A DNA stretch of 64,000 bases from Methanocorpusculum labreanum Z. GTDB taxonomy: Archaea; Halobacteriota; Methanomicrobia; Methanomicrobiales; Methanocorpusculaceae. Positions 1 to 64,000 of the stretch are shown piece by piece. The notes under the pieces were generated by a model, which was not told where the DNA came from, ran no database searches, and saw only the letters and a program-made list of their open reading frames with translations. How positions within the stretch are numbered: the first letter of the stretch is position 1; every line of letters begins with the position of its first letter. The position numbers were made by a program, and so were the translations under genes. The stretch is taken from the NCBI RefSeq assembly GCF_000015765.1, contig NC_008942.1, positions 1,193,921 to 1,257,920 on the forward strand. Reading direction: 5' to 3'.

Positions 1-2
1 CC

Positions 3-740
3 GTCTGGGATGAATACACCGTCAACGGATCCGTCGTCGTCTCGCGGAACTGGGACACCTCCGACGAACTCGAACCGTTCAACCAGTATTACGTCCTTGC
101 CGTCTACAACCCGACCGATGGAAGCAACAGCGTTGCCACATTCTCGCCGGCCGCCGCGGCCCCCGAGACCCTCATGAACAGCAAAGGGCTCTACATCTCC
201 GACGATGCCTCCGGCCAGGGAATTTCCGCACCGGAAAACCGGCAGGAGATCCTCGCCGCCTTCTTCGGTCTGATGCTCGACTTCTCCGACCTTGACGGAC
301 TCGACGCAGGCATCCGGGCGCTTCGTCCAAGCGGGACCGTCATCGTGGACGCCGCCGGAGTGACCGGGGCATACGTCTATGAAGTCGGCCTCGTCGAAAC
401 AAAACAGCGGACCGGCGACGGGGTCATTGCCGCAGCAAACCACTTCGTCGATCCCTTCTGGACCGGCATCGTCCCCGAGCCAAACTCCGTGATCCGGTAC
501 GACAACCTGCTCGGGCAGGCCGAAGAGGCAAAGGGCAGCATCGACGGCGAGAAGATGGTCGGCATCCGTGATGTCGCCTACGAAGACGGCGGAGCGACCT
601 TCACCCACACGGTCTTCGACGGGATCCCCTGCTCCTCGAACCACCAGATCGTCTTCGTCCCGGCGGATGAAACGCTCTGGTTCAAAGTCGTGGATATGAC
701 GTGGCAGAAAGTCAGTCTCTCACCCCTTTTCGCAGAATAA
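3..740 (+). CDS. C-terminal part of a C45/choloylglycine-hydrolase-like protein (5' truncated)
   Basis: The frame is open from the first bases of the window to a TAA at 738-740, so the start lies upstream. About 245 residues are visible. They are rich in Asp, Gly and Ala, have no membrane segment and end with an LWFKVVDMTWQ-type strand. A closing strand of this kind, with a preceding NHQIVF-like segment, resembles the end of Ntn-hydrolases of the peptidase C45/acyl-transferase group. The catalytic N-terminal Cys would lie outside the window, so this is a weak family guess. The high GC and codon use match the other core genes. An exported or surface protein of unknown role is the alternative. 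Confidence 0.5.
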   Translation, partial: VWDEYTVNGSVVVSRNWDTSDELEPFNQYYVLAVYNPTDGSNSVATFSPAAAAPETLMNSKGLYISDDASGQGISAPENRQEILAAFFGLMLDFSDLDGLDAGIRALRPSGTVIVDAAGVTGAYVYEVGLVETKQRTGDGVIAAANHFVDPFWTGIVPEPNSVIRYDNLLGQAEEAKGSIDGEKMVGIRDVAYEDGGATFTHTVFDGIPCSSNHQIVFVPADETLWFKVVDMTWQKVSLSPLFAE

Positions 741-763
741 TCACCCCAACCTCTTTTTTTCAG

Positions 764-1260
764 ATAGGACTTATGCAGGGTTGTGATCTTAACCGAGAAA
801 AAACTGATTTACTTATGACATGCACTTCGATTTCGTGTACGGCATTAGTGCAGACAAAAAGAAAACCAACCGCGAATCTCCGCGAATTAACGCGAATCGC
901 ATTTTCCTTACGTTCGGGCACTCTGCTTCGGCTTATCGCCTACGCAGGAATCGCGCCCTCACTTGAAAAATGCTATCGGAAAAACCCGCCTGCGGGTTTT
1001 TCTGTTGTTTCATTATATTTCCAATTACACAAAAAAGAGAAGGTAACGAAGAGAAAAACCGGCACGCCGGTTTTTCCCCAGCATTTTTCCAGACGACGTG
1101 CGATTCCTGCGTAGGCGATAAGCCGGAGCAGAGCACGGTGGCGCAAGAAAAATGCGATTCGCGTTAATTCGCGGAGATTCGCGGTCAAATAATCTCTTGT
1201 GTCCATACCCAGTAATACTCTTCCCTAATTGAAGAGGGATTAACACCGCGTAAGTCCTAT
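764..1260. repeat. Empty family-A inverted-repeat element
   Basis: The 560-base gap between the first gene and tpiA is filled by one 497-bp element. Its ends are a perfect 10-bp inverted repeat, ATAGGACTTA (764-773) and TAAGTCCTAT (1251-1260). The left arm runs to about 1013 and the right arm, its inverted partner, from about 1050. Each arm carries a segment reading AACCAACCGCGAATC, a segment matching GCTTATCGCCTACGCAGGA, and an inner hairpin with T tract (979-1001 and 1053-1075). No protein-coding gene fits between the arms. Frames that run through it are repeat-derived. The same arm sequence recurs at about 26845-27055, 27535-27690, 29975-30220 and 41500-41695, with a variant at 9801 and 15228. 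Confidence 0.85.
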
Positions 1261-1301
1261 TAAAAAAAAGTATTTGAGCTTATTTGAGTAGTATTCAGGA
1301 A

Positions 1302-1967
1302 TTATAAAAGGGACACCAGATCGCGAAGCACGGCCTCCGGATCCTTTGCCTTCACGACGCTGGATGCGAGCAGAACGCCGTCAGCTCCAAGATCGACCGC
1401 CGTTTTTACGCACTCGCCCGACTGGATGCCTGCACCGCAGAGGACCTTAACGTCCGAGCTGATCTTTTTCACTGCAGCAACCGAATTTCTGATGATATCG
1501 GGATCCGCTTTTGCGACCGAGATGCCCGAGCCGATAAGTTCCGGCGGCTCGACAGCCACATACGTCGGCGAAAACGCCGCGGCCGCTGCCGAAACGCCCA
1601 CATTGTTCGTGCAGACCACCGACTCCAGATGATTGAACTTCGCCGCTTCGACGCATGCCTCAATCTCTGCGATCGTCAGTCTTCGTTCCGAGTGATTGAT
1701 CAGCGACCCAACACAGCCGGCCGCCCGCACCGTGAATGCAGGGATCCGGCCGGTGAAAGCTCCTTCCACCGCATCGATGTGCTGGGCATACACCGGGATC
1801 TCGTAATGCTTGCAGAACGGGTGAAGCTCCACAAACTGCGGAGCGATACCGATAGTCACGCCCGACTCCTGCATCACAAGTTCGGCGGCCGAAGCTATCT
1901 GTCCTGCCGCATTGCCCGCTCCTTCGCGGTATGACTTGAAGTTCACCAGGATAAGCGGAGACGACAT
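1302..1967 (-). CDS. tpiA: Triosephosphate isomerase
   Basis: This 221-residue protein interconverts dihydroxyacetone phosphate and glyceraldehyde 3-phosphate in gluconeogenesis/glycolysis in the cytoplasm. The start reads [12 protein letters not shown], with the conserved Asn-Phe-Lys substrate-binding segment. SLINHSERR gives the electrophilic His, and [11 protein letters not shown] contains the catalytic Glu. GAGIQSGE and a closing [13 protein letters not shown] phosphate-binding region complete the barrel. The length matches the compact archaeal form (bacterial enzymes are about 250). Its ATG overlaps the stop codon of the upstream mbf1 gene by one base (TAATG), so the two are probably co-transcribed and translationally coupled. 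Confidence 0.97.
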
Positions 1968-2500
1968 TACTTCCTCTTCACCTGAAGAACATCGCCGAGC
2001 GTGGTGGATGCGACGCCGCCTGCCTGAAGCTTGTCGTCGTCATCGGACACATCCAGAAGAACGATGCCGAGCTCCTTTTCGAGCTTCTTGCGTTCTGCCT
2101 CTGTCGGGGCACGCTCGCCGCGTTCGAACTTCTTGATGTCTCCTTCCTGCATCTTCAAAATGAAGGCAAGATCCTTCTGGGTATAGCCTTTGGCAAGACG
2201 GGCCGATGCGATCCGCTGGGGGTAATCCTCCACGATATCGCCCTCGATGAAATCGAACATATCCCGCTTGCGGTTCGCCTGCTGACTGGCCTGGGACGGC
2301 GACTTGGCCTTGGTCGTAATGACCGGGCGGCCGAACGACTGGACCGGAGCACGCGGTGCCTGGACCTCGGTCCCAAGCTTGGCGCACTTGTCGCAGACTC
2401 TCATCGGCTTTGCTCCCTCGATCTGCACCAGTTTGCCTTTCTTACTCAGTGCTACCCCGCATAACTCACAATATTCTGTCTGCATGATATACTCGCTCAT
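1967..2500 (-). CDS. Archaeal multiprotein bridging factor 1 (zinc ribbon + HTH)
   Basis: This 177-residue protein has an N-terminal zinc ribbon (CELC near residue 8-11, CDKC near 36-39), a basic linker and a C-terminal Cro/C1-type helix-turn-helix ([20 protein letters not shown], about 97-116). This layout is that of archaeal MBF1, a conserved DNA/ribosome-associated factor whose eukaryotic counterpart bridges TBP and activators. A second ATG five codons downstream (2485), just before the ribbon, is also a possible start. It is the first gene of a two-gene unit with tpiA, divergent from pan, so promoters for both probably lie in 2501-2674. Confidence 0.9.
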
Positions 2501-2674
2501 CTATATTTTCCCTCGCATACATTAACCCTTTTCCTATCCGGCAATACTCTCTGTCGGTGAATGGACGGAAATGAGGGCGAAAACTGCGGGAAAAAATCCG
2601 CGGCATGCAAAATGTATCCTTTCGAAAGATACTTTACTGCATTCGTCAGATATACCAAACATAGGGGTATTTTT

Positions 2675-3943
2675 ATGACTGAATCTGGGCAGGATGACAA
2701 TCAGGATGTGATCACGCCGATCATCTCCGTCGAACCGGTTATGTCGTCGGATGAGCTTGCACAGCTCAGAAAAACCAACATTGCCCTGGAAAGCCGCAAC
2801 TATGAGCTGCGGGAAACGGTCAGACAGCTCAGGCTGCAGGCGGCGGCAACGGAATCTGAAAGGGATCAGTATAAACGCGAGGCGAAACGGCTGAAAGGCG
2901 ATCTGGAACAGTACCGCACCCCGCCGCTCGTGATCGGGACGATCGAAGCCCTCGCGTCGGATGAACGAGTTATTGTAAGGAGCACGACCGGGCCGCAGTT
3001 CCTCTCGAAGGTAAGCGAGACGGTCGACCCAAAAGAGATAATCCCCGGGAGACAGTGTGCCCTGCATCCGCAGTCCTTCGTCCTTATCGAGGTCCTGCCG
3101 AACAAATACGATACTCTCATCTCCGGCATGGAGGTCGAAACGGCGCCGAACGTCAGCTACGCAGATATCGGCGGACTCGAACTCCAGAAGACCCTCTTAC
3201 GCGAAGCAGCGGAACTGCCGCTCCTGAAACCCGATCTGTTCGCAAAAGTGGGTATCGAGCCGCCGAAAGGCGTGCTTCTCGTCGGGCCGCCGGGAACCGG
3301 CAAGACCCTGCTTGCAAAAGCGGTATCCCACGAGACGAACGCCGCCTTCATCCGTGTCGTCGGCTCCGAACTCGTGCAGAAGTATATCGGCGAAGGGGCA
3401 CGGCTCGTTCGGGAACTGTTCGCTCTCGCACGAGACAAGGCTCCCGCGATCATTTTTATCGACGAGATCGACGCGATCGGATCGTCACGAAGCAACGATG
3501 CCTACTCGGCAGGCGATCACGAAGTGAACCGGACCCTGATGCAGCTTTTGTCCGAACTGGACGGATTCAATACGCGGGGGAACGTGAAGATCATCGCGGC
3601 CACGAACCGGATGGATATCCTCGATCAGGCGCTCTTACGCCCCGGACGGTTCGACCGGATCATCGAGTTCCCTCTCCCTGATGAAGCGGGACGGGCAATG
3701 ATCCTGGCGATCCACACGAAGAATATGCATCTTGCAAAGAGCGTCTCGCTTGAAAAGATCGCGGCCGAGACCCCGAACATGAACGGATCGGAGCTTATGG
3801 CGATCTGCGTGGAAGCCGGCATGAATGCCGTTCGAAACGGCAGGACGAGGGTCAGCGGCGAAGATTTCGCCAAAGCGATCGAGGCGGTCAGAAAGGGACG
3901 AACTGAGAAGATCATGCCCCTCCCTGACGGGATGTATTCATAA
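2675..3943 (+). CDS. pan: Proteasome-activating nucleotidase (PAN)
   Basis: This hexameric AAA+ ATPase unfolds proteins and feeds them to the 20S proteasome. The 422 residues contain an N-terminal coiled coil (about 25-70), an OB domain, Walker A GPPGTGKT near residue 204, Walker B IIFIDEID near 259 and the second-region-of-homology RPGRFDR. The protein ends in Met-Tyr-Ser, which fits the hydrophobic-Tyr-any (HbYX) tail that docks into the proteasome and opens its gate. The frame stays open upstream to 2561, but ATG 2675 is preferred. It follows a ribosome site (AGGGG, 2662-2666) and gives the usual family length. The 3' end is followed by repeated T tracts. Confidence 0.97.
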   Translation: MTESGQDDNQDVITPIISVEPVMSSDELAQLRKTNIALESRNYELRETVRQLRLQAAATESERDQYKREAKRLKGDLEQYRTPPLVIGTIEALASDERVIVRSTTGPQFLSKVSETVDPKEIIPGRQCALHPQSFVLIEVLPNKYDTLISGMEVETAPNVSYADIGGLELQKTLLREAAELPLLKPDLFAKVGIEPPKGVLLVGPPGTGKTLLAKAVSHETNAAFIRVVGSELVQKYIGEGARLVRELFALARDKAPAIIFIDEIDAIGSSRSNDAYSAGDHEVNRTLMQLLSELDGFNTRGNVKIIAATNRMDILDQALLRPGRFDRIIEFPLPDEAGRAMILAIHTKNMHLAKSVSLEKIAAETPNMNGSELMAICVEAGMNAVRNGRTRVSGEDFAKAIEAVRKGRTEKIMPLPDGMYS

Positions 3944-3975
3944 TTTTTTTTATAATTTTTTTCGTACTTTTTTTG
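3944..3975 (+). terminator. Oligo-T terminator after pan
   Basis: Directly after the pan stop are three runs of seven to eight T residues separated by a few bases. This is the usual archaeal intrinsic termination signal. No hairpin is needed or visible here. Confidence 0.6.
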
Positions 3976-4041
3976 GTGGGTGCATCTTCGCACGTCATTG
4001 ACTTGATCGGCTGAAGCCACCCACTGCGGGGCAAGCCCGCC

Positions 4042-4491
4042 CATCACACGAAATGCACGAAAAACACACAAAAACACGAAAAAGAAAAAGACGAGAGATG
4101 TGGGCATGCATATCATTCCCCCCTGCCATCCACACGAAACTGTCGAAAATCAACGAAATTCACGAAAAGGGGGGCCGCGGTGAAGGGCAGATCAGTGGTA
4201 TATCTTTTGACCTGCGTGCACGGTTGATATTTATTCGTATGGACCTGAAAATAAAAGTGTAATAACACGAAGAAAGTTAGTTGCCGTTTACATCCGTCCC
4301 TATCCCCCTTTTCGTGAATTTCGTTGATTTTCGAAAGTTTCGTGTGGGGGATAGGTTGGCTGCGAAGCTGACAACCTCAGTCGAGCAAGTCGATAGACTG
4401 GGGAGGAGACTGGGGAGGGGGTCACATGTATCTCGCCTCCCGGATTTTTACTTTTCGTGTTTTTGTGTGTTTTTCGTGCATTTCGTGTGAT
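4042..4491. repeat. Family-B inverted-repeat element without cargo gene
   Basis: The gap 3944-4660 is filled by a pair of facing repeats. The left arm (about 4042-4176) is made of CACGAAATGCACGAAAAAC-type units and ends with CACGAAACTG...CACGAAAAGGGG. The right arm (about 4300-4491) carries the inverse, CCCCCTTTTCGTGAATTTCG up to TTTCGTGTGATGAG. The 120 bp between them contain no gene, but the stretch at about 4190-4270 resembles the leader before the GxxExxY gene at 47053 (shared order: GATCTGC-like, TATTTATT-like, GATAAAATAACA-like words). This looks like a B cassette that lost its gene. A family-C hairpin segment (GGTTGGCTGCGAAGC...) is embedded in the right arm. The remaining 170 bases before the next gene show only its presumed promoter. 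Confidence 0.8.
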
Positions 4492-4660
4492 GAGTAGTAC
4501 CACTCAATAAATCCATTACAAGAAACCTGGAAAAAGGAACAAGAATCATTCGCAACCACCCGCAAACATTTTCCATATTTTTTCACCGCAGGGCGTCACT
4601 TTAAAAGGGGTCAGCACTATCACGGCAGGCTTATTACATCGCCAAAGCAAACACAAATTA

Positions 4661-5464
4661 ATGATTCATATTATCCCTAAACCGACCGATACTCCAACCG
4701 ACAACTCCACCGGCATGGTCCAGGAAGAACTGAGAAGACGCGGCGTTCCGTTCGTCAACCTCGACCTTGCGGCCGTCGATCCGTTCGATCTCCCGGTGTT
4801 TGGAGAAACGATCTGGGCATGCGGGATAAAACAGGACGGCGTCCAGTTCGAACTTCTCAAAGCCCTCGAACTGGAAAACCACGTGATCAACTCCCCGGAA
4901 GCGATCGCGATATGCGCAAGCAAAGTTACGACGACCGCAAAGATCCTCCAGTCGGGAGCGCCGAGTCCGGCCACCTGCTTTACGAACAGTAAGGCAAAGG
5001 TCCAGAAGTTCGTCGATGCACACGGGGGGAAAGCCGTCTATAAACCGGTCTACGGATTCGACGGGAACGGGATCTATCTCTTCCACTCCGCCGATGAGAT
5101 CAAAGAAGAGCCGCCCTACTACGTGCAGGAATACGTCAAAAACGACCGGGACTACCGGATCTTCGTCATCGATTATGAAGCAGTAGGAGCGATCAAACGC
5201 GAATCCCCGCACCTTACCCACAATATCCATCAGGGTGGATGCGGGCAGGCCGTCGAGATCCCAAAAGACATGGCTGAAGCCGCAGAGGGAGCGGCCCGGG
5301 CGGTCGGCATCGACTACTGCGGGGTCGATCTTCTGCCTCTCGAAGACGGCGGCTACACTGTTCTCGAAGTAAACGGCACTCCGAACTGGCACTGCATGAC
5401 TGCACCGATCCCCAAACTTCTTGCCGATTATCTGATCCGCCAGGACAAAGAAGGCAGGAAATAA
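4661..5464 (+). CDS. RimK-type ATP-grasp ligase, possibly tetrahydromethanopterin:alpha-L-glutamate ligase
   Basis: The 267-residue product is an ATP-grasp enzyme. It has AVYKPVYGFDGNGIYLF (Lys and glycine-rich loop, about residue 125-142), PPYYVQEYVKNDRDYRIFVID (about 150-170), and the metal-binding end DYCGVDLLP...VLEVNGTPNW (about 215-245). These are the signatures of the RimK/MptN/CofF group, which add glutamate to a carboxylate. In methanogens, MptN converts tetrahydromethanopterin to tetrahydrosarcinapterin and CofF caps coenzyme F420 with glutamate. Sequence alone does not separate the two here; MptN is the slightly preferred guess. It starts about 170 bases after a B repeat element and is followed 28 bases later by a lipoprotein gene. 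Confidence 0.75.
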   Translation: MIHIIPKPTDTPTDNSTGMVQEELRRRGVPFVNLDLAAVDPFDLPVFGETIWACGIKQDGVQFELLKALELENHVINSPEAIAICASKVTTTAKILQSGAPSPATCFTNSKAKVQKFVDAHGGKAVYKPVYGFDGNGIYLFHSADEIKEEPPYYVQEYVKNDRDYRIFVIDYEAVGAIKRESPHLTHNIHQGGCGQAVEIPKDMAEAAEGAARAVGIDYCGVDLLPLEDGGYTVLEVNGTPNWHCMTAPIPKLLADYLIRQDKEGRK

Positions 5465-5492
5465 TTAAATAATTCCCAACTCTATTTCTCAT

Positions 5493-5894
5493 ATGAACAA
5501 ATCTCTTCTCACTCCCCTTATTATTGGGATCATTTTCCTCTGTATCGTCACCGCGGGATGTGTGACCACGTCTTTTGTAACCGGGTCGGAGACGCCGGAC
5601 GTGGGCACGAATGCGCTTGACCCGATCTTTGGAACATGGACCGGACAGACCACCAACGCCGGAAACGCCGAGTATTACACGATGGTCTTCAACGAGGACG
5701 GAACCGGAAAAGTTACCGTAAAAAGCATGGGAACCGAACTGCCTTCCGACTTCACCTGGACCAAGTCGAGCAACTTAAACTACAATCTGTTCTTTACCGT
5801 CGCTGCATCCGGATTCTCCCAGCAGAACAAGCTCGTTATGAACAGCAACGAGCAGAGCTACACGGTGATCGGTATCGAGTTCGTCAAGAACTAA
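5493..5894 (+). CDS. Small lipoprotein of unknown function
   Basis: This 133-residue protein has a lipoprotein signal: positive start MNKS, a hydrophobic stretch (IIGIIFLCIVTAG) and a lipobox ending in Cys at about residue 23 (TAGC). The mature part contains GTWTGQTTNAGNAEYYTMVF and a repeated beta-strand pattern with N(E)DGTGKV, resembling small lipocalin-like or META-like beta-sandwiches. No catalytic residues are evident. It is predicted to be anchored on the outer face of the membrane. Several other lipoproteins in this window share the same signal style. It is transcribed toward the UPF0058 gene, with a shared hairpin terminator between them. Confidence 0.75.
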   Translation: MNKSLLTPLIIGIIFLCIVTAGCVTTSFVTGSETPDVGTNALDPIFGTWTGQTTNAGNAEYYTMVFNEDGTGKVTVKSMGTELPSDFTWTKSSNLNYNLFFTVAASGFSQQNKLVMNSNEQSYTVIGIEFVKN

Positions 5895-5910
5895 AAAAGA
5901 TGAAAGAAAA

Positions 5911-5945
5911 GGCGGGTTATGGGGGGATCCCCGCCTGTTTTTATT
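5911..5945. terminator. Bidirectional hairpin terminator
   Basis: AGGCGGG (5911-5917) pairs with CCCGCCT (5931-5937) and is followed by a T tract. An A-rich stretch precedes it, giving T residues on the other strand. It lies between the convergent lipoprotein and UPF0058 genes, so it can serve both. Confidence 0.65.
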
Positions 5946-6235
5946 TACTGTTCCTTTTCGGATTCCATTTCCTTGAGCGTGCGGTCGGCAAGCTCTTTCA
6001 TGCGGGTCGGGATGCCGCGTGAGGAAATGGTCTCGATCTCTTTCATGGCTGCGGCGATCTCGGAGCCGAGAATGAAGATCGCATATTTGTGTTCGAGTTT
6101 GCTCCGGTTGACCATGTCCGGGGTAATTTTCAGTGCATTGTATTGGGGAAACTTCAGATCCGGGTTGATTGACTCGTAGTATACTTTGATGTCAAAAAAT
6201 ATCTGATGAAGCTCAAGTAGTTCTTCCTTGTGCAT
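5945..6235 (-). CDS. UPF0058 family small archaeal protein
   Basis: The 96-residue protein opens with MHKEELLELHQIFFDIKVY, the family's characteristic helix, and is predicted to be almost all helical. UPF0058 proteins are restricted to archaea, are about 90 residues long and are often annotated as metal-binding, but no function is established. The His and Glu residues in the first helix and the central HKYAIFILG segment are conserved features I recognise. It is transcribed against the upstream lipoprotein gene and is divergent from the pyrophosphatase gene at 6356. Confidence 0.85.
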   Translation of the reverse strand: MHKEELLELHQIFFDIKVYYESINPDLKFPQYNALKITPDMVNRSKLEHKYAIFILGSEIAAAMKEIETISSRGIPTRMKELADRTLKEMESEKEQ

Positions 6236-6355
6236 GATGCCAAATAGATAAGGGGTGAAATGTCTTAATAATTTGCGTGAGCGAAAAATCCGGCCGGAAA
6301 AAGTCTATCTTATTTACCGCCAAACTATACCCATATATCGTCAGGAGAGTCTCAG

Positions 6356-7978
6356 TTGAAGTCAATATATGTGATAGGCCACCGTCATCCGGATACTGAC
6401 AGTATATGCAGTGCGATCGGATATGCGGCATTTCTGAACAGGGACGGGAAGGATACGTATATCGCGGCACGCTGCGGCGACCTGAACGCCGAGTCGAAGT
6501 ACGCTCTCGCGAAGTTCGATCTGGAAGGTCCGGCCCTTGTCTTAAGCGTCGAGCCGTCGGTGGCGGATATTCCGTTCACGCACCCGGAGAGCGCGAATGC
6601 GGAAACACCGACGATCGACGTGATCGAGCTGATGGATAAGAACGATCTGCGGAATCTGCCGATCACGGATCCGAACGGGAACCTGATCGGTCTCGTGAGC
6701 GAGCACGGTCTTGCAAGAGCCTATGTCTCGAACACGAAGATGGAGACGCTCGCCGTTTCGCCGGTGAGCGTGGATACGCTCGCACGGATCCTGCACGGAA
6801 CGGTGCGGGTGAAAAATCACACCGTCCTTGAAGGAGCGGTGTATATCTCGATCGACGCCCTGCACGTGATCCTCTCCCGCATCACGAAAAAGGATATCGC
6901 GATCGTCGGGGACGACGAGCCGACGCAGCTCGCACTGGTCTCGGCCGGGATCGCGGCCCTGATCATCGCGGATTCGGCACCGGTCGGGCAGAGGCTGCTC
7001 GCATCCGCCTCGGAAAAAGGCGTGACGGTGATCTCGACCGAGGTCGACGCGTTCGGGGTCGCGAAGATGATCCACTTAACACTCCCCGCCGAGACGATCA
7101 TGACGAAGGATGTGCCGACCGTCCGTATCGCGGACACGATGGAATACGTGAAGCAAATCGTGTCGAACTCGAAGTACCGGACGGCCTGTGTGGTGGACGA
7201 GAACGACAAACTGCTCGGCACGATCTCCCGGAACTCGCTGATGGAGGACGTGGCGAAGTCGGTGATCCTGGTCGACCACAACGAGTACAGCCAGGCGGTC
7301 GAGGGGATCGAGACGGCAGACATCATCGAGATCATCGACCACCACCGGCTCGGGGCGATGGCGACCCTTCGCCCGATCCGGTTCGATATGGAGCCGGTCG
7401 GTTCGACCTCGACGATCGTAACCAGACGGTTCATGGAAGCAGGGATCAAGCCGGACAAGAACGTGGCGGGGATCCTGCTTTCGGGTATCCTTTCGGATAC
7501 GCTCGGCCTGAAGATGTCGACGACGACAAAGCAGGACGAGGACGCGGTCCGCTTCCTCTCGGAGATCGCCGGGGTGGATCCGGCCTCCTACGCGAACGAA
7601 CTGATCGCGGAAGGTATGTCGCTTTCGGGCGTTTCGCAGGACGAACTTCTCGAGAGAGACACAAAAGAGTATAACCTGTCCGGCAAACGGGTGATCATTT
7701 CGCAGATCCTTGTCCCGTCGTATGCATATGCGAAGACGAATGCCGACGCGATCTTTGCGGCGCTGGATGCAAAACTCCGGCAGCCGCATGCCCCGGACAT
7801 CTATATCGCATTATATACCAGTGTCTCGGAGATGGGTTCGGATATGTTCACGGCGGCCGACGAGGCAACGATGCTTGCGATGAACTGGCAGAAGACCCCC
7901 ATGCATCTGCCGGGGGTCGTTTCGAGGAAAAAGGATTTTGTGCCGCATTTCGGGCGAATGCTGGACTCAGTCTTCTAA
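6356..7978 (+). CDS. Mn-dependent family II inorganic pyrophosphatase with CBS and DRTGG domains
   Basis: This enzyme hydrolyses pyrophosphate in the cytoplasm. The 540 residues show the DHH-type start (GHRHPDTDSICSAIGYA), then a CBS domain (about 70-120), a DRTGG domain (about 130-240), a second CBS domain (about 245-300), the DHH motif IIDHHRLG (about 325-332) and a C-terminal DHHA2 domain with the substrate-binding SRKKDFVPHFGR end. The CBS-DRTGG insertion is the regulatory part known to bind adenine nucleotides in related enzymes. Start choice: TTG at 6356, eight bases after GGAG (6344-6347); no better ATG exists before the first conserved motif. Family II enzymes without insertion are about 310 residues. 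Confidence 0.95.
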   Translation: MKSIYVIGHRHPDTDSICSAIGYAAFLNRDGKDTYIAARCGDLNAESKYALAKFDLEGPALVLSVEPSVADIPFTHPESANAETPTIDVIELMDKNDLRNLPITDPNGNLIGLVSEHGLARAYVSNTKMETLAVSPVSVDTLARILHGTVRVKNHTVLEGAVYISIDALHVILSRITKKDIAIVGDDEPTQLALVSAGIAALIIADSAPVGQRLLASASEKGVTVISTEVDAFGVAKMIHLTLPAETIMTKDVPTVRIADTMEYVKQIVSNSKYRTACVVDENDKLLGTISRNSLMEDVAKSVILVDHNEYSQAVEGIETADIIEIIDHHRLGAMATLRPIRFDMEPVGSTSTIVTRRFMEAGIKPDKNVAGILLSGILSDTLGLKMSTTTKQDEDAVRFLSEIAGVDPASYANELIAEGMSLSGVSQDELLERDTKEYNLSGKRVIISQILVPSYAYAKTNADAIFAALDAKLRQPHAPDIYIALYTSVSEMGSDMFTAADEATMLAMNWQKTPMHLPGVVSRKKDFVPHFGRMLDSVF

Positions 7979-8035
7979 TTTTCACTTTTTATTTAGATAT
8001 CCTCTTATAGCTGACACGGACATAATGCTATGATT

Positions 8036-9631
8036 ATGTCACGCATTTTGGTAGTACTCATCGTACTATTCGCCGTGCTGCTGGTGTTTTCCAGCGGTTG
8101 TGTGAGTCAGATGGAATCATTGAACACAACGGAGCGTACCGTTGTCCCGGTCGATCCGGGAGCAAACCAGACCATTACGCCCGCAAATCTCAGCATGTAC
8201 CATTACAACGGGTTCGGCGAATGGACCTACGGAGACGGCGTGCCGCTCACCGTACGGGACGATATCGCCGGCGGGATGAACGCTTCGGGTACGGGAACGG
8301 AGCTTCTTTCGTTTGCTACGATCTCGGATATCCACATCACGGATGAGGAGTCACCGCTTCAGGTGATCGCTCTCGGCTATCTCAGGCCTTTCCCTTCGGC
8401 ATATTCCCCGGTCTCGATGTATTCGACCCAGGTTCTGAATGCCGCAGTAAAAACGATCAACAATATCAATAAAGAGAATAAGCTGGACCTTGTTCTCTCG
8501 CTTGGCGATGCGGCGAACAATGATCAGTATAATGAACTGCGCTGGTATATCGACGTTCTCGACGGAAAGACGATCACTCCGGTTTCGGGCGGAACTGCCG
8601 GGAAGGAGAATATCGATTACCAGCAGACGTTTACGGCGGAAGGCCTGGATATGCCCTGGTATCAGACGATCGGCAATCACGATGAGTTCTTTACCGGCGT
8701 GTTTGCAATGGATGAGAACCTCAGCAGTGTCCTCGTCGGCGATACGGTCGCGAATCTGCGGCTGGATGTGACGGTGACCGGAGACACGTCGCTTACCGGC
8801 TATTATATGGGTGTCTTTAACGGGTCGGACCCGAACGGGACGATCATCGATATGGGCAGTGTTTCCAGCTTTGCGTCGGCCCCGACCGTGATCGCGGATG
8901 CAAACCGTCACGCGATCTCGGATGACGGTGTCAGAATCGGGTTCATGCAGGAATTCCTGAATTCGAGTTCGCTTCCGTATGGTCACGGCTATACTGAAGA
9001 GATGATCGCGAATGATTTCGCGTGCTATTCGTTCGACCCGGTGGAGGGTGTTAGGATCATCATGCTGGATGATACAACCGAGAACGGCTCGACGATCGGC
9101 GATATCTGGGCACACGGCCGCGGTTCGCTTGACGAGGAGCGGTTTGCCTGGCTGAAGGCGGAGCTGCAGAAGGGACAGGAGGACGGCGTTTTGATGATCA
9201 TCGGCGCACATATCCCGATCGCGACGATGGAGGAGGGAGCACCTTCCGGCTGGAGTCTGAACTCGGAAGTTTCCCAGACGGAACTGATCACGGAGCTGCA
9301 GAAGTATCCGAATCTGCTGATGTGGGTCTCGGGTCACAACCATATGAATACGATTCTGCCGATCGCATCGCCCGATCCGGCACATCCGGAGTACGGGTTC
9401 TGGGTCGTGGAGACGGCTTCGCTGAGGGATTTCCCGCAGGAGTTCAGAACGTTCGAGATCACGCGGTATTCCGATGAGCTTGTGGGTATCAAGACGGTGT
9501 GTGTGGATGTCGATGTGGAGGGAGACCCGCTCGCGGAGAAGTCCCGGTCCTATTCTATCGCGGCGGCACAGATGAGCGGGAAAACCGATGTCGGGATCGA
9601 GAATGCGGAGCTTCTCGTCCGGGTTAAGTGA
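8036..9631 (+). CDS. Lipoprotein metallophosphoesterase
   Basis: The 531-residue protein (an ATG two codons earlier, at 8030, is also possible) has a lipoprotein signal (ILVVLIVLFAVLLVFSSGC). All five calcineurin-like phosphoesterase blocks follow in order: SDIHIT (about 95), LGDAANN (about 155), IGNHDEF (about 220), GAHIPI (about 395) and SGHNH (about 435). A dinuclear metal centre and phosphoesterase activity at the outer face of the membrane are therefore expected. The substrate is unknown. The insertions between blocks II and IV make it longer than typical 300-residue members and fit the large-insert TIGR03768-like group. It is a single gene, 50 bases after the pyrophosphatase gene. Confidence 0.85.
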   Translation: MSRILVVLIVLFAVLLVFSSGCVSQMESLNTTERTVVPVDPGANQTITPANLSMYHYNGFGEWTYGDGVPLTVRDDIAGGMNASGTGTELLSFATISDIHITDEESPLQVIALGYLRPFPSAYSPVSMYSTQVLNAAVKTINNINKENKLDLVLSLGDAANNDQYNELRWYIDVLDGKTITPVSGGTAGKENIDYQQTFTAEGLDMPWYQTIGNHDEFFTGVFAMDENLSSVLVGDTVANLRLDVTVTGDTSLTGYYMGVFNGSDPNGTIIDMGSVSSFASAPTVIADANRHAISDDGVRIGFMQEFLNSSSLPYGHGYTEEMIANDFACYSFDPVEGVRIIMLDDTTENGSTIGDIWAHGRGSLDEERFAWLKAELQKGQEDGVLMIIGAHIPIATMEEGAPSGWSLNSEVSQTELITELQKYPNLLMWVSGHNHMNTILPIASPDPAHPEYGFWVVETASLRDFPQEFRTFEITRYSDELVGIKTVCVDVDVEGDPLAEKSRSYSIAAAQMSGKTDVGIENAELLVRVK

Positions 9632-9689
9632 ACAGTCGGCTGAATCAATTCATACTTTTTTTCGATTGGGGTTTTGGGGAGTGGGACAT

Positions 9690-9782
9690 TAAGTTTCAGC
9701 ACACGAAATGCACGAAAGTAAAGACGAAAACACGAAACTATCTAAAATCAACTAAATGCACAAAAAACAAAGAGGGGGGATA
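9690..9782. repeat. Decayed left arm of a family-B repeat
   Basis: The stretch contains CACGAAATGCACGAAA, GAAAACACGAAAC and ATCAACTAAATGCAC-like units, in the same order as the left arms at 4042 and 46837 but with more substitutions. No facing right arm follows; the family-A variant at 9801 starts immediately after it. Confidence 0.65.
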
Positions 9783-9800
9783 TTCTATTTTTGGACGCAT

Positions 9801-10045
9801 GAGAAAAACCAACCGCGAATCGGCGCGAATCCGCCCTTCGGGCGAGAAGAATCGGATTTGCTATTCCTCACTTGAACTCGGCGGGTCTTATCGTCCCGCC
9901 GGTTCATCCCTCATCGGGAACGTTCGGGCAAATCCTGTCGCCGCCCCGGCGGCTCCTTGATTAGGGAGTAAAGATATCTTTTATTTCTGACTGGGGTGCG
10001 GGAAGGCGACTCCGGCGTGGAGCCCGACGCGGTGGAGAATCCTCA
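9801..10045. repeat. Left inverted repeat bounding the Vsr/GHKL/Dcm module (family-A variant)
   Basis: It starts with GAGAAAAACCAACCGCGAAT, as other A arms do, then continues with a variant interior. Bases 9909-9959 are, by eye, a perfect 51-base inverted match to 15291-15341. The similarity goes on with few mismatches through a GGGAGTAAAGATATCT segment (9964-9979) and, with gaps, to a GCGGTGGAGAA segment near 10030. Together with the copy at 15228-15495 it encloses the four-gene defence module. This repeat and the decayed B arm fill the gap 9632-10086. Confidence 0.85.
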
Positions 10046-10086
10046 TTATAGGATGCAGGAATGGAAACCGACCTATGGATTTTTGA

Positions 10087-10542
10087 TTAGTAGAATATTT
10101 CGTCTGGATAGTCATCAGCAGGATAATCATCCCAAAGCAGCATTTCCTTCACTAATTCCTTGAGTTTATATTCCACATCGTTCCCAAGTTCACATTCCCA
10201 AATTACGAAAACCCGCCACCCCATTTCCCGAAGCTGTGCATAATTTCTCTCATCGCGTAATTTATTTTGTTGAAATTTAGCAATCCACCACTCCGTATTC
10301 GTTTTGGGAATGGTGGCACGTTTGCACCCCGCATGACCATGCCAAAAACATCCATTCACAAAAATGACGGCTCGATATTTGGAAAGAACGAAGTCCGGTT
10401 TTCCCGGAAGATCGGTCCGACATCGTCGATAGCCGATATGAGATTCCCTCAGATAGGAAGCAACGAGTTGTTCCGGTTTAGTTTTCTTTGACCGAACTCG
10501 ACTCATCATCCAACTACGGTGTTCGGGAGTTACTCTATCCAT
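10087..10542 (-). CDS. vsr: Very short patch repair (Vsr-type) endonuclease
   Basis: The 151-residue protein begins MDRVTPEHRSWMMSRVRSKK, the usual Vsr start, and carries GKPDFVL (Asp50) followed by VNGCFWHGH (about 63-70), the catalytic Asp and His region. An NTEWW-type segment and WRVFVIWECEL follow. Vsr enzymes nick T:G mismatches that arise by deamination of 5-methylcytosine. In some restriction systems Vsr-like proteins act as the cleaving nuclease. Here the gene is transcribed away from an operon that ends in a cytosine-5 methyltransferase, which fits either role. It is AT-rich compared with the core genes, suggesting transfer. The divergent promoter region is 10543-10788. Confidence 0.95.
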   Translation of the reverse strand: MDRVTPEHRSWMMSRVRSKKTKPEQLVASYLRESHIGYRRCRTDLPGKPDFVLSKYRAVIFVNGCFWHGHAGCKRATIPKTNTEWWIAKFQQNKLRDERNYAQLREMGWRVFVIWECELGNDVEYKLKELVKEMLLWDDYPADDYPDEIFY

Positions 10543-10738
10543 GGTGAATTATTTATCGATTTGTTTGATTTTACTATGCTGCAAACATAACCACGTAAGC
10601 CGGGATTTCCCAACTCATCATAGCTTAATGCATATATCCATTAAACTCTATGCTGATAATATTCGTATTTCCAAACATAAGTGTGTTGACCACAACCGAT
10701 TATCTATATGAAATTAGAGATAGAATGAAATATTATTC

Positions 10739-10766
10739 ATCGACATATATTGTCGATTGATATATT
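10739..10766 (+). promoter_or_regulatory. Operator-like inverted repeat and TATA box before the GHKL operon
   Basis: ATCGACA (10739-10745) and TGTCGAT (10751-10757) form a perfect 7-bp-arm inverted repeat around TATAT. Directly after it, TGATATATT (10758-10766) is centred about 27 bases before the ATG at 10789, the distance expected for a leaderless archaeal transcript. The inverted repeat therefore overlaps the factor-B region of the promoter, a classic place for repression. No ribosome site precedes the ATG, in line with a leaderless message. Confidence 0.55.
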
Positions 10767-10788
10767 CCCACTGAATCCGATGATTTAA

Positions 10789-12948
10789 ATGATAAATGAA
10801 GAAACAATCCCCCTAAAAATCAGCCCAAGGGCATTCACTGCATTTGGAGCCGATCTCGTAACGAATGATAATATAGCCATTACCGAATTGGTGAAAAATA
10901 GTTACGATGCATTTGCCTACAATGTTGTGGTAGAATTTGGCGAAGATGAAGGAGGAGCGTACATCAAAATCATCGACGATGGACTTGGAATGACGCGTCA
11001 GGTAATCAAAGAGGTATGGGCTGTTCTTGCTACTAAACATAAAGTTAAAAATCCCCTTATTGAACGCGATGGCAAAATAAGGAAAGTCTCGGGAAACAAA
11101 GGGCTTGGTCGTTTTTCCGCAGCAAAACTTGGGAACACTATGGATATTTGGACGAAAAGTCCTGATGATGGATTTTTAAAGATAAAAATAAACTGGAAAA
11201 ACCTCGTAGACTTCGATGATCTGGGTGAGTGTCAAATCACAATGGAAGAACTTAACGATACAGCCATCTTCCAGAATCCCGGTACCGTTATCCGAATTGG
11301 TGATCTAAATTCCATATGGAGTCCTGAGAAGATATTGGAGACAAAGGATAGTTTATCCCGTTTAATTGCCCCGTTTAAAAATATTGATAATTTTACTATC
11401 CAACTCAGATCATCCACTATAGAAGGGCCTGTTAATATAACTGCCCCTAAATTTATTGAAAAACCCCCATACAAAATTACCGGCAATGTCGATGCAATAG
11501 GGACGATACATTGGGAATACACATATTCCCCGACAAACATTAACCATAATCCAAAAACCAAAACTGGAATAATAAACTGGAATGAAGGTAAATTAGGATT
11601 TACGGGTTACCAGGAGCAACTCTCTCTCCAGGAATGTAGTGGTGAAATGGATTATTCATGCGGTCCATTCAGTTTTGAAATAAGAGTTTGGGATTTAGAT
11701 GTGGAAAGCAGAGGAGAGATATCCGCACATTATGATATCGGAAAAAATGATATCAGACGTGCTCTAGCACAATACAAAGGGCTGTCAATCTATCGGGACA
11801 ATATTCTCGTTCTTCCTAAATCCGATGCTTCAAAAGATTGGTTGGGGATCGATTTACGTAGAGTTAGCAGAATCGGTAAACGAATCAGCACGAATCAAAT
11901 CATTGGCATAGTAAACATAAACTCAAAGGATAATCCAGAACTAAAAGACACAACCGATCGTGAAAAATTAATGGATACAAAAGAGTACAAGGAGTTCATC
12001 AATCTTCTTGGCTCAGTCATCAATGAACTGGAAAATTTACGATCTTTGGACAAAACCAGGGAATCGGAAACAAGCAGTAATGGGAAAAAACCCCTAGTGA
12101 ATCTTTTCACGAGTTTATCTGCAGAAAGATTGGTCGGGAAAGTCGAACTTGCAGTAGAAAAAGGGGAGGATAATAAACAAATTTTAAAATACGTCAATGA
12201 ATTCAACAATGAGAACAGAGAGAACTTAGATGATTTGCAGAAAAGAGTAACGTATTATGCACAAACCGCCTCGTTAGGTTCTGTGGCAACAGTTATTCTC
12301 CATGAATTACTTAATGGAATGAATGCCATTATAAGATTTATCAAGCGTGTTGATAAAACGTGTTCCCCATTAGAAACCAAGACTCGTGAGGCCCTCAATG
12401 ATGCTTCAGAGAGTCACGCACGGTTGGTTGATCTAGCACGGACTTTTTCCCCATTGGTCAGAAAAGATTTGTATAAGGCAGAATATAAATGCCTTGTGCG
12501 TGAAACGGTGGATAAGAGCATCCGTCTTATTCGTGCCGGAGATAATGCACAAGGAGTTGTGATTAATAATTATCTCCCTAATAACATTCTCCTCCCAATC
12601 CATGAAGGATTACTGCAAACGATATTTATCAACTTGCTCGACAATGCCTGCTACTGGATTCAACAGAATGGTCAAGAAAAAACAATCGATATAACGGCAA
12701 AAATAATAGATGACAACCAAAAAATAAAGATATTTGTTAGTGATACCGGCGTTGGGGTTTCGGAAGAAGAGTCTGAATGTATATTTGAAGCAGGAGAAAC
12801 GTCAAAATCCCAGGGATTCGGTATGGGATTGGTTATTGTGACTGAAATTTTAAGTTATTATGGCGGGAAAGTTGGGGTTCTGTTTCCAAGCTTATCAAGC
12901 GGAGCGACATTCGAAATTTGCATCCCGCTTGCAAAAGGAGCTGAATAA
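10789..12948 (+). CDS. Double GHKL protein: MutL/MORC/Hsp90-like ATPase fused to histidine-kinase-like module
   Basis: The 719-residue protein has two GHKL units. The N-terminal one shows AITELVKNSYDA (about 33-44, Asn box), IIDDGLGMT (about 63-71) and SGNKGLGRFSAAKLG (about 103-117), as in MutL, MORC and Hsp90 ATPases. The C-terminal part looks like a sensor kinase: SLGSVATVILHELLNGMN with a phospho-acceptor-like His near 505, Asn box INLLDNACYW (about 615), SDTGVGV (about 651) and QGFGMGL (about 675). There is no membrane segment, so a cytosolic ATP-driven sensor is likely. The next gene, one base overlapping, encodes a receiver domain. GHKL ATPases of the MutL/MORC type are known from restriction-modification operons. 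The sequence is strongly AT-rich, unlike flanking core genes. Confidence 0.88.
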   Translation: MINEETIPLKISPRAFTAFGADLVTNDNIAITELVKNSYDAFAYNVVVEFGEDEGGAYIKIIDDGLGMTRQVIKEVWAVLATKHKVKNPLIERDGKIRKVSGNKGLGRFSAAKLGNTMDIWTKSPDDGFLKIKINWKNLVDFDDLGECQITMEELNDTAIFQNPGTVIRIGDLNSIWSPEKILETKDSLSRLIAPFKNIDNFTIQLRSSTIEGPVNITAPKFIEKPPYKITGNVDAIGTIHWEYTYSPTNINHNPKTKTGIINWNEGKLGFTGYQEQLSLQECSGEMDYSCGPFSFEIRVWDLDVESRGEISAHYDIGKNDIRRALAQYKGLSIYRDNILVLPKSDASKDWLGIDLRRVSRIGKRISTNQIIGIVNINSKDNPELKDTTDREKLMDTKEYKEFINLLGSVINELENLRSLDKTRESETSSNGKKPLVNLFTSLSAERLVGKVELAVEKGEDNKQILKYVNEFNNENRENLDDLQKRVTYYAQTASLGSVATVILHELLNGMNAIIRFIKRVDKTCSPLETKTREALNDASESHARLVDLARTFSPLVRKDLYKAEYKCLVRETVDKSIRLIRAGDNAQGVVINNYLPNNILLPIHEGLLQTIFINLLDNACYWIQQNGQEKTIDITAKIIDDNQKIKIFVSDTGVGVSEEESECIFEAGETSKSQGFGMGLVIVTEILSYYGGKVGVLFPSLSSGATFEICIPLAKGAE

Positions 12949-14036
12949 TGAAAGTTCTTATTGTTGATGATCAACAGGCAACCGTTAAAGGAATCCGGGA
13001 TTATTGTGAGGATCAGGGGTGGATGTGCTGCATTATAGAGACATTCGAGAATAGTTATGAAAAACTTACCGATTACAATCCCGATGTTGTCATCCTTGAT
13101 TGGAAAAATCAGGAAACAGGTAGTTATGATGGAGAAGATATTCTTAAAAACATATGGGAAAATAGTTTCAGACCGGTTATAGTTTTTTCAGCAATGCCGC
13201 TCAGCGATTTAGAGGGAAGGTACAATCATCGTTTAATTAAAGTGATACAAAAAGGAGATGAGGAGCCGGTTATTCAATATCTCGAGAACATTAAGACCAC
13301 CGCTCCCGTCCTTTCAACAATTAGAACAGATTTTAACGACGCGATGACTCATGCATTGAATATTTTTGATGCAATTGATCAGACTCCCAATATTGAGGAG
13401 CGAGTCCAAAAATATGTCTTTGCAAAACGTGTTTTATCGCATTTCAGTCAGAAGATAGATGATGCTCAATTACCGCCTTGGACTCAATATCTCTGCCCCC
13501 CAATATCTACATCCTTGTGCACCTGTGATGTAGTTAGATGTATCAATGAGAATAGCAACCCGATAGGAAAACCGGAAGAATACTTCGTAATCCTTACAGC
13601 ATCTTGTGATATGGTGGATTCCAAGACCCAAACACCGAAGGTGAAAAATGTGTTATGCGCACAATGTTGTCCGAAAGAGTGGTATTATCAAAATGGTCAG
13701 TTTCAAGAAGGTACATCACGAAAGAAAATAGCCGCAAGCGTTGAAAAGAGTCTAAAAATGGGTTATACAAATGAATACCGTGTTGCTCTTCCAGAAATGC
13801 CGAGAATATTGCCGCATCTCACTATCGATCTGAAACAGATTATGCTCATCCCACTAACTGAAATTGCTCTCAGTCAGATGAACATTAATTCCGAGCAACA
13901 CAAATATTACAGAATAACCTCAATTGATAGTCCATATAGGGAACAGATCGTTTGGGCACATATGTTAAATTCATGTAGACCCGGAATTCCAGAGAGAGAT
14001 CTAGAGACATGGACAAATCACATAGCACCAAGTTAA
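12948..14036 (+). CDS. Receiver-domain protein with unknown C-terminal domain, partner of the GHKL protein
   Basis: The 362-residue protein starts with a complete response-regulator receiver domain: acidic pair Asp7-Asp8, phospho-acceptor Asp51 in VVILDWKN, Ser81 in VIVFSAM and Lys102 in VIQKGD. The remaining 230 residues show no known DNA-binding motif. They contain several Cys (LCTCDVVRC, TASCDMVDS, LCAQCCPKEW), possibly for metal binding. The ATG shares one base with the stop of the kinase-like gene, and its end overlaps the methyltransferase start by 28 bases, so the three proteins are made together. By analogy with two-component systems the GHKL protein should phosphorylate Asp51. That would make a restriction-type module under phospho-signal control, which is an inference. 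Confidence 0.82.
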   Translation: MKVLIVDDQQATVKGIRDYCEDQGWMCCIIETFENSYEKLTDYNPDVVILDWKNQETGSYDGEDILKNIWENSFRPVIVFSAMPLSDLEGRYNHRLIKVIQKGDEEPVIQYLENIKTTAPVLSTIRTDFNDAMTHALNIFDAIDQTPNIEERVQKYVFAKRVLSHFSQKIDDAQLPPWTQYLCPPISTSLCTCDVVRCINENSNPIGKPEEYFVILTASCDMVDSKTQTPKVKNVLCAQCCPKEWYYQNGQFQEGTSRKKIAASVEKSLKMGYTNEYRVALPEMPRILPHLTIDLKQIMLIPLTEIALSQMNINSEQHKYYRITSIDSPYREQIVWAHMLNSCRPGIPERDLETWTNHIAPS

Positions 14037-15067
14037 TTGCAATTGATTTTTTTTGTGGCGGGGGCGGAATTACCAAAGGGTTGTCCGATGCCGGGATTAA
14101 AGTACTGGGAGGTATCGACATCTCGCCCGATTTAAAGAGAACGTATGAAGAAAATAATCATAATAAATTCGTAAATTTTGATATTCGAACGATCTCCGGT
14201 AGTAATATATACAAAGAATTTCCTGAAATCGAGGGAGATGAAGATAATTTGCTTCTTGCCGGCTGTGCTCCGTGCCAACCCTTCAGTAAACAGCGTAGAG
14301 CAAATACCGAACACGTCGATAAGGATTTGCTCACGGAATTCGGACGTATAGTAAAAGATGTATTGCCCGCTCACCTTCTTATAGAAAATGTTCCGGGATT
14401 GATGAAAAAGGGTCATTCAGTTCTCGAAAATTTCTTAAAAATACTGGATGAGTGCAACTACTCATACGACTACAAAGTAGTTAATGCAAATGACTACGGC
14501 GTTCCTCAAAAAAGAAAACGATTGGTTATTATTGCATCTCGATTCTTCATCCCAAAGATTCCCGATGGAGAATATGGTCCGAATAATTCCGGTAAAAAAC
14601 CATATGTGACCGTAAGAGATGCTATTCTTTGCTATCCGCCAATACAGGCAGGAGAATCGGCAGATAGCGTGCCAAATCATTCAGCCGCATGCCTTAACGA
14701 CAAAAACTTGACGCGTATTCGGGCAACTCCTCACGATGGAGGGGATAGACGAGCTTGGTCATCCGAATTAGTCCTCGATTGTCATAAAGGAAAAACCGGT
14801 CATACGGATGTATACGGACGAATGGCATGGGATGACGTTGCCCCGACGCTTACGAGCCGCTGTGCGAGCCTTTCAAACGGGAGATACGGTCATCCGGAAC
14901 AAGACAGGGCAATTTCTCTGCGTGAAGCAGCCGCACTTCAAACATTTCCAGACGACTATATTTTTTACGGCAACAATGTATCCATTGGAAAACAGATCGG
15001 AAATGCCGTTCCCGTAAAACTCGCCGAGGTATTCGGGGAATATATCCTTAGTAACAGTAAAAAATAA
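14009..15067 (+). CDS. DNA (cytosine-5-)-methyltransferase
   Basis: The 352-residue enzyme methylates cytosine at C5 using S-adenosylmethionine. Visible motifs are I (DFFCGGGGITKGL, about 13-25), IV with the catalytic Cys (GCAPCQPFSKQ, Cys89), VI (LIENVPGL), VIII (PQKRKRLVII) and X (GKQIGNAVPVKLAE near the end). The stretch between VIII and IX, about residues 185-270, should be the target-recognition domain; the recognition sequence cannot be read from it. The gene overlaps the receiver gene by 28 bases and closes the operon. With the divergent Vsr gene it forms a methylation plus mismatch/cleavage pair. The AT-rich composition matches the whole module. Confidence 0.96.
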   Translation: MDKSHSTKLIAIDFFCGGGGITKGLSDAGIKVLGGIDISPDLKRTYEENNHNKFVNFDIRTISGSNIYKEFPEIEGDEDNLLLAGCAPCQPFSKQRRANTEHVDKDLLTEFGRIVKDVLPAHLLIENVPGLMKKGHSVLENFLKILDECNYSYDYKVVNANDYGVPQKRKRLVIIASRFFIPKIPDGEYGPNNSGKKPYVTVRDAILCYPPIQAGESADSVPNHSAACLNDKNLTRIRATPHDGGDRRAWSSELVLDCHKGKTGHTDVYGRMAWDDVAPTLTSRCASLSNGRYGHPEQDRAISLREAAALQTFPDDYIFYGNNVSIGKQIGNAVPVKLAEVFGEYILSNSKK

Positions 15068-15100
15068 GATTTCGTTTTTGAACTTTTCCAGCCACACTAA

Positions 15101-15170
15101 AAATAATGTGATGTACATCACATAATTTCCACGAATTATGTGATGAAACCCACACGATTATTTTAAAGAC
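15101..15170. repeat. Palindrome-containing 60-bp repeat, copy 1
   Basis: ATGTGATGTACATCACAT (15106-15123) is a perfect 18-base palindrome. It is followed by a second half site, ATTATGTGATGAAACCCAC (15135-15153). The whole block recurs, nearly identical, at 18175-18240 upstream of the AAA_14 ATPase gene. Here it lies behind the methyltransferase gene and has no obvious gene to control. Confidence 0.8.
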
Positions 15171-15227
15171 CGAATATTCACGTGCGGATGAATTCCCATA
15201 ACCGTTCATATACCTCGAAAATAAGAT

Positions 15228-15495
15228 TTCTCCACCGCAGTCACGCCCCGCATCCTGAATCAAAAATAAGAGATATCTTTACTCCCTAAGCAAGGAGCCG
15301 CCGGGGCGGCGACAGGATTTGCCCGAACGTTCCCGATGAGGGAGGAGCAAGACTGCAAAGCAGGCTTGCGAGAGTGAGGAACAGCAAATCCGATTCGTCT
15401 CGCCCGAAGGGCGGATTTGCGCCGATTCGCGGTGGGATTTCTCTTGTGTCCGCACCCAGCCATACCCTTCCCGAAACGCGGTAAAATATCCCACA
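15228..15495. repeat. Right inverted repeat bounding the Vsr/GHKL/Dcm module (family-A variant)
   Basis: This is the inverted partner of 9801-10045. Bases 15291-15341 match 9909-9959 perfectly in reverse. It ends with a typical A outer end (ATTTCTCTTGTGTCCGCACC, then CATACCCTTCCCGAAACGCG). The rest of the gap 15068-15761 holds the palindrome block at 15101-15170 and an AT-rich leader before the CPBP gene. I see no gene in it. Confidence 0.85.
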
Positions 15496-15761
15496 TACCT
15501 CCGTTCCATGTAACTAACCTATTGCTTAAACAAAGCACAACCATCCCCCCATCCTCAAATAAACAAAATCCTTCTTATTCCCATCTCGCGAAGAGGCCAT
15601 TCAACAAAGACCGGACGGAAATCCTCAAAAAAACACATCTATAATCTGCATAATTCTCAGAAAAGATTCTGAAAATATCCGAGACATCTCATCCAAGCAG
15701 GCAATCCATTAAATATCATTACATCAATCATTCCATCAATGAATCTGTAAAGGAAAAGATC

Positions 15762-16781
15762 GTGTACCCCTACATAGAGAACATCAAAAAACATCCGATC
15801 ACTGCATTTTTCCTGATCGCCTTTGCCATTTCCTGGATCATCTGGAGCATACCCCTCGTCATTCCTCTCAATACACCCGCATATATGATGCTCATCTGCG
15901 TCATAGGTGCATTCGGTCCGGCACTCAGCGCCGTACTCATCGCCAAACTCCTGAAACCCGCACAAATCGCCGTCCCACGATGGAAAAATATCCTCCGGTT
16001 CGCCGTCCTCTTCTGTATCATCCTGCCGTTCGCTCTTTTCTGGCCCATGCTCAACGGCAGTCTCGCTGACCCCGTCTTCCTTCTCCTCTGCAGTATCCTT
16101 GCCGCCCTCTCCGCCTTCGTCATAACCCGGATCTTCTCCCGTACCGTTGGTGTTCAGGATCTCATGCGTTCACTGGGGCAGTGGCGGGTAAAACCGGTAT
16201 GGTATCTCTTCGCTCTCGCCGTATGGCCGCTGCTCCTCATCCTCAGCAGTGTAATCGATCTGCTGTACAGCGGACAATCCTTCTCGACATACATCTCGGG
16301 CATGGAAAGCATCCGACCGCTCTCCGCCGTGATTTTGTTTTTCACGATCCTCCTCATCGGCGGACCCCTGCAGGAAGAACCCGGATGGAGAGGATTCGCC
16401 CTCCCTAGACTGCAGTTCCTGTTCAACCCGATCGTTGCCAGTATCATCCTCGGATTTTTCTGGCAGTTCTGGCATGTCCCCCTCTACTTCACCGGATTCT
16501 ATCCCTTCGACATGGCCGATATCATAGCCAGATTCGTCTGGTTCCTCCCCGGCGTCCTTATTGTAACCTGGCTCTACAACCGCAGCAGAGGAAGTCTCCT
16601 GATCCTAGTCCTGTTCCATGCATCCATCGATGCATTTCCCCAGATCCTGCCGGCACAGACCGCCAATGCCGGGAATATATTTAATGTGCTCCTCCTCATC
16701 CTGGCAGTCATCTTCGTCTTCACCGACAAAATGTGGAAAAAACGAACACCTGTCCCCGACAACTCGCAAAGCAAAGAGTAG
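15762..16781 (+). CDS. CPBP family intramembrane metalloprotease
   Basis: This 339-residue polytopic membrane protein has about eight hydrophobic segments. The family's first motif is EEPGWRGFALPRL (about residue 205-217, the EExxxR motif) and the second is FWQFWHVPLY (about 230-240), with the metal-binding His. A third motif Asn or Asp lies near LVLFHASIDAFP. These are the glutamate and histidine residues of Rce1-like CAAX protease/bacteriocin-processing enzymes; the archaeal substrates are unknown. The start is GTG 15762, preceded by AGGA at 15751-15754. It is transcribed toward the AAA_14 gene. Confidence 0.9.
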   Translation: MYPYIENIKKHPITAFFLIAFAISWIIWSIPLVIPLNTPAYMMLICVIGAFGPALSAVLIAKLLKPAQIAVPRWKNILRFAVLFCIILPFALFWPMLNGSLADPVFLLLCSILAALSAFVITRIFSRTVGVQDLMRSLGQWRVKPVWYLFALAVWPLLLILSSVIDLLYSGQSFSTYISGMESIRPLSAVILFFTILLIGGPLQEEPGWRGFALPRLQFLFNPIVASIILGFFWQFWHVPLYFTGFYPFDMADIIARFVWFLPGVLIVTWLYNRSRGSLLILVLFHASIDAFPQILPAQTANAGNIFNVLLLILAVIFVFTDKMWKKRTPVPDNSQSKE

Positions 16782-16818
16782 CCCGCAAGGCAGAGAGAAC
16801 CATGTTTATTTTTTTCTC

Positions 16819-18156
16819 TTATTCTTTTCCAAGGACAAGATCAACAAGCCGTGCGGAATGATCGGCCATGAACAAAGGAATATTCAACACATCATCATCC
16901 AGCTTCAGATTCAACAGAGAATATCTGACACGGACTTTGACCGAATCGCCGTACAGCTCTTTATATTTTTTCAGACTCTTCCCCGTAACATTCCGGTCGG
17001 ATTTCACTTCTATTGGGATAATCAGATTTTTCCGCTGGACAATAAAATCGATCTCAAACTTTGGATTCAACGACGACATATATCCAGGCGATCCGTCAAA
17101 CTGCCCAATGATCGCTTCCAGAACATAATTCTCCGCCAATGCACCCTTAAACGTGCTGAACACTTCATCCCCCTCTGCAATGACAGAAGGATCAAGGACC
17201 GACATACAGCCAAGCAGGCCGACATCAGCCAGATAAATTTTGAAAGCGGAGAGATCCTTCTGAGATGATATCGGCAGTTCCGGGGAACGCAGACGATACA
17301 CTTTGCGCAAGAGATTCGCATCGCAAAGCCATTGAAGAGCGTTCTCATACTCCCGCGCCCGTGCCCCTTCCTTCACCACATTATACAGAAACTTCCTGTT
17401 TTCTTTTGCCAGCTGAGAGGGGATAGATTCCCAGATATACATGACTTTGGGAACATCCGACAACGGCTGAATGTGTTTTGCAAAATCGCGGGTATAGGCA
17501 TTCAGGATATTTTGCTGGATTTTACGGACCTGATTTATGTCATGCTCCTTCGTCCACGCATACACTGCTTCAGGCATGCCTCCAATAATATAATACATCT
17601 TCAGCTTCTCGCAGAGCGGACCGAAAAATGCCTCCGGTATTGGTTCGATCTCCCGGATGCCGTCAAGATAGGAAGCCAGATTTTCATCTCCGACGGCGAT
17701 CAGAAACTCGGAAAAGGTCATGGGGCGGAGAGTGAAAAACTCAACTTTTCCCACAGGAAATGAGGTCGGCCTGGAGAGGGCAACGCCGAGAAGTGAACCG
17801 GCACACACGATATGATACTCCGGACCGTTCTCATAAAAATATTTGAGAGAATTCAAGGCATCCGGACACTCCTGGATCTCATCAAAGATAATGAGGGTGT
17901 TCCCGGGCTGTATCGTCTGTTTTTTGGCAACGGCGAGATTCGGGAGAATTCTTTCTATGTCTTTTGTGGTGTCGAAGAACGATTTGTATTCGGGATTTTC
18001 CTCAAAGTTGACATACACGGTGTTCTGATAATTTTGCCTGCCGAACTCTTTGAGCAGCCAGGTTTTACCTACCTGCCTGACCCCGTTTACGATCAGCGGT
18101 TTGCGGTATTCTGACGACTTCCACTTCCTAAGCTCTTCTATTGCAGTTCGATACAT
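16819..18156 (-). CDS. AAA_14 ATPase with DUF4143 domain
   Basis: The 445-residue protein has Walker A GVRQVGKTWLL (about residue 25-35) and Walker B LIIFDEIQE (about 88-96). A C-terminal DUF4143 region contains EIDFIVQRKNLIIPIEVKS, which reads like a PD-(D/E)XK nuclease core (Asp, then Glu-Val-Lys). Proteins of this build are common, often multi-copy, in archaea and bacteria. Their function is unknown; toxin- or defence-related roles have been proposed. Its GC is lower than that of neighbouring core genes. A perfect 18-bp palindrome lies 28 bases before its ATG and may be an operator. A ribosome site GGGAGAAG precedes the start. Confidence 0.9.
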   Translation of the reverse strand: MYRTAIEELRKWKSSEYRKPLIVNGVRQVGKTWLLKEFGRQNYQNTVYVNFEENPEYKSFFDTTKDIERILPNLAVAKKQTIQPGNTLIIFDEIQECPDALNSLKYFYENGPEYHIVCAGSLLGVALSRPTSFPVGKVEFFTLRPMTFSEFLIAVGDENLASYLDGIREIEPIPEAFFGPLCEKLKMYYIIGGMPEAVYAWTKEHDINQVRKIQQNILNAYTRDFAKHIQPLSDVPKVMYIWESIPSQLAKENRKFLYNVVKEGARAREYENALQWLCDANLLRKVYRLRSPELPISSQKDLSAFKIYLADVGLLGCMSVLDPSVIAEGDEVFSTFKGALAENYVLEAIIGQFDGSPGYMSSLNPKFEIDFIVQRKNLIIPIEVKSDRNVTGKSLKKYKELYGDSVKVRVRYSLLNLKLDDDVLNIPLFMADHSARLVDLVLGKE

Positions 18157-18174
18157 CTTCTTCTCCCAAGCAGA

Positions 18175-18240
18175 CTGAAAATTATGTGATGTACATCACA
18201 TTATTTTCACAAATTATGTGATGAAACCCACAACTTATTT
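18175..18240. promoter_or_regulatory. Palindrome-containing 60-bp repeat, copy 2 (upstream of AAA_14 gene)
   Basis: The perfect palindrome ATGTGATGTACATCACAT sits at 18184-18201 and the extra half site ATTATGTGATGAAACCCAC at 18213-18231. It repeats 15106-15153 almost base for base. The position, 20-80 bases before the ATPase start on the minus strand, suits a promoter/operator. Confidence 0.6.
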
Positions 18241-18278
18241 TTTATGGGTACTCAGATGAGATAATAGTATTGGCGAAT

Positions 18279-18420
18279 CCATGTCCTCGCAAGGCAAAGC
18301 CTTGTTCGCAAATCAAAGATTTGCTCAACTAAGGATGAGCCTTCGGCTCATCCCGCCTCCGCTGAGGCCACCCCTACGGGTAGCCCGCATCGGCTGAGGT
18401 CGTCTGCTTTCAGCATCCAA
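18279..18420. repeat. Family-C modular hairpin repeat
   Basis: Several short perfect stem-loops stand side by side: CGCAAGGCAAAGCCTTG, GCAAATCAAAGATTTGC, GATGAGCCTTCGGCTCATC, and CCCCTACGGG, followed by CGGCTGAGGTCGTCTGCTTT. Equivalent modules occur at 25848-26035, 42000-42105, 42280-42422 and 46663-46758. With the palindrome block this explains the whole gap 18157-18462; no gene is seen apart from the small frame that follows. Confidence 0.75.
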
Positions 18421-18462
18421 CCCGCCCTAACATATAAACCCCAAAACGCCAACCTCCTATAC

Positions 18463-18615
18463 ATGACATCCCAGGAAAACATCGAAAAACGCCTCGAAGA
18501 ACTCGAACGCGACTACGCCGACCTCATGGAACGGGTCCGCGACCTCGAACTCCAGGTCGGCCAGCTCACCGAACGGAACCTGCATGGAAGCTGCTCCACC
18601 TGCAGCCTCCAGTAA
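18463..18615 (+). CDS. Small coiled-coil protein with C-terminal CxxC
   Basis: This 50-codon reading frame encodes MTSQENIEKRLEELERDYAD and continues with a heptad-like helix (LMERVRDLELQVGQL). It ends in a cysteine pair, CSTC, near the C-terminus. The charged amphipathic helix, GC-rich third positions and a TATA-like AACATATAAACC about 30 bases before the ATG support a real gene. It may dimerise by its helix and bind a metal through the cysteines, but no family is recognised. It is convergent with the radical SAM gene, with 32 bases between the stops. Confidence 0.6.
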   Translation: MTSQENIEKRLEELERDYADLMERVRDLELQVGQLTERNLHGSCSTCSLQ

Positions 18616-18647
18616 CCGATCTCCCCCTATTCCTTTTTCCTTATTCT

Positions 18648-19868
18648 TTACTCCTTATCGATCAGGGCGATGACTTCCGCCTCGTGCTCGAACAAAGCAC
18701 AGCCGCCGTCATGCTCTCCCCCAACGAGACCCGCATCGATCAGCCTCGCAAAAAACGGCGAGTTCACCGCATCCAGCAGAGAAACGTTCCGGAGATTCCG
18801 GTCAGAATACGGCGAAAACGGGCACGGCTCTGCCGAACCGTACGGATTGATATGGAAAAATCCTCTCCCGCCCGCAAGACAGCCGCCCATATGCTTCTCG
18901 TCCCCCGGGAACGAAATAAACACCATCCCCGGATACGCCGACTTGATCCCCGTCATTTTGCCCTCCAGCTCCTCACGCCTCGCCGCGTCCAGTTCCATCT
19001 CCTTTGAACCGTGATCGATCGCCGTATACTCGATATAGAACACGAGCCGGCAACCCTGATCCCGCAGCAGATCCAGAAACGCCGCCGACGTCACCTCGGC
19101 AAGATTCTCCGTCGTGATCGTCACCGAAACACCGAACAGGATCTTTCCCTCCCGAAGGCGGCCCATCGATGCAAGGATCGACGTATACGTCCCCGACCCC
19201 CGGCGGGCATCCGTCTCCTCGATGCCCCCTTCGATGCTGATGACCGGCACCAGATTTCTGTTCTCATCGAAAAGCTTCGTATATGCATCATCGATCAGCG
19301 TCCCGTTCGTAAAAATCGGGAAGATGATCGACGAATGCCCTGCCGCCGCCTCGATCAGATCACGGCGGAGCAGAGGCTCCCCTCCGGCAAGAAGGATAAA
19401 CGAGATCCCAAGCCCCTCTGCCTGCAGAAAAATATTCTCCCACTCGGGAACGCTCATAGGCTCCGCTCCCGCCGGTTTCTCATCCCCGCACATACCCGTG
19501 GCCCGGGCATAGCAGCCCGCACAATGGAGATTGCAGGCCGACGTGATGCTTGCGATAAGAAAAACCGGCATATTCGGGTGTGCACTCCGCCTCTTCGCAT
19601 TCTCACGCTGCTGACGTGCCTGAAAGAGAAGAAACGCCGTCTCCTTCCGGTTCGAAAGCGTTCCCTTCAGAACATCTTTGATCAGCTTTTTGATCGCATC
19701 GTTCAGATAGGTGGTGAGAAATGCATCCGGCATACTAAGGAGTACATATCCCCCCTGTTTGCCATATATGCTTTTCCGTCGGGAAAACACCGGCCGAATA
19801 TCCTGAATCATCCCGAAATGTCCCGGATAGAATACCGAAAGGGCCAATCTCGCGATATATAGGTACAT
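18648..19868 (-). CDS. Radical SAM protein with C-terminal extra cysteines
   Basis: The 406-residue protein carries the radical SAM cluster motif CNLHCAGCYA (about residue 115-124), binding a 4Fe-4S cluster and S-adenosylmethionine. LLAGGEPLLR follows as the GGE motif. A later region with GGCLAGGRGFFHINPYGSAEPCPF is reminiscent of the SPASM-type C-terminal extension of enzymes that modify peptides or build cofactors. About 100 residues precede the cluster and are predicted helical. The substrate is unknown and no partner peptide gene is evident, though the small Cys-containing frame at 18463 is adjacent on the other strand. The gene is divergent from the antiporter gene, sharing the 50-base region 19869-19918. 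Confidence 0.9.
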   Translation of the reverse strand: MYLYIARLALSVFYPGHFGMIQDIRPVFSRRKSIYGKQGGYVLLSMPDAFLTTYLNDAIKKLIKDVLKGTLSNRKETAFLLFQARQQRENAKRRSAHPNMPVFLIASITSACNLHCAGCYARATGMCGDEKPAGAEPMSVPEWENIFLQAEGLGISFILLAGGEPLLRRDLIEAAAGHSSIIFPIFTNGTLIDDAYTKLFDENRNLVPVISIEGGIEETDARRGSGTYTSILASMGRLREGKILFGVSVTITTENLAEVTSAAFLDLLRDQGCRLVFYIEYTAIDHGSKEMELDAARREELEGKMTGIKSAYPGMVFISFPGDEKHMGGCLAGGRGFFHINPYGSAEPCPFSPYSDRNLRNVSLLDAVNSPFFARLIDAGLVGGEHDGGCALFEHEAEVIALIDKE

Positions 19869-19918
19869 TTTTTACTAATCAGAGAGCACTATTCTGCTAG
19901 ATACAATAGGAAACGGAT

Positions 19919-21967
19919 ATGGTTAGTCAGACAGACATGCTTTTGGCAGTAGTGATCGTGCTCGCCTGCGCGATCGGCGTGTTATTTATCGGGAAAAAGA
20001 TCCATATCCCGTTCATAATCGGCTATTTTTTCACTGGAATCATCGTCGGCCCCTTCGGTCTCCACTTAATCACCGAAGAACAGGTGGCCGTGCTCGCAGA
20101 ACTCGGCGTTATTCTTCTGATGTTCACCATCGGTCTTGAGATATCGCTCAAAAACCTCCTCTCCATGAAGAAGGTCGTGCTGATAGGCGGCGGGCTGCAG
20201 GTGATCGTAACAACGGTCCTGGTCTGGCTTGCCCTCCAGATGGCGGGCCTTCCCTCCAACACCGCACTCTTCCTTGGAATGATGGTCTCGTCCTCGTCGA
20301 CGGCCATCGTTCTCAACATTTATCAGAGCAAAGGCCAGATGGCGACCAAGCACGGCAAGATCGCTCTTGGTATCCTGATCTTCCAGGACCTCGCCGTCGT
20401 GCCGATGATGATGCTCGCCCCCATCCTCGCCGGCCCCGAAGAGACCAATCTTCTTGGAACCGTACTGAACTTCGTGTTCGGTTTAGTGATGCTCGGCGTC
20501 ATCCTGATCGCCGCCATCTATCTCGTCCCAAAGTTCCTCCAAAAGGTCGCCCTCACCCGGAGCAATGAACTTTTCATCATCTCGATCGTGACGATCTGTC
20601 TCGGTATTGCCTGGCTGATGTCCTTAAACGGCGTCTCCCTTGCATTAGGAGCGTTCCTTGCGGGAGTCGCCATTTCCGAATCCGACTACAGCCACGAGGT
20701 TATCGGACAGATCATGCCGATCCGGGATCTTCTGACGAGTTTCTTCTTCGTCTCGATCGGTATGCTCTTAGATCTCGGCTTTCTCACACAACATCTGCCG
20801 TTCCTCCTCGTCCTTGCAGCCTCCCTGATCATGCTCAAACTCGTGATCAACTTCGTCTCTGTAAAGGCCTTGGGAATAGCAACCAGCGTCGCATTCCTCT
20901 CGGCATTCGGCCTCGCCCAGATCGGAGAGTTCTCCTTCGTGCTTGGAGCGACCGGCTATTCCAGCGGTATCCTCAGCGATAATGTCTACCAGATATTCCT
21001 CGCAATTTCGATCATGACCATGATCCTGACGCCGAGCGTGATCAGCATGGCGCCCCGGTTCGTCGACCGGTTCTTCCCGATGCCGGTCCCGGCAGGCGTT
21101 GGATACAGCGGATCGGCAGAAGGAGTGGAGGATGAACTGCCGATCGGGCACGTCATCATCGTCGGATACGGGCTGACCGGCCATTACGTCGCAAAAGCCC
21201 TGAAAAAGGTGGATATTCCGTATGTTATTCTCGAACTGAACCCGGAGACCGTGGCAAACGAGAAAAAGCTCGGAGAAAACATCCATTACGGCGATGCATC
21301 GCGTGAAGCGGTCCTGGAGTTCGCCGGAATCGAGAAAGCCCAGACGATCGTGGTCTCCATCCCGCAGATGGACACGATCAAGGCGATTTTAACGACCGCC
21401 CGCAGAATGAACCCGAAGATCGGCATCATCACGAGATCGAGATACATCTCGGAGACCGCCGAACTGTACCGCCTCGGAGCGGACGAAGTGATCGTCGATG
21501 AAAAGGAGGCGGCCCTCCAGATCTTCCACCGTATCCTTTCCAACCAGCAGGTGCCGGTGCAGGACTTCGATCTGTATGCCAAACAGGCCAGAAACGAGAT
21601 CTACGACAAATACATCGATCTGCCGATCAACTCGAACCTTGCCAAAGCCGAGCCGAAGGGCGGCAAACTGGATGTTATCCGGCTTCGGGCAAAGCAGGCA
21701 AACGATATGATGTCCAAGAGTAAGAGCAGGGTCGAGCAGATACGCGTCGAGCAAGGAGCACAGATCGCCGGCAAACGTATCTCCGAGGTCCAGATGCGCA
21801 AGAATTACGGCGTCTCGGTCATTGCCGTGCGGTGTGCGGGCAAAGCGGACGCGGTTGTCTCGCCGGACGGAGACACGATCTTAAACGAAGGCGACACCGC
21901 GGTTGTGATCGGAGAACCCGACGCGATCTCGTCTATCATGTTCCTGTTTGCGGAAAAGACCGAGTAA
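19919..21967 (+). CDS. Kef/CPA2-type cation:proton antiporter with RCK domain
   Basis: The 682-residue membrane protein has about twelve transmembrane helices in the first 385 residues, including HIPFIIGYFFTGIIVGPFGL. An RCK/TrkA-N Rossmann domain follows (HVIIVGYGLTGHYVAKALKK, about 415-435, GxGxxG-type nucleotide site). A TrkA-C domain closes the protein (about 605-680, ending with GDTAVVIGEPDAI). Such proteins exchange K+ or Na+ for H+ across the cytoplasmic membrane and are gated by NAD(H) or other ligands on the RCK domain. It is a monocistronic gene, and an oligo-T tract follows about 25 bases after the stop. Confidence 0.95.
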   Translation: MVSQTDMLLAVVIVLACAIGVLFIGKKIHIPFIIGYFFTGIIVGPFGLHLITEEQVAVLAELGVILLMFTIGLEISLKNLLSMKKVVLIGGGLQVIVTTVLVWLALQMAGLPSNTALFLGMMVSSSSTAIVLNIYQSKGQMATKHGKIALGILIFQDLAVVPMMMLAPILAGPEETNLLGTVLNFVFGLVMLGVILIAAIYLVPKFLQKVALTRSNELFIISIVTICLGIAWLMSLNGVSLALGAFLAGVAISESDYSHEVIGQIMPIRDLLTSFFFVSIGMLLDLGFLTQHLPFLLVLAASLIMLKLVINFVSVKALGIATSVAFLSAFGLAQIGEFSFVLGATGYSSGILSDNVYQIFLAISIMTMILTPSVISMAPRFVDRFFPMPVPAGVGYSGSAEGVEDELPIGHVIIVGYGLTGHYVAKALKKVDIPYVILELNPETVANEKKLGENIHYGDASREAVLEFAGIEKAQTIVVSIPQMDTIKAILTTARRMNPKIGIITRSRYISETAELYRLGADEVIVDEKEAALQIFHRILSNQQVPVQDFDLYAKQARNEIYDKYIDLPINSNLAKAEPKGGKLDVIRLRAKQANDMMSKSKSRVEQIRVEQGAQIAGKRISEVQMRKNYGVSVIAVRCAGKADAVVSPDGDTILNEGDTAVVIGEPDAISSIMFLFAEKTE

Positions 21968-22401
21968 AATAGAGCAATCACCCAAAATACTTTTTTGCGA
22001 AATTGAGGATTTAGGAGGAACGGCACAGCCTTTCGGCCGTGCCGGGCGAAAGCATGGGGTACTTTCGCGGGTTGGATTCACCCCCTTGTGTATGAAAAAA
22101 TTTTGTTGGTGTGGTGTTTATTCTGGGTAAACCAGACAGGTGGTGAACTCTGTTGGTATCAGAACGCTTTTACGCATCCTTCTTGGATCTGTGCCGGCAA
22201 CCGAAGCTGCCGCAATCTATCTCGCGGGCTGTTTACACTCGCTTACTAATAGTAAGGTGCGATAGTATAATAAGTTTCACATCATAGCAGGGTTTTTCGC
22301 GAAGCCGATAAACCATATGAAGATATACGAACAAAGAGGGCCGGCCGCATAAGGCCGAAACACCATCCGGGAAAACAGCGAGAAAAAAGGGGAGAAAAGG
22401 A
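21968..22401. other. Gene-free stretch with two stem-loops
   Basis: After an oligo-T tract there are two consecutive stem-loops: GGCACAGCC pairs with GGCCGTGCC around a TTTC loop (about 22022-22043), and GCGAAAG pairs with CTTTCGC around nine bases (about 22046-22068). The part from 22140 to 22265 has balanced base composition and a 40-codon GTG frame, but no recognisable product. It could hold a structured RNA. I cannot name one. Confidence 0.4.
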
Positions 22402-23436
22402 TCAGCAGGAGTCTGCCGCGTAGTAGAGCGGCTCGCTGTAAGGAGAGAGCATGCCTTTTTCATCCAGAATGGACACCGCCCCATGGCCGCAGCAGATCAG
22501 AAGACGCTTGCCGGCGGCTTTCTGCAGTTCGTCAAACTCTTTGGCGATCCTCAGGAGTTCGCGTCGTTCGATTCTGGCCGTCTCGCTGTTCACGTTCACC
22601 GAGCCGATCATCGAATCCGCGATCGAACTGTAATCCGCACGCGCCTTGGAGAGCGTCGCAAAGTTCAGCAGAGCGTCGCTTGTGAAAAGCAGTCCCTCGT
22701 TTGGCTCGTACAAAAAGATCTGGCCCGCAATGTGACCGCCGAGACTTGCCCAAACCTCGAACTGCATATCCGCAAACGAAAACGAGTCGATGACCGGGAA
22801 AAGCCCGCGTGTGCCGACCGGCTCGGTCTTACAATATTCTACCGTCTCCGGCACGTTCATGCGGGAGTAGGTGTTGATCGTCGTCGTGTAGAACTTCTCC
22901 AGAATCTCGCGGCCGTTCGGCGACGCATAGCCCCGCGTCCCGCTCTCGAGAAGGGCTTTTGTCACCGGATGCATCACAGGCGTCACCGGGAAATACCCCG
23001 ACGCCCCGCAGTGATCCGCATCACCGTGCGTGCAGACCACGAACTTCACATCGGAAAAATCCCCTGCGTTGAGGGCTTTGATCATCCGCTCGCAGTCTTT
23101 ATAATAGCAGCCGTAACCGGTATCAAGGATCATTTTGCCCTCGGGGGTCAGAAATACGTTCAGATTGCCGCCGCCCGGCAGCTGGATAACGAGCAGGGTC
23201 TTGCCGTTACTAAGCTGGATCGTCTGATAATTCGACTCGAAGCCTTCGCCGCTCGTCTTTCCAAGATAGAGGCCGATATTTTCCACCAGCTGGAGATAAT
23301 CCTTCGGCGTGATACCTTCGCCTTCCCGGATCTGTACCGATACTTCGCCTTCCGCAATATATTCGGCCCGTTCCTCGGCCGTAAGGGGTTCAATATAAGG
23401 AGCGATACGTTCTAAAAAATCTGTATCAAGCATCAT
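22402..23436 (-). CDS. Metallo-beta-lactamase-fold hydrolase
   Basis: The 344-residue protein has the MBL metal motif THGDADHCG (about residue 138-146). It is preceded by an ILDTGYGCYYKD strand and followed by GGHIAGQIFLY and FTSDALLNF, which supply further metal ligands. A closing ICCGHGAVS provides the last His. A binuclear zinc or iron hydrolase is expected; the substrate is unknown. The N-terminal 75 residues are an extra, mainly acidic helical region. The protein at 61439 has the same layout (extra N-terminus, H-x-D-x-D-H core), so the two are paralogues. The upstream HAD gene, 37 bases away on the same strand, is probably in the same transcript. Confidence 0.88.
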   Translation of the reverse strand: MMLDTDFLERIAPYIEPLTAEERAEYIAEGEVSVQIREGEGITPKDYLQLVENIGLYLGKTSGEGFESNYQTIQLSNGKTLLVIQLPGGGNLNVFLTPEGKMILDTGYGCYYKDCERMIKALNAGDFSDVKFVVCTHGDADHCGASGYFPVTPVMHPVTKALLESGTRGYASPNGREILEKFYTTTINTYSRMNVPETVEYCKTEPVGTRGLFPVIDSFSFADMQFEVWASLGGHIAGQIFLYEPNEGLLFTSDALLNFATLSKARADYSSIADSMIGSVNVNSETARIERRELLRIAKEFDELQKAAGKRLLICCGHGAVSILDEKGMLSPYSEPLYYAADSC

Positions 23437-23473
23437 GTGTTTTTATCATATTGGCAATGAACCATTACTATAT

Positions 23474-24169
23474 TTATGGTCGTAAAAGCCGCAGAATATC
23501 CAAAGGTGTGTCCGCCACGAGAACTTTCTGCGGGCAGGCAAGCGACGGATGATCGAAAAAGTTCCGATCCCCGTACTTCGCATAAACGGCCGTCATACCC
23601 AGAGACTTGACCGGTTCGATGTCGCGCCGGATCGAGTCGCCGACATAGGCCGCCTCGTGTGGGGCAAGACCGAGAAGATCCAGAGCGCACTCGAACGGAG
23701 CGAAATGCGGTTTTTTGTACCCGGTCGTGTCGTAACCCACAATCACATCGAAGTAGGACTTCAGACCCAGATGTTCGAGACGCAGTTCGGCCGCGTAGGA
23801 AAACGCATCCGTTACGACCCCAAGGCGGTATCCGGCGTCCCGCAGACCGGTCAGGACCCCTTCGATCCCGGGGTATGCCGTCAGGCAGTTCATCTTTGCC
23901 TCGTCGAAAGCGCCGACCGCCTCGAAATACTTCTCCACCGAAAAGCGGTTGTGGGCCATCATGAAATCCTGCAGATTCGTGTGGTCCTCGAAATGATACT
24001 TCCACCGCAGATAATAGCTCAAAAGCTCCTCCCCGGTCCCTTCCCCGACCGAAGCGGCGGCCGCATCACAGCCCTTTTTCATCGCCTCCACAAAATCGAA
24101 AAGCGTATTGTCCATATCGAAAAGGACGGCTTTGAACGGAGCGGAGAGCAGGGTCTGCATTGAATACAC
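23474..24169 (-). CDS. HAD-superfamily hydrolase
   Basis: The 231-residue protein shows the HAD motifs in order. Motif I is AVLFDMDNTLFDF (about 14-26, nucleophile Asp), motif II is GVVTDAF (about 125) and motif III is GYKKPHFAPF with Lys (about 155). Motif IV is AYVGDSIRRDIEPVKSLGM (about 178-196). A helical cap lies between motifs I and II (class I cap). It should be a small-molecule phosphatase such as a phosphoglycolate phosphatase-like enzyme; the substrate cannot be stated. A second ATG three codons into the frame is equally possible as start. It leads into the MBL gene on the same strand. Confidence 0.9.
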   Translation of the reverse strand: MYSMQTLLSAPFKAVLFDMDNTLFDFVEAMKKGCDAAAASVGEGTGEELLSYYLRWKYHFEDHTNLQDFMMAHNRFSVEKYFEAVGAFDEAKMNCLTAYPGIEGVLTGLRDAGYRLGVVTDAFSYAAELRLEHLGLKSYFDVIVGYDTTGYKKPHFAPFECALDLLGLAPHEAAYVGDSIRRDIEPVKSLGMTAVYAKYGDRNFFDHPSLACPQKVLVADTPLDILRLLRP

Positions 24170-24247
24170 ATCTCACCCGGAAATACTTAGGGATATCGAA
24201 TCGAGAGTCAAAAGCTATATCGGGCACCGCCCACTAAATAGATATAA

Positions 24248-24643
24248 ATGGCTGCTGAGGATTTTAGGTGGAACGAGGAGGATCTCGAGAAGATCTATCT
24301 CGTATCCAGAATGGTGTACCGGGAAGAGATCGCCCCGAACAAAGCTGCGGAAAAGCTGGCCGGGATCATTGAGCAGAGCCCGGAAGCGATCAAGGTATTT
24401 TTCTCGATGTATATCCATATGCGGTACGGCAGGATCTTCAAGCAGTCCGGCGGGGACCAGATGATCATCTACTTCCTGAAAAAGATTGCCGAAGAGGACG
24501 GCGACCGGGCGCTTGCGTTCGCTCTGAAGTCGGTGTACGGCTATGCAGGATTCAAGGAGTCGGTCGGCTGTTATATGAACGATCTGAATAAGGCATGTGC
24601 CGAGATCGAGAGGATCACGGGCGTCAAGCCTGCCGGCGCCTAG
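24248..24643 (+). CDS. Conserved-looking helical protein of unknown function
   Basis: This 131-residue acidic protein is predicted to be all helical, has no signal or membrane segment and begins MAAEDFRWNEEDLEKIYLVS. I recognise no family. A central YIHMRYGRIFKQSGGDQMIIYFL segment and a final NDLNKACAEIERITG helix suggest a small bundle. Codon use and GC match the core genes. It is divergent from the HAD gene and convergent with the two cysteine-rich genes that follow, with only two bases between the stop codons. Confidence 0.65.
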   Translation: MAAEDFRWNEEDLEKIYLVSRMVYREEIAPNKAAEKLAGIIEQSPEAIKVFFSMYIHMRYGRIFKQSGGDQMIIYFLKKIAEEDGDRALAFALKSVYGYAGFKESVGCYMNDLNKACAEIERITGVKPAGA

Positions 24644-24645
24644 AT

Positions 24646-24903
24646 TCAGGAGAAGATATTCGAGACGTTGTGGAATCCGTCTCCGCGTTTTTCCGCACAG
24701 CCGACCGCCGTTGAGCGGGGGATATCGGGCACTGTTGTGACCCGCTCTACCTGACAGAAAGCGAGAGCCGGCGATTTTTCCTGTTTTCCGTCGATCACGA
24801 AGTAGCGGGAATGCATGCACATCCGGCATTTTTCCGGGCTGACGAGCCTTCCGTCGGTGCAGACGAGGACGCCGTCTTTTACAGGGATCTCATTCACCGT
24901 CAT
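24646..24903 (-). CDS. Small cysteine-containing protein of unknown function
   Basis: The 85-residue product has CRMCMHSRYF near residue 26-35 and single Cys later (FCQVE, VGCAEK). That gives four cysteines that could bind zinc or an iron-sulfur cluster. Its ATG lies inside the end of the YkgJ-type gene (14-base overlap), so the two are translated together and probably act on the same process. No known domain is recognised. Confidence 0.6.
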   Translation of the reverse strand: MTVNEIPVKDGVLVCTDGRLVSPEKCRMCMHSRYFVIDGKQEKSPALAFCQVERVTTVPDIPRSTAVGCAEKRGDGFHNVSNIFS

Positions 24904-25375
24904 AGAACAGAATGGAATAACCGTGTTCCCCCATCACGGATTCAATGTGTTCGCGGGACGGGTCGGGATGTTTCTGGACATGCTCCAGCCAGATTCCGTG
25001 CAGATCCTCGTCTTTTGTAACAAGCGAGACGCGGCCTTTGACACGGCCTTTTTCCTCGCCGCCTTTCCAGATCCGGGCGGCGCAGCAGTGGTAGTCTTTA
25101 CAGATGAAAAGCCTGTACGGGTGGATGGTGCATACGTATTTTCCGTCGGGCTTTCGCCGGACAAAAAAGCAGGCGGCCCGGTTTTCCTCCTGAACCGAGT
25201 GGTCGTTATCAAAGAGTTCCCGATATTCGGGCGTGATGAGGGCCTGACGCATCTCGCGGACCACTTCGTTTTTTACGACGAACCCGTACTTGGAAATCTG
25301 TTTGTCCATTCTGACGACCTCGCCGATCCCAAGGCAGCAGAGTCCGCACTGGGTGCACTCAAAATTCCCTCCCAT
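24890..25375 (-). CDS. YkgJ-type cysteine cluster protein
   Basis: The 161-residue protein opens with FECTQCGLCCLG, the CxxCxxCC motif of the YkgJ/zinc- or iron-chelating domain family. The C-terminal half has CTIHPYRLFICKDYHCC, the second cysteine-rich block of that family. A metal-bound, possibly 4Fe-4S, protein is expected; related proteins have been linked to post-translational modification, but the function here is unknown. The downstream 85-residue cysteine protein overlaps its end. The start lies about 380 bases from rnpB, which is transcribed in the same direction. Confidence 0.85.
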   Translation of the reverse strand: MGGNFECTQCGLCCLGIGEVVRMDKQISKYGFVVKNEVVREMRQALITPEYRELFDNDHSVQEENRAACFFVRRKPDGKYVCTIHPYRLFICKDYHCCAARIWKGGEEKGRVKGRVSLVTKDEDLHGIWLEHVQKHPDPSREHIESVMGEHGYSILFYDGE

Positions 25376-25443
25376 GTATTATCAACCTCTAATCGGCGCC
25401 GAAGCTATTTAGTGATACCGGAAATGGACTAAAAGAAGAAGAT

Positions 25444-25762
25444 GCGTGAGTCGGAGTAATAAGCCTCCTCCTGTTTTTACGGCATTCGGCTTAGCGTTGT
25501 ACCCGGATCATTGGGTCAGGCACCCGTAGCGACCCTGTTCCAACTTGCACCCACAGAGATTCGCCGTTCCATCGGTCCCTCAGCCTCGACGCTCAACAGC
25601 TTCAACTGCTGCTTCATTGCTCAGAAGAGGACGTGTCGTTTCTGTTCCAGAGCTGTGACTCTCGCCACCCGTATTTGCATACGGCTGTGTACCTGAGCGG
25701 TGGGAGGACTTTCCTCAGCGGTCTCGAATTGACCACCGTCAGCCGTGTGCTCCCTCTCACGC
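25444..25762 (-). ncRNA. rnpB: RNase P RNA
   Basis: Read on the minus strand, the 319-base region has the universal 5' motif GAGGAAAGTCC (25706-25716), the conserved ACAGAAACG motif (25637-25645) and a 3' part with GCTAAGCCGAATG and an AGGAGGAGGCTTATT-type end. The ends pair: GCGTGAG at the 5' end with CTCACGC at the 3' end, followed by further pairs (GGAG with CTCC), forming helix P1. This RNA is the catalytic part of the enzyme that trims tRNA 5' leaders. A TATATAT sequence lies directly upstream (25765-25771), so the exact 5' end may differ by several bases. Protein frames across this stretch should be ignored. Confidence 0.93.
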
Positions 25763-25847
25763 GGATATATATTGGGCATGAGGAATTATGAATGGAGCGG
25801 GTACAGGGAAAGAGGGAATGAAAATGGGCATCCTCGAAAAAAGATAG

Positions 25848-26035
25848 GGGGCGGGCCTGACGGCTCACCCTCACTCGCAAACTCGCAAATCAAAGATTTG
25901 ATCGCAAGTCTGGCGACTTGGTCGCAAATCCGAGATTTGCTTTGCTAAGGGTGGGCCTGACAGCCCACCCCGCCTCGGCTGAGGTCGTCGACTTCGTCGC
26001 CAACCTGCCTCGGCTAAGGGACCTAAAGGTCCCCA
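25848..26035. repeat. Family-C modular hairpin repeat
   Basis: The gap 25763-26132 is largely a row of short stem-loops: GCAAATCAAAGATTTG, CAAGTCTGGCGACTTG, GCAAATCCGAGATTTGC, GTGGGCCTGACAGCCCAC and GGGACCTAAAGGTCCC. CGGCTGAGGTCGTCGACTTC also occurs, the reverse of the sequence at the 3' end of the folate-ligase gene (46663-46685). Similar to REP-type or multi-hairpin intergenic elements. No gene is seen. Confidence 0.75.
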
Positions 26036-26132
26036 CTTCCTCAACCATCTTCCCAAAAAGCATAATGAGAAACCCGAGGAACACAAGGATCAGCTTCCTA
26101 AGCCGGCGGGAGATCTGCATCTCCGCCTCCCT

Positions 26133-26624
26133 TCAGCAGAGGCCGGGCATCGTGTCCGCCCAGGTCTCGACTGCGGCGAGGGTGGCGTCGTCAGCATAGC
26201 CGGAGACGATCATCGAATCCCGGTTGAAGCTGATCTGGAACGTGTCGGTCCCAAGCTTCGCGGAAATGCGGACGTTCCACGTTGCTTCGGTACCGATCTC
26301 GGAGGTCTCTGCGGTACCGCCGTTCCCGAATGCGGTCTTGAGGTCCGCACTGCCGGTAAGGGCGGTGACTGCGGCCGTATATTCAGCTCTGCTGAATGCC
26401 GTAACCTGGACCTTGCCGTTCATCTCGGAAGTGTTTGGATCGAAGTAGCCGACATAGGTCTTGTAGGTTTCCTTCCCAAGTTCCACTTCCGCAAGGCCGA
26501 GAGGATTTGTCTCGCCCGTAATTTCTGCGACGATCGCATCATACGCGGCGGCGTTCGTAAACTCTGCGGTGAAGGTCCTCTTCGAGGACTTCGAGACTGC
26601 TGTCTGAATGAAATCTGCTGTCAT
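26133..26624 (-). CDS. Protein of unknown function
   Basis: The 163-residue protein is rich in Thr, Ala and Glu, lacks a signal peptide and membrane segments, and is predicted to be alternating strand and helix. Two related halves are possible: both have an aromatic-Thr strand followed by an AAYDAIVAEITG- or AEYTAAVTALTG-like helix, which suggests an internal duplication. No known domain is recognised. It is GC-rich like the core genes, stands alone, and its end lies about 100 bases from a family-C repeat. Confidence 0.65.
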   Translation of the reverse strand: MTADFIQTAVSKSSKRTFTAEFTNAAAYDAIVAEITGETNPLGLAEVELGKETYKTYVGYFDPNTSEMNGKVQVTAFSRAEYTAAVTALTGSADLKTAFGNGGTAETSEIGTEATWNVRISAKLGTDTFQISFNRDSMIVSGYADDATLAAVETWADTMPGLC

Positions 26625-26797
26625 GGTTTTGTCCCGAGATCAGCTGGGGCCCCGTCCAACCTCTGATTATATTCTTAGAGGGGGTGGGGGATAGCGGTAA
26701 AGTTTTTGCGGATTTTTCTCAAAAAAGGTGGGTTTATATGGGGGTGTTTGCGGGTAGTGTTGTTCCTATTTTTTTGGCGGGTTGGGGAGGAGGGTGT

Positions 26798-26841
26798 CCA
26801 ATTACTAATTTGACAGATATTAGTAATAGATTAGTAATTGG
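26798..26841. repeat. Inverted repeat at the left edge of the GxxExxY cassette
   Basis: CCAATTACTAAT (26798-26809) and ATTAGTAATTGG (26830-26841) are perfect 12-bp arms separated by 20 bases. The right arm abuts the start of the family-A repeat. A regulatory, recombination or insertion-scar role is possible. The remaining part of the gap, 26625-26797, is G/T-rich and shows no gene. Confidence 0.7.
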
Positions 26842-26844
26842 AAT

Positions 26845-27055
26845 GGGAGTTACGCGGTGTGATCTCAATCCAATTCGGGAAGTGTATGGTTGGGTGCGGC
26901 TTTATGAGAAAAACCAACCGCGAATCTCCACGAATCCTCGCGAATCGCATTTTTCTTGCGCCTGCGTGCTCTGCTCCGGCTTATCGCCTGCGCAGGAGTC
27001 GCACGCCGCCTGGAAAAATGCTGTAGGAAAAACCGGCTTGCCGGTTTTTCTTTGG
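26845..27055. repeat. Family-A repeat, left arm of a GxxExxY cassette
   Basis: It reads from an outer end (GTTACGCGGTGTGATCTCAA) through AACCAACCGCGAATC and the CTCCGGCTTATCGCCTGCGC segment to an inner hairpin, AAAAACCGGCTTGCCGGTTTTT-like (27031-27051). The matching arm in reverse orientation stands behind the gene, at about 27535-27690. Confidence 0.85.
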
Positions 27056-27093
27056 GGAAAATCATATATTTTTGAACGAAAATAAAAAGAATC

Positions 27094-27531
27094 ATGGATC
27101 ATATTGTGGAAAACCCCGAGATTATCTATCCAGATGAAGTGCATAAAATAATCGGCTGTGCCATGACCATCTATAATACTCTGGGACGCGGGTTTCTGGA
27201 AGCTGTTTATCATGATGCTCTGGAAGTTGAACTGGAATTGCAGGGAATTCCTTTTGAACACAAAAAACATCTGAATATTTTCTACAAAGGCGTGAAACTG
27301 CCGAGTTATTATCAGGCAGACGTGGTCTGTTACAATAATATCATCCTTGAACTGAAATGTGAGACGGAATTACTCAAAGAGGATGAGGCACAGCTCATCA
27401 ATTATCTGAAAGCTACCGGAATTAGACTTGGAATTCTTATCAATTTTGGAAAAAGGAGAAAACTCGAGTGGAGACGAGTCGTATATTCCGATGAACGATA
27501 TCTGTGTAATGCCAATCTCCCAAGAGAATAA
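27094..27531 (+). CDS. GxxExxY family protein (nuclease-like), copy A
   Basis: The 145-residue protein contains the family motif GFLEAVY (Gly33, Glu36, Tyr39). Further on, QADVVCYNNIILELK has the Asp and Glu-x-Lys spacing of a PD-(D/E)XK nuclease core. GxxExxY proteins (TIGR04256) are widespread, often multi-copy and of unknown function. The gene is AT-rich compared with its neighbours and is flanked within about 40 bases on the left and within a few bases on the right by inverted family-A repeats, as if it were cargo. The 47053 gene is a second member in a different repeat family. Confidence 0.88.
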   Translation: MDHIVENPEIIYPDEVHKIIGCAMTIYNTLGRGFLEAVYHDALEVELELQGIPFEHKKHLNIFYKGVKLPSYYQADVVCYNNIILELKCETELLKEDEAQLINYLKATGIRLGILINFGKRRKLEWRRVVYSDERYLCNANLPRE

Positions 27532-27534
27532 AAG

Positions 27535-27690
27535 AAAAAAGAAAAACCCGCACGCGGGTTTTTCCCTAGCATTTTTCCAGACGGCGTGCGATTCCTGCGG
27601 AGGCGATCAGCCGGAGCAGAGCACGCAGGCGCAAGAAAAATGCGATTCGCGAGGATTCGCGGAGATTCGCGGTTAATTTTCTCATGCGTT
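27535..27690. repeat. Family-A repeat, right arm of a GxxExxY cassette
   Basis: Reverse copy of 26845-27055: an inner hairpin (AAAAACCCGCACGCGGGTTTTT-like, 27542-27563), then GCGATTCCTGCGGAGGCGAT, and GCGAGGATTCGCGGAGATTC at the outer part, ending near CTCATGCGTTCACAGG. It fills the gap up to the next operon. Confidence 0.85.
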
Positions 27691-27725
27691 CACAGGAGAT
27701 ACAGTCCTTTCTAAAAAAAGAAGCC

Positions 27726-27923
27726 CTAAAGCTTCAGCTTTTGCCGAAGCTCCTCGGACATAATGATCACCGGCTTTCTAAGCGTATGCCTCACTTCCGC
27801 CGTACGCACTGCCGACACGGGACATCCGACCACCTTCGCGATCTCCTCCCGCGTCATGCCTTTTCGAAGCATCCAAAGAAGCGTCTCCTTATCCCTCAGT
27901 TCGGTATATTGGTACCACATCAT
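27726..27923 (-). CDS. Small helix-turn-helix protein
   Basis: The 65-residue product has a helix-turn-helix-like segment, MTREEIAKVVGCPVSAVRTA (about residue 23-42), and an otherwise basic tail. Its ATG overlaps the stop of the upstream 168-residue gene by four bases. It closes a four-gene operon in which each start overlaps the previous stop. A regulator or recombination directionality-type role is possible. No family is recognised with certainty. Confidence 0.6.
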   Translation of the reverse strand: MMWYQYTELRDKETLLWMLRKGMTREEIAKVVGCPVSAVRTAEVRHTLRKPVIIMSEELRQKLKL

Positions 27924-28426
27924 TCCCCGGCCCTCACCACCTTCGCCAGGCTCTCGTGCGGGACCTCCTTCACATACCTTGCCGCCTCGTCTGCCGGGAG
28001 CGCCTTCTTTAGATCCAGCAGATTCACCCGCTCGACCTTCGCCACCCGGTCCCGGCCCGCCGTCTCCACCGCCAGATCATACAGGGCCGCAAGACCGATG
28101 AACCGCTTCGCATCCGACGGACGGATAAACACCAGCTCGTCATAGACATCCGGCAGTTCGTCCTGGAGGAGGGACGTGTTCACGACCCGGTCCGTCGGGA
28201 TCTCGAGCACGAACTCGTCCGAGGCGAGTCCTTCTGATCTGATCATCCCGATCAGCTCCGTATGCCGCTCTTCGAAGAGCGTCGTCAGCTCCTTCATACA
28301 GTAAAGGAACTCCTGATACCGGAACGCCGCGGCGAATGCCTCGTCAGGGACCGGCCGCCACTCGAGAAGCAGCGCCTCCAGATCCGTCGGGGCGGGCGAG
28401 TCAGTCGGCGCTGAGGACTCGGCCAT
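27920..28426 (-). CDS. Protein of unknown function in HNH operon
   Basis: The 168-residue protein has a Pro/Ala/Thr-rich start followed by a mixed, mostly helical body (FLYCMKELTTLFEERHTELI) and an acidic centre. I recognise no domain, signal or membrane segment. It lies between the HNH endonuclease gene and the small HTH gene and shares overlapping stop-start codons with both. That points to a common mobile-element or plasmid-like origin. Confidence 0.6.
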   Translation of the reverse strand: MAESSAPTDSPAPTDLEALLLEWRPVPDEAFAAAFRYQEFLYCMKELTTLFEERHTELIGMIRSEGLASDEFVLEIPTDRVVNTSLLQDELPDVYDELVFIRPSDAKRFIGLAALYDLAVETAGRDRVAKVERVNLLDLKKALPADEAARYVKEVPHESLAKVVRAGE

Positions 28427-28947
28427 CAGGGCACCTCCTTATAGGTCCGGCGGGTCACGAGCCGCCAGATCGTGGATCGCGAGACCCCAAACTCCGCGGC
28501 CATCACCGGCGGGGAAACGCCCTTTGCATACCTCTCCCGAAGCACGGCCACCTCGTCGCTGCTGAAGAACCGGAGCATATACCCGGATTTCGGACGGTTG
28601 TTTTCCCGTGCGGGGATCAGCCGGAGGTTTTCGAACCGGCAGTCGGTGAGGTCGCCGTTTATGTGATCGACCTGGAGGTCGAAGTCGGTCGGGAGGTCCT
28701 GGTAGGTCCGGCAGGCCCCGGCGATGTAGACGGCACGGTGCCGCTGGATCTTGACGCGGCGTCCGTGGAAGGTGACGGAGGCCTCCTGGTAGCCGACGTT
28801 GTTCGTGCAGAACCGCAGCGGTTTGCCCGTCCGGGTGGAGATGATGTCTCCTTTGGCAGGGTCGAGGGTCCAGTCCCGGGAGCTGAGTTTCGTCATGATG
28901 ACGAGGTCCTGGAGCCGGATGCCGGGGAGGCGCCTTGGTTCAGTCAT
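28426..28947 (-). CDS. HNH endonuclease with C-terminal HTH
   Basis: The 173-residue protein has an HNH nuclease core: VDHINGDLTDCRFENLRLIP (about residue 93-112), with the His-Asn and Asn residues typical of phage and free-standing homing-type enzymes. A preceding HRAVYIAGACR strand may belong to the AP2/NUMOD-like part. Residues about 130-165 (AVLRERYAKGVSPPVMAAEF, then GVSRSTIWRL) form a helix-turn-helix. Such proteins nick or cut DNA at intron- or phage-like targets. The gene overlaps its neighbours by one and four bases, so it is part of their operon rather than a separate insertion. Confidence 0.88.
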   Translation of the reverse strand: MTEPRRLPGIRLQDLVIMTKLSSRDWTLDPAKGDIISTRTGKPLRFCTNNVGYQEASVTFHGRRVKIQRHRAVYIAGACRTYQDLPTDFDLQVDHINGDLTDCRFENLRLIPARENNRPKSGYMLRFFSSDEVAVLRERYAKGVSPPVMAAEFGVSRSTIWRLVTRRTYKEVP

Positions 28948-29408
28948 TCTTCCTCCCGGGCGATGATGCTGGCGAACTGTTTTGTCCTGTATTCGATGAT
29001 CTTCGCCCGGCGGGTGTTCTGGTAGATCTTGAGCCAGTCCCGAATGTCGGTATCCTCAGGCACCATGCCGCAGCGTTCGAGCATGAGGATCTTGAAGTCA
29101 TGCCCGAGGTTTGCAAACGCGACCCCGATGCCCCGCATGGCGATGACGGGGAGGGCGATCTCATCCAAGATCTGGACGAAGGTCCGCATCTGGAGGAGAT
29201 ATTTTTCGTTGAGTCCGTGGAGGGTTTTGAGTTCCTGTTCGGTGACGGGGTCAATGGACGGTTCGCCGTCAATGGTCTCTCCGTAGATGAGGAGATGGGC
29301 ACAGGCGGTAAACAGGTCGGTGCGGCTCACAAAGCCGAGATTTTTTGCGATGCTGTCGAGGGTGTTTCCTTCCTCGTCGGTTATTCTGAGATATGCATGT
29401 TGTCGCAT
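28944..29408 (-). CDS. Protein of unknown function, first gene of HNH operon
   Basis: The 154-residue product starts MRQHAYLRITDEEGNTLDSI, which with the next segment resembles a ribbon-helix-helix or other small DNA-binding start. Long helices follow (KYLLQMRTFVQILDEIALPV, then FANLGHDFKILMLE). I do not recognise the family. The ATG at 29408 is preferred over an upstream ATG at 29567, because the extra 53 residues run through the GACGTC repeat array and lack conserved-looking sequence. Confidence 0.6.
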   Translation of the reverse strand: MRQHAYLRITDEEGNTLDSIAKNLGFVSRTDLFTACAHLLIYGETIDGEPSIDPVTEQELKTLHGLNEKYLLQMRTFVQILDEIALPVIAMRGIGVAFANLGHDFKILMLERCGMVPEDTDIRDWLKIYQNTRRAKIIEYRTKQFASIIAREEE

Positions 29409-29420
29409 TTTTACTTTGTA

Positions 29421-29456
29421 GGTTGACGTCAGGCGGCAGACGTCAGACGTCAGGTT
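29421..29456. repeat. GACGTCAG short tandem repeats, array 1
   Basis: GACGTCAG-type units occur three times, one separated by a short GCGGCA stretch, between GGTTGACGTC and CAGGTTG. The block ends 13 bases before the first gene of the HNH operon and is mirrored by array 2. Confidence 0.75.
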
Positions 29457-29644
29457 GTTTTTTGGAAAACAGATACCCGGACAATTTTTCGGGGATCGTT
29501 TTCTTCCATCATTTTTCGAGACCCCAAGGTAACTATATATACTTTTAGAAAGAAAGAAATAACACAAGAGTGTTTCGGCAGCTCATCTCTCTGGTGGAGA
29601 GTGCGGCTCGATTTTTCCAGGGTAGTTCTTTTTTCTGAAAATGC

Positions 29645-29679
29645 GGGTGACGTCTGACGTCTGACGTCTGATGTCAACC
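29645..29679. repeat. CTGACGTC short tandem repeats, array 2 (inverted copy)
   Basis: GACGTCTGACGTCTGACGTC followed by TGATGTCAACC is the inverted counterpart of array 1, ending in the reverse of GGTTGAC. Together the arrays bracket 190 bases containing the operon promoter region. Confidence 0.75.
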
Positions 29680-29880
29680 GGGACGAAGGGTCAATCGGGA
29701 TGTTTCAAATATTTTGATTATCCCAAAGGTCTAAGAGAGTAGTGTCTGTTCATTTCGTTCCCTGTAAAGTCTGAATTGGGCAGACACGTTTTGCATTTTT
29801 GCTGTTTGTTTTGATCACTTCCCGAGGTGTTTTCCTCACACTATTGTTGGATGTTTTTTGATAAAATACTGTGTTTTTGA

Positions 29881-29950
29881 GTGATATGTGATGATATTTG
29901 ATGGTATTTCATGACATCTTGTGATGTCTTATGGTGTGTTGTGATATGTT
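29881..29950. repeat. Seven-unit array of degenerate 10-bp repeats
   Basis: The 70 bases divide exactly into seven 10-base units with consensus RTGRYRTNTN: GTGATATGTG, ATGATATTTG, ATGGTATTTC, ATGACATCTT, GTGATGTCTT, ATGGTGTGTT and GTGATATGTT. Weaker units precede it. The period matches one helical turn, so proteins could bind side by side on one face. Confidence 0.7.
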
Positions 29951-29959
29951 CCGGCGGGG

Positions 29960-30220
29960 GTCGGTCTTAACGGAAAAAACACGAAGCATGTACTTCGATC
30001 TCGTGTACGGCATTAGGGTAAACACAAGAGAAAAAACAAACCGCGAATCGACAAATTTGTTTTTCTCGCCCGGAGGGCGGATTCAAGCGAGGGCTGTAAG
30101 CCCGAGTCGGAGAGCAAAGCGAAGCTTTGTGATCGCGCCGATTCAAGCGAGCGAAGCGAGTCGGAGAGCAAATCTCTGATTTGCGGTTCGCGGTTGATTT
30201 ATCTCATGTTTCCACACCTA
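29960..30220. repeat. Family-A element, compact
   Basis: The left part (CTTCGATCTCGTGTACGGCA, ACAAACCGCGAATC) matches the 764 element's left arm. The right part (GCGGTTCGCGGTTGATTTAT, CTCATGTTTCCACACC) matches right arms of other copies. Between them are short hairpins such as GCGAAGCGAGTCGG-type modules and GCAAATCTCTGATTTGC. This is a nearly empty inverted pair. With the arrays it accounts for most of the gap 29409-30289. The stretch 29690-29870 is AT-rich without a visible gene. Confidence 0.7.
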
Positions 30221-30289
30221 AACATCTCCTTCCCCGGGTCGTTTCGGATGGTGATGTTTTGAAAAAAAGAAGGGGGGCGGATCCGCTTT

Positions 30290-30532
30290 TCAGCGTTTTT
30301 TGTTTTTGAGGTATTCTTCGAGGTATGCCTCGACGATGTCCCGCGTGAGTTCGGAGAGGGTGAGCCCCTGTTCCTGTGCTGCGATCTCGAGTCCCTGTCG
30401 TGAGATGGTAGGGATCTTTACGGACAGCGAGTCAGGGAATCTGACGCGGCTCGAGTTGATCGCAGTGTTTAGTCTAATTGTCGTTACACTTTTGAAATCG
30501 TCGATTTCTGTCATTTTCATTAATGTGTTCAT
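30290..30532 (-). CDS. Ribbon-helix-helix DNA-binding protein
   Basis: The 80-residue protein has the RHH pattern: a short strand (VRFPDSLSVKIPTIS), a helix (RQGLEIAAQEQGL) and a second helix (SELTRDIVEAYLEEYLKNKK). These small dimers bind direct repeats of short operators and act as transcription or partition regulators. A start at the Met seven codons in (MTEIDD) is also possible. A standalone gene, AT-rich, next to repeat arrays and the defence island. Confidence 0.75.
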   Translation of the reverse strand: MNTLMKMTEIDDFKSVTTIRLNTAINSSRVRFPDSLSVKIPTISRQGLEIAAQEQGLTLSELTRDIVEAYLEEYLKNKKR

Positions 30533-30897
30533 TTTTAATTCAAGTTTACCCCTAGCGGGTTTCCGTACAATTTTTCAGACCAAACGAGGGGCCTGAGTTC
30601 CGTTGTGTCGCGAACCTGGGGTTCGTGATCAGTTCGGAGAGGAAGAAATTTTCTGGTTGGCCCGTGGGCAGAGGAGGACGACTTATGTGGCTGCGAACCG
30701 TACCCTAAAATAGCTAACCGTCCCGCAGGACTCGTATGCCGGACCGCACTGATTCTTTTTTCCTTTTGCGAACTTGTCTCATTTTTTGTTGGTTTTGAGG
30801 TTATTTGAAAGTTTGTTTTGACGTAATACGTGATAATGCGGGTTTTTATATGATGAAGGAAATTTTAACGAGGTAGCTGAAAAATAGTAATGTGGAA
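30533..30897. other. Gene-free stretch, possible structured RNA
   Basis: The 365 bases hold no convincing gene. The part 30590-30765 is less AT-rich than both flanks and includes short complementary segments (GCGAACC with GGTTCG) and an oligo-T run at 30754-30763. It resembles a transcribed non-coding RNA, but no known family is identified. The rest is AT-rich leader or trailer of the restriction island. Confidence 0.35.
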
Positions 30898-33800
30898 TTA
30901 AGGAGATCGTATGTTGATCTCTTCGAAACGTTCAATCTGCTCGGTGAAATGCCGGTAGTTTTTAGCATAAAGATACTCAACATCTTTTCCTATTGCTTTA
31001 GATACTGCATCGAAGTGCATTTCTCCACAACTAATCTTAACTCTTTCAACCTCACTGAGATCTTTACGTTCTTTGTCGATTTTTGTCTCAACGATGAAAT
31101 AGAGTCTCGTCAATTCGTCGGAGTGTTTATAGATGACTGCCCAGTCTGGAGAGTAATTTCCTTCAGGTGTGTCGATGACAAACCCACCTTTGTGGAGTTT
31201 GGTGAAGAGGAGGACGCGTTCATCTTCGTCCAACTGCTGAGCAAACTCTTTTTCACCTTTGCTGTCTGTCTTGTAGTATTTGTAGAGTGCATGACGCTTT
31301 TCTGGTTTGGATTTGTATGCATCAAAAGTGAATGCATCATCATCATCTAATTTTTTGAGCGTTTCTGAGTCGATTTTGTCAGGAACGAAGATTTCTTTTT
31401 TGTCGAAGAGGTAGTTATCGATTACCTGATATCCGGATATGTGGGCAGATTTGAATTCGGTGAGAGTTTTTTGTAATTCGAGTGTTGCATTATCTAATAT
31501 ATCCTGAACCCTGAGGTATTCTTTGAGTTCAGGACTCAGTTCATTGAGTATTGCGTATATGGCAAGACGCGGGAGTCTTGTCTGCTGCATGATGTAGTTG
31601 ATTATCTGGAAGTCGGTTTTTTTGTACCAGACCAAGGGTGTTTTGTCGGTTGTGTACTCCTCTTTTTGTTCATTGACGTAGGTTTTTCCGTCTGCTTTCA
31701 TACGGACTTCGCCGGTAGTGGTGGTGATCGACTGGGCGGTTGCCCATTTTGTTGTTAAGAGACGATTGAGTCTTCTTCCCGCTTCCTGAATGAAGTCTGC
31801 AGAGTCAATGTTGATCTGATAGAATGTGCGTTTTTCCAGGCGGAGTGTGAGTTCATTTAGAAGGTTTTTGAAGGATTCTTCACCTATGTAGGAATGAGGG
31901 GAGTTTTCTTCGGATTTTTCATCGCCATTCTCGATATATATCCTCTTTGTGCCCTTTTCGGTCATGACTTGGATGAAAGCATTTTTGATGGCGACTTCAT
32001 GCTCGCTTAACGTGGCGTCAGTGAACGATATGTTGTGTATGTCGATTTTTGGGTTGAGTTTACCCTGCGAGTTGATGACGGCTTTTATCCGAAGCTCTTT
32101 TTCCAAGGTCTTGGCAAGGTCTTTGGTGATTTTTTTCTGTGGTAGTCCGGCTTGTTTCAGGGTCTCGATAAATTCGTAGACTGTAGCTATGTCTTTGTTG
32201 AAGTTTTGTTCTGCGTCGAAATCTGCCTGGAGATGGGCTGCAAATTCGTCGTAATAGGAGTTTGCAACGACCGTCAGCATGTTTACATCTTCATCATAGC
32301 AGCGTTCCCCGTGTATGTCTACAGGAAGACGGAGTCCTCTGCCGATCTCCTGTTTTTTTGCCATTTCATTTGAAGATTCCTTGAGGGTGCAGAGGGTGAA
32401 GACGTTTGGGTTGTCCCACCCCTCTCTTAGCGCGGAGTGGGAGAAGATGAAGGCCAGGGGTGTTTGAAATGATATGAGTTCCTCTTTTTTCTTGAGGATC
32501 AGTTCAATACCCCGTTCGATGTCTTCCTTGGATTTTTTATTGTAGTCGTCTTCTTCGAGCATGCTGAGTCTGTTCTTTTTGGAGCTTTCAGGCTCGACGA
32601 CTTTGTTGTTTTTATCTATGGCGAAGTAGCCTTCTCTGATGTTGAGGACGTTTTTGTATTCCGGGAATAGAGCTTCGTATTTTTTGAAGTAGTCCTGGTA
32701 TTTTTTTTCGTGGATGATGGTGTTGTATTCTTCGTCAAAGATCCGAAGGAAGATTCCGCGGCCGTCAGCTTGCGTATCGTCACGGATGCGTTTAACTTCG
32801 TCAATAAAGAAGAGGGAGATAGCTTTGATGTGTTTTTTGTTCTCGAGGAGGTTAAACTGGGTGTCGAGATGATTTTTTATTGCAGTTCTGATCTGGACCC
32901 TGACAACAGTTGAATCGGCTTCTCGGAGTTTTTCATTATATGTACAATCTCCGGGCATAAGTGTGAGGCTGTCATCACCCTGATTGATGGTGATTCCCCA
33001 GTTGGATGATCCGGTGGTTTCATTGAAGAGGGTGAGCTGACCAAGTTTCCCGCGTGAGATGGTGAGTCCATCGAGTTTGTGGGGGTTTCCGGCAATGAAC
33101 ATGTTTTGATACTGTTCGAGGCCACCGGAGAGTTCGTGAAGCGAGTCACCATCGCTTACGTCGTATTGTTTTTTGCTTATACCGCGTTTTTCATCACGGG
33201 AGAATATTTCGATCCTTGCCTTGAGGTTTGTTGTAAAAGTTACATATCTGATGTAGGGGAAATCAGTTGGGACTTCACCGTATACGGTTTTTACCCGGAT
33301 CTTTTTGACGAGGTTCTGGTTGTATGCATCATAGCTTGTCAGGCGGTAGACACAGTTATAGGGATTTTTGTGGGTCGCGGAGTAGCGTAAAGTGAAGAGG
33401 GGTGCAAGATTTTCGAGTTCGCGAAGGGATGAACTCTTTTTGGAGGTGGTCCCTTCGATAAGTTGCGGTTCGTCGATTATGATGATTGGTTTTACCGCTT
33501 TGATTAAGTCCCAAAGTTTTGTCCCGCCTTCACGGTCTTTCTGAATGATATTGATGCCGCTTTTGTTGAAGGCATCTTTGTTCATTATGACGATGGAAAG
33601 GTCTGTTCCTTCGATGAATTTGCTTCTGAGTTCGTCGATTTTTGATGATGTGTAGATGAAGGATCGGGCGTTTATGTCGATTCCGTCGTAGAGTGCTTTG
33701 AAGGTTTCTGTGAGTTGTTCGATGCTTTTTTTGACGCCCTGAAGGATGGCGATTCTGGGGACGACGATGATGAATTTGGTAAATCCATATTGTTTATGGA

Positions 33801-34128
33801 GTTCGAGGATGGTCCTGAGGTAGACGTAGGTTTTTCCGGTTCCAGTTTCCATGTCGACGGAGAAGTTGTAGTTGAAGAGTTCGTCGTCGGGGAGGAGGTG
33901 GTCGTTTTGGGTCTGGATGGATTTGAGGTTGTTGAGGAGTCGAGTGTCGCCTATCTCGAGTCTGGGATTTCGTCCGAGGCGTGTTTCGATGAGTTCAGCA
34001 CGTCCGGGTGTTTTGTAGAGGGATTCGCCGGTGGTTTTGTTTTGTCCCGAAAAGAGGTCGACGACGGAATTGACGGCGTCTATCTGATAGGGGAGGTCGA
34101 CGAATTTGAAGGTGATTTTGCCGGTCAT
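30898..34128 (-). CDS. res: Type III restriction enzyme, helicase-nuclease subunit (Res)
   Basis: This is the 1076-residue translocating subunit of a type III restriction system. Walker A is METGTGKT (Lys99), the helicase box is IIIIDEPQ (about 215), and motif VI is QEIGRGLRLPVD (about 590). A C-terminal PD-(D/E)XK nuclease is intact: SPDWAVIYK (Asp995) then FIVETK (Glu1014, Lys1016). The usual length is about 970-1000, so this is a slightly long member. It begins seven bases after the end of mod. In these systems Res cuts DNA when two head-to-head unmethylated sites are met. AT-rich. Confidence 0.96.
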   Translation of the reverse strand: MTGKITFKFVDLPYQIDAVNSVVDLFSGQNKTTGESLYKTPGRAELIETRLGRNPRLEIGDTRLLNNLKSIQTQNDHLLPDDELFNYNFSVDMETGTGKTYVYLRTILELHKQYGFTKFIIVVPRIAILQGVKKSIEQLTETFKALYDGIDINARSFIYTSSKIDELRSKFIEGTDLSIVIMNKDAFNKSGINIIQKDREGGTKLWDLIKAVKPIIIIDEPQLIEGTTSKKSSSLRELENLAPLFTLRYSATHKNPYNCVYRLTSYDAYNQNLVKKIRVKTVYGEVPTDFPYIRYVTFTTNLKARIEIFSRDEKRGISKKQYDVSDGDSLHELSGGLEQYQNMFIAGNPHKLDGLTISRGKLGQLTLFNETTGSSNWGITINQGDDSLTLMPGDCTYNEKLREADSTVVRVQIRTAIKNHLDTQFNLLENKKHIKAISLFFIDEVKRIRDDTQADGRGIFLRIFDEEYNTIIHEKKYQDYFKKYEALFPEYKNVLNIREGYFAIDKNNKVVEPESSKKNRLSMLEEDDYNKKSKEDIERGIELILKKKEELISFQTPLAFIFSHSALREGWDNPNVFTLCTLKESSNEMAKKQEIGRGLRLPVDIHGERCYDEDVNMLTVVANSYYDEFAAHLQADFDAEQNFNKDIATVYEFIETLKQAGLPQKKITKDLAKTLEKELRIKAVINSQGKLNPKIDIHNISFTDATLSEHEVAIKNAFIQVMTEKGTKRIYIENGDEKSEENSPHSYIGEESFKNLLNELTLRLEKRTFYQINIDSADFIQEAGRRLNRLLTTKWATAQSITTTTGEVRMKADGKTYVNEQKEEYTTDKTPLVWYKKTDFQIINYIMQQTRLPRLAIYAILNELSPELKEYLRVQDILDNATLELQKTLTEFKSAHISGYQVIDNYLFDKKEIFVPDKIDSETLKKLDDDDAFTFDAYKSKPEKRHALYKYYKTDSKGEKEFAQQLDEDERVLLFTKLHKGGFVIDTPEGNYSPDWAVIYKHSDELTRLYFIVETKIDKERKDLSEVERVKISCGEMHFDAVSKAIGKDVEYLYAKNYRHFTEQIERFEEINIRSP

Positions 34129-34135
34129 GGGGACC

Positions 34136-36046
34136 TCAGAGGAATTCTACACGGTATGGGGTCTTTCCACCGGAGCTGTGTTTCTGCATGAGGGCGTCAA
34201 GACGCATCATGGTGTTTTCTTTGAGGGAGATGTCATCCCCGAATGCGCTGTCACGGAAGATGATTTTGTGGGGGACGGGTTCGATTCCGGCAATCTTGTC
34301 TATGATTTCGTTTGTTATGTTCTCTTCGAGGCAGACAATCAGGGTGCCGGCGACGGAGTAAGTGCGTTTTCCGATTTTACCAAGAGATTCAATTTTTGCG
34401 GTCAGGGGGATGTCATACTGGCGAAGCAGTATTTCATAGACGACGTCTTTGTCGGTGTATCCGGGCATGAAGTCGCGTAAGTCTTTCCCACTGGTGATGA
34501 TTGCATCTTCAAGGCTTACTTGTCCGGTTTCGGCGGCGATCCAGCGGATGTTGGTGTCTGCAAGACGGAAAACGTTGAATCCGGTGTCAAGCGAAGCTTC
34601 CGGGTGCTCTTTTTGGATCTTGTCCCCGGCTCTGCGAATCCGTTCTTTTCCGATGTCACAGATGGTTTTGTAGCCGGCTTTGTATGCTTCAGATTTTTCA
34701 TCACAGGCTTCAGGCAGCTGGACCATGATGAATTTTCGGGTCCCTCCATCTTCGGCATTGAGCTGCATCACTGCATGGGCCGTTGTTGAAGACCCGGAGA
34801 AGAAGTCGAGGATGAGAGATTCATGATTAAGATTAGCTATTGTTGCAAGATGGCGGATTAAACGTGTAGGTTTTGGATTTGTGAAGATATTTTTTATAAA
34901 AATATCTTTCAATTCTTCTACCGATTCATGATTGTGTCCCCCAGTTTTATATGGGATAATTGTACTTGGCACAATCCCCTCATTCTTTAGATCACACAGA
35001 AATGTTTTACGTGCGGGGATAGACATCCCATCTTGACCAAACCAAATTTCATTATTATCATCATATTTTTTCAATGTATCACTAGAATATCGAGAATATG
35101 TTCCTGTTGGTGGAGTAAATACGACACCATTTTTGAAGGTATATGTAAAGTTAGCACTATTGGCAGAACCACTTTTTGCATGTAATGGTGTTGCTTTCCA
35201 AAGTCCTTTGGGATGATTATCTGGATTTTTATATGCTACGTCCATCTCCTCTGTTCTAGGCAATCTTCCAATTTTAAAACATTCAACATTACGACAATAA
35301 CAGAGTATGTGATCATGATTATCAGAGAAAAATGTAGCATCATTTGATCTTGTATATTTTTTTTCCCAAATGAGATTAGCTAAAAAATTATTGTCCCCGA
35401 AAATTTCATCGCAAATCTCCCGTAAATTTCCCACTTCATTATCATCGATTGAGATGAACATAATACCATCCTCTCTCAAAAGATTCTTCGCGAGCCGCAG
35501 CCGAGGATACATCATTGAGAGCCAATTTGCATGATACTTGCCAGACGTTTTCGGATTTACCGCATACCGCTCCCCTTCGGCGCTAATATCTCCTTCCGCT
35601 TTCGCATTTTCCTCTGCCGATACCGCAAAGTGGTCCTTATAGACAAAATCGTTGCCCGTATTATACGGCGGATCGATGTAGATCATCTTGATCTTGCCGA
35701 CGTAAGAATTCTGCAGAAGCTTCAGAACCTCTAAATTATCTCCCTCGATGTAAAGGTTCTCTGTAGAGTCTGGATTTTTACTTTCCTCTGGGACATACTT
35801 CAGCGTGCGTCCAAGTATTGGCTCGCCTGCGGTCCGTTTTGCCTCCTGCTTTCCTGCCCAGGACAGTTCATAATGTTCCTTATCCACTTCTTCGACTTCG
35901 CCAAGTTCCTCTTTCAGGGCATCGAAATCGATCTGGCCGTCTTTGACGATCGAAGGAAAAAGTGCCTGAAGGCGGCGGAGATTTTCAGAGAAAGGATTCG
36001 TTGTTGCAAGAGGTATTTTTTGAAAAGCGGGGTTGTGTTGTTCCAT
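34136..36046 (-). CDS. mod: Type III DNA methyltransferase (Mod), adenine-N6
   Basis: The 636-residue methyltransferase gives DNA recognition and N6-adenine modification. It has motif IV DPPYNTGND (125-133) before motif I DFFSGSSTTAHAV (about 408-420), the beta-class order. Residues about 215-400 are the target-recognition region. The DNA of that middle part (about 34830-35420) is much more AT-rich than the two ends, which suggests exchange of the recognition domain. The gene reads directly into res. About 195 gene-free bases separate it from the membrane-protein gene upstream, so it may have its own promoter. Confidence 0.96.
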   Translation of the reverse strand: MEQHNPAFQKIPLATTNPFSENLRRLQALFPSIVKDGQIDFDALKEELGEVEEVDKEHYELSWAGKQEAKRTAGEPILGRTLKYVPEESKNPDSTENLYIEGDNLEVLKLLQNSYVGKIKMIYIDPPYNTGNDFVYKDHFAVSAEENAKAEGDISAEGERYAVNPKTSGKYHANWLSMMYPRLRLAKNLLREDGIMFISIDDNEVGNLREICDEIFGDNNFLANLIWEKKYTRSNDATFFSDNHDHILCYCRNVECFKIGRLPRTEEMDVAYKNPDNHPKGLWKATPLHAKSGSANSANFTYTFKNGVVFTPPTGTYSRYSSDTLKKYDDNNEIWFGQDGMSIPARKTFLCDLKNEGIVPSTIIPYKTGGHNHESVEELKDIFIKNIFTNPKPTRLIRHLATIANLNHESLILDFFSGSSTTAHAVMQLNAEDGGTRKFIMVQLPEACDEKSEAYKAGYKTICDIGKERIRRAGDKIQKEHPEASLDTGFNVFRLADTNIRWIAAETGQVSLEDAIITSGKDLRDFMPGYTDKDVVYEILLRQYDIPLTAKIESLGKIGKRTYSVAGTLIVCLEENITNEIIDKIAGIEPVPHKIIFRDSAFGDDISLKENTMMRLDALMQKHSSGGKTPYRVEFL

Positions 36047-36240
36047 GCAGATGTCACCAATAGAATATGTGTAATTGGGCGGGGAATGGGGTTAAAGATT
36101 ACGAGTGGGGGGGAGAGTAAAATGTTCTTCTTCCCAAAACATACACTGATAAAAATAATGAAACCGGCAGTAATCTGAAAAAGTCCTTATTTCTCAGCAT
36201 ACGGAAAAATCCCTCCACGGACCCGGCAAGAACGGACAAT

Positions 36241-36531
36241 TTACCGATTTACCAACCGAATGCCGAAACATAAGGTCGGAAGAAAACCGACTAGAAAGCG
36301 AAGGGAATCTAAAGCCATATTCCCAAAATTATACGAATTCTCCATACTCGCCGCCCATTCTGGATCTGTGAGGGGGGCTGTTTGATAATATAACTGGTCT
36401 AAGATATATTCAAAACTATCGATCAGCTGAGTAAAGATAAAATCGGATAAAATCTCCTTCAGCAAAAATACACTTAAAAATCCCGCAATAATACTGACAA
36501 AAACTACAATTATTCCTTCACCGGCATCCAT
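36241..36531 (-). CDS. Small membrane protein in the restriction island
   Basis: The 96-residue product has two hydrophobic segments, about residues 7-25 (IVVFVSIIAGFLSVFLL) and 73-92 (LRFLVGFLPTLCFGIRLV), around an acidic, aromatic stretch. Both ends are short, so it is mostly in or at the membrane. No family is recognised. Its ATG shares one base with the stop codon of the DUF4391 gene, so the two are coupled. A membrane partner in a restriction-like operon is unusual and could have an effector or anchor role, which is a guess. Confidence 0.6.
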   Translation of the reverse strand: MDAGEGIIVVFVSIIAGFLSVFLLKEILSDFIFTQLIDSFEYILDQLYYQTAPLTDPEWAASMENSYNFGNMALDSLRFLVGFLPTLCFGIRLVNR

Positions 36532-37256
36532 CAGGCATACCTCTCCAGCCTCTCATACACCTCTCTCAACTCCCCGTTCAGCCGCACAGATTCCCCCATC
36601 GAAAGCGACCGGCCACGCTCCTCAGACAAACCTACCAGCCGTTTCAGATCCGAAAACATCGAAAGAACATCATCGGAATTATACCATACTTTTGACGAAA
36701 GCAATCCCTCCATCCCGGACCAGACCTTCCTATGTGTGATAACAAAACACTTCACCATCAGTTCAAGATACCATGAATAAAGACTCGTCATATTCACCAC
36801 AACACCCCATCCAGCATACATCTCCATCAATCGCATGCCATTTCCCGAAACGCCGGATACGCGTGGCACACTCAAAAACTGATCCGTAACAACCACTTCT
36901 GACGCATACTGGAGATTCAAACGCTTCAATGCAAATGAAAACTGCTCCTGATGATCATCCCGCACAAAAATGATACAAAGCGTTTTCGTCATTTTCTGCA
37001 AAACGCCGCATACGAAGGGTGCTGACCGCAGAGAATTTACCCGCACCTCAAACACCTGGACCGCCTGCACAATGCATCTCTCCGTAGTATATGCTGGAAG
37101 GACCTTATCCGTCAAAACTGCCGAGACCTTCAGCTCTCGAACCACATCCCTAAACCGATTTCGTTCTCCAGGTTTCACCTCGCTCAGAGGAAGACGCTTC
37201 ACATCAAGGTTTCTCTCTACCGAACATTCATCCGGGATGCCTAACATTTGACTCAC
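36531..37256 (-). CDS. DUF4391-type protein
   Basis: The 241-residue protein resembles DUF4391, a family usually found beside SNF2 helicases and type III methyltransferases. It has VLPAYTTERCIVQAVQVFEV in its first half and a helical C-terminal half with NGELREVYERLER. No catalytic residues are known for the family. The start overlaps the helicase stop by four bases and the end overlaps the membrane-protein start by one, so it sits in the middle of a coupled operon. Assignment is by context as much as by sequence. Confidence 0.65.
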   Translation of the reverse strand: MSQMLGIPDECSVERNLDVKRLPLSEVKPGERNRFRDVVRELKVSAVLTDKVLPAYTTERCIVQAVQVFEVRVNSLRSAPFVCGVLQKMTKTLCIIFVRDDHQEQFSFALKRLNLQYASEVVVTDQFLSVPRVSGVSGNGMRLMEMYAGWGVVVNMTSLYSWYLELMVKCFVITHRKVWSGMEGLLSSKVWYNSDDVLSMFSDLKRLVGLSEERGRSLSMGESVRLNGELREVYERLERYA

Positions 37257-40200
37257 TCCACAATTAAAAAGGAAATCAACTCGAAATCATCCTCCGCAGT
37301 ATGAGCAAACTCGTCTACGAACCCTGTGAAATCAAAAATACTCTCCTCGGCACGTTTTCGCTCTGCTCCCGTAATTGCCGAAATCGCCTTTGTGATAAGC
37401 TTCGAATATTTCGTCATATCCGAAGCATACTTCGTCCTTGCATTGAACAGCTGGAAAAGCCGCATTTCTGGCACTTCTTTACCATAGGACAAACGCCTGA
37501 ACTCCGACAACGCCTCACGGGCATTATGCATCCCGATATAAACCTCACCAGAATTTTTCATATACAGAAGATAATACGGATACAGCGAACTGTCACTCTT
37601 CGGTTTCGCCAGATTATCCATATGACGGAAACAGAACAGACAACCCTTCTCCTCCCCCTTCGTAATCGAAAAAAGTCCGGAGGGAACTTTTTTCACCTCG
37701 GGATGTGCCGACACAAACTCATACAACTCATTCAGATATCCGTTCATATTCAGATCAGTCAGGGAAATCGAATCGCTCATCTCCTCAAGATCCACAACTT
37801 CTTTTTGCAGCCTCTCCAGTTGAACACGCCTGAACTCTAGATCATTCATCTCCGGACTCAACAAATCCTCATCGCCCGTCGAACCCAGATTTGCAGCAAC
37901 CATCTTACGCTTCACTCTCTCCTCAAGCTGCAGATACTCATTCAGATCCATATCTGGGAAGAAATTCACCATCTGGATCCGTTTATTCAAACTGCCCAGG
38001 CGATCGATCCTTCCAAACCTCTGAATCAAAACAACAGGATTCCACTGAATATCATAATTTACGACACAATCACAATCCTGAAGATTTTGACCCTCCGAAA
38101 TGCAATCCGTTCCGATAAGAACCTCGATCTCTCCAAAATTCCGCGCATCCGGTCGCTCTTTTGAAATTGGAGAGAAATGCGATAGAATCTCGTTATATTT
38201 CAGATTGACCTTCTTTATTGTTGTCCGGGGCTTATTTCCTCCGGTAACAATTCCTGTATGAATACCCTTGGCTCGTAAAAGCGGAGACAAATTATCATAC
38301 AGATAATTTGCCGTATCTGCAAATGCCGAGAAGATCAAAACCTTCTTGTTCCCTACATTATACGGGGTTTTCTGTATTTTATCGAGAACGAACGCCTGCA
38401 CTGTCGCCAGTTTCTCATCACGTTTCCCTTCAAGGACTGTATTCACCTGACCAAGAATCTTCTTGATCTTTCGCTTATCTGCCTGCAAATCCTCAATGTA
38501 ATTCGTCACGTCCAAATGCCGGACATCTATCTCGTATTTGTACTCCAGATAAGATGCATCTTCCATCTCTGCAAGTTCATCCTCATCCAGATCCTCGCCA
38601 TTAGTATCTGCAGTAAGGAGCTTCTCTCCTCTCTCCAAAGAAAGAAGATACCCGTCAATACGTCCAAGAATCCGTTCCAGCGTTTTCCCAAACGAATACA
38701 CTGAACTTTCTAGCCGCTTACACAGATTAAACCGGTGAAGTTTGATATTGATACTCTCTCGCTGTTCGTGAAAAAACACCTCGCGATCATTAATCTTTGT
38801 CGCATACTTCTCACGATATTCTGCCTGATACTCTGGGAGGATATAAGCCATTGGTGAATATACCGAAAGAAGCAGAGTTTCAAGCTCCTCATTCACCTCG
38901 TCGAATTTCATTACCATGCCGTCGGAATCGATGCCCGGTCTGAAGGTCAATGGAATGCATTTCTTTGGAAACATCGCCAGATTTTCCGACCCATAACAAC
39001 TCGTAATATGCTTGCGGCTTCGCGAGATTGTCACCATCTCAAGAAGCTTATAAAACTCGGACGGTAGGCTATCCAGGAGGACTGTTTTATTTCTCTTGGA
39101 ACTTCTGGACCAGTCATTTATCTCACGCTGTGCTTTGATAAGAACCTGGGAAATACTTGGAATACCCCCATTTTCATACGCAAAATCACGATCTGAAGTA
39201 ATGATACTGATCTGATTGCGTAAATCTACCAGAGAATTATTCACCGGAGTTGCTGATAACAGAAGGACTTTTGTGTTCCCGCCCTTTTTGATAATGTCCG
39301 TGAGAAGCTTCTGATACCGTGTAACGTGGTCTTTACTATCTGTTCTATTCCTGAAATTATGCGATTCATCTATTACCAGAAGGTCAAAACTCCCCCAGTC
39401 AATACGCGAAAGATCAAGCCCGCTTCGTGAATAGCCTGTATCTCGTGACAAATCAGTGTGGGAGAGCACTTTGTAGTTGAGTTTATCATCTGACAGTGGA
39501 TTGTCAACATATGGGCTCTTGAAAGAATCCCAATTGTCATAGAGTTTTGCCGGAGCTAATACCAGAACGTTGTCGTTCCTCATCTCGAAATATTTGATAA
39601 CGGCCAATGCTTCGTATGTCTTTCCAAGACCAACACTATCTGCAATAATACAGCCGTTATATTGGTTTATCCTCTGAATTGCAGTAACAACGGCGTCTTG
39701 CTGAAACTTATACAACGAATTCCAGATCTTTGTCTTCTTAAATCGAGTATTGTCATTCTCAAAATGCTCCACACTCGCATCCAATTGATCCCCAAACAGG
39801 GCGTACAGCGTATAATAATACAAAAACTCTGGAGAATACTCTTTGTAGATATATAACAGACTCTCAAGAAGCTCTTCTTTGAAATCCTGGGTATATCCAC
39901 TGGTATTCCAAAGTGTATGGAATAACTTAAGAGACCGAGTGATCTGTTCCTTATCCATGGAACTATTGATAAATGTATCAAAATTGATCTGAGGAAGACC
40001 GTGAATAGTTTTTGGCTTCGATATTTCCAGTGACGATGTTCCCTGAATCTGAACATCATCATCGATTAAAAGAACATTTCCTCTCACCATATTTGGATTA
40101 AGGGTTTTTCTGACATTCACGTTGGACTTGATGAAATCATGCATCGTCCGTGCCTTGTGGAAATACCGGAGTTTGTTTTTTTCCGCTATTTCATAGCTAT

Positions 40201-40450
40201 TAAAGAGAATATCAGATGGTTTTGTTGTTAGTTCAAACTCATGAATCAACTCTTTTTTATCAGGAACACTATGTTCTTCACGGACAATAAAGTTGATTTC
40301 CGAAACATTCTGCAGATTTCTTTCAAGTTCGGAAAATACTGACAGAGTAAGCTTATCATTTAAGATATTGACTGTACTGTCCTTTCTGTTCTGAAGAGCT
40401 GTATTGACTATCTGAATTATCTGCTCTTGAGACGAAATAGGACTTGCCAT
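37253..40450 (-). CDS. SNF2-type helicase with degenerate PLD-like N-terminus
   Basis: The 1065-residue protein has a SNF2/RapA-like motor: Walker A ADSVGLGKT (about residue 268-276), DESH box (about 356), LLLSATPVNNS (about 395-405), and helicase C-domain with SEGQNLQDCDCVVNYDIQWN and QRFGRIDRLGS (about 825-860). The first 230 residues contain VQIQGTSSLEISKP, which resembles the GSSNLT half-motif of phospholipase-D nucleases, but the His-Lys pair is not evident, so nuclease activity is doubtful. Helicases of this kind occur in operons with DUF4391 and type III methyltransferases. First gene of the island operon, divergent from the nuclease gene at 40636. Confidence 0.92.
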   Translation of the reverse strand: MASPISSQEQIIQIVNTALQNRKDSTVNILNDKLTLSVFSELERNLQNVSEINFIVREEHSVPDKKELIHEFELTTKPSDILFNSYEIAEKNKLRYFHKARTMHDFIKSNVNVRKTLNPNMVRGNVLLIDDDVQIQGTSSLEISKPKTIHGLPQINFDTFINSSMDKEQITRSLKLFHTLWNTSGYTQDFKEELLESLLYIYKEYSPEFLYYYTLYALFGDQLDASVEHFENDNTRFKKTKIWNSLYKFQQDAVVTAIQRINQYNGCIIADSVGLGKTYEALAVIKYFEMRNDNVLVLAPAKLYDNWDSFKSPYVDNPLSDDKLNYKVLSHTDLSRDTGYSRSGLDLSRIDWGSFDLLVIDESHNFRNRTDSKDHVTRYQKLLTDIIKKGGNTKVLLLSATPVNNSLVDLRNQISIITSDRDFAYENGGIPSISQVLIKAQREINDWSRSSKRNKTVLLDSLPSEFYKLLEMVTISRSRKHITSCYGSENLAMFPKKCIPLTFRPGIDSDGMVMKFDEVNEELETLLLSVYSPMAYILPEYQAEYREKYATKINDREVFFHEQRESINIKLHRFNLCKRLESSVYSFGKTLERILGRIDGYLLSLERGEKLLTADTNGEDLDEDELAEMEDASYLEYKYEIDVRHLDVTNYIEDLQADKRKIKKILGQVNTVLEGKRDEKLATVQAFVLDKIQKTPYNVGNKKVLIFSAFADTANYLYDNLSPLLRAKGIHTGIVTGGNKPRTTIKKVNLKYNEILSHFSPISKERPDARNFGEIEVLIGTDCISEGQNLQDCDCVVNYDIQWNPVVLIQRFGRIDRLGSLNKRIQMVNFFPDMDLNEYLQLEERVKRKMVAANLGSTGDEDLLSPEMNDLEFRRVQLERLQKEVVDLEEMSDSISLTDLNMNGYLNELYEFVSAHPEVKKVPSGLFSITKGEEKGCLFCFRHMDNLAKPKSDSSLYPYYLLYMKNSGEVYIGMHNAREALSEFRRLSYGKEVPEMRLFQLFNARTKYASDMTKYSKLITKAISAITGAERKRAEESIFDFTGFVDEFAHTAEDDFELISFLIVE

Positions 40451-40635
40451 AAATACTAATTATCGTGATGTATGTAATATCTTTCCACAGAATACTGTCA
40501 GATTATTATCGTCCACCGAACTCTTTTTTCTGAACTTCATCCCAATTCAACCACCCAATCTCCTCAAAAGTCCAAACCAACTCCATTTATTTGTACACAA
40601 ATCAATAGTTCAAAAACGTGGTATGTGATTAAAAA

Positions 40636-41208
40636 ATGGGATTAGTCAGTAAATTCTTAAGAGTATTTGGGATCGTTTTCGAAGAAGAGCCTGATGAAAA
40701 CACACCTGAAGAGACTAAAGCAAAATTCGAAGAGATCGGCAGGGCATTTGAAGACCATATACAGGACCTCATTTTCAAGAATAATGGGAGGAGAGAATAC
40801 TTTGCTCTGGAATACCGAACTCCTGATTATTACAACGCAAAGAACGGAATCTATGCCGAATCCAACCTCGATCCGGATTTTCGTATAAGGTATAATCCAA
40901 CAGGTGATGTCTTTGCAGTAGAGTGTAAGTTCCGTTCAGGATATGCAAAAGACAAGCAGGGAAGACCAATTTTATCCTGGTCAAAACCTGCACAATTTGC
41001 ACGATATCAAAAATATCAGCAAGAGAAAAATATCCCTGTCTACGTTGTTATTGGATTAGGTGGCGAACCTGAAAATCCAGAGATGATTTATTGCATTCCG
41101 CTTTCAGATATCAAGTATCCTCAGCTCTATCCTTCGGTTCTGAAAAAATATGAACACCCCCCGACTGAACTGTTCTTCTGGAACACAAAAGAGAAGAGAC
41201 TCGGGTAA
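40636..41208 (+). CDS. PD-(D/E)XK restriction-endonuclease-like protein
   Basis: The 190-residue protein shows a nuclease core: Asp81 in DPDFRIRY, and Glu96 and Lys98 in VFAVECKFR. A Gln-rich helix (KPAQFARYQKYQQ) follows, as in restriction-like nucleases that use an extra Gln. The last 60 residues include YVVIGLGGEPENPEMIYCIP, a strand pair seen in Holliday-junction- or Mrr-like folds. An acidic first 40 residues precede it. It is transcribed away from the helicase operon and shares the 185-base divergent region, so it is probably part of the defence set. A hairpin GCCCCTCC/GGAGGGGC at 41262-41297 may terminate it. Confidence 0.8.
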   Translation: MGLVSKFLRVFGIVFEEEPDENTPEETKAKFEEIGRAFEDHIQDLIFKNNGRREYFALEYRTPDYYNAKNGIYAESNLDPDFRIRYNPTGDVFAVECKFRSGYAKDKQGRPILSWSKPAQFARYQKYQQEKNIPVYVVIGLGGEPENPEMIYCIPLSDIKYPQLYPSVLKKYEHPPTELFFWNTKEKRLG

Positions 41209-41494
41209 GTTTTTTTCTCCATTCTTTTTTCTAGCGTACCGCAACCACAATCTAAAAGAGTGCCCCTCCCCCCTCCCCAAAAAAAGAGAGGAGGGGCCTT
41301 GGAAAAAAGCATTGATTGCCATGACTCGAACCGTTTCATCGAGATCAGGGCAAATAATTCGGGGAGGGGGAACCTAACAAACCTCCTGTCCTCACCAATA
41401 CAATTTGAATCAGGGATATTTATACCCCTGACCGCACGGTGCGATAATGCCCCCGAATCGGACAAAAATGCCGCTCTCACTCAGAGAGATAGGT

Positions 41495-41697
41495 TACGAA
41501 AATTGAAAGAAAAACCGGCACGCCGGTTTTTCCTTAGCATTTTTCCAGACGGCGTGCGATTCCTGCGTAGGCGATCAGCCGGAGCAGAGCACGACGACGC
41601 AAGAAAAATGCGATTCGCGAGAATTCGCGAGAATTCGCGGTAAAATACCTCTTGTATCCACACCCAGCCAATCCCTTCTTTCTTAGAGTATCTCACC
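41495..41697. repeat. Family-A repeat, right-type arm behind the restriction island
   Basis: An inner hairpin AAAAACCGGCACGCCGGTTTTT-like (41512-41533) is followed by GCGATTCCTGCGTAGGCGATCAG-like sequence, AATGCGATTCGCGAGAATTC and an outer end with CTCTTGTATCCACACCCAGC. It has the orientation of right arms elsewhere. Its left partner is uncertain: the nearest left-type sequence is in the compact element at 29960. The rest of 41209-41743 contains a purine/pyrimidine hairpin (41262-41297) and no gene. Confidence 0.8.
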
Positions 41698-41743
41698 ACC
41701 TGCCAACAGTCTTAAATCTCTCCGCAGTATATGCAAACATACA

Positions 41744-41893
41744 ATGGCTGCACAGACGATCTTCGACTCACTCAACGAAACGGCCGCTAACATCCAGGTC
41801 GTCGACTCCGAAACCGGCCTCATCATCCTCATGCTCTTCTTCGGCGGCCTCATTCTTATCGGCATCATCCTCGTAACCCTCGGCCGCAGGTAA
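41744..41893 (+). CDS. Small single-span membrane protein
   Basis: This 49-residue product starts MAAQTIFDSLNETAANIQVV, continues with an acidic turn, then one transmembrane helix (LIILMLFFGGLILIGIILVT) and a short basic end (GRR). That arrangement favours N-terminus outside, C-terminus inside. Codon use matches the core genes. No known family is recognised; the size and build are like many uncharacterised small membrane proteins. It stands alone between two repeats. Confidence 0.65.
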   Translation: MAAQTIFDSLNETAANIQVVDSETGLIILMLFFGGLILIGIILVTLGRR

Positions 41894-41959
41894 TATGGGG
41901 GTAGCGGCTGAAGGGGGGGTCTTGTATTTTTTTCAACGCCGCCCGACATCCCTCAATCC

Positions 41960-42265
41960 TCCGCCCCTGTCCCCCTTTTCGTGCATTTCGTTGGCGGGTT
42001 GGACGCTGAAAGCGGACGACCTCAGCTGAGGCGGACCGGTCCATAAGACCGGTCTTAGCTGAGCAAGGCTTTGCCTTGCGAGCAAACCGAAGGTTTGCGA
42101 ATTTGTGCTTTTTGGTGTTGGGGGACGGGGGAGGGTTCTATGTACAACCACCTAACAACCGATCTATCTATTTTTCGTGTTTTGGTGTGTTTTTCGTGCA
42201 TTTCGTGTGATGAGTGGTACCACCCAAAAAATCCAAAACACCAAATCGAAAAGCACACCAAAACA
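41960..42265. repeat. Family-B right arm with an inserted family-C hairpin block
   Basis: CCCCCTTTTCGTGCATTTCG (41968-41987) begins the arm, and TTTTTCGTGCATTTCGTGTG (about 42191-42210) with ATGAGTGGTACCACCCAAAA ends it. Between them (42000-42105) stands a row of C hairpins including CGGTCCATAAGACCGGTCTTAGC-like, GCAAGGCTTTGCCTTGC and GCAAACCGAAGGTTTGC. The B1 right arm has a related insert at the same place. No facing left arm is nearby. Confidence 0.75.
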
Positions 42266-42279
42266 CAAAAGAAAAAGAT

Positions 42280-42422
42280 CGGCTGAGCCCGCCCCCCGCT
42301 AAGCTCACCGACTACGTCGATAACCCGCAGTCGCAAGTTTCCTTCGAAAACTTGCTCCGCTGAGGCCACCCCTACGGGTCGGCCCGCATCCGCTAAGGCC
42401 GCCCCTACGGCTCACCCCGCCA
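42280..42422. repeat. Family-C modular hairpin repeat
   Basis: Contains CAAGTTTCCTTCGAAAACTTG, CCCCTACGGG and CCCCTACGGC modules, and CGGCTGAGCC, GCTAAGGCCG spacer words typical of the family. It fills the rest of the gap 41894-42455; no gene is seen. Confidence 0.7.
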
Positions 42423-42455
42423 CTGTATTCATCATCTCTGACATCTAATACCTAC

Positions 42456-43022
42456 ATGATTATGCATCTCCTCAGTCAGACCGAAGGACAGCTTGCCCTG
42501 CAGGCTGCACGACTCTACGCTGAGTCCGCAGTGACCGGAAAACCACCAGCACGGGTACCGGAACTCTCCGGCATCTTCACCGAAAAGCGGGGAGTCTTTG
42601 TAACGCTCACCAAATTCGGGGACCTCAGGGGATGCATCGGCTTTCCCTTCCCCGTCATGCCGCTTGGCGACGCCATCAAAGACGCCGCACAGCATGCCGC
42701 CATCCACGACCCCAGGTTCTACCCCGTCAACGAAGGGGAACTCCGACAAATCAAGATCGAAGTCACCGTCCTCACCCTGCCCGTACTCCTTGAGTGCGAA
42801 CCGGACCAGCGCCCCGGAGCCGTCATCATCGGCAGACACGGACTCATCGCAGAAATGAACGGGCACACCGGCCTCCTTCTCCCCCAGGTCGCCGTCGAAT
42901 ACGGATGGGGACCCGTCGAATTCCTCCGCGAGACCTGCCGCAAAGCCGGTCTCCACCCTGACGCATGGACAAACGCATCATGCAATATTCTTACATTTGA
43001 AGGACAGATATTCAAGGAATAA
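42456..43022 (+). CDS. AMMECR1 family protein
   Basis: The 188-residue protein carries the family hallmark LRGCIGFPFPVMPLGDAI (about residue 57-74) and GLIAEMNGHTGLLLPQVAVEYGW (about 129-151), with a closing HPDAW segment. AMMECR1-domain proteins occur in archaea, bacteria and eukaryotes (about 190-200 residues in archaea) and often neighbour radical SAM and MEMO genes; a redox role of the Cys has been suggested, but the reaction is not established. A second ATG is two codons in. It precedes tgtA by four bases. Confidence 0.93.
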   Translation: MIMHLLSQTEGQLALQAARLYAESAVTGKPPARVPELSGIFTEKRGVFVTLTKFGDLRGCIGFPFPVMPLGDAIKDAAQHAAIHDPRFYPVNEGELRQIKIEVTVLTLPVLLECEPDQRPGAVIIGRHGLIAEMNGHTGLLLPQVAVEYGWGPVEFLRETCRKAGLHPDAWTNASCNILTFEGQIFKE

Positions 43023-43026
43023 TCCC

Positions 43027-44472
43027 ATGGCAATAACATTCGAAGTCATCCATAAAGACATAGCGGGACGCGTCGGCAAACTCAAAGCCGGCGACAAAGC
43101 CATCAGAACGCCTGCACTCCTCCCGGTCGTCAACCCCCACCTGCAGATAATCCCACCCTCCGAAATGAAAAAGATGGGCGTCGAAGGAATCATCACAAAC
43201 GCCTACATCTTCTCCAAAAGCGAAGAGTTCCGCGGCCCCGCCCTCGAAAAAGGCCTGCATGAGGTCCTCGACTTCGACGGCCTGATCATGACCGACTCGG
43301 GATCCTTCCAGATGTCCGTCTACGGAAGCGTCGATATCACGAACGAGCAGACCCTCTCCTTCCAGAGAGACATCGGAAGCGACATCTGGGTCCCGCTCGA
43401 CATCCCGACCCACCCGGACACCGAACGGGACGAAGTCATCGCCCAGATGGAGATCACCATGGCCAGAATGAAGGAAGCGAAGGAACTCTTCGGTGACGAC
43501 GCTCCCATCTCCGGTCCGGTCCAGGGAGCCGTCTTCGAAGACCTCCGCGAATATGCCGGGAAAACCGTCTCCGATATGGGCTTTGCCTACTGCCCGGTCG
43601 GCGCCGTCGTTCCCTTAATGGAAAGCTACCGGTACCGGGAACTCGTCGACGTCATCCTTGCCGCGAAAAAAGGCCTCAATCCGGGAGCCTGCGTCCACCT
43701 CTTCGGTGCCGGCCACCCCTCCATGTTCGCCCTCGCCGCGGCTCTCGGCTGCGATGTCTTCGACTCCGCCGCCTACGCCCTGTATGCGAAGGAAGGACGC
43801 TACATCACGACCTACGGAACGCTCAAACTCGACGAGATGAGCGAACTGCCGTGCGCCTGTCCGGTCTGCCGCAGTCACACCGTCGAAGAGCTGAAAAAAT
43901 CGCCCGACAAACAAAAGCTCCTCGCCTACCACAACCTCGCCGTCACCATGGCCGAGATCTCGAGGATCCGTGCCGCCATCCAGGACGGGACCCTCTGGGA
44001 ACTCGTCGATGAGCGGTGCCGGGCCCACCCCAAACTGCTCGACGGATACCGCAGACTCCTGGAAAGGGTCGAAGAGATCGAGCACCTCGACAGAGCGAGC
44101 AAGCGCCGGTTCTTCTACCGCGGCAGCGAGTCATGCCGCCGGACCGAGGTCACGAACTACCATGCGATGATCCCCCGCGTGAAACTCTCCGACGTCTCCC
44201 TCATTGCGGCCGGAGGGCCGGTCCCTTCCCGCTTTGAAGAAGTCATCGAGTTCAAGCCGCCGTTCGGTCCCCTGCCCTACGAACTTGCCGAGACCTTCCC
44301 TGCAGGGCCTGCCGAGGTCCCGACCTGGGACGAAGAGATGATGAAGTACGGGATCAAGGGCCTCAAAGGACTGCTCGCCACCAACCCCGACACCAAAGTC
44401 ACCATCTCCACCACGGCCAAATGGGCCGACCTTTTCAGAGCCGAATTCCCCGCGGCCGAGGTCATCACATGA
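43027..44472 (+). CDS. tgtA: tRNA-guanine(15) transglycosylase, archaeal
   Basis: The 481-residue enzyme exchanges guanine at position 15 of tRNA for preQ0, the first tRNA-bound step of archaeosine synthesis. It shows LIMTDSGSFQMSVYGS (about residue 88-103), SGPVQGAVFEDLREY (about 160-174) with the nucleophile region, and the zinc site CACPVC (about 278-283) with a following His. Usual archaeal TgtA carries a PUA domain; here the length and end suggest a shorter C-terminal part, with a PUA in the next protein. The ATG at 43027 is preferred over 42997, which would overlap the AMMECR1 end. Its stop overlaps the arcS ATG (ATGA). Confidence 0.96.
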   Translation: MAITFEVIHKDIAGRVGKLKAGDKAIRTPALLPVVNPHLQIIPPSEMKKMGVEGIITNAYIFSKSEEFRGPALEKGLHEVLDFDGLIMTDSGSFQMSVYGSVDITNEQTLSFQRDIGSDIWVPLDIPTHPDTERDEVIAQMEITMARMKEAKELFGDDAPISGPVQGAVFEDLREYAGKTVSDMGFAYCPVGAVVPLMESYRYRELVDVILAAKKGLNPGACVHLFGAGHPSMFALAAALGCDVFDSAAYALYAKEGRYITTYGTLKLDEMSELPCACPVCRSHTVEELKKSPDKQKLLAYHNLAVTMAEISRIRAAIQDGTLWELVDERCRAHPKLLDGYRRLLERVEEIEHLDRASKRRFFYRGSESCRRTEVTNYHAMIPRVKLSDVSLIAAGGPVPSRFEEVIEFKPPFGPLPYELAETFPAGPAEVPTWDEEMMKYGIKGLKGLLATNPDTKVTISTTAKWADLFRAEFPAAEVIT

Positions 44473-46094
44473 GTCTGTTCGACGCACGAAAACGCGACGG
44501 AAACGCCCGGATCGGGAACCTGAAACTCTCCGACGAGGAAAGCATCAGCACGCCCGCCGTGATCGACGCAGAGTCGGTCTTCCCCTCGCTTGAGGAACGC
44601 GGATTCACGAACCTCCCGCCGTCCGCTAGCAAAGCCGAGTTCGGGAAATACTTCGTCGCAGGCGAAGAGCCGACGGCCGTTCACCCGCAGAGCGAGTCCG
44701 TCGAGGGAAGCGTGCTCCTGTTTTCGAACTGGAACACCGTCATCTCCGACGCACGCCGCCATGCCGAGTATATGGAAAAACTGCTCGCGGTCTGTCCCCC
44801 GGACGCCGCACGCTATGCCCCCGCATGCGGTCTTCCCTCGAACGTAGCTTCGCTGATCTACCTCGGATTCGACCTCTTCGACTACACCGCGGTGGATCTT
44901 GCGGCAGTCCAGAAAAAGTTCTGCACGCCCGAAGGCGAGTTCGATGCCTCCTACATGGAAAAAGGCATCTGCGATTGTCCGGGCTGCAAAGCCGGCGACC
45001 TGAAGCTCCACAACCGCCTGGCTCTCGAAAAAGAGATCGCTCTCGCACGGGTCTGGATCGAACAGGGCCAGCTCCGCGAGTTCATGGAGATGCGCTGCAG
45101 ACTCCACGCCGAGCAGGTCTCTCTTCTCAGACACGTCGACAGGAGACCTGGCTTTGCGGTGAACCTGCCGGTCGTCCGGTCGTCCCGGTTCCTCGCAAAC
45201 TCCTCCGAGTCGATGACCCGTGCCGAGATCGCCTTCTTCGAGGATCGGGTCATCAACCGGTTCGTTCCGGGAAGGACCGATGTCTGCGTCCTTCTTCCGT
45301 GCGCCGCACGAAAACCCTACTCGCTCTCGAGATCGCATCAGCTCTTCTCCCGCGTGGTCGACAGCCGTGCCCATGAAGTGATCGTGACTTCGCCCTTAGG
45401 CGTCGTCCCCCGCGAACTCGAACTCATCTATCCGGCAGGCCACTACGATGTGCCGGTGACCGGATACTGGGACAAGGAAGAGTCCGCGATCCTGGTCGAA
45501 TACCTCACGGCCTATCTCACGAAGCACCGGTATGACCGGGTCATCTGCCATCTGGAAGGCGGGGCAAAAGAGGTCGCGAAGACCGCCGCACAGGCGGCCG
45601 GCGTCGAACTCGAGTTTACCTGCAATGACGACAAGCCGCTCTCCCCGGATTCGCTCCGTGCCCTCAACAACGCCCTTCGCGAGAGCAGAAAACGCCGGAC
45701 GGATCCGATCCGCGGCACGCTTCTCTGGCAGTTCGGCGAACTGGTCGACACGAAGGGCTGGCTTACGAAAGGCCGGTATCCGAACCAGAAGATCTACGAG
45801 AAGAAGACGCAGATCTTCTCGATCGACCCGGAGACGGGCCTGCTCCGCCCGACCCACGAGGGGTGGAAGTACATCAACGGCTACCGGGTCTGGATCTCGG
45901 ACGGCTTTGTCCCGCAAGGAGATATCCTTGCGCCGGGTATCGCCGACTGCGATCCGCAGATCCGTGAAGGCGACGAGGTGTTCGTCGGCGGCGAAGGATA
46001 TCAGGCGACCGGAAAAACCACGATGGGTGCGGACGAGATGCTCCGTGCCAACCGCGGTATCGCGGTCCGCGTGCGGAAGACGAATCGAAAATGA
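44469..46094 (+). CDS. arcS: Archaeosine synthase ArcS
   Basis: The 541-residue TgtA-like paralogue attaches lysine to preQ0 at tRNA position 15; with a radical SAM partner this gives archaeosine. The zinc-like site CDCPGC (about residue 180-185) is kept. The ArcS-specific LLPCAARKPYSLSRSHQLF segment lies at about 290-308. A PUA RNA-binding domain ends the protein (GDEVFVGGEGYQATGKTTMG). The ATG 44469 gives a four-base overlap with tgtA, so both are made together. The next gene overlaps its stop by four bases. Confidence 0.93.
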   Translation: MSLFDARKRDGNARIGNLKLSDEESISTPAVIDAESVFPSLEERGFTNLPPSASKAEFGKYFVAGEEPTAVHPQSESVEGSVLLFSNWNTVISDARRHAEYMEKLLAVCPPDAARYAPACGLPSNVASLIYLGFDLFDYTAVDLAAVQKKFCTPEGEFDASYMEKGICDCPGCKAGDLKLHNRLALEKEIALARVWIEQGQLREFMEMRCRLHAEQVSLLRHVDRRPGFAVNLPVVRSSRFLANSSESMTRAEIAFFEDRVINRFVPGRTDVCVLLPCAARKPYSLSRSHQLFSRVVDSRAHEVIVTSPLGVVPRELELIYPAGHYDVPVTGYWDKEESAILVEYLTAYLTKHRYDRVICHLEGGAKEVAKTAAQAAGVELEFTCNDDKPLSPDSLRALNNALRESRKRRTDPIRGTLLWQFGELVDTKGWLTKGRYPNQKIYEKKTQIFSIDPETGLLRPTHEGWKYINGYRVWISDGFVPQGDILAPGIADCDPQIREGDEVFVGGEGYQATGKTTMGADEMLRANRGIAVRVRKTNRK

Positions 46095-46681
46095 CGACGA
46101 AAGCAGAGCTTCGCACTATATTAAAAGAACGACGCGAAGCTCTGTCTTTGGGCGACCGGCGGGAGAAGGGATACTATATCACCTGCCGGCTGCAGGAACT
46201 TTTGAAACCCTATCATACGGTCCTTGCCTACATCGCGAAGGATCCGGAGGTGGAGTCGATGGTGATCGTCAATTGCCTTTTAGAAGAGGGAAAAACGGTC
46301 GTCGTCCCGATCATCGAGAAGGAGACCCACACGCTCCGGCTCTCGTATCTCACCTCGATGGACCAGCTCGAACCGGGCACCTTCCGGGTCCCCGAGCCGC
46401 TCACCCATGAACAGCCCGCCCCGGCATCCTCGATCGACGTGGTGCTCGTCCCGATGGTGGGGTTCGACCGTGCGGGGCACCGGCTGGGATATGGTGCGGG
46501 ATACTATGACCGCTTTTTTGAAAAGAATCCCGATATCCCGCGTATCGGGATGGCGTATGCCTGTCAGGAGGTCGAGTTGATCCCGACCGAGCCGTTCGAC
46601 GCCCGGATGGATTATGTCGTGACCGAGGACGAGGTCATCCGGTGCGGGCGGGTCGGAGACGAAGTCGACGACCTCAGCTGA
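46091..46681 (+). CDS. 5-formyltetrahydrofolate cyclo-ligase family protein
   Basis: The 196-residue protein has RREKGYYITCRL, VVVPIIEKE and the phosphate-binding VGFDRAGHRLGYGAGYYDRFF (about residue 128-148). This is the hallmark of 5-formyl-THF cyclo-ligase, which makes 5,10-methenyl-tetrahydrofolate. In methanogens the folate role may be replaced by a pterin role. The final GDEVDDLS and the stop codon lie inside a family-C repeat (CGACGACCTCAGCTGAGG), so the C-terminus may have been extended by that insertion. It overlaps arcS by four bases. Confidence 0.93.
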   Translation: MTTKAELRTILKERREALSLGDRREKGYYITCRLQELLKPYHTVLAYIAKDPEVESMVIVNCLLEEGKTVVVPIIEKETHTLRLSYLTSMDQLEPGTFRVPEPLTHEQPAPASSIDVVLVPMVGFDRAGHRLGYGAGYYDRFFEKNPDIPRIGMAYACQEVELIPTEPFDARMDYVVTEDEVIRCGRVGDEVDDLS

Positions 46682-46758
46682 GGCGGGCTGCCCCGTTGGG
46701 GCGGCCTCATCGGAACAAGTCGTCAGACTTGTGACCAAATCTCTGATTTGCGAGTAAG
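46663..46758. repeat. Family-C modular hairpin repeat at the folate-ligase 3' end
   Basis: AAGTCGACGACCTCAGCTGA (about 46663-46682) equals the reverse of 25975-26000. GCCCCGTTGGGGC, CAAGTCGTCAGACTTG and CAAATCTCTGATTTG follow. It overlaps the last codons and the stop of the ligase gene. Confidence 0.75.
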
Positions 46759-46792
46759 TGGGCGTTCTTTTTCTGCTCTTTTTTTATTTTAT

Positions 46793-46978
46793 TTTGGTTT
46801 CGTGTACGGGATTCTTTCGGGTGGTACAATTCATCACACGAAATCCACGAAAAATACACAAAAACACGAAAAAAGAAATATTTGTTGGGTGGACCCCTGA
46901 AGCATCCTCCCCAGTCCCCCACACGAAATTTTCGAAAATCAACGAAATGCACGAAAAGGGGGACAGGGGCGGGGGATT
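46793..46978. repeat. Family-B repeat, left arm of a GxxExxY cassette
   Basis: Outer end CGTGTACGGGATTCTTTCGG, followed by CACACGAAATCCACGAAAAA, ACACAAAAACACGAAAAAAG and, at the inner end, CGAAAATCAACGAAATGCAC then GAAAAGGGGGAC. Inverted partner at 47515-47702. The gap 46682-47052 consists of this arm, a C block and an AT-rich leader before the next gene. Confidence 0.85.
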
Positions 46979-47052
46979 GAAATGTTAGGTAATATATTGA
47001 TCTGCATTAACTGGGTGATTTTTATTAGGATGGGATGATAAAATAACAGATA

Positions 47053-47475
47053 ATGCTCTATTATAAAGACGAATCCTATGCAATCTTCGGTGCTATTTTT
47101 GAAGTGTACAAAACTCTTGGAAACACCTTCATCGAATCATTTTATCAGAAAGCTTTGGAGCATGAATTTAAACTAAGAAAGATTCCCTTTGTCCCGCAGA
47201 AACGTATCCCGGCAGTGTACAAAGGTCAGGAGATCGGATATTATACCCCGGATTTTGTCTGTTTTGACAAAATTATTGTTGAGCTGAAATCGCGGCAAAA
47301 CACCACAGAAGAAGAACAGAAACAGGTGATGAACTATCTAAATCTTGGGGGATATGATCTAGGGATCTTAGTGAATTTTGGCACATATCCCAAGGTGTAC
47401 GTGCAAAGGATCGTCCGAAAGGGAGCGGCACTTCCAACAGTCGAAGAAGAAGAACCGCCGTATTATTTTGAGTGA
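47053..47475 (+). CDS. GxxExxY family protein (nuclease-like), copy B
   Basis: The 140-residue protein has TFIESFYQKALEHEF, where Glu28 and Tyr31 fit the ExxY part of the family motif and Thr25 replaces the usual Gly. YTPDFVCFDKIIVELKSRQN carries the Asp and Glu-Leu-Lys of a PD-(D/E)XK-like core. It is clearly diverged from the 27094 protein yet has the same build and ends. It is flanked by inverted family-B repeats (46793-46978 and 47515-47702), while the 27094 gene is flanked by family A. The function is unknown. AT-rich relative to core genes. Confidence 0.87.
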   Translation: MLYYKDESYAIFGAIFEVYKTLGNTFIESFYQKALEHEFKLRKIPFVPQKRIPAVYKGQEIGYYTPDFVCFDKIIVELKSRQNTTEEEQKQVMNYLNLGGYDLGILVNFGTYPKVYVQRIVRKGAALPTVEEEEPPYYFE

Positions 47476-47514
47476 AATTACCTCCAATACACTCACCTCT
47501 ATTTTGACAAGAGA

Positions 47515-47702
47515 AGATTTCTTTTCCTCCGCCCCTGCCCCCCTTTTCGTGCATTTCGTTGATGTTCGAAAGTTTCGTGTGGGGGCTGGGGAGGGATCTA
47601 TGTACATCTCCACCCGACCGATTTTATTATTTTCGTGTTTTCGTGTGTTTTTCGTGAATTTCGTGTGAGGAGGGGTACCTCTCAAAGATTCCCATACGTG
47701 AA
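47515..47702. repeat. Family-B repeat, right arm of a GxxExxY cassette
   Basis: Reads CCCCCTTTTCGTGCATTTCG, GTTGATGTTCGAAAGTTTCG, GTGTGGGGGCTGG, then TTTTCGTGTTTTCGTGTGTT and TTTCGTGAATTTCGTGTGAG and ends CCCATACGTG, which is the outer end. It is the reverse partner of 46793-46978. The remaining 180 bases before the lipoprotein gene are AT-rich with no visible gene. Confidence 0.85.
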
Positions 47703-47883
47703 AACAGCCGAGACCAAAGGCAAATCACCCCATCTAATGAAAAAGAGTGAGAATCATTTCACTAATAATGACCCAGTATATCTAGGTAAGGAGATCCATT
47801 TTTAGTAATAATTCTGATAATACCAGCGGATTGTAAACTATTTCCCAGAAATATTTATGGAAGAACAATGTCCATTATATTTT

Positions 47884-48213
47884 ATGAATAAAAGTGTGTG
47901 TTTTATTATGATATTACTGCTATTCGCAGTAGCTTTTACTGCGGGTTGTGTTTCTACAGCATCTGACGAAGCAACTTCCACTCCCGTTTCAACTCTAACA
48001 AATACTCCAACGTCAGTCCAAACACAAACATCTACGCCTGTTGTTACCAGTACACCGACGCCTACTAAAACCGCGACATCGACAATTCTTTATTACGTGA
48101 ACAAGGACTCAGGGATAGTGCATAAAGCCGGCTGTTCGTATATCAAGGATCTTTCCAATTACTTTACTGTGACAGACCCATCAGGCTACCAAAAATGCAG
48201 CAGGTGCTGGTAA
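47884..48213 (+). CDS. Thr-rich lipoprotein of unknown function
   Basis: The 109-residue protein begins MNKSVCFIMILLLFAVAFTA and continues with Gly-Cys: a lipoprotein signal with Cys at about residue 22. A long linker of Thr, Pro, Ser and Val repeats (TPVSTLTNTPTSVQ and so on) then leads to a small C-terminal domain with VHKAGCSYIKDLSNYF and a last CSRCW. The C-terminal Cys/His pattern resembles the small metal-binding or disulfide domains sometimes found behind such linkers. A Met nine codons earlier is unlikely, since it would disrupt the signal. Surface-attached, function unknown, AT-rich. Confidence 0.75.
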   Translation: MNKSVCFIMILLLFAVAFTAGCVSTASDEATSTPVSTLTNTPTSVQTQTSTPVVTSTPTPTKTATSTILYYVNKDSGIVHKAGCSYIKDLSNYFTVTDPSGYQKCSRCW

Positions 48214-48264
48214 ATTTTTTCATCAATTTTAACAAACCCTTTTCTTAAATCCAAAAAAGAATAT

Positions 48265-48428
48265 TCTTACATCCCCCTTTTCGTGAATTTCGTTGAATTT
48301 CGGAAATTTCGTGTGGGGGATGGAGACAATCCAACCTGTTTGTTCTCATTTTCGTGTTTTCGTGTGTTTTTCGTGCATTTCGTGTGATGAGTAGTACCAC
48401 CAAAAGAATCCCATACACGAAATCGAAA
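48265..48428. repeat. Family-B repeat, right-type arm
   Basis: CCCCCTTTTCGTGAATTTCG, then GTTGAATTTCGGAAATTTCG, GTGTGGGGGATGG, TTTTCGTGTTTTCGTGTGTT and CATTTCGTGTGATGAGTAGT. Same orientation as 47515; no left arm faces it. It fills the gap 48214-48467 before hypD. Confidence 0.8.
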
Positions 48429-48467
48429 AGATGTGATTATCTGGAGTGACGTGCAATATACATACAT

Positions 48468-49496
48468 ATGACGCTCGGCACGGATATTGCACAAAAACTC
48501 TCCGAAGTAGTAGACACCGACATCAGGATCATGCACGTCTGCGGCACCCATGAAGCCGCCATCGCCAAATACGGCGTCAGATCCGTCCTTCCTCCCCAAA
48601 TGAAAATCGTGATGGGACCCGGCTGCCCGGTCTGCATCACCCCCCAGGGAGAAATCGATGCCGCCTGCGAACTTGCCGAGCGGGGCTGCATAGTCTGCAC
48701 CTACGGAGACCTCCTTCGGGTCCCCGGATCCAAAACCTCCCTTGAACACGTCAAAGGCGACGTCCGCATCGTCCAGGGAATAACCAAGGCAGTCGAGATC
48801 GCACGCCAGAACCCGGACAAGGAAGTCGTATTCATCTCGGTCGGCTTCGAAACCACCGTTCCGACCGTCGCCGCGACCCTCATCACGAACCCCCCCGAAA
48901 ACTTCAGCATCCTCGTCTCCCACCGGCTCGTCCCGCCCGCAATGAAATGGCTCATGGAACAGGGCGAAGCCGACCTCCACGGATTCATCCTCCCCGGACA
49001 CGTCTGTGCCGTCATGGGCTACCATGAATACGACCAGTTCAAAGTCCCGCAGGTCGTCGCCGGATTTGAACCCGAAGACATCCTCCTTGCCCTTCTCATG
49101 CTCGCCGAACAGATCAAAAACGGCGAAGCCAAAGTCGAAAACGCCTATCCCCGTGTTGTCACCTACGAAGGAAACGTCAAAGCCCAGAACCTCATGAAAG
49201 AAGTCTTCACCCCCTCCGACGTCGAGTGGCGCGGATTCCCCGTCATTCCCGACTCCGGTCTCGCCCTCAAGCCCGAGTTCGAAGCATTCGACGCCCAGAA
49301 AAAGTTCGACCTCGTCTATGAAAAAATCACCAAAAAGGACGGATGTATCTGTGACCGCGTCCTTCGAGGTCTCGCCGACCCGTCCGACTGCAAACTCTTC
49401 GGCAAAGCATGCACGCCGCGTGTCCCCGTCGGGCCGTGCATGGTCTCGCACGAAGGAGCATGCCGGATCTGGTACCAGTACCAGCAGAAGAGATAA
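48468..49496 (+). CDS. hypD: Hydrogenase maturation protein HypD
   Basis: The 342-residue protein is the iron-sulfur scaffold that, with HypC, carries the Fe(CN)2CO group for [NiFe]-hydrogenase maturation. It has MHVCGTHEA (about 24-32), GPGCPVC (about 50-56) and GFETTVPT (about 125), and a C-terminal Cys set (GCICDRVLRG, DCKLFGKACTPRVPVGPCMV) for the 4Fe-4S cluster. Methanogens of this type depend on several [NiFe]-hydrogenases. It overlaps nothing; the next gene starts 11 bases after its stop and is probably in the same message. Confidence 0.97.
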   Translation: MTLGTDIAQKLSEVVDTDIRIMHVCGTHEAAIAKYGVRSVLPPQMKIVMGPGCPVCITPQGEIDAACELAERGCIVCTYGDLLRVPGSKTSLEHVKGDVRIVQGITKAVEIARQNPDKEVVFISVGFETTVPTVAATLITNPPENFSILVSHRLVPPAMKWLMEQGEADLHGFILPGHVCAVMGYHEYDQFKVPQVVAGFEPEDILLALLMLAEQIKNGEAKVENAYPRVVTYEGNVKAQNLMKEVFTPSDVEWRGFPVIPDSGLALKPEFEAFDAQKKFDLVYEKITKKDGCICDRVLRGLADPSDCKLFGKACTPRVPVGPCMVSHEGACRIWYQYQQKR

Positions 49497-49506
49497 CGGT
49501 ACGGGC

Positions 49507-50166
49507 ATGAAAACCTACACCAACATCGTCTTCGACCTGGACGGAACACTCACCGACCCGGTGGTCGGGATAACCAACTCCTTCATCTATGCGATGGAAA
49601 AATACGGCATCCCGGTCCCGGAAAGAAGCGAACTGCTGAAACTCATCGGGCCGCCCCCCCTCGAATCGTTCCAGGAAATCTACGGCCTTTCCCGTGAAGA
49701 AGCGACGGCCGCCGTCAGATATTACCGTGAATTCTACCGTGAAAAAGGCATATTCGAATGCAGCGTCTTTCCGGGGATCGAAGACCTCCTTAAATCCCTC
49801 AACGAGGAGGGCAGGACCCTGATGGTCGCAACGGCAAAGGTCGAGCAGTTTGCAGAGATCGTACTCGAACACTTCGGGATCGCGAAGTATTTCACCTGCA
49901 TTGCCGGCAGCGATATGGCCAACACCATAACGCACAAAAGCGAGATCATCAAAGCAACGCTCAAACGCTGCGCAATAACCGATCCGGAACACACCGTCAT
50001 GGTCGGCGACCGGATGCACGACATCCTCGGCGCAAAAGACGCGGGGATTGATTCGATCGGCATATTATACGGCTACGGTACGAGAGAGGAGCTGGAAAAC
50101 GCCGGGGCTGACCTCATCGCCGAAAGCGTGCAGGATCTGAAAAGGATCCTGTCACCCCAGGTATAA
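49507..50166 (+). CDS. HAD hydrolase, phosphoglycolate-phosphatase-like
   Basis: The 219-residue protein has motif I IVFDLDGTLTDPVVG (about 6-20), a helical cap, motif II VATAKVEQ (about 105), motif III THKSEII with Lys (about 140) and motif IV VMVGDRMHDILGAKDAGID (about 160-178). This is the Gph/class I cap group, which hydrolyses small phosphate esters. The frame is open upstream into hypD, but ATG 49507 is the first sensible start and gives the common length. Likely co-transcribed with hypD. The two tRNA genes follow. Confidence 0.92.
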   Translation: MKTYTNIVFDLDGTLTDPVVGITNSFIYAMEKYGIPVPERSELLKLIGPPPLESFQEIYGLSREEATAAVRYYREFYREKGIFECSVFPGIEDLLKSLNEEGRTLMVATAKVEQFAEIVLEHFGIAKYFTCIAGSDMANTITHKSEIIKATLKRCAITDPEHTVMVGDRMHDILGAKDAGIDSIGILYGYGTREELENAGADLIAESVQDLKRILSPQV

Positions 50167-50211
50167 ATACTCTCAAGTGTAATATACTAAGGCGTTCAAT
50201 CGAATGTATCT

Positions 50212-50285
50212 GCACCGATAGGGTAGTCAGGATATCCTATGGGCCTCCGGAGCCTATGACTCGGGTTCAAATCCCGACCGGTGCG
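50212..50285 (+). tRNA. tRNA-Arg (CCG)
   Basis: A cloverleaf can be drawn: acceptor GCACCG with CGGTGC, anticodon stem TGGGC/GCCTA with loop CTCCGGA, hence anticodon CCG, and T arm CGGGTTCAAATCCCG. The 3' CCA is not encoded. TATA-like sequences (TATAAATA and AATATACT) lie 23-50 bases upstream. CCG reads the arginine codon CGG. Confidence 0.93.
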
Positions 50286-50425
50286 TCGTTTTCTTTTTTT
50301 TCCGTAGTTCTCAAAAATTTCCCGTGTTCTGCGTGCGGCATCCAAACCGGATCCGAACCGCTGGAAAATCCTCTTTTGCTCCAGAAAACCCAGATACAAT
50401 TAAATACAAAAACCGCATATGTTTA

Positions 50426-50452
50426 TTCACAGTGTGAACATCACACTGTGAA
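50426..50452. promoter_or_regulatory. Perfect palindrome before tRNA-Cys
   Basis: TTCACAGTGTGA (50426-50437) and TCACACTGTGAA (50441-50452) are perfect 12-bp arms with spacer ACA. It ends 11 bases before tRNA-Cys and lies behind a TATA-like ATTAAATAC, so it covers the expected transcription start. A bound regulator or an RNA leader hairpin are both possible. Confidence 0.65.
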
Positions 50453-50463
50453 CATCAAACCGT

Positions 50464-50535
50464 GCCAGGTTGGCGGAGCGGCCACGCGACTGCCTGCAGA
50501 GCAGTTCTACGCCTGTTCAAATCAGGCACCTGGCT
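50464..50535 (+). tRNA. tRNA-Cys (GCA)
   Basis: Acceptor GCCAGGT pairs with ACCTGGC; the anticodon stem ACTGC/GCAGT holds loop CTGCAGA, so the anticodon is GCA; the T arm is GCCTGTTCAAATCAGGC. The 3' CCA is not encoded. It is directly followed by the 66-codon frame and SepCysS, the enzyme that converts phosphoseryl- to cysteinyl-tRNA-Cys, a very fitting neighbourhood. Confidence 0.95.
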
Positions 50536-50555
50536 TGTCATTTCAAAAACCGCAT

Positions 50556-50583
50556 AGCGTCTGTGCGGAAAAATGCAGACGCT
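50556..50583 (+). promoter_or_regulatory. Hairpin around the start of the 66-codon frame
   Basis: AGCGTCTG (50556-50563) pairs with CAGACGCT (50576-50583). With CATAG/CTATG outside it the stem can grow around a two-base bulge. The 12-base loop ends with the ATG at 50573, so this structure could control translation of the small protein. Confidence 0.5.
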
Positions 50584-50773
50584 CTATGAAAAAATGTCAC
50601 AAAAAGCGATCGATGCAGTATTCACCGGCCTGTTCAATCTGACCGATATACGGGTCACCCTAAGGGAGACCTCGCCTTTGCATCATCTCACCGATGAACA
50701 GAAGGAACGAACAAAAGACACCATCGAAAATATCCGAAAACAGCTTGAGATCCTCGAGGGAGAGCTCTTATGA
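50573..50773 (+). CDS. Small helical protein before SepCysS, possible mini SepCysE
   Basis: The 66-residue product reads MQTLYEKMSQKAIDAVFTGL and continues with a charged helix-turn-helix (LTDEQKERTKDTIENIRKQL). A start at the second Met (50594) is possible. Its stop codon overlaps the SepCysS ATG (four bases), so the two are coupled. SepCysE, the scaffold joining SepRS and SepCysS in other methanogens, has a helical part that binds SepCysS. This short protein may be such a part kept as a separate gene. That is a context-based inference, not a recognised homology. Confidence 0.6.
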   Translation: MQTLYEKMSQKAIDAVFTGLFNLTDIRVTLRETSPLHHLTDEQKERTKDTIENIRKQLEILEGELL

Positions 50774-51948
50774 AATGCGCAGGGCAGATCGAAGCCCGCG
50801 CCGTGGAAGAATCCTCGATCAATCTCGATCCGATCCAGGCGGCGGGGAGACTCACACCCGAAGCGATGAAAGCCGTCATCGCGTGGGGGGACGGATACTC
50901 CGTCTGTGACAACTGTCATAAACCCTTCCGCCTGGACTATGTGACAAAACCGCCGATCGCAGACTTCCACGAAGAAGCCGCGAAATGGCTCGGGATGGAC
51001 AAGATCCAGCTCGTGCCCGGAGCACGGCGGGCATTCCAGGAAGTCACCGGGGCACTTGTCGGAAAAGGCGAGCCGGTGATCATGACCGGGATGGGGCATT
51101 ACACGGCGTATTTGTCCGTCGAAGTTGTGAACGGCGTCGTCAGAGAGATCAGGCCGACGGCCGACCACCACATCACCGCCGATGCCGCCGCCGAGTCGAT
51201 CGAAAACGCCGTACGCGAATTCGGCTATGCTCCAAAACTCGTCTTTGTGGATGCGGTCGATTTTATGTACGGCAACATGCATGAAGTCGAAAAAATCGCC
51301 AAAGTCGCCCACCAGTACGACATCCCCGTTCTCTACAACGGCGTGTATACCGTCGGCGTTCTCCCGGTTGACGGGAAAAAACTCGGCGTCGATTTCGTTG
51401 TCGGATCCGGGCACAAAAGTATGGCGGCCCCCGCCCCGTCCGGGATTCTTGCGACCACCGATGAGTATGCGGAGATCGTTCTCCGCACAACAAAGATCCA
51501 AGGGGATATCACCGGCAGAAAGTTCGGCATCAAGCAGGTCGGTATCCTCGGCTGTTCGCTGATGGGCGACCCGGCGGTCGGGCTGATCGCCTCCTTCCCG
51601 CGGGTGAAAGAGCGGGTCAACCACTTCGACGAGGAACTGAAAAACCACAAGATCGTCACCGACGCTCTGCTCTCGATCGAAGGAACGAAGGTCGCGTCCG
51701 AGTATCCGCGAAAACACACCCTCACCCGTATGGATACGGCGGGATCCTTCGACGTCATCGCCCGGACCCATAAAAAACGCGGCTTCTTCCTCTCGAGCGC
51801 CTTAAACAAACGGGGGATCACCGGCATCATGCCGGGCGTCACCAAACAGTGGAAGTTCAACACCTACGGACTAACGAAAACACAGGCAGAGTATCTCGCT
51901 GATTCGTTCATCGAGATCGCCGAAGAAAATAGTATGGTCGTGGGGTAA
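50770..51948 (+). CDS. pscS: O-phosphoseryl-tRNA:Cys-tRNA synthase (SepCysS)
   Basis: The 392-residue PLP enzyme turns phosphoseryl-tRNA-Cys into cysteinyl-tRNA-Cys, the route to cysteine and Cys-tRNA in methanogens. Visible are INLDPIQAAGRLTPEA (about 17-32), CDNCHKPFR (about 47-55, conserved Cys), HHITADAAA, VDAVDFMYGNM (PLP Asp, about 160) and GSGHKSMAAPAPSG (about 212-225) with the Schiff-base Lys. A length near 390 is normal for the family. Start ATG 50770 overlaps the upstream small frame. A hairpin with T tract directly follows the stop. Confidence 0.97.
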   Translation: MKCAGQIEARAVEESSINLDPIQAAGRLTPEAMKAVIAWGDGYSVCDNCHKPFRLDYVTKPPIADFHEEAAKWLGMDKIQLVPGARRAFQEVTGALVGKGEPVIMTGMGHYTAYLSVEVVNGVVREIRPTADHHITADAAAESIENAVREFGYAPKLVFVDAVDFMYGNMHEVEKIAKVAHQYDIPVLYNGVYTVGVLPVDGKKLGVDFVVGSGHKSMAAPAPSGILATTDEYAEIVLRTTKIQGDITGRKFGIKQVGILGCSLMGDPAVGLIASFPRVKERVNHFDEELKNHKIVTDALLSIEGTKVASEYPRKHTLTRMDTAGSFDVIARTHKKRGFFLSSALNKRGITGIMPGVTKQWKFNTYGLTKTQAEYLADSFIEIAEENSMVVG

Positions 51949-51960
51949 ACCCCTTTTTTT
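51942..51960. terminator. Hairpin terminator after SepCysS
   Basis: GGGG (51942-51945) pairs with CCCC (51950-51953) around TAAA, followed by seven T residues. The hairpin includes the TAA stop of the SepCysS gene and meets the end of the convergent lipoprotein gene. Confidence 0.7.
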
Positions 51961-52750
51961 ATTTGGTGAAGACCATCACCACATAGCCTTTTTCGGCTGC
52001 CATTCCCCGGGACTGTTCCGTAAAGCCGATCAGCTCCATCTTTTCCGCAAACGAATCCGGCGTGTTCTTGCCGTCGGTATATACCGCCGCGATCACCGTG
52101 CTGACGTTCTGGCTCAGGAACTCGGCCTCATACTGAACGACGGCATGCTCGTATCCGACGATATTCATGACAAGCGTTATATTCGAGGTGAACCCTGCAT
52201 TCTGCGCAAGCTTCTGAACGGTCGTCGTATCCACTTCGACCGACTTCACGAGTACGCCGTCCGGCCGCACGATCCGGTTGTTTGTGATATCCGACGTCAC
52301 CGAGATCGCGACCGTGTTCGATCCGTACCCGATCGTCTTCTGCACGAACGTCACGCCGAGATCGTTATTCTGTTTCGTCAGGTTCAGAGACGGGATCAGA
52401 TACGGATTCGGTTCGACTGAAACCTGATTCACCGACATCGTCAGCTTATCGTTCATATATGCCGAAAGCGAGCCGATCCCCGCACCGAGTTCGATCAGCG
52501 GATTCTGCGGGATCAGATACCCGTCCACTGCGGCGACCATCTCGGGTTCATAGCCGTTTGGATCCAGCAGAAGTTTCCAGATAAACGTCCCGTCGACATA
52601 CGTCGGATCGACCGAGATCAGATTCCCGCGGATCATGACCTCGTTTGGCGTCGGATTCACCAGACCGACACACCCGGCCGTCAGAACGAATCCGACAATC
52701 AAAAGAGCCAAAATCAAAACCGAAACGGTTTTTCTCCCCGGTGTATTCAT
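51959..52750 (-). CDS. Lipoprotein of unknown function
   Basis: The 263-residue protein has a lipoprotein signal (VLILALLIVGFVLTAGC, Cys near residue 28), after which a beta-rich domain begins (TPNEVMIRGNLISVDPTYVD). Repeated strand-turn segments with Asn-Thr sites (SLNLTK, NITLVMN, NVSTVI) suggest a surface domain with possible N-glycosylation. A second domain-like C-terminal part ends YVVMVFTK. No family is recognised. It is convergent with SepCysS and divergent from the ATP synthase operon. Confidence 0.75.
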   Translation of the reverse strand: MNTPGRKTVSVLILALLIVGFVLTAGCVGLVNPTPNEVMIRGNLISVDPTYVDGTFIWKLLLDPNGYEPEMVAAVDGYLIPQNPLIELGAGIGSLSAYMNDKLTMSVNQVSVEPNPYLIPSLNLTKQNNDLGVTFVQKTIGYGSNTVAISVTSDITNNRIVRPDGVLVKSVEVDTTTVQKLAQNAGFTSNITLVMNIVGYEHAVVQYEAEFLSQNVSTVIAAVYTDGKNTPDSFAEKMELIGFTEQSRGMAAEKGYVVMVFTK

Positions 52751-52902
52751 AGTAAACTTTCGGAGGGCAATCTATTTGTAGATATTGTTTGATCCGGGAA
52801 AAATCGAGGAAACCCATCCCGCTGTCCGTCTTTTTTTGCCGCTCCCGCATCTCCTCACCACATAGAAGTGTGTATCAGAGGGGGAAAACCCGGGGCAAAT
52901 AA

Positions 52903-52953
52903 CGTAAGTATAAACATATCCGTTACCAAATAATATGTGCCGTGAGAGGAGGG
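52903..52953 (+). promoter_or_regulatory. Presumed promoter and ribosome site of the ATP synthase operon
   Basis: AAGTATAAACATAT (52906-52919) is TATA-like and lies about 45-50 bases before the first ATG. GAGAGGAGGGTTGG precedes the ATG at 52958 and contains a strong ribosome site. No other promoter is visible between the closely packed genes that follow. Confidence 0.5.
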
Positions 52954-52957
52954 TTGG

Positions 52958-53287
52958 ATGAAAACTGAGGTTCTGAAAAGCATTAAAGAAACCGAAGCAA
53001 AAAGTAAATCCACAATCACCGCAGCTGAAAGTGCCGCAGAGCAGACACTTGCAAATGCAAAACTCGAAGCTGACAACCTGATTGCCAAGGCAGAAACCAT
53101 TGCCGAGGATTACAAAAAGCAGAGACTTTTAGATGCACGGAATGTAGCAACAGCAAAGCATGCCGCTATTGTTACTCAGGGAAAGGCAGACGCCGATCAC
53201 CTGATTAACGCAGGAAGCAAAAAGCTCCCGCAGGCAACTTCGCTATTCGTAGAGCGGTTCAAGGAGAAACTGCATGTTTCAGCCTAG
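52958..53287 (+). CDS. ahaH: A1Ao ATP synthase subunit H
   Basis: The 109-residue protein is one long charged coiled coil (SIKETEAKSKSTITAAESAA, then AKAETIAEDYKKQRLLDA). In A/V-type ATPases subunit H pairs with subunit E to form the peripheral stalks. It starts the nine-gene operon H-I-K-E-C-F-A-B-D. Its stop overlaps the start of subunit I by 14 bases. The lower GC and more A-rich codons than in the surrounding core genes fit a strongly expressed operon. Confidence 0.9.
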   Translation: MKTEVLKSIKETEAKSKSTITAAESAAEQTLANAKLEADNLIAKAETIAEDYKKQRLLDARNVATAKHAAIVTQGKADADHLINAGSKKLPQATSLFVERFKEKLHVSA

Positions 53288-55259
53288 ACCGATGACCCAT
53301 TTGTTAATTGCCGCGAGCAAGGAGCAGATGGCGTCAGTTGTGACCGAATTATATCGTCACCAGATTTTCCACATCACCGATTTTGTAGATCAGGGGAAAG
53401 AAGGCTATGAAGGAGTTAAAATCGGCGTTCCTTTTGAAAACGCCGGAGAGCTCTCGAACAACCTCCTGAAAATACGCTCCATTGAGAGTGTGTTCCAGAC
53501 CGCCCCGTCTACGCAAAGCACTGTCCAGATGCGTCCTGCAGAAACGATTCGAGCAGCAATAGATAGCGAGCTTCCCAAAATTGAGGAGGAAGTTAGCAGT
53601 CTCACGGTAAAGCGATCGAATGCAGAGACCCGTATCCGGGAATGTGAACAGCGTATCAACGAACTCAAACCATTTGCCTTAGTGCCTCTAGAGCTTGATC
53701 TCTACAGAGGTTACGGCAGTCTGACGGTTTTTGCAGGGTACATCGAGCATGACCTTGACATCTCTGTTCCGCACGAAAAGACTTACGTCGCGGGAAAAGA
53801 CGGAAACTTCATAGTCGTCTTTGCAGAGAGCAAAAACGCAGCAGACATCGAAAGGCAGCTGGCCGATGCAGGCTTCCAGAGCGTTTCCCTGCCGGTTGAA
53901 TCCGGCACGGTCCAGGCAGCAGTGGAGAAATACACTGTCGAACTGGGTAAAGAGACACAGATCCGTGAAGACTGTACCGCAAAGATCGTTGAACTCAAAG
54001 CAAAATACGCAGACTTACTCGCCGCTTGCGATGAAGTATTGTCCTGTGATGTGGAACGTGCCGAAGCGCCGCTTCGATTTGCAACCACCGACGAAGCTTT
54101 CGTCATTGACGGCTGGATCCCGGCCGACACGGTGGATAAAATCACAGCAGCACTCAACCAGGCAACTGGTGAACGCGTTTATGTAACCGTGGATCCTTCG
54201 GATTACGAAGCGACCGCGGTACCGGTGGAATATAATAATCCATCATTTGCAAAGCCCGCCGAACTGTTTATGGACCTGTATTCCCGTCCAAAATACAAAG
54301 AACTGGACCCGACCATTATCCTTGCGATCATGTTCCCCTTGCTCTTTGGATTCATTGTCGGCGATCTGGGATATGGTCTTCTTTATCTGGCTCTTGCCCT
54401 CGTCCTTCGTAAGACTTTACTTAAAATGGGCGAAACGGGATACAAAGCCTTTATCATCATCCTTGGAGCAGCTATTTCAACGAGCGTCTTCGGACTTCTC
54501 TATAGTGAGTTCTTTGGTATGAGTCTCCCCTGGCACTCGATTATTTTCTCCCGTCACCTTCCAATTGGTGCCGGCATGGAACACGCGATGCCCCAGGTTA
54601 TTGAACTGCTGATAGTATCAGCCCTTCTTGGTGTCATCTACATCAGCGTTGGCCGTTTCTTCGGAATGATCAATCACTACAGAATGGATCACCCCGGAAG
54701 CCACCGGACAAAAGCAGTCCTTGCACAGCTTGGATGGAACTTTATCTTGTGGGGCATTCTGGTGCTTATCCTGAGTGTGGCTGACTTAAACGAATACTGC
54801 CAGTTCCCCTTTGCACTTCCCACATTTGTCGCGTACCCGACCATTGCTGGAATTATAGGTGCAATTCTGATCGTCGTTGGTTGTGTGTTCGTCGCTATCG
54901 AGAACCCACTTGACCTGATGGAAATCCCAACAAACACGCTTTCCCACATGCTGTCCTTCTGCCGTCTTGCTGCAGTCGGTCTTTCATCCGTGGCGATCGC
55001 AATGGTCGTTAACTTCATGGCTGTCGATTTATTCATCAGCCCTGCAATGGCCAACCTGGATGTTGTTGGTGTACTATTGATTATTGTGGGTGTCATAATT
55101 CTTATATTAGGTCACGCACTCAACGTCGCCCTTGGTATTCTTGGCGGTGCTCTGCACCCGATTCGTTTACACTATGTCGAATTCTTTACCAAATTCTACC
55201 AGGGCGGAGGAATCATATACAAGCCCTTTGGACTTAAAAGAAAATTCTCTGAGGAATAA
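53274..55259 (+). CDS. A1Ao ATP synthase subunit I (a-subunit)
   Basis: The 661-residue protein has a soluble N-terminal half with coiled-coil (IDSELPKIEEEVSSLTVKRS, about 103-122) and a membrane half with about seven or eight segments (for example ILAIMFPLLFGFIVGDLGYG, about 350-370). It forms the ion half-channels beside the c-ring; an essential Arg is expected in the late membrane part (FCRLAAVGLSS, about 563). The length is normal for A-type subunit I. Its start lies inside the end of subunit H. Confidence 0.95.
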   Translation: MFQPRPMTHLLIAASKEQMASVVTELYRHQIFHITDFVDQGKEGYEGVKIGVPFENAGELSNNLLKIRSIESVFQTAPSTQSTVQMRPAETIRAAIDSELPKIEEEVSSLTVKRSNAETRIRECEQRINELKPFALVPLELDLYRGYGSLTVFAGYIEHDLDISVPHEKTYVAGKDGNFIVVFAESKNAADIERQLADAGFQSVSLPVESGTVQAAVEKYTVELGKETQIREDCTAKIVELKAKYADLLAACDEVLSCDVERAEAPLRFATTDEAFVIDGWIPADTVDKITAALNQATGERVYVTVDPSDYEATAVPVEYNNPSFAKPAELFMDLYSRPKYKELDPTIILAIMFPLLFGFIVGDLGYGLLYLALALVLRKTLLKMGETGYKAFIIILGAAISTSVFGLLYSEFFGMSLPWHSIIFSRHLPIGAGMEHAMPQVIELLIVSALLGVIYISVGRFFGMINHYRMDHPGSHRTKAVLAQLGWNFILWGILVLILSVADLNEYCQFPFALPTFVAYPTIAGIIGAILIVVGCVFVAIENPLDLMEIPTNTLSHMLSFCRLAAVGLSSVAIAMVVNFMAVDLFISPAMANLDVVGVLLIIVGVIILILGHALNVALGILGGALHPIRLHYVEFFTKFYQGGGIIYKPFGLKRKFSEE

Positions 55260-55262
55260 AAA

Positions 55263-55514
55263 ATGGCAATCGAATCTATGACAGTAGAAGCAGCAACAGC
55301 ATTAGCATCCGGATACACCGCAATCGGCGCAGGTCTCGCAGTAGGTCTCGCTGGTGTCGGTACCGGTATTGGTGAAATGGGTATCGGAGCAGCCGCAGTC
55401 GGCGCAACCGCAGAAGACCGTGGAATGTTCGGTCTTGCATTACTCTTCACCGTTCTTCCGGAAACCGTCGTTATCTTCGGTCTCGTTATCGCACTGCTCT
55501 TGATCTTCGTCTAA
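55263..55514 (+). CDS. atpK: A1Ao ATP synthase subunit K (c-ring)
   Basis: The 83-residue proteolipid has two transmembrane helices, the first glycine-rich (GAGLAVGLAGVGTGIGEMGI) and the second with LPETVVIFGLVIALLLIFV. The Glu in LPET (about residue 66) is the ion-binding carboxylate. One hairpin, hence one binding site, per subunit is the simple form; some archaea have duplicated or triplicated versions. An additional Glu in GIGEMG could help in ion choice, which cannot be settled here. Confidence 0.96.
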   Translation: MAIESMTVEAATALASGYTAIGAGLAVGLAGVGTGIGEMGIGAAAVGATAEDRGMFGLALLFTVLPETVVIFGLVIALLLIFV

Positions 55515-55529
55515 GCGGAGCAGTCTGAT

Positions 55530-56108
55530 ATGGGACTTGAGGTAGTAGTAGACGAAATCAAAGCAAAGGGTGACCGAGAAGCTGCCGCTATCAAAGCAGC
55601 AGCAGAGGCACAGGCAAAAGAGATCGTCAACGAAGCAAACCTCCGTGCAAACGAGATCCGTCTCGCAGCCGAGAAAGACGCTGATACACAGGCCGACCGG
55701 ATCATGATCCGTGAAGTCGCCAGCGCCAATCTGGTTGTGAAGCGTGATTTCTTAAACGCACAAAAGGAACTTCTTGACAAAGTCTACACCAGTGCAGCAG
55801 AGGAGATCGCTAACCTCCCGGCAGACGTACACGCAAAAGCCGTACGTGAACTCTTGAAAGAGTCTGCCAAGCAGATCAAAGCGGGTGTCGTTTTCACCAA
55901 CGCACGCGACGAGAAGGCTGCAAAAGAGGCAATTAGCGGTTTAAAAACCCTGAGCGGATTTACGTTTGGAGGAATCACCGACATCGCCGGCGGTGTCGTT
56001 GTACAAAGTACCGATGGTCAGCTCACACTTGACTTCTCATACCAGACCTTTATGGGTGAAGTCTGGGAAACAAGTCTGAAAGATGCATCGGAGATATTGT
56101 TCGGATGA
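55530..56108 (+). CDS. atpE: A1Ao ATP synthase subunit E
   Basis: The 192-residue protein has a long Ala/Glu/Lys-rich helix (DEIKAKGDREAAAIKAAAEA) followed by a globular C-terminal domain ending DASEILFG, the V-type E-subunit build. It forms the outer stalk with subunit H and fixes the A1 head. GGVVVQSTDGQLTLDFSYQT is the conserved C-terminal segment. It lies between K and C with short spacers of 15 and 8 bases. Confidence 0.94.
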   Translation: MGLEVVVDEIKAKGDREAAAIKAAAEAQAKEIVNEANLRANEIRLAAEKDADTQADRIMIREVASANLVVKRDFLNAQKELLDKVYTSAAEEIANLPADVHAKAVRELLKESAKQIKAGVVFTNARDEKAAKEAISGLKTLSGFTFGGITDIAGGVVVQSTDGQLTLDFSYQTFMGEVWETSLKDASEILFG

Positions 56109-56116
56109 GGTAAACA

Positions 56117-57175
56117 ATGACTGAGGTAATGAGCGGAACTGCTCCCTATATCTATGTTTCAACCCGCATGCGGGTCCGCAAAGCGAAGCTCATCCCGCGG
56201 GAAGAATATCTTCGCATGCTGAACATGGGTCTCACTGAGTTTACCAGACTCATTGAGGAGATGGAGTACAAACGCGAAATCGATGAACTTTCAGCATCCT
56301 TTAAAGGTGTCGACCTCATCGAAAACGCCATGTCCTGGAACCTTGCAAAGGAGTATCAGCGTGTGATCGCTCTGGCTCCTGGAGAGATGAAAGGATTTAC
56401 CCGTGATTACCTGCATAAGTGGGATATCCAGAACATTCTGAGTATCCTGCGAGGTAAAGAACTCGGATTTTCCGACGGGAAGATCCGTGCAGTACTTGTC
56501 CCGGCCGGTGCACTCGATGCATCGACGCTGGACCGGCTTGTCGCCGAGTCATCGGTTGAACGTATCGTTGAACAGCTGCCCGTAAAGCAGATGTCGGCGA
56601 TTCTCAGCGAAGGACTCAGCGAGGCAATCGAGACCCATTCGTTTGGGAAGATCGAGAACGAGCTGTATAAGTACTATTATGCAACGCTGATCAAAGCAGC
56701 ACGTGGCGGTATGAAGGGCGGACGTCCGTTCCTGAAATATGTCATGTTCGAAATCGACATCAAAAACATCACCAGTGTTTTCAGAATGCGTGCACAGGGC
56801 GGCGACAACGCAGCCCAGCAGAACATCTGGATCCCCGGCGGTTCATTCAAACCTGAAGAGCTCGAAAGACTCAGCAGTGTTGAAAGCACCGATGAAGTGG
56901 TCGATTCGCTGAAAAAGAAGATCAAAGTCACCGTGCTCCTTGATGCACTTGAATCTCTGCGTGAGAAGAAACCGATTTATTCGATCGAAAGCACCCTGAT
57001 TGCAGCTCAGCTCAATCAGATGGACAAAGTATCGAAACGCAATCCGTTCTCAATCTCGCCGCTTCTCGTGTATCTCGAAAGAAAGAAGTATGAAGTATCC
57101 AATCTCCGTGCCATTGCCCGTGGAAAAGAAGCAGGCCTGGACGCGGAGACACTCGAAAAGTACCTGGTGATGTAA
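56117..57175 (+). CDS. atpC: A1Ao ATP synthase subunit C
   Basis: The 352-residue protein is the socket of the central stalk that couples the c-ring to the D/F shaft. It shows three similar helical repeats, the V-type d-subunit pattern: YIYVSTRMRVRKAKLIPREE at the start, WDIQNILSILRGKELG (about 98-113) and KYVMFEIDIKNITSVFRMRA (about 208-227). Each has an acidic/arginine helix pair. The protein ends with GLDAETLEKYLVM. Length is normal. The next start follows immediately after the stop. Confidence 0.95.
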   Translation: MTEVMSGTAPYIYVSTRMRVRKAKLIPREEYLRMLNMGLTEFTRLIEEMEYKREIDELSASFKGVDLIENAMSWNLAKEYQRVIALAPGEMKGFTRDYLHKWDIQNILSILRGKELGFSDGKIRAVLVPAGALDASTLDRLVAESSVERIVEQLPVKQMSAILSEGLSEAIETHSFGKIENELYKYYYATLIKAARGGMKGGRPFLKYVMFEIDIKNITSVFRMRAQGGDNAAQQNIWIPGGSFKPEELERLSSVESTDEVVDSLKKKIKVTVLLDALESLREKKPIYSIESTLIAAQLNQMDKVSKRNPFSISPLLVYLERKKYEVSNLRAIARGKEAGLDAETLEKYLVM

Positions 57176-57478
57176 ATGGAAATCGCAGTAATTGGAAATA
57201 AGGAGTTTGTCTTGGGATTCCAGCTCGCTGGCATCAAAAAGACCTACTCTGCAGAAAATCCCGAAAAACTTGCCGAGACCATTACGAAGGTACTTGACGA
57301 CACGAATGTGGGCATACTTGTGCTGCAGAGCACTGACCTTGAACAGATCCCGCGTCGCCTGCAGGTAATCATTGAAAATTCTGTCAAACCGACCATCGTT
57401 ACAATCGGCGGGCAGGAGGCAGGTCTCTCCCTGAGGGAGCGTATAAAACGTTCGGTGGGTGTTGATTTGTGGAAGTAA
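57176..57478 (+). CDS. atpF: A1Ao ATP synthase subunit F
   Basis: The 100-residue protein begins [20 protein letters not shown], the usual F-subunit strand-helix start, and has [15 protein letters not shown] followed by [15 protein letters not shown]. It binds subunit D in the central shaft and tunes activity. Its stop overlaps the start of subunit A by ten bases. Confidence 0.95.
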
Positions 57479-59214
57479 ATAGCAAACCAGGAATACTCAA
57501 AAGAATTGCAGGACCTGTGGTCACTGCAGTTGATCTTGATGCACACATGTATGATGTGGTCAAGGTCGGAAACGAGGAACTGATGGGAGAGGTCATCAAG
57601 ATCGACGGTGCAGACACCGTTATTCAGGTCTATGAATCTACCACGGGCATTCGCCCGGGTGAGCCCGTCATAAACACCGGTCTTTCGCTCGCAGTCGAGC
57701 TTGGTCCGGGTCTCTTGACCAGTATCTACGACGGTATCCAGCGTCCGCTCGAAGTGCTTATCCAGAAGATGGGTAACTTCATTGCACGCGGTGTTACCGC
57801 ACCGGGACTGGACCACGAGAAGAAATGGACCTTCAAACCGGTCGTTCACGTCGGAGACAATGTCGTCCCCGGACAGATCGTCGGTGAAGTTCAGGAAACA
57901 CGCAGTATCGTGCACAAGATCATGGTCCCGCCACTCGCAAAGGGCGGCAAGGTCACCAAGATCAATGCAGGAGACTTCACCGTTGATGAGATCGTTATCG
58001 AACTCGACTCCGGCGAATCCTTCCCGATGATGCAGAAATGGCCGGTCCGTGTCCCGCGTCCGTACGTGGAAAAACACAGCCCGAGCATCCCCCTCCTGAC
58101 CGGACAGAGAATCCTTGACGGACTCTTCCCGATCGCAAAAGGCGGAACAGCAGCTATCCCCGGACCGTTCGGATCCGGAAAGACCGTTACCCAGCAGCAG
58201 CTGGCAAAATGGTCCGACGCAGAAATCGTGGTCTACATCGGCTGCGGTGAACGCGGCAACGAGATGACCGAAGTTCTGACCGAGTTCCCCGAACTCCAGG
58301 ACCCGAAAACCGGAAACTCTCTCATGGAGAGAACGATTCTCATCGCAAACACTTCCAACATGCCTGTGGCAGCACGTGAAGCATCCGTGTACACCGGTAT
58401 TACTCTTGCAGAGTACTTCCGTGACATGGGCTACGATGTCGCATTAATGGCAGACTCCACCTCCCGGTGGGCAGAAGCAATGCGTGAAATCTGTTCACGT
58501 CTTGAAGAGATGCCCGGAGAAGAAGGTTATCCGGCATACCTGTCCTCCAGACTCTCCGAGTTCTACGAGCGTGCAGGACTTGTCGAGCCGCTCGCAGGCG
58601 GATCAGGCTCTGTATCCGTTATCGGCGCAGTTTCCCCTGCCGGCGGAGATTTCTCCGAACCGGTCACGCAGAACACGCTTCGTATCGTCAAAGTCTTCTG
58701 GGCACTTGATGCAAACCTCTCCCGCCGTCGCCACTTCCCGGCAATCAACTGGCTGCAGTCCTACTCTCTGTACATGGCTCAGCTGAACGATTACTACGAC
58801 GAGAAGGTCTCACCCGACTGGAACAAACTCCGGTCATGGTTCATGGAAGTTCTTCAGAAGGAAGCCGAACTCCAGGAAATCGTGCAGCTCGTCGGATCCG
58901 ACGCACTGCCCGAGACCGAACAGATCACCATCGAAGTCGCCAGAATGATGCGGGAACTTTTCCTGCAGCAGAACGGTTTCGACCCGGTCGACACCTACTG
59001 CGATCTGCCCAAACAGCTTGACATGTTCAAGATGATCAGAACCTACGCAGACCTTGCATACGCCGCACAGGCAGCAGGCGTCCCGCCGTCGCAGATCCTT
59101 GCAGTCAAAGCAAAGAACGAAATGCCGCAGGTCAAATTCACCAAGGACTACAAACCGGTTCTTGACAAGATCTACGCAGGCATGGAAGCAGAATTCAAGG
59201 CACTGAGGGCATAA
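57469..59214 (+). CDS. atpA: A1Ao ATP synthase catalytic subunit A
   Basis: The 581-residue catalytic subunit carries the P-loop [17 protein letters not shown] (about 227-243), the non-homologous insertion of A/V-type A subunits (about 115-190), the [11 protein letters not shown] segment (about 258) and [12 protein letters not shown] (about 325-340). ATP is made or hydrolysed here at the interface to subunit B. The start is GTG 57469, inside the end of subunit F; there is no better start. Length 575-590 is standard. Confidence 0.98.
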
Positions 59215-59216
59215 AC

Positions 59217-60593
59217 ATGAAAGAATATAAGACAGTCTCTAAAGTTGCCGGACCACTGCTTTTCGTCGAAAAGACCGAGCCGGTCAGCTACGAAGAGCAG
59301 GTCAGCCTTGTTCTTGCCGACGGCACGATGAAACGCGGACAGGTCCTTGATACCTCCGAAGATCTCGTCGTCGTACAGTGTTTCGAGACCACTACCGGTC
59401 TTGGACGCGACACCGGTGTCCGTTTCCTTGGTGAAACCTTCAAGATGCCGGTCTCAAAGACCATGCTCGGACGTATCCTGTCCGGCGGTGGAAAGCCCAT
59501 CGACGGCGGACCGGCTATCGTCCCCGACAAGCGTCTCGACATCAACGGAGCAGCTATCAACCCGTATGCACGTGGAACGCCGAGAGATTTCATCCAGACC
59601 GGTATCTCCACCATCGACGGAACCAACACCCTTGTCCGTGGTCAGAAGCTTCCGATCTTCTCGTCTGCCGGTTTACCGCACAACGAGATCGCACTTCAGA
59701 TCGCCCGTCAGGCAAAAGTGCCCGGATCATCCGACGAGTTCGCCGTAGTTTTCGCTGCAATGGGTATCACCCGTGAAGAAGCAAACTACTTCATGGCAGA
59801 CTTCGAGAGAACCGGTGCACTTGAGCGTGCAGTCGTGTTCCTGAACTTAGCAGATGACCCCGCCGTCGAGCGTACGGTCACGCCGCGTCTTGCACTCACC
59901 ACTGCCGAGTACCTTGCATACGAGCTTGGTTACCACGTGCTGGTTATCTTAACCGATATGACGAACTACTGTGAAGCACTTCGTCAGATCGGTGCTGCCC
60001 GTGAAGAAGTTCCGGGTCGCCGCGGATATCCGGGTTACATGTACACCGATCTTGCATCCATCTACGAGCGTGCAGGTATCATCAAGGGCCTGAAAGGATC
60101 CGTTACCCAGATTCCGATCCTGACCATGCCCGGCGACGATATCACCCACCCGATCCCCGATCTTACCGGATACATTACGGAAGGTCAGATCGTTATTTCC
60201 CCGGAGTTACACCGTAAGGGTATCTATCCGCCAATCAACGTTCTGCCGTCCTTATCCCGTCTGATGAACCTCGGTATCGGTAAAGGCATGACCCGTGAGG
60301 ACCACAAGAAGGTCTCCGATATGATGTACTCCGGTTACGCAGAAGGTGTCGATCTCCGCGGCTTAGTGGCCATTGTCGGAAAAGACGCACTGTCAGAGCG
60401 TGACCAGAAGTTCTTAGAGTTCGCCGATGCATTCGAAGACAAGTTCGTCCGCCAGGGATCCGACGAGGACAGAACCATCGCCCAGACGCTTGACGTCGGA
60501 TGGGGTATGTTCACCCAGCTCCCGGAGAGCGAACTTGAGAAGCGTATCGACCGTGACCTGATCAAGACCTACCACCCGAACTACAGGAAGTGA
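59217..60593 (+). CDS. atpB: A1Ao ATP synthase regulatory subunit B
   Basis: The 458-residue non-catalytic subunit has the fold of subunit A but no intact P-loop at the expected position ([20 protein letters not shown] instead). The [19 protein letters not shown] segment (about 243-261) and the [16 protein letters not shown] region match B subunits. It alternates with A in the hexamer and binds nucleotide weakly. The start is two bases after the stop of A. Confidence 0.97.
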
Positions 60594-60600
60594 GTAAGTC

Positions 60601-61263
60601 ATGGCGCTGAACGTGAAGCCTACCAGATCCGAACTGATCGCCCTCAAAAAGCGTATCAAGCTCTCGGAGCGTGGGTATAAGCTTCTGAAAATGAAGCGCG
60701 ACGGACTTATCCTTGAATTCTTCAAGGTGTTAGCGGAAGCTAAAGATCTCAAAAATCAACTTGCCGAAAAGTACGAACGTGCACAGAGAATGATTGCAAT
60801 CGCAGAAACTGTGGACGGAAGTATCGGTGTGAAGTCAGCGGCGTTTTCAGCATCTGAAAACCCGGTGATCGACCTGAAAAGCAAGAACATTATGGGAGTT
60901 GTTGTACCAAAGATCGAATCTCAGAGTGTGAAGAAGTCCCTCACGAACCGCGGTTACGGCGTTCTTGGAACGTCCGCCGCGATCGATGAGGCTGCCGACG
61001 CATTCGAGGAATTAGTAGAGTGTATCATTCTCTCCGCTGAACTGGAGACGACTATGAAGCGCCTCCTGGACGAGATCGAAAGTACAAAGCGCCGTGTGAA
61101 TGCCCTGGAATTCAAGGTTATTCCGGAGTTGATCGAAGCCCGTAACTTTATCAAGATGCGGCTCGACGAAATGGAACGCGAAGAGTTGTTCCGTATGAAA
61201 AGAACAAAGGGTAAGTCTGCCGCAAAGGCCGCAAAACTCTCCGCTGCACACGCAGCAGAATGA
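60601..61263 (+). CDS. atpD: A1Ao ATP synthase subunit D
   Basis: The 220-residue protein is the rotating central shaft. It begins with two long helices ([20 protein letters not shown] and the following [15 protein letters not shown]) and ends with a return helix ([20 protein letters not shown], about 157-176), the antiparallel coiled coil typical of D/V-type subunits. An Ala/Lys-rich tail ([18 protein letters not shown]) closes it. It ends the operon and is followed by a hairpin and T-rich region. Confidence 0.95.
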
Positions 61264-61295
61264 TAATGCAGTACTGCAGGAGACCGGGAGAACCT

Positions 61296-61366
61296 CAGGG
61301 ATCCCCGGAGATATCCGGGATCTTCTAACCCGAATCTCTTTATTCTTTTTTCGACTGTTTTTTTCA
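61296..61366 (+). terminator. Terminator of the ATP synthase operon
   Basis: GATCCCCGGA (about 61298-61307) can pair with TCCGGGATC (about 61313-61321), with one bulge, around a GATA-like loop. Two T-rich runs follow at about 61338-61366. It separates the ATP synthase operon from the MBL gene. Confidence 0.55.
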
Positions 61367-61438
61367 TTTCAAGTTGGATACCGGACCGGTTTTTCCGATA
61401 AGAATATTCATATTATCTCCCGTCCCTTTAGATTAGCA

Positions 61439-62389
61439 ATGAATACTCACTTCCCCGCCGATAAAGCCGATAAAATAGCGGAAATGTTTTGTTTTACCGA
61501 TGATCAAAAACAATCGTTCTGCAATACCGCCGACGGGATCCTCCTGACCCACCAGGACGAGGACCCGGATACAATAATCACCGCCGTCTGCGAGTATGCA
61601 GATCTTATTGCAAAAAGCAAAGGAACCGGCTATACCCCGAAGATAGCCCGACAGAAGATCGGGGAGGACGTTCTTTTAACAAGCATCGAACCGCCGTGCG
61701 GGAGCAACACCTATATCCTGGAGACAAAGGAAGGGTTCCTCGTGATCGACAGCGGATTTCCCTGCTATGCCGAAGAACTGAAACGGACGGTCCTCTCGCT
61801 CTATCCGGATTTTGCACAGCGGAAGACCGAGCTTCTTATCACCCACATCGATATGGACCATATGGGGGCGATGGATCTCTTCGACTGCGTGTATCTGAAC
61901 GAAGCGAGTCTGGAGAACTTCACGCGGGAAAATACCGGGGTCGCAAACTACCGGGTCAAGAATCCGAGCCGTGCCCCGTTCTATAATATGGTGGTGATGC
62001 TGACCGGCTACAAAACCCCGTCACTGAAAAACGTCAGTCTCATTGGAAGCGTGAAGCCCGACCCGACCATTCCCCTTTCGTATATCGGCGATCTGAAAAC
62101 GGCCGGCCTCACCTTTTCGGTGTATGAAGGCATCGGCGGCCATGTGGAAGGGTCGATGCTCTTTCTCGAAAACGAGCTGGGGCTCATGTTTACCGGAGAT
62201 ATCCTGATAAATCCCGACGGCTTCACGCCTGAGCAGCTGAAAGTCAACCGCTACCCGGCGATCCTTGCAGGCGGAAGTGTGAACGAGGATTCAAAGAAAG
62301 CTGCCGCTGAGCGGTTTGCGGCGTATGATATGATGCAGGGAAGACGCTGGATGGTCTGTCCCGGACACGGAAACGTGTTCCAGCTGTAA
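61439..62389 (+). CDS. Metallo-beta-lactamase-fold hydrolase, paralogue
   Basis: The 316-residue protein has the MBL core motif ITHIDMDHMG (about 137-146), preceded by VIDSGFPCYAEELKR and followed by GIGGHVEGSMLFLENE (about 222) and FTGDILIN (about 244), and ends VCPGHGNVFQL. Its build, with about 85 residues before the MBL fold, equals that of the 22402 protein. A GSNTYILETKEGFLVID stretch corresponds to NLNVFLTPEGKMILD there. A metal-dependent hydrolase of unknown substrate is expected. It is the last gene before a convergent S17e gene. Confidence 0.88.
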   Translation: MNTHFPADKADKIAEMFCFTDDQKQSFCNTADGILLTHQDEDPDTIITAVCEYADLIAKSKGTGYTPKIARQKIGEDVLLTSIEPPCGSNTYILETKEGFLVIDSGFPCYAEELKRTVLSLYPDFAQRKTELLITHIDMDHMGAMDLFDCVYLNEASLENFTRENTGVANYRVKNPSRAPFYNMVVMLTGYKTPSLKNVSLIGSVKPDPTIPLSYIGDLKTAGLTFSVYEGIGGHVEGSMLFLENELGLMFTGDILINPDGFTPEQLKVNRYPAILAGGSVNEDSKKAAAERFAAYDMMQGRRWMVCPGHGNVFQL

Positions 62390-62502
62390 AACCCTTTTTT
62401 CGCTTTTTTCATTATGATGCAGATTGTGCAAAAAAACAGGTCTATACTGGTAAGTAGAGAAAAAAACGAAAAGACGTTGGAAAAAGATATTGAGCCGGGA
62501 AG

Positions 62503-62697
62503 TTACCGGCGTGCGGGAGTGGTGTTGACCTTGCGGGTAACGTATCCTGCGACACGGTTACGGATCATTTTGCTTTCGATCGTGGTGATTTCAGCAACAA
62601 CTTTCTTGTTGTCGTCAAAGTTGCCGTTGAAGCTTTTTCCGTGCTGTTCGAGAAGGGCGATGCCCATTGATTTGATATAACTTGGCTTGATTCCCAT
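62503..62697 (-). CDS. rps17e: Ribosomal protein S17e
   Basis: The 64-residue protein reads GIKPSYIKSMGIALLEQHGK at the start and RNRVAGYVTRKVN near the end, the two signatures of eS17, an archaeal/eukaryotic small-subunit protein. The usual archaeal length is 60-70. It is the last gene of a three-gene unit with the ThiN-like and HD genes, nine bases behind the former. Confidence 0.96.
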   Translation of the reverse strand: MGIKPSYIKSMGIALLEQHGKSFNGNFDDNKKVVAEITTIESKMIRNRVAGYVTRKVNTTPARR

Positions 62698-62706
62698 GAG
62701 TATTCC

Positions 62707-63219
62707 TCAGATGTCTATATATGTAAGACGTTGAGATATGATAAGTATTCTGTTTGCTACCTCCTCAGGAGTGGTTCCAAGGAGGCATATCCTGCCCGGT
62801 CCGCGGGAAGATTCGGGATTTGCTATGGCAAGCGGCACGCCTTTTCTGCATACCGAAGCGATCCCCCAGTCCATGGTCGAGATACCGGCCGGAAACTTTT
62901 CCGGGTCATAAACCTCGACATCCCGAAGAGTTTCGACAGCAGTTGCGAGGATATCGTCCTCATAGCGTATGCATGCCGCCGAGCGAATGGTGGGATCGAA
63001 ACGCCGGACGGTAAGAAGGGTCTTGACGATCGGTTCATCGACGCCGAACCCTACGCTCGAACCTCTGGCGATGGCGACGCCTTTCTTGTCGACGGCGTCG
63101 GCGGTCGCATAGGCGATCGCCAGATCGTCACGCGGAATGATATAGCGCGAGACATCCTGCAGTTTGCCGTGAGCCTTCTGCAGATCGCGGAGAACCGCCG
63201 ACTGTGCTCCGGCACCCAT
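62707..63219 (-). CDS. ThiN-domain (thiamine-phosphate synthase-like) protein
   Basis: The 170-residue protein shows a GDEPIV-like region (GFGVDEPIVKTLLTVRRFDP, about 55-74), a STMDWGIASVCRKGVPLAIANPE stretch (about 113-135) and a final GTTPEEVANRILIIS helix, resembling the ThiN domain. In archaea ThiN is found as the end of ThiD-ThiN enzymes or of HTH regulators such as ThiR; a free-standing copy like this may synthesise thiamine phosphate or bind it as a sensor. It overlaps the HD gene by one base. Moderate confidence only. Confidence 0.6.
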   Translation of the reverse strand: MGAGAQSAVLRDLQKAHGKLQDVSRYIIPRDDLAIAYATADAVDKKGVAIARGSSVGFGVDEPIVKTLLTVRRFDPTIRSAACIRYEDDILATAVETLRDVEVYDPEKFPAGISTMDWGIASVCRKGVPLAIANPESSRGPGRICLLGTTPEEVANRILIISQRLTYIDI

Positions 63220-63770
63220 CAGTTCAGCCCCAGTTCGTCTTTTACCGCAGTGATCTCGGAGATAGCGATCTCATACATTCGTTCCCTCGGGATAAGAGCG
63301 TCGCCAAGAGCGATCCTTGTCCGGTCGCATCCTGCGGCGAACGAAGGGGTCTTGTACTTCTTCGTGACCGTCTTCACCGTCACATCGGATATGTTTCCTC
63401 CCTTGACATACGCACAGGCGACGATCAGTCCAGACACGCTGTCGGCGACCTGGAGACAGATCTCCACAGGGGTCGTATAGTCGGTACCAAATATCATGTG
63501 ATTGTGGCGTTTGATCGGAAGAGCGATCTCGTCGCCGACACCTGCCGCACGAAGGATCTCGTATCCGGCAAGTCCGTGCTTTTCCATATCCTCGTCGATC
63601 TCCTCGAAGTCGATGTCGTGAAGGATGCCGATCGTTTCCCAAAGGACAGCATCTTGTCCCAACTCAGCAGCCAGACCTCTCATGACGGCGGCGGTCGAGA
63701 TACAGTGACCGACAAGCGAGGGAGTGGCTACATGTTGTTTGAGAAGCGTGAGTGCCTCTGTTTTTTCCAT
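63219..63770 (-). CDS. HD/HDIG-domain metal-dependent phosphohydrolase
   Basis: The 183-residue protein has the metal-binding pattern of the HD family: SLVGHCISTAAVM with a first His (about 18-30), GILHDIDFEEIDED with the His-Asp pair (about 48-61), and a later KRHNHMIFG with further His (about 86-94). VADSVSGLIVA supplies the last Asp. Such HDIG proteins hydrolyse nucleotides or cyclic dinucleotides; the substrate is not known. It is the first gene of the HD-ThiN-S17e unit, divergent from the last gene in the window. Confidence 0.9.
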   Translation of the reverse strand: MEKTEALTLLKQHVATPSLVGHCISTAAVMRGLAAELGQDAVLWETIGILHDIDFEEIDEDMEKHGLAGYEILRAAGVGDEIALPIKRHNHMIFGTDYTTPVEICLQVADSVSGLIVACAYVKGGNISDVTVKTVTKKYKTPSFAAGCDRTRIALGDALIPRERMYEIAISEITAVKDELGLN

Positions 63771-63825
63771 GTCCTATTTATTGGATATGAAAAGGGATAA
63801 GAGTCTCGACGCACAATGTATTTGT

Positions 63826-64000
63826 ATGCAAGATTGGATACTTGATGTGATCATCGGCGTCTCGGCAATCATTTTGTTTGCCATTCTGCTTCTGGGTCTG
63901 CCCCACGTCCTCCCGGCGGCCTATGGATACGTAGCAGCTTTCCTGATTTTTGTGGCATACCTCACAACTGCAGGACTGACAGTAATTAAAAAATCGATCC
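63826..64000 (+). CDS. Membrane protein, 3' truncated by window end
   Basis: The frame from ATG 63826 stays open to the last base. It encodes MQDWILDVIIGVSAIILFAI, then a second hydrophobic stretch (YGYVAAFLIFVAYLTTAGLT) ahead of a basic KK. At least two transmembrane helices are present. No family can be named from 58 residues. An ATG nine bases earlier, in another frame, meets a stop soon and is not used. Confidence 0.6.
   Translation, partial: MQDWILDVIIGVSAIILFAILLLGLPHVLPAAYGYVAAFLIFVAYLTTAGLTVIKKSI

Follow-up and report, generated by a model that had tools for sequence, protein, structure and literature searches.

A sensor kinase and receiver protein with a predicted MazF/CcdB-like output domain, linked to a C5 methyltransferase and Vsr: a candidate defence module in Methanocorpusculum labreanum Z

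Four genes at positions 10087-15067 of the window (a stretch of 64,000 nucleotides from the single-contig genome of Methanocorpusculum labreanum Z, 1,804,962 bases) encode a Vsr mismatch endonuclease, a sensor kinase with an additional MORC-like ATPase, a receiver protein with a conserved C-terminal domain and a C5-cytosine DNA methyltransferase. Because the kinase is fused to the ATPase, its receiver partner is intact and the pair recurs strongly beside C5 methylases, and more rarely beside Vsr, a phosphorelay tied to DNA modification is likely. The combination suggests that phosphate transfer switches an effector. The reading that we tentatively favour is that of a horizontally acquired, self-contained defence module in which methylation would be the self mark, the kinase would sense foreign DNA and phosphotransfer would arm an effector with a toxin fold.

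All four reading frames are open at the positions given in Table 1. As follows from the coordinates, the kinase and receiver genes overlap by one base and the receiver and methylase genes by 28 bases, the methylase start lying inside the receiver gene, so that the overlaps of the three operon genes described in the first-pass annotation stand. The Vsr gene is divergent from these plus-strand genes across a gap of 246 bases. It is therefore a neighbour outside the operon, and operon membership is ruled out. Both the methyltransferase and the Vsr endonuclease that had been proposed from the letters alone are confirmed by their family models, and the methylase is a full PF00145 match, the sole one in a family scan of the 1.80-Mb genome. 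In Pfam, PADLOC and NCBIfam scans, no restriction nuclease was recognised among the four genes above any curated cut-off. Its closest self-contained relatives likewise yielded no restriction endonuclease, so the earlier label of a restriction-type module is not established.

Table 1. Positions in the window of the four genes, their predicted functional sites and the flanking inverted repeat.
Feature	Position	Strand	Evidence or remark
Long inverted repeat, left arm	9805-10015		86-93% complementary to 15235-15440
Vsr mismatch endonuclease, 151 aa	10087-10542	-	TIGR00632 133.7 bits (cut-off 97.85); PF03852 1.6e-26
Sensor kinase, 719 aa	10789-12948	+	PF13589 7.6e-18; PF02518 5e-20; 52-sequence alignment
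Sensor kinase, order of parts: N-terminal MORC/HgiDII-like GHKL ATPase, middle region, phosphoacceptor helix, catalytic ATPase	10789-12948	+	
His505 codon, predicted phosphoacceptor	12301-12303	+	Invariant in 52/52 homologues; next residue E or D in 51
Kinase C-terminal ATPase domain, residues 607-715, with N, G1 and G2 boxes	12607-12933	+	PF02518
Receiver-effector protein, 362 aa	12948-14036	+	PF00072 30.7 bits (cut-off 30.2); 44-sequence alignment
Asp51 codon, predicted phosphoryl acceptor	13098-13100	+	Invariant in 43/43
Receiver C-terminal output domain, residues 146-362, predicted MazF/CcdB-like barrel	13383-14033	+	AlphaFold and structure matches
Cys220-Asp221 codons, core of the 'LTPxCD' motif	13605-13610	+	C in 43/43, D in 39/43
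C5-cytosine DNA methyltransferase, 352 aa	14009-15067	+	PF00145 5.4e-59; TIGR00675 153 bits
Long inverted repeat, right arm	15235-15440		Genome copy 1209167-1209360

The fusion of a MORC-like GHKL ATPase to a complete kinase half, as first described, is borne out by Pfam matches to HATPase_c_3 at residues 28-128 and to HATPase_c at residues 607-715, and by the residues conserved in 52 aligned homologues, all of which carry both domains in this order. The N-terminal GHKL residues E33, N37, G65, G67, K104, G105 and R108 are invariant, and the window kinase thus has an N-terminal GHKL domain with ATP-binding motifs, as MORC/paraMORC ATPases do. In the second half, H505 and N615 are invariant, the G1 and G2 boxes are intact and N619, D652, G654, G656, G676, G678 and G680 are kept in 51 of the 52 homologues. 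In the middle region, R336 is conserved in 50. The N-terminal part also resembles Type II restriction proteins: the BbrUII/HgiDII family model (NF050001) matches residues 11-210 at 3.4e-19 (68.9 bits against a cut-off of 550), and a PADLOC Type II REase model matches at 3e-11.

The receiver domain is intact, as had been read from its key residues. None of 43 homologues departs from D8 or D51, all have T or S at position 81, and 42 have K or R in place of K102. Together with the H, N, G1 and G2 boxes of the kinase, the Asp pocket, Thr/Ser and Lys of the receiver complete the canonical two-component set. Dozens of homologues keep the two ATPase sites, H505 and the receiver site with little or no change, so the putative phosphorelay is kept under selection. 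The Cys-containing C-terminal domain noted in the first pass is likewise real and conserved: C220 and G346 are invariant, D221 is found in 39 and R344 in 41 of 43 homologues, and the alignment of 44 relatives displays an LTPxCD motif around Cys220 and a C-terminal RxGxP motif. Partners of about 450 amino acids that accompany other kinases have the same layout as the window protein, and a profile comparison of the 360-400-aa and ~450-aa receiver types gives a probability of 99.3 over 318 columns that include the Cys-Asp motif, which extends the conservation of the second half to remote relatives.

Pfam, NCBIfam and PADLOC scans return nothing convincing for this second half of the protein, and the Pfam scan finds no recognised DNA-binding domain in the receiver protein. 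AlphaFold models the full receiver protein with a pLDDT of 90.6. When the full-length model was submitted to Foldseek, the matches listed were receivers and masked the output domain; the C-terminal domain was therefore modelled alone (pLDDT 88.8). All 50 PDB matches listed for this model are toxins of the MazF/CcdB family, with probabilities of 0.97-1, target-normalised TM values of 0.55-0.73 and E-values from 1.1e-3. In a library of viral models, PemK-like proteins and endoribonucleases rank on top. One row, from a plasmid collection, was left out of the first structure alignment. Homology to MazF by sequence is unsupported: a PDB sequence search with the output domain gave no match, a profile of 19 archaeal MazF proteins gave a probability of 0.5%, and PF02452, the MazF/PemK sequence family, gave no match in the Pfam scan. 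The output domain is thus predicted, from two structure libraries, to take the MazF/CcdB fold, and the resemblance is to be read as a prediction because sequence methods give nothing. A hand comparison of strand order indicates that the Arg-Pro and Thr positions of MazF are apparently unconserved, while Cys-Asp is conserved, and neither RNase nor toxin activity should therefore be assumed. The predicted fold points to an effector rather than to a regulator alone.

A kinase profile was searched against archaea and against one genome per prokaryote species, and the best 80 loci of the latter search, 79 bacterial and one archaeal, were inspected; because they derive from these best 80 matches, the fractions that follow hold for near relatives and cannot be extended to nature as a whole. 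Under a strict rule, the gene next after the kinase encodes a receiver-type protein in no fewer than 64 of the 80 loci, from many phyla. A C5 methylase lies at most four genes from the kinase in 61, Vsr in 24 and all of them in 17. Recurrence, on which the first-pass annotation had staked its proposal, is hence found. More distant ORFs inside the same loci served as the control for enrichment. Of the 431 ORFs at most three genes from the kinase, 63 encode a C5 methylase and 21 Vsr; the 552 more distant ORFs include 4 and 5, respectively (odds ratio 23 and p 2e-19 for the methylase, p = 2e-4 for Vsr). The exact order Vsr-kinase-receiver-methylase occurs in three close relatives (L089, L092 and L117), and the order kinase-receiver-methylase in L085, L087 and L090. 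The closest relatives L085, L089, L090 and L117 contain this set only, with no other nuclease joined, and no restriction enzyme was recognised beside the minimal units of the closest self-contained relatives. In L024, on the other hand, kinase and receiver are added to a MORC-Z1-DUF4420-Vsr-methylase set, and apparent Type I genes adjoin the pair in L023 and L092.

Other arrangements were also encountered. In two archaea (L074 and L075), a related kinase stands between a gene of ~420 aa and a receiver-like protein of ~415 aa, with no C5 methylase nearby; this is a further variant of the kinase-receiver system. In loci of another type from three archaeal genomes, one of the same genus (L076, L078 and L079), a GHKL-kinase of 763-858 aa precedes two short genes, one of about 180-210 aa and one of 190-205 aa, and then a gene of ~500 aa. 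Plasmids of Campylobacter coli and C. jejuni (records H13-H27) carry a full-length relative of the kinase that is annotated only as sensor histidine kinase. The viral contigs searched gave a single match, to the receiver only. Among phage records, a distant full-length kinase is present on two fragments of 5-6 kb, and two others match the kinase ATPase domain only. The profile of the output domain was too variable for scanning.

In the mechanism that we propose, the C5 methylase would mark a DNA site, as its family does, and Vsr would repair the T:G mismatches left by deamination of the methyl mark. The MORC-like GHKL half may close on DNA in an ATP-dependent manner and so separate unmarked or invading DNA from self. 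This sensing would control whether His505 is autophosphorylated and passes its phosphate on to Asp51, as the intact motifs of both proteins suggest. Phosphorylation might then free or dimerise the C-terminal domain with its predicted MazF/CcdB fold, which could attack RNA, DNA or some target protein, thereby stopping the cell or the invader. Its putative active centre would be the invariant Cys220-Asp221 with Arg344-x-Gly346-x-Pro348 rather than the MazF arginine. The anatomy of the proteins, the conservation of catalytic and phosphoacceptor residues, the linkage of the genes and the predicted fold carry this reading, and the HgiDII-like N-terminal half of the kinase and a type of cassette that elsewhere carries Type I restriction-modification (R-M), Gabija and a Dsr1-like system speak for defence. 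Against it weigh a fold match with an E-value of about 1e-3 and no sequence support, the apparent lack of conservation at the MazF Arg-Pro and Thr positions, and the relatives that adjoin other R-M parts (L024; L023 and L092), in which the pair could simply regulate restriction.

A broader form of this proposal, held with more doubt, is that of a phosphorelay-gated toxin, in which a DNA-sensing MORC-clamp kinase would phosphorylate a receiver with a MazF/CcdB-fold effector and a new Cys-Asp centre, methylation being the self mark; it would possibly define an abortive-infection class that spans bacteria and archaea. Two-component signalling is usually tied to gene regulation. If the proposal is true, it would here directly trigger growth arrest during invasion, with a receiver wired to a toxin fold and an immune effector run directly by two-component signalling.

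The alternative that survives best, although we consider it rather unlikely, is that the pair works as a two-component regulator of the expression or activity of the linked methylase or restriction genes, with a non-toxic C-terminal domain that binds DNA or a partner. MazF-type barrels also serve as binding folds, as in CcdB. Such a regulatory role is the published proposal for bacterial pairs (PMC8011034) and would suit L024, L023 and L092, where the pair lies beside other restriction genes. Yet the receiver protein has no recognised DNA-binding domain and the minimal units hold no recognised restriction enzyme to be regulated; it is mainly for the latter reason that an effector role is preferred over pure regulation.

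Improbable, too, is a true restriction complex, in which an HgiDII-like ATP-driven DNA clamp would use the kinase half as a second ATPase, the receiver protein or Vsr would cut and the phosphate would be no signal. The N-terminal similarity to BbrUII/HgiDII and to the PADLOC Type II REase model fits this explanation, Vsr-fold enzymes do cut DNA and MORC-like ATPases do accompany endonucleases (PMC2292703), but the invariance of H505 in 52 homologues and of D51 in 43 is hard to explain without phosphotransfer, and Vsr is near only 24 of the 80 best relatives. A last alternative is an ordinary orphan methylase and its Vsr repair partner, joined by chance to a decaying or unrelated two-component pair. 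A methylase and Vsr without a restriction enzyme do occur (E. coli Dcm/Vsr), but this explanation is very improbable in view of the overlaps of 1 and 28 bases in the window, the intact motifs and the recurrence of the gene order across several bacterial phyla.

The favoured reading of a transferable defence module draws further on the genomic setting. The four genes are framed by a long inverted repeat, and this repeat (~150-210 bases) is matched 49 times in the genome, mostly by copies arranged as inverted pairs. There are 14 such pairs, of which ten are short (<0.9 kb), resembling MITE-type palindromes, and four are long. Besides the present module, the long pairs enclose a complete Type I R-M operon (L167), a 574-aa protein (L166) and a pair of 116-aa and 1133-aa proteins (L168). 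No transposase was seen inside these long pairs. In sister Methanocorpusculum genomes, long pairs (L211, L212, L214, L216 and L217) surround Gabija GajA/GajB, a DUF4062 gene, a relative of the L168 protein, a gene cluster that includes a HATPase_c_3 protein, and a Dsr1-like SIR2 gene that is divided between two frames. The orthologous site in sister genome G213 (L206, 3261-5462) is occupied by a HEC-01-like AAA ATPase (1.6e-64) and a second gene of 266 aa, and the one in G311 (L207) has neither cargo, its left flank continuing into sequence that matches window position 18427. The varied defence cargo of these cassettes and the swaps at orthologous sites mark the module as exchangeable defence cargo; the four-gene unit is apparently mobile, and the uncharacterised proteins that cassettes of this kind enclose are candidates for a defence role. 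Separately, a direct repeat of 67 bases (15088-15154 and 18166-18232, 88% identical) with the palindrome ATGTGATGTACATCACAT has one copy after the methylase and one upstream of a minus-strand ATPase gene, and is possibly a regulator site.

In a tree of the 52 kinases, the window kinase is the only archaeal member of a fully supported group of ten, the others stemming from Bacteroidota, Planctomycetota, Chloroflexota, Actinomycetota, Thermodesulfobacteriota and Myxococcota. Its sister (L086, 42% identity) belongs to a Bacteroidales bacterium, and the receiver protein is absent from the other Methanocorpusculum genomes searched. This placement and this absence fit acquisition of the module by transfer from bacteria.

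Several known systems share parts of this unit. MORC/paraMORC ATPases have been described with methylases, Vsr, Z1 helicases and nucleases (Iyer et al. 2008, PMC2292703). The window unit likewise unites a GHKL ATPase, a cytosine methylase and Vsr in one neighbourhood, but it includes no Z1 helicase, DUF4420 nuclease or separate MORC gene, and a kinase half and a receiver are present in addition. The BbrUII/HgiDII Type II enzymes (NF050001) have a similar N-terminal GHKL region, whereas the C-terminal half of the window protein is a histidine kinase. As in Type II R-M a DNA methyltransferase is present, while no cognate restriction endonuclease is recognised. With MazF/PemK and CcdB toxins, the receiver C-terminal domain shares the predicted fold of the model, yet it differs in sequence, in having no PF02452 match and in its conserved residues. 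The Fig. 6F legend of DefensePredictor, a machine-learning study (2026, PMC13092281), names HATPase and REC among the domains of predicted, unvalidated defence systems; the likeness lies in these domain names, a histidine-kinase-like ATPase and a receiver.

Closest is the predicted two-component pair HEF_HK (PF19191)/Response_reg_2 (PF19192), linked to R-M in bacteria (Bellieny-Rabelo et al. 2021, PMC8011034). Tying a two-component pair to R-M is therefore not a new idea. The text of that paper, which concerns bacteria, does not discuss the output domain, and no experimental test of such R-M-linked pairs was found in the literature searched. Both systems consist of a kinase with N-terminal HATPase_c_3 and C-terminal HATPase_c, an adjacent receiver, a C5 methylase and frequently Vsr, and the window-type and ~450-aa receiver proteins are homologous over their full length. 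PF19191, however, gives no match to the window kinase up to E = 1 and matches only 2 of the 52 kinase homologues at E <= 0.01. The L116 kinase falls just under the PF19191 cut-off and belongs, with its sister L119, to another clade than the window kinase. PF19192 gives the window receiver 18 bits against a cut-off of 27, and a search for its members in archaea and in the genomes of eight relatives found none over the cut-off. The window pair has the same architecture and setting but passes neither Pfam model; it is best regarded as divergent, and remotely related to the wider HEF_HK/Response_reg_2 family. New with respect to the published pairs are that no separate restriction nuclease was found, and the invariant Cys220 and predicted MazF/CcdB fold of the receiver C-terminal domain. 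The system is placed in archaea and in a mobile-looking cassette, and, if the favoured reading is true, published R-M-linked kinase pairs that are mechanistically blank would gain an output that can be tested through the residues H505, D51 and C220.

Follow-up and report, generated by a model that had tools for sequence, protein, structure and literature searches.

The 64,000-nucleotide stretch of the Methanocorpusculum labreanum Z genome analysed here (the window; contig NC_008942.1, positions 1,193,921 to 1,257,920) raises the question of why a single small gene of the GxxExxY family, for which we know of no established function, should stand between two inverted copies of a repeat, and whether the gene is carried by the repeats or acts upon them. 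The reading we favour, with a probability of roughly 0.6, is that the unit is a distinct mobile element in which a PD-(D/E)XK nuclease gene lies between two inverted ends that its product would process. The features of this focal unit and of two further units are listed below in window coordinates.

26843..26903 (+): outer end, TIR-like ATGGGAGTTACGCGGTGT at 26843-26860 and the spacer behind it; on the left side of the focal unit only
26904..27053 (+): left inverted arm, 150 bp, 90.7% against the right arm
26918..26945 (+): left triple unit CCGCGAATCTCCACGAATCCTCGCGAAT, CRCNRAK in three copies spaced at 10-bp intervals; from a pattern search of the genome
26947..27021 (+): left-arm putative hairpin I, GCATTTTTC...GAAAAATGC; of 47 arms, 26 have C-G and 21 have G-C at an inner pair
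27026..27051 (+): left-arm putative hairpin II, AAAAACCGGC..GCCGGTTTTT; terminator-like on both strands
27094..27531 (+): GxxExxY gene, 145 aa, predicted PD-(D/E)XK nuclease (TIGR04256, PF13366, fold model)
27538..27685 (-): right inverted arm, paired with the left arm in the arm alignment
27540..27565 (-): right-arm putative hairpin II (sequence and covariation over 47 arms)
27569..27643 (-): right-arm putative hairpin I (sequence and covariation over 47 arms)
27645..27672 (-): right triple unit CCGCGAATCTCCGCGAATCCTCGCGAAT, from the pattern search; contig 1221565-1221592
764..1260 (no strand): gene-less element of the focal repeat family (family A), two inverted arms, outer ends ATAGGACTTATGC...GCGTAAGTCCTAT; absent in the sister species G014
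46792..48428 (no strand): second GxxExxY unit of the window, gene 47053-47475 (+), arms of the CACGAAA type; flank score 169

The original prediction of a GxxExxY gene between inverted arms was borne out, as the 145-aa ORF matches TIGR04256 and the arms are about 91% alike. The gapped alignment pairs 26904-27053 with 27538-27685 (150 bp, 90.7%), and the ungapped match covers 126 nt at 90% (26910-27035 against 27555-27680) plus 28 nt at 89%. The left arm had been placed at 26845-27055, which holds from 26904 onwards; nothing in the right arm corresponds to the 60 bp at 26845-26904. This outer end of about 60 bp also adjoins many gene-less copies elsewhere in the genome. Between gene and arms, where 40 and a few bases had been given, the left gap measures 40 bp and the right one 6 bp. 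When the inverted flank score was compared over the 52 window ORFs of at least 100 aa, only the focal gene (222) and the second GxxExxY gene (169) were found to have inverted arms, while the other 50 ORFs scored 26 or less; the focal arms are therefore not a product of chance. Around the focal unit lie an archaeal RNase P RNA gene (Rfam RF00373; 25448-25758, reverse strand) at about 1.1 kb and, about 3 kb away, a 1076-aa ORF (30898-34128, reverse strand) that by eye is like a Type III restriction enzyme.

The genome, a single contig of 1,804,962 bp, has five GxxExxY genes, and as anticipated all five have inverted flanks (150 bp/91%, 215/95%, 137/89%, 278/73% and 187/80%). The 187-bp pair belongs to a separate repeat family with CACGAAA units that is present at 34 places. 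In the second unit of the window (46792-48428) a third arm encloses a further ORF of 118 aa, lipoprotein-like. A genome-wide search with the focal left arm gave 65 matches, and the triple CGCGAAT pattern occurs at 61 places against 0 for the reversed control. Taking 60 of these 61 places, neighbouring arms within 6 kb are inward-facing in 21 cases, outward-facing in 5 and in the same direction in none. Inward arms spaced about 285 bp apart make up gene-less units and those spaced 725-832 bp apart the GxxExxY units, but other genes also lie between the same arms: a YdjM (PF04307) gene at a spacing of 1274 bp, a DUF4062 (PF13271) gene at 2597 bp and a PD-Lambda-4_A gene (E 1.7e-78) at 4819 bp. 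An outer end, ATAGGACTTACGCGGTGT, lies 36-110 bp beyond the arms of many gene-less units and is also present on the DUF4062 unit, whereas most gene-bearing units are without it. Since this end is mostly missing from gene-bearing units, another enzyme may move the gene-less copies that have it. It may also be noted that short hairpin repeats of the GCAAATCGAAGATTTGC type, a nested repeat family, lie within several family-A arms (e.g. L064:1400-1460).

Comparison of orthologous sites in sister species, by which the original prediction could be judged further, showed the unit to be absent both at the focal site (in G012) and at the site of a second gene unit. This second unit (841492-842397, with a GxxExxY gene) is absent, with intact flanks, in all four sister species read (G016, G003, G012, G014). 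At the focal site, the flank homology with G012 ends at 26843 and restarts at 27713, and G012 has another insert here, in which an ORF of 434 aa is Fic-like by eye and a GxxExxY gene is missing. The DUF4062 unit is absent in G016, G003, G012 and G020, the gene-less unit at 764-1260 is absent in G014, and the site 3946-4611 is occupied by different elements in different species. In three paralogous units whose proteins are 90% identical, the likeness is confined to within the arms. The precise empty sites and the homology ending at the arms require insertion or excision of the whole unit: the focal unit is mobile. Together with the arms at all five GxxExxY genes, the empty orthologous sites uphold the description of a repeat-bounded single-gene unit. 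No target-site duplication could be fixed at the junctions, where the flanks are A/T-rich and diverged. G016 shows a rearrangement of the sequences next to the focal site, with a GxxExxY gene (L214, C1:1530500-1534200; 65% identity) in their midst; it may stem from an inversion between inverted units.

The focal protein scores above the curated thresholds, with 139.2 bits on TIGR04256 (GxxExxY; cut-off 35) and 143.4 bits on PF13366 (PDDEXK_3; cut-off 22). Invariant in 17 of 17 sequences are E36, Y39, D76, E86, K88, Q100 and Y104, and the Q and Y are nearly invariant among 48 relatives. The layout (D76, E86-x-K88, Q100-xxx-Y104) is that of the RecB/Cas4-like PD-(D/E)XK nucleases, in which the D, ExK and QxxxY have catalytic motif roles. 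A sequence search for a solved relative gave none that was credible (best E 0.22). The structure model (pLDDT 90.1) has as its best Foldseek match 4ic1/SSO0001, which we take to be a Cas4, with a moderate E of 1.9e-4 (structural alignment by VIA-align: Z 9.0 over 104 residues, rmsd 5.2), and lambda exonuclease is also among the best fold matches. On the model and these residues, the protein looks like an intact PD-(D/E)XK nuclease of the RecB/Cas4/lambda-exonuclease kind with the catalytic residues in place. Cas4 proper has four conserved cysteines. It was ruled out here, as no cysteine is invariant or nearly invariant among the 17 or the 48 relatives; unlike Cas4, the 145-aa GxxExxY protein consists of the nuclease core only and lacks the conserved cysteines that an iron-sulphur cluster would need. 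PADLOC assigned the focal protein to no anti-phage family.

Beyond this genome, 80 named GxxExxY loci from many phyla formed a discovery set, of which 77 had usable flanks. In 43 of the 77 the inverted flank repeat exceeded the 99th percentile of mismatched flank pairs; the direct orientation also did so in 26, and four loci (L127, L144, L157, L165) have very high direct-repeat scores between the flanks (355-458). A motif-free search for three tandem units of about 10 bp found them upstream in 40, downstream in 40 and on both sides in 27 of the 77, as compared with 12 upstream, 17 downstream and 2 on both sides for 125 further ORFs from these loci, and 0.26% per side in shuffled flanks. As the consensus CRCNRAK had been derived from these discovery data themselves, it was tested on fresh loci (30 fetched and 1 dropped; one locus, G199 C247, is shared with the discovery set). 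Triples of CRCNRAK were present on both flanks of 15 of the 29 fresh GxxExxY genes, in 3 of 222 control windows and in none of 27 genes of the multicopy family TIGR02436 (30 fetched, 3 dropped). This four-helix-bundle/IVS family is thereby ruled out as a second user of such ends. Among the small genes tested, the arms are shown to be confined to GxxExxY. GxxExxY genes without inverted flanks had been named as the finding that would speak against the original prediction; there are none in the M. labreanum genome, but arms on both sides were undetected at about half of the bacterial GxxExxY genes, so that the arms are a strong rule and not a universal one.

The units differ from locus to locus and follow the protein. 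Within a locus the left unit matches the right one at 6.77 of 7 positions, and units of different loci match at 4.63 (30 of 113 loci); the more alike two proteins are, the more alike their units tend to be (Mantel r 0.33, N 65, p 0.0005; in bacteria alone r 0.37, N 48, p 0.0005), host kinship being included in both values. Six genomes of the genus with related GxxExxY genes or gene fragments have 60, 29, 25, 18, 18 and 13 CGCGAAT triples, and the other 19 of the 25 have 5 or fewer. In one genome (G017) a GxxExxY gene of 63% identity goes with no CGCGAAT triples and, by eye, with CACAGAT-like flank units. Likewise, five genomes with a CGCCAAG-flanked locus have 16, 7, 27, 9 and 23 CGCCAAG triples, against 10, 3, 1 and seven times 0 in ten other genomes. 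On these sequence comparisons the repeat unit is locus-specific and tracks protein relatedness.

This bears on the term cargo that was originally given to the gene. The term is doubtful, because this gene is what many units across phyla have in common, its nuclease looks intact and the repeat covaries with the protein; it fits better the other genes that stand between such arms elsewhere and the restriction systems enclosed by GxxExxY pairs. The role of the gene may thus have been misjudged, and from these sequence patterns GxxExxY is more likely to be an enzyme working on the ends than cargo.

Each end of the focal family has, besides its three DNA units of about 10 bp (focal CGCGAAT), two hairpins, and the inner ones were found facing the gene from both sides at 27026-27051 and 27540-27565 as described earlier. 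The inner hairpins of the arms look real in sequence, since their pairing is kept through double changes: the inner pair of hairpin I noted above is broken in none of the 47 arms, and one pair of hairpin II is C-G in 27, G-C in 20 and likewise never broken. Such double changes affect 5 of the 29 hairpin pairs, although they represent few events because the arm copies are related. The inner hairpins would probably also stop incoming transcription from outside. The kept pairing and the resemblance of hairpin II to a two-way terminator could mean that the flanks work as RNA, either as hairpin terminators or as an IVS-like excised stem, and that GxxExxY acts on transcripts. We consider this very unlikely. 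The three units with their period of about 10 bp are conserved better between arms than the spacers (472 of 504 against 75 of 108 positions matching), which indicates a readout of DNA. Moreover, an Rfam search of the flanks gave no RNA family at the gathering score, the fold relatives are DNA nucleases, and TIGR02436, which is RNA-associated, was without the motif.

Full-length GxxExxY genes no more than 10 kb apart form 17 pairs in the genus; judged by eye, 16 of these face inward, and 13 of the 16 were read. Restriction or defence genes are enclosed by 11 of these 13, the exceptions being L298 and L306. The pairs contain Type I systems (L300, with Abi_alpha, and L301), an HSDR_N protein (L295), GmrSD (L299), DpnI (L296, and by nucleotide identity L297 and L302), MmeI (L303, L304, L307) and a Type II pair (L305). 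The DpnI cassette stands at different places in the three species and its outer flanks differ. The two GxxExxY copies are of different subtypes in 11 of the 13 pairs (permutation p 0.02). No triple units were found in the outer 700 bp of the 13 inward pairs, and their ends therefore differ, making this a related but different architecture. Two inverted GxxExxY genes bracketing cargo recall a composite transposon, except that the flanking gene is a nuclease and not a known transposase and that the copies mostly differ in subtype.

The main rival to end processing is that GxxExxY is a passenger, perhaps a defence nuclease, in MITE-like units that another enzyme moves through ATAGGACTTACGCGGTGT. 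The YdjM, DUF4062 and PD-Lambda-4 genes between the same arms without GxxExxY, the outer ends that the DUF4062 unit shares with many gene-less copies, and the mostly restriction-modification cargo in relatives are all in line with it. Yet the outer ends are missing from most gene-bearing units, the annotation summary in Table 1 of PMC2686161 gives 0 transposable elements for M. labreanum Z, and triple units at GxxExxY genes in many phyla follow the protein, a covariation with the ends that is unexpected of a passenger. We therefore regard the passenger role as unlikely, though it deserves serious weight. The units resemble MITEs and mobile insertion cassettes (mics) in the terminal inverted ends, the want of a recognised transposase and the passenger gene in some copies (PMC3913671), and also in the presence or absence at orthologous sites. 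Mics borrow the ends of a known IS (PMC3913671), whereas no IS sharing the outer ends was found within the 178 kb of genome read, and none is listed in the published annotation (PMC2686161).

The nuclease fold and the frequency of restriction genes alongside in the genus would also suit a solitary restriction-like or self-protecting selfish gene, with the repeats as self-marks spread by recombination only; but precise empty sites and homology ending at the arms demand insertion or excision, which goes beyond cutting, and leave this reading highly improbable. A genome so rich in the family-A repeat could even place unrelated repeats on either side of an ordinary gene, an explanation refuted to the point of hardly any remaining probability by the five of five genes in two repeat families, the motif in other phyla and the arm orientations within 6 kb. 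A cognate pair of gene and repeat could also arise from a nuclease that merely binds or regulates the repeats.

End processing by GxxExxY has its nearest described parallel in REPtrons, where one gene is flanked by inverted cognate repeats, the repeats are dispersed as gene-less copies, and repeat and protein co-evolve (PMC8266576). The focal gene likewise stands between inverted cognate repeats with copies scattered over the genome. However, TnpAREP (RAYT) is an HUH enzyme related to the IS200/IS605 transposases (PMC8266576), while GxxExxY is PD-(D/E)XK by Pfam and fold; its mark, unlike that of the REPtrons, is a triple tandem unit of about 10 bp, and other genes occur between the arms. REPtron membership is ruled out, the HUH tyrosine transposase being absent. 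In the open-licence PMC text, a scope that leaves preprints outside, no description of a pairing between GxxExxY and repeats was found, and the family accessions and short repeat strings returned only unrelated papers.

By analogy, the processing of the unit ends by GxxExxY is the most likely course. The protein would recognise the triple units at the ends of its own element and cut there, which would let the unit be excised, copied or exchanged, with host replication or recombination completing the reaction. Gene-less and cargo-bearing copies would be moved in trans, and head-to-head GxxExxY genes would bracket longer cargo, mostly restriction-modification systems. That GxxExxY proteins at large are the enzymes of a widespread, undescribed mobile class with locus-specific triple CRCNRAK ends, which also shuttles defence genes, is a more tentative proposal, to which we give a little less than an even chance. 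If it is true, GxxExxY moves its own one-gene unit and the gene-less copies, pairs or bare arms shuttle restriction-modification and defence genes, and scattered triple intergenic repeats of about 10 bp are GxxExxY substrates. The pairing of gene and repeat gives a family without a function a testable job, and a possible origin is offered for the triple intergenic repeats in the genomes examined. It also reveals defence cassettes in a genome annotated without transposable elements, and the matching ends at many bacterial relatives suggest a little-known type of mobile DNA that is able to carry virus-defence genes.
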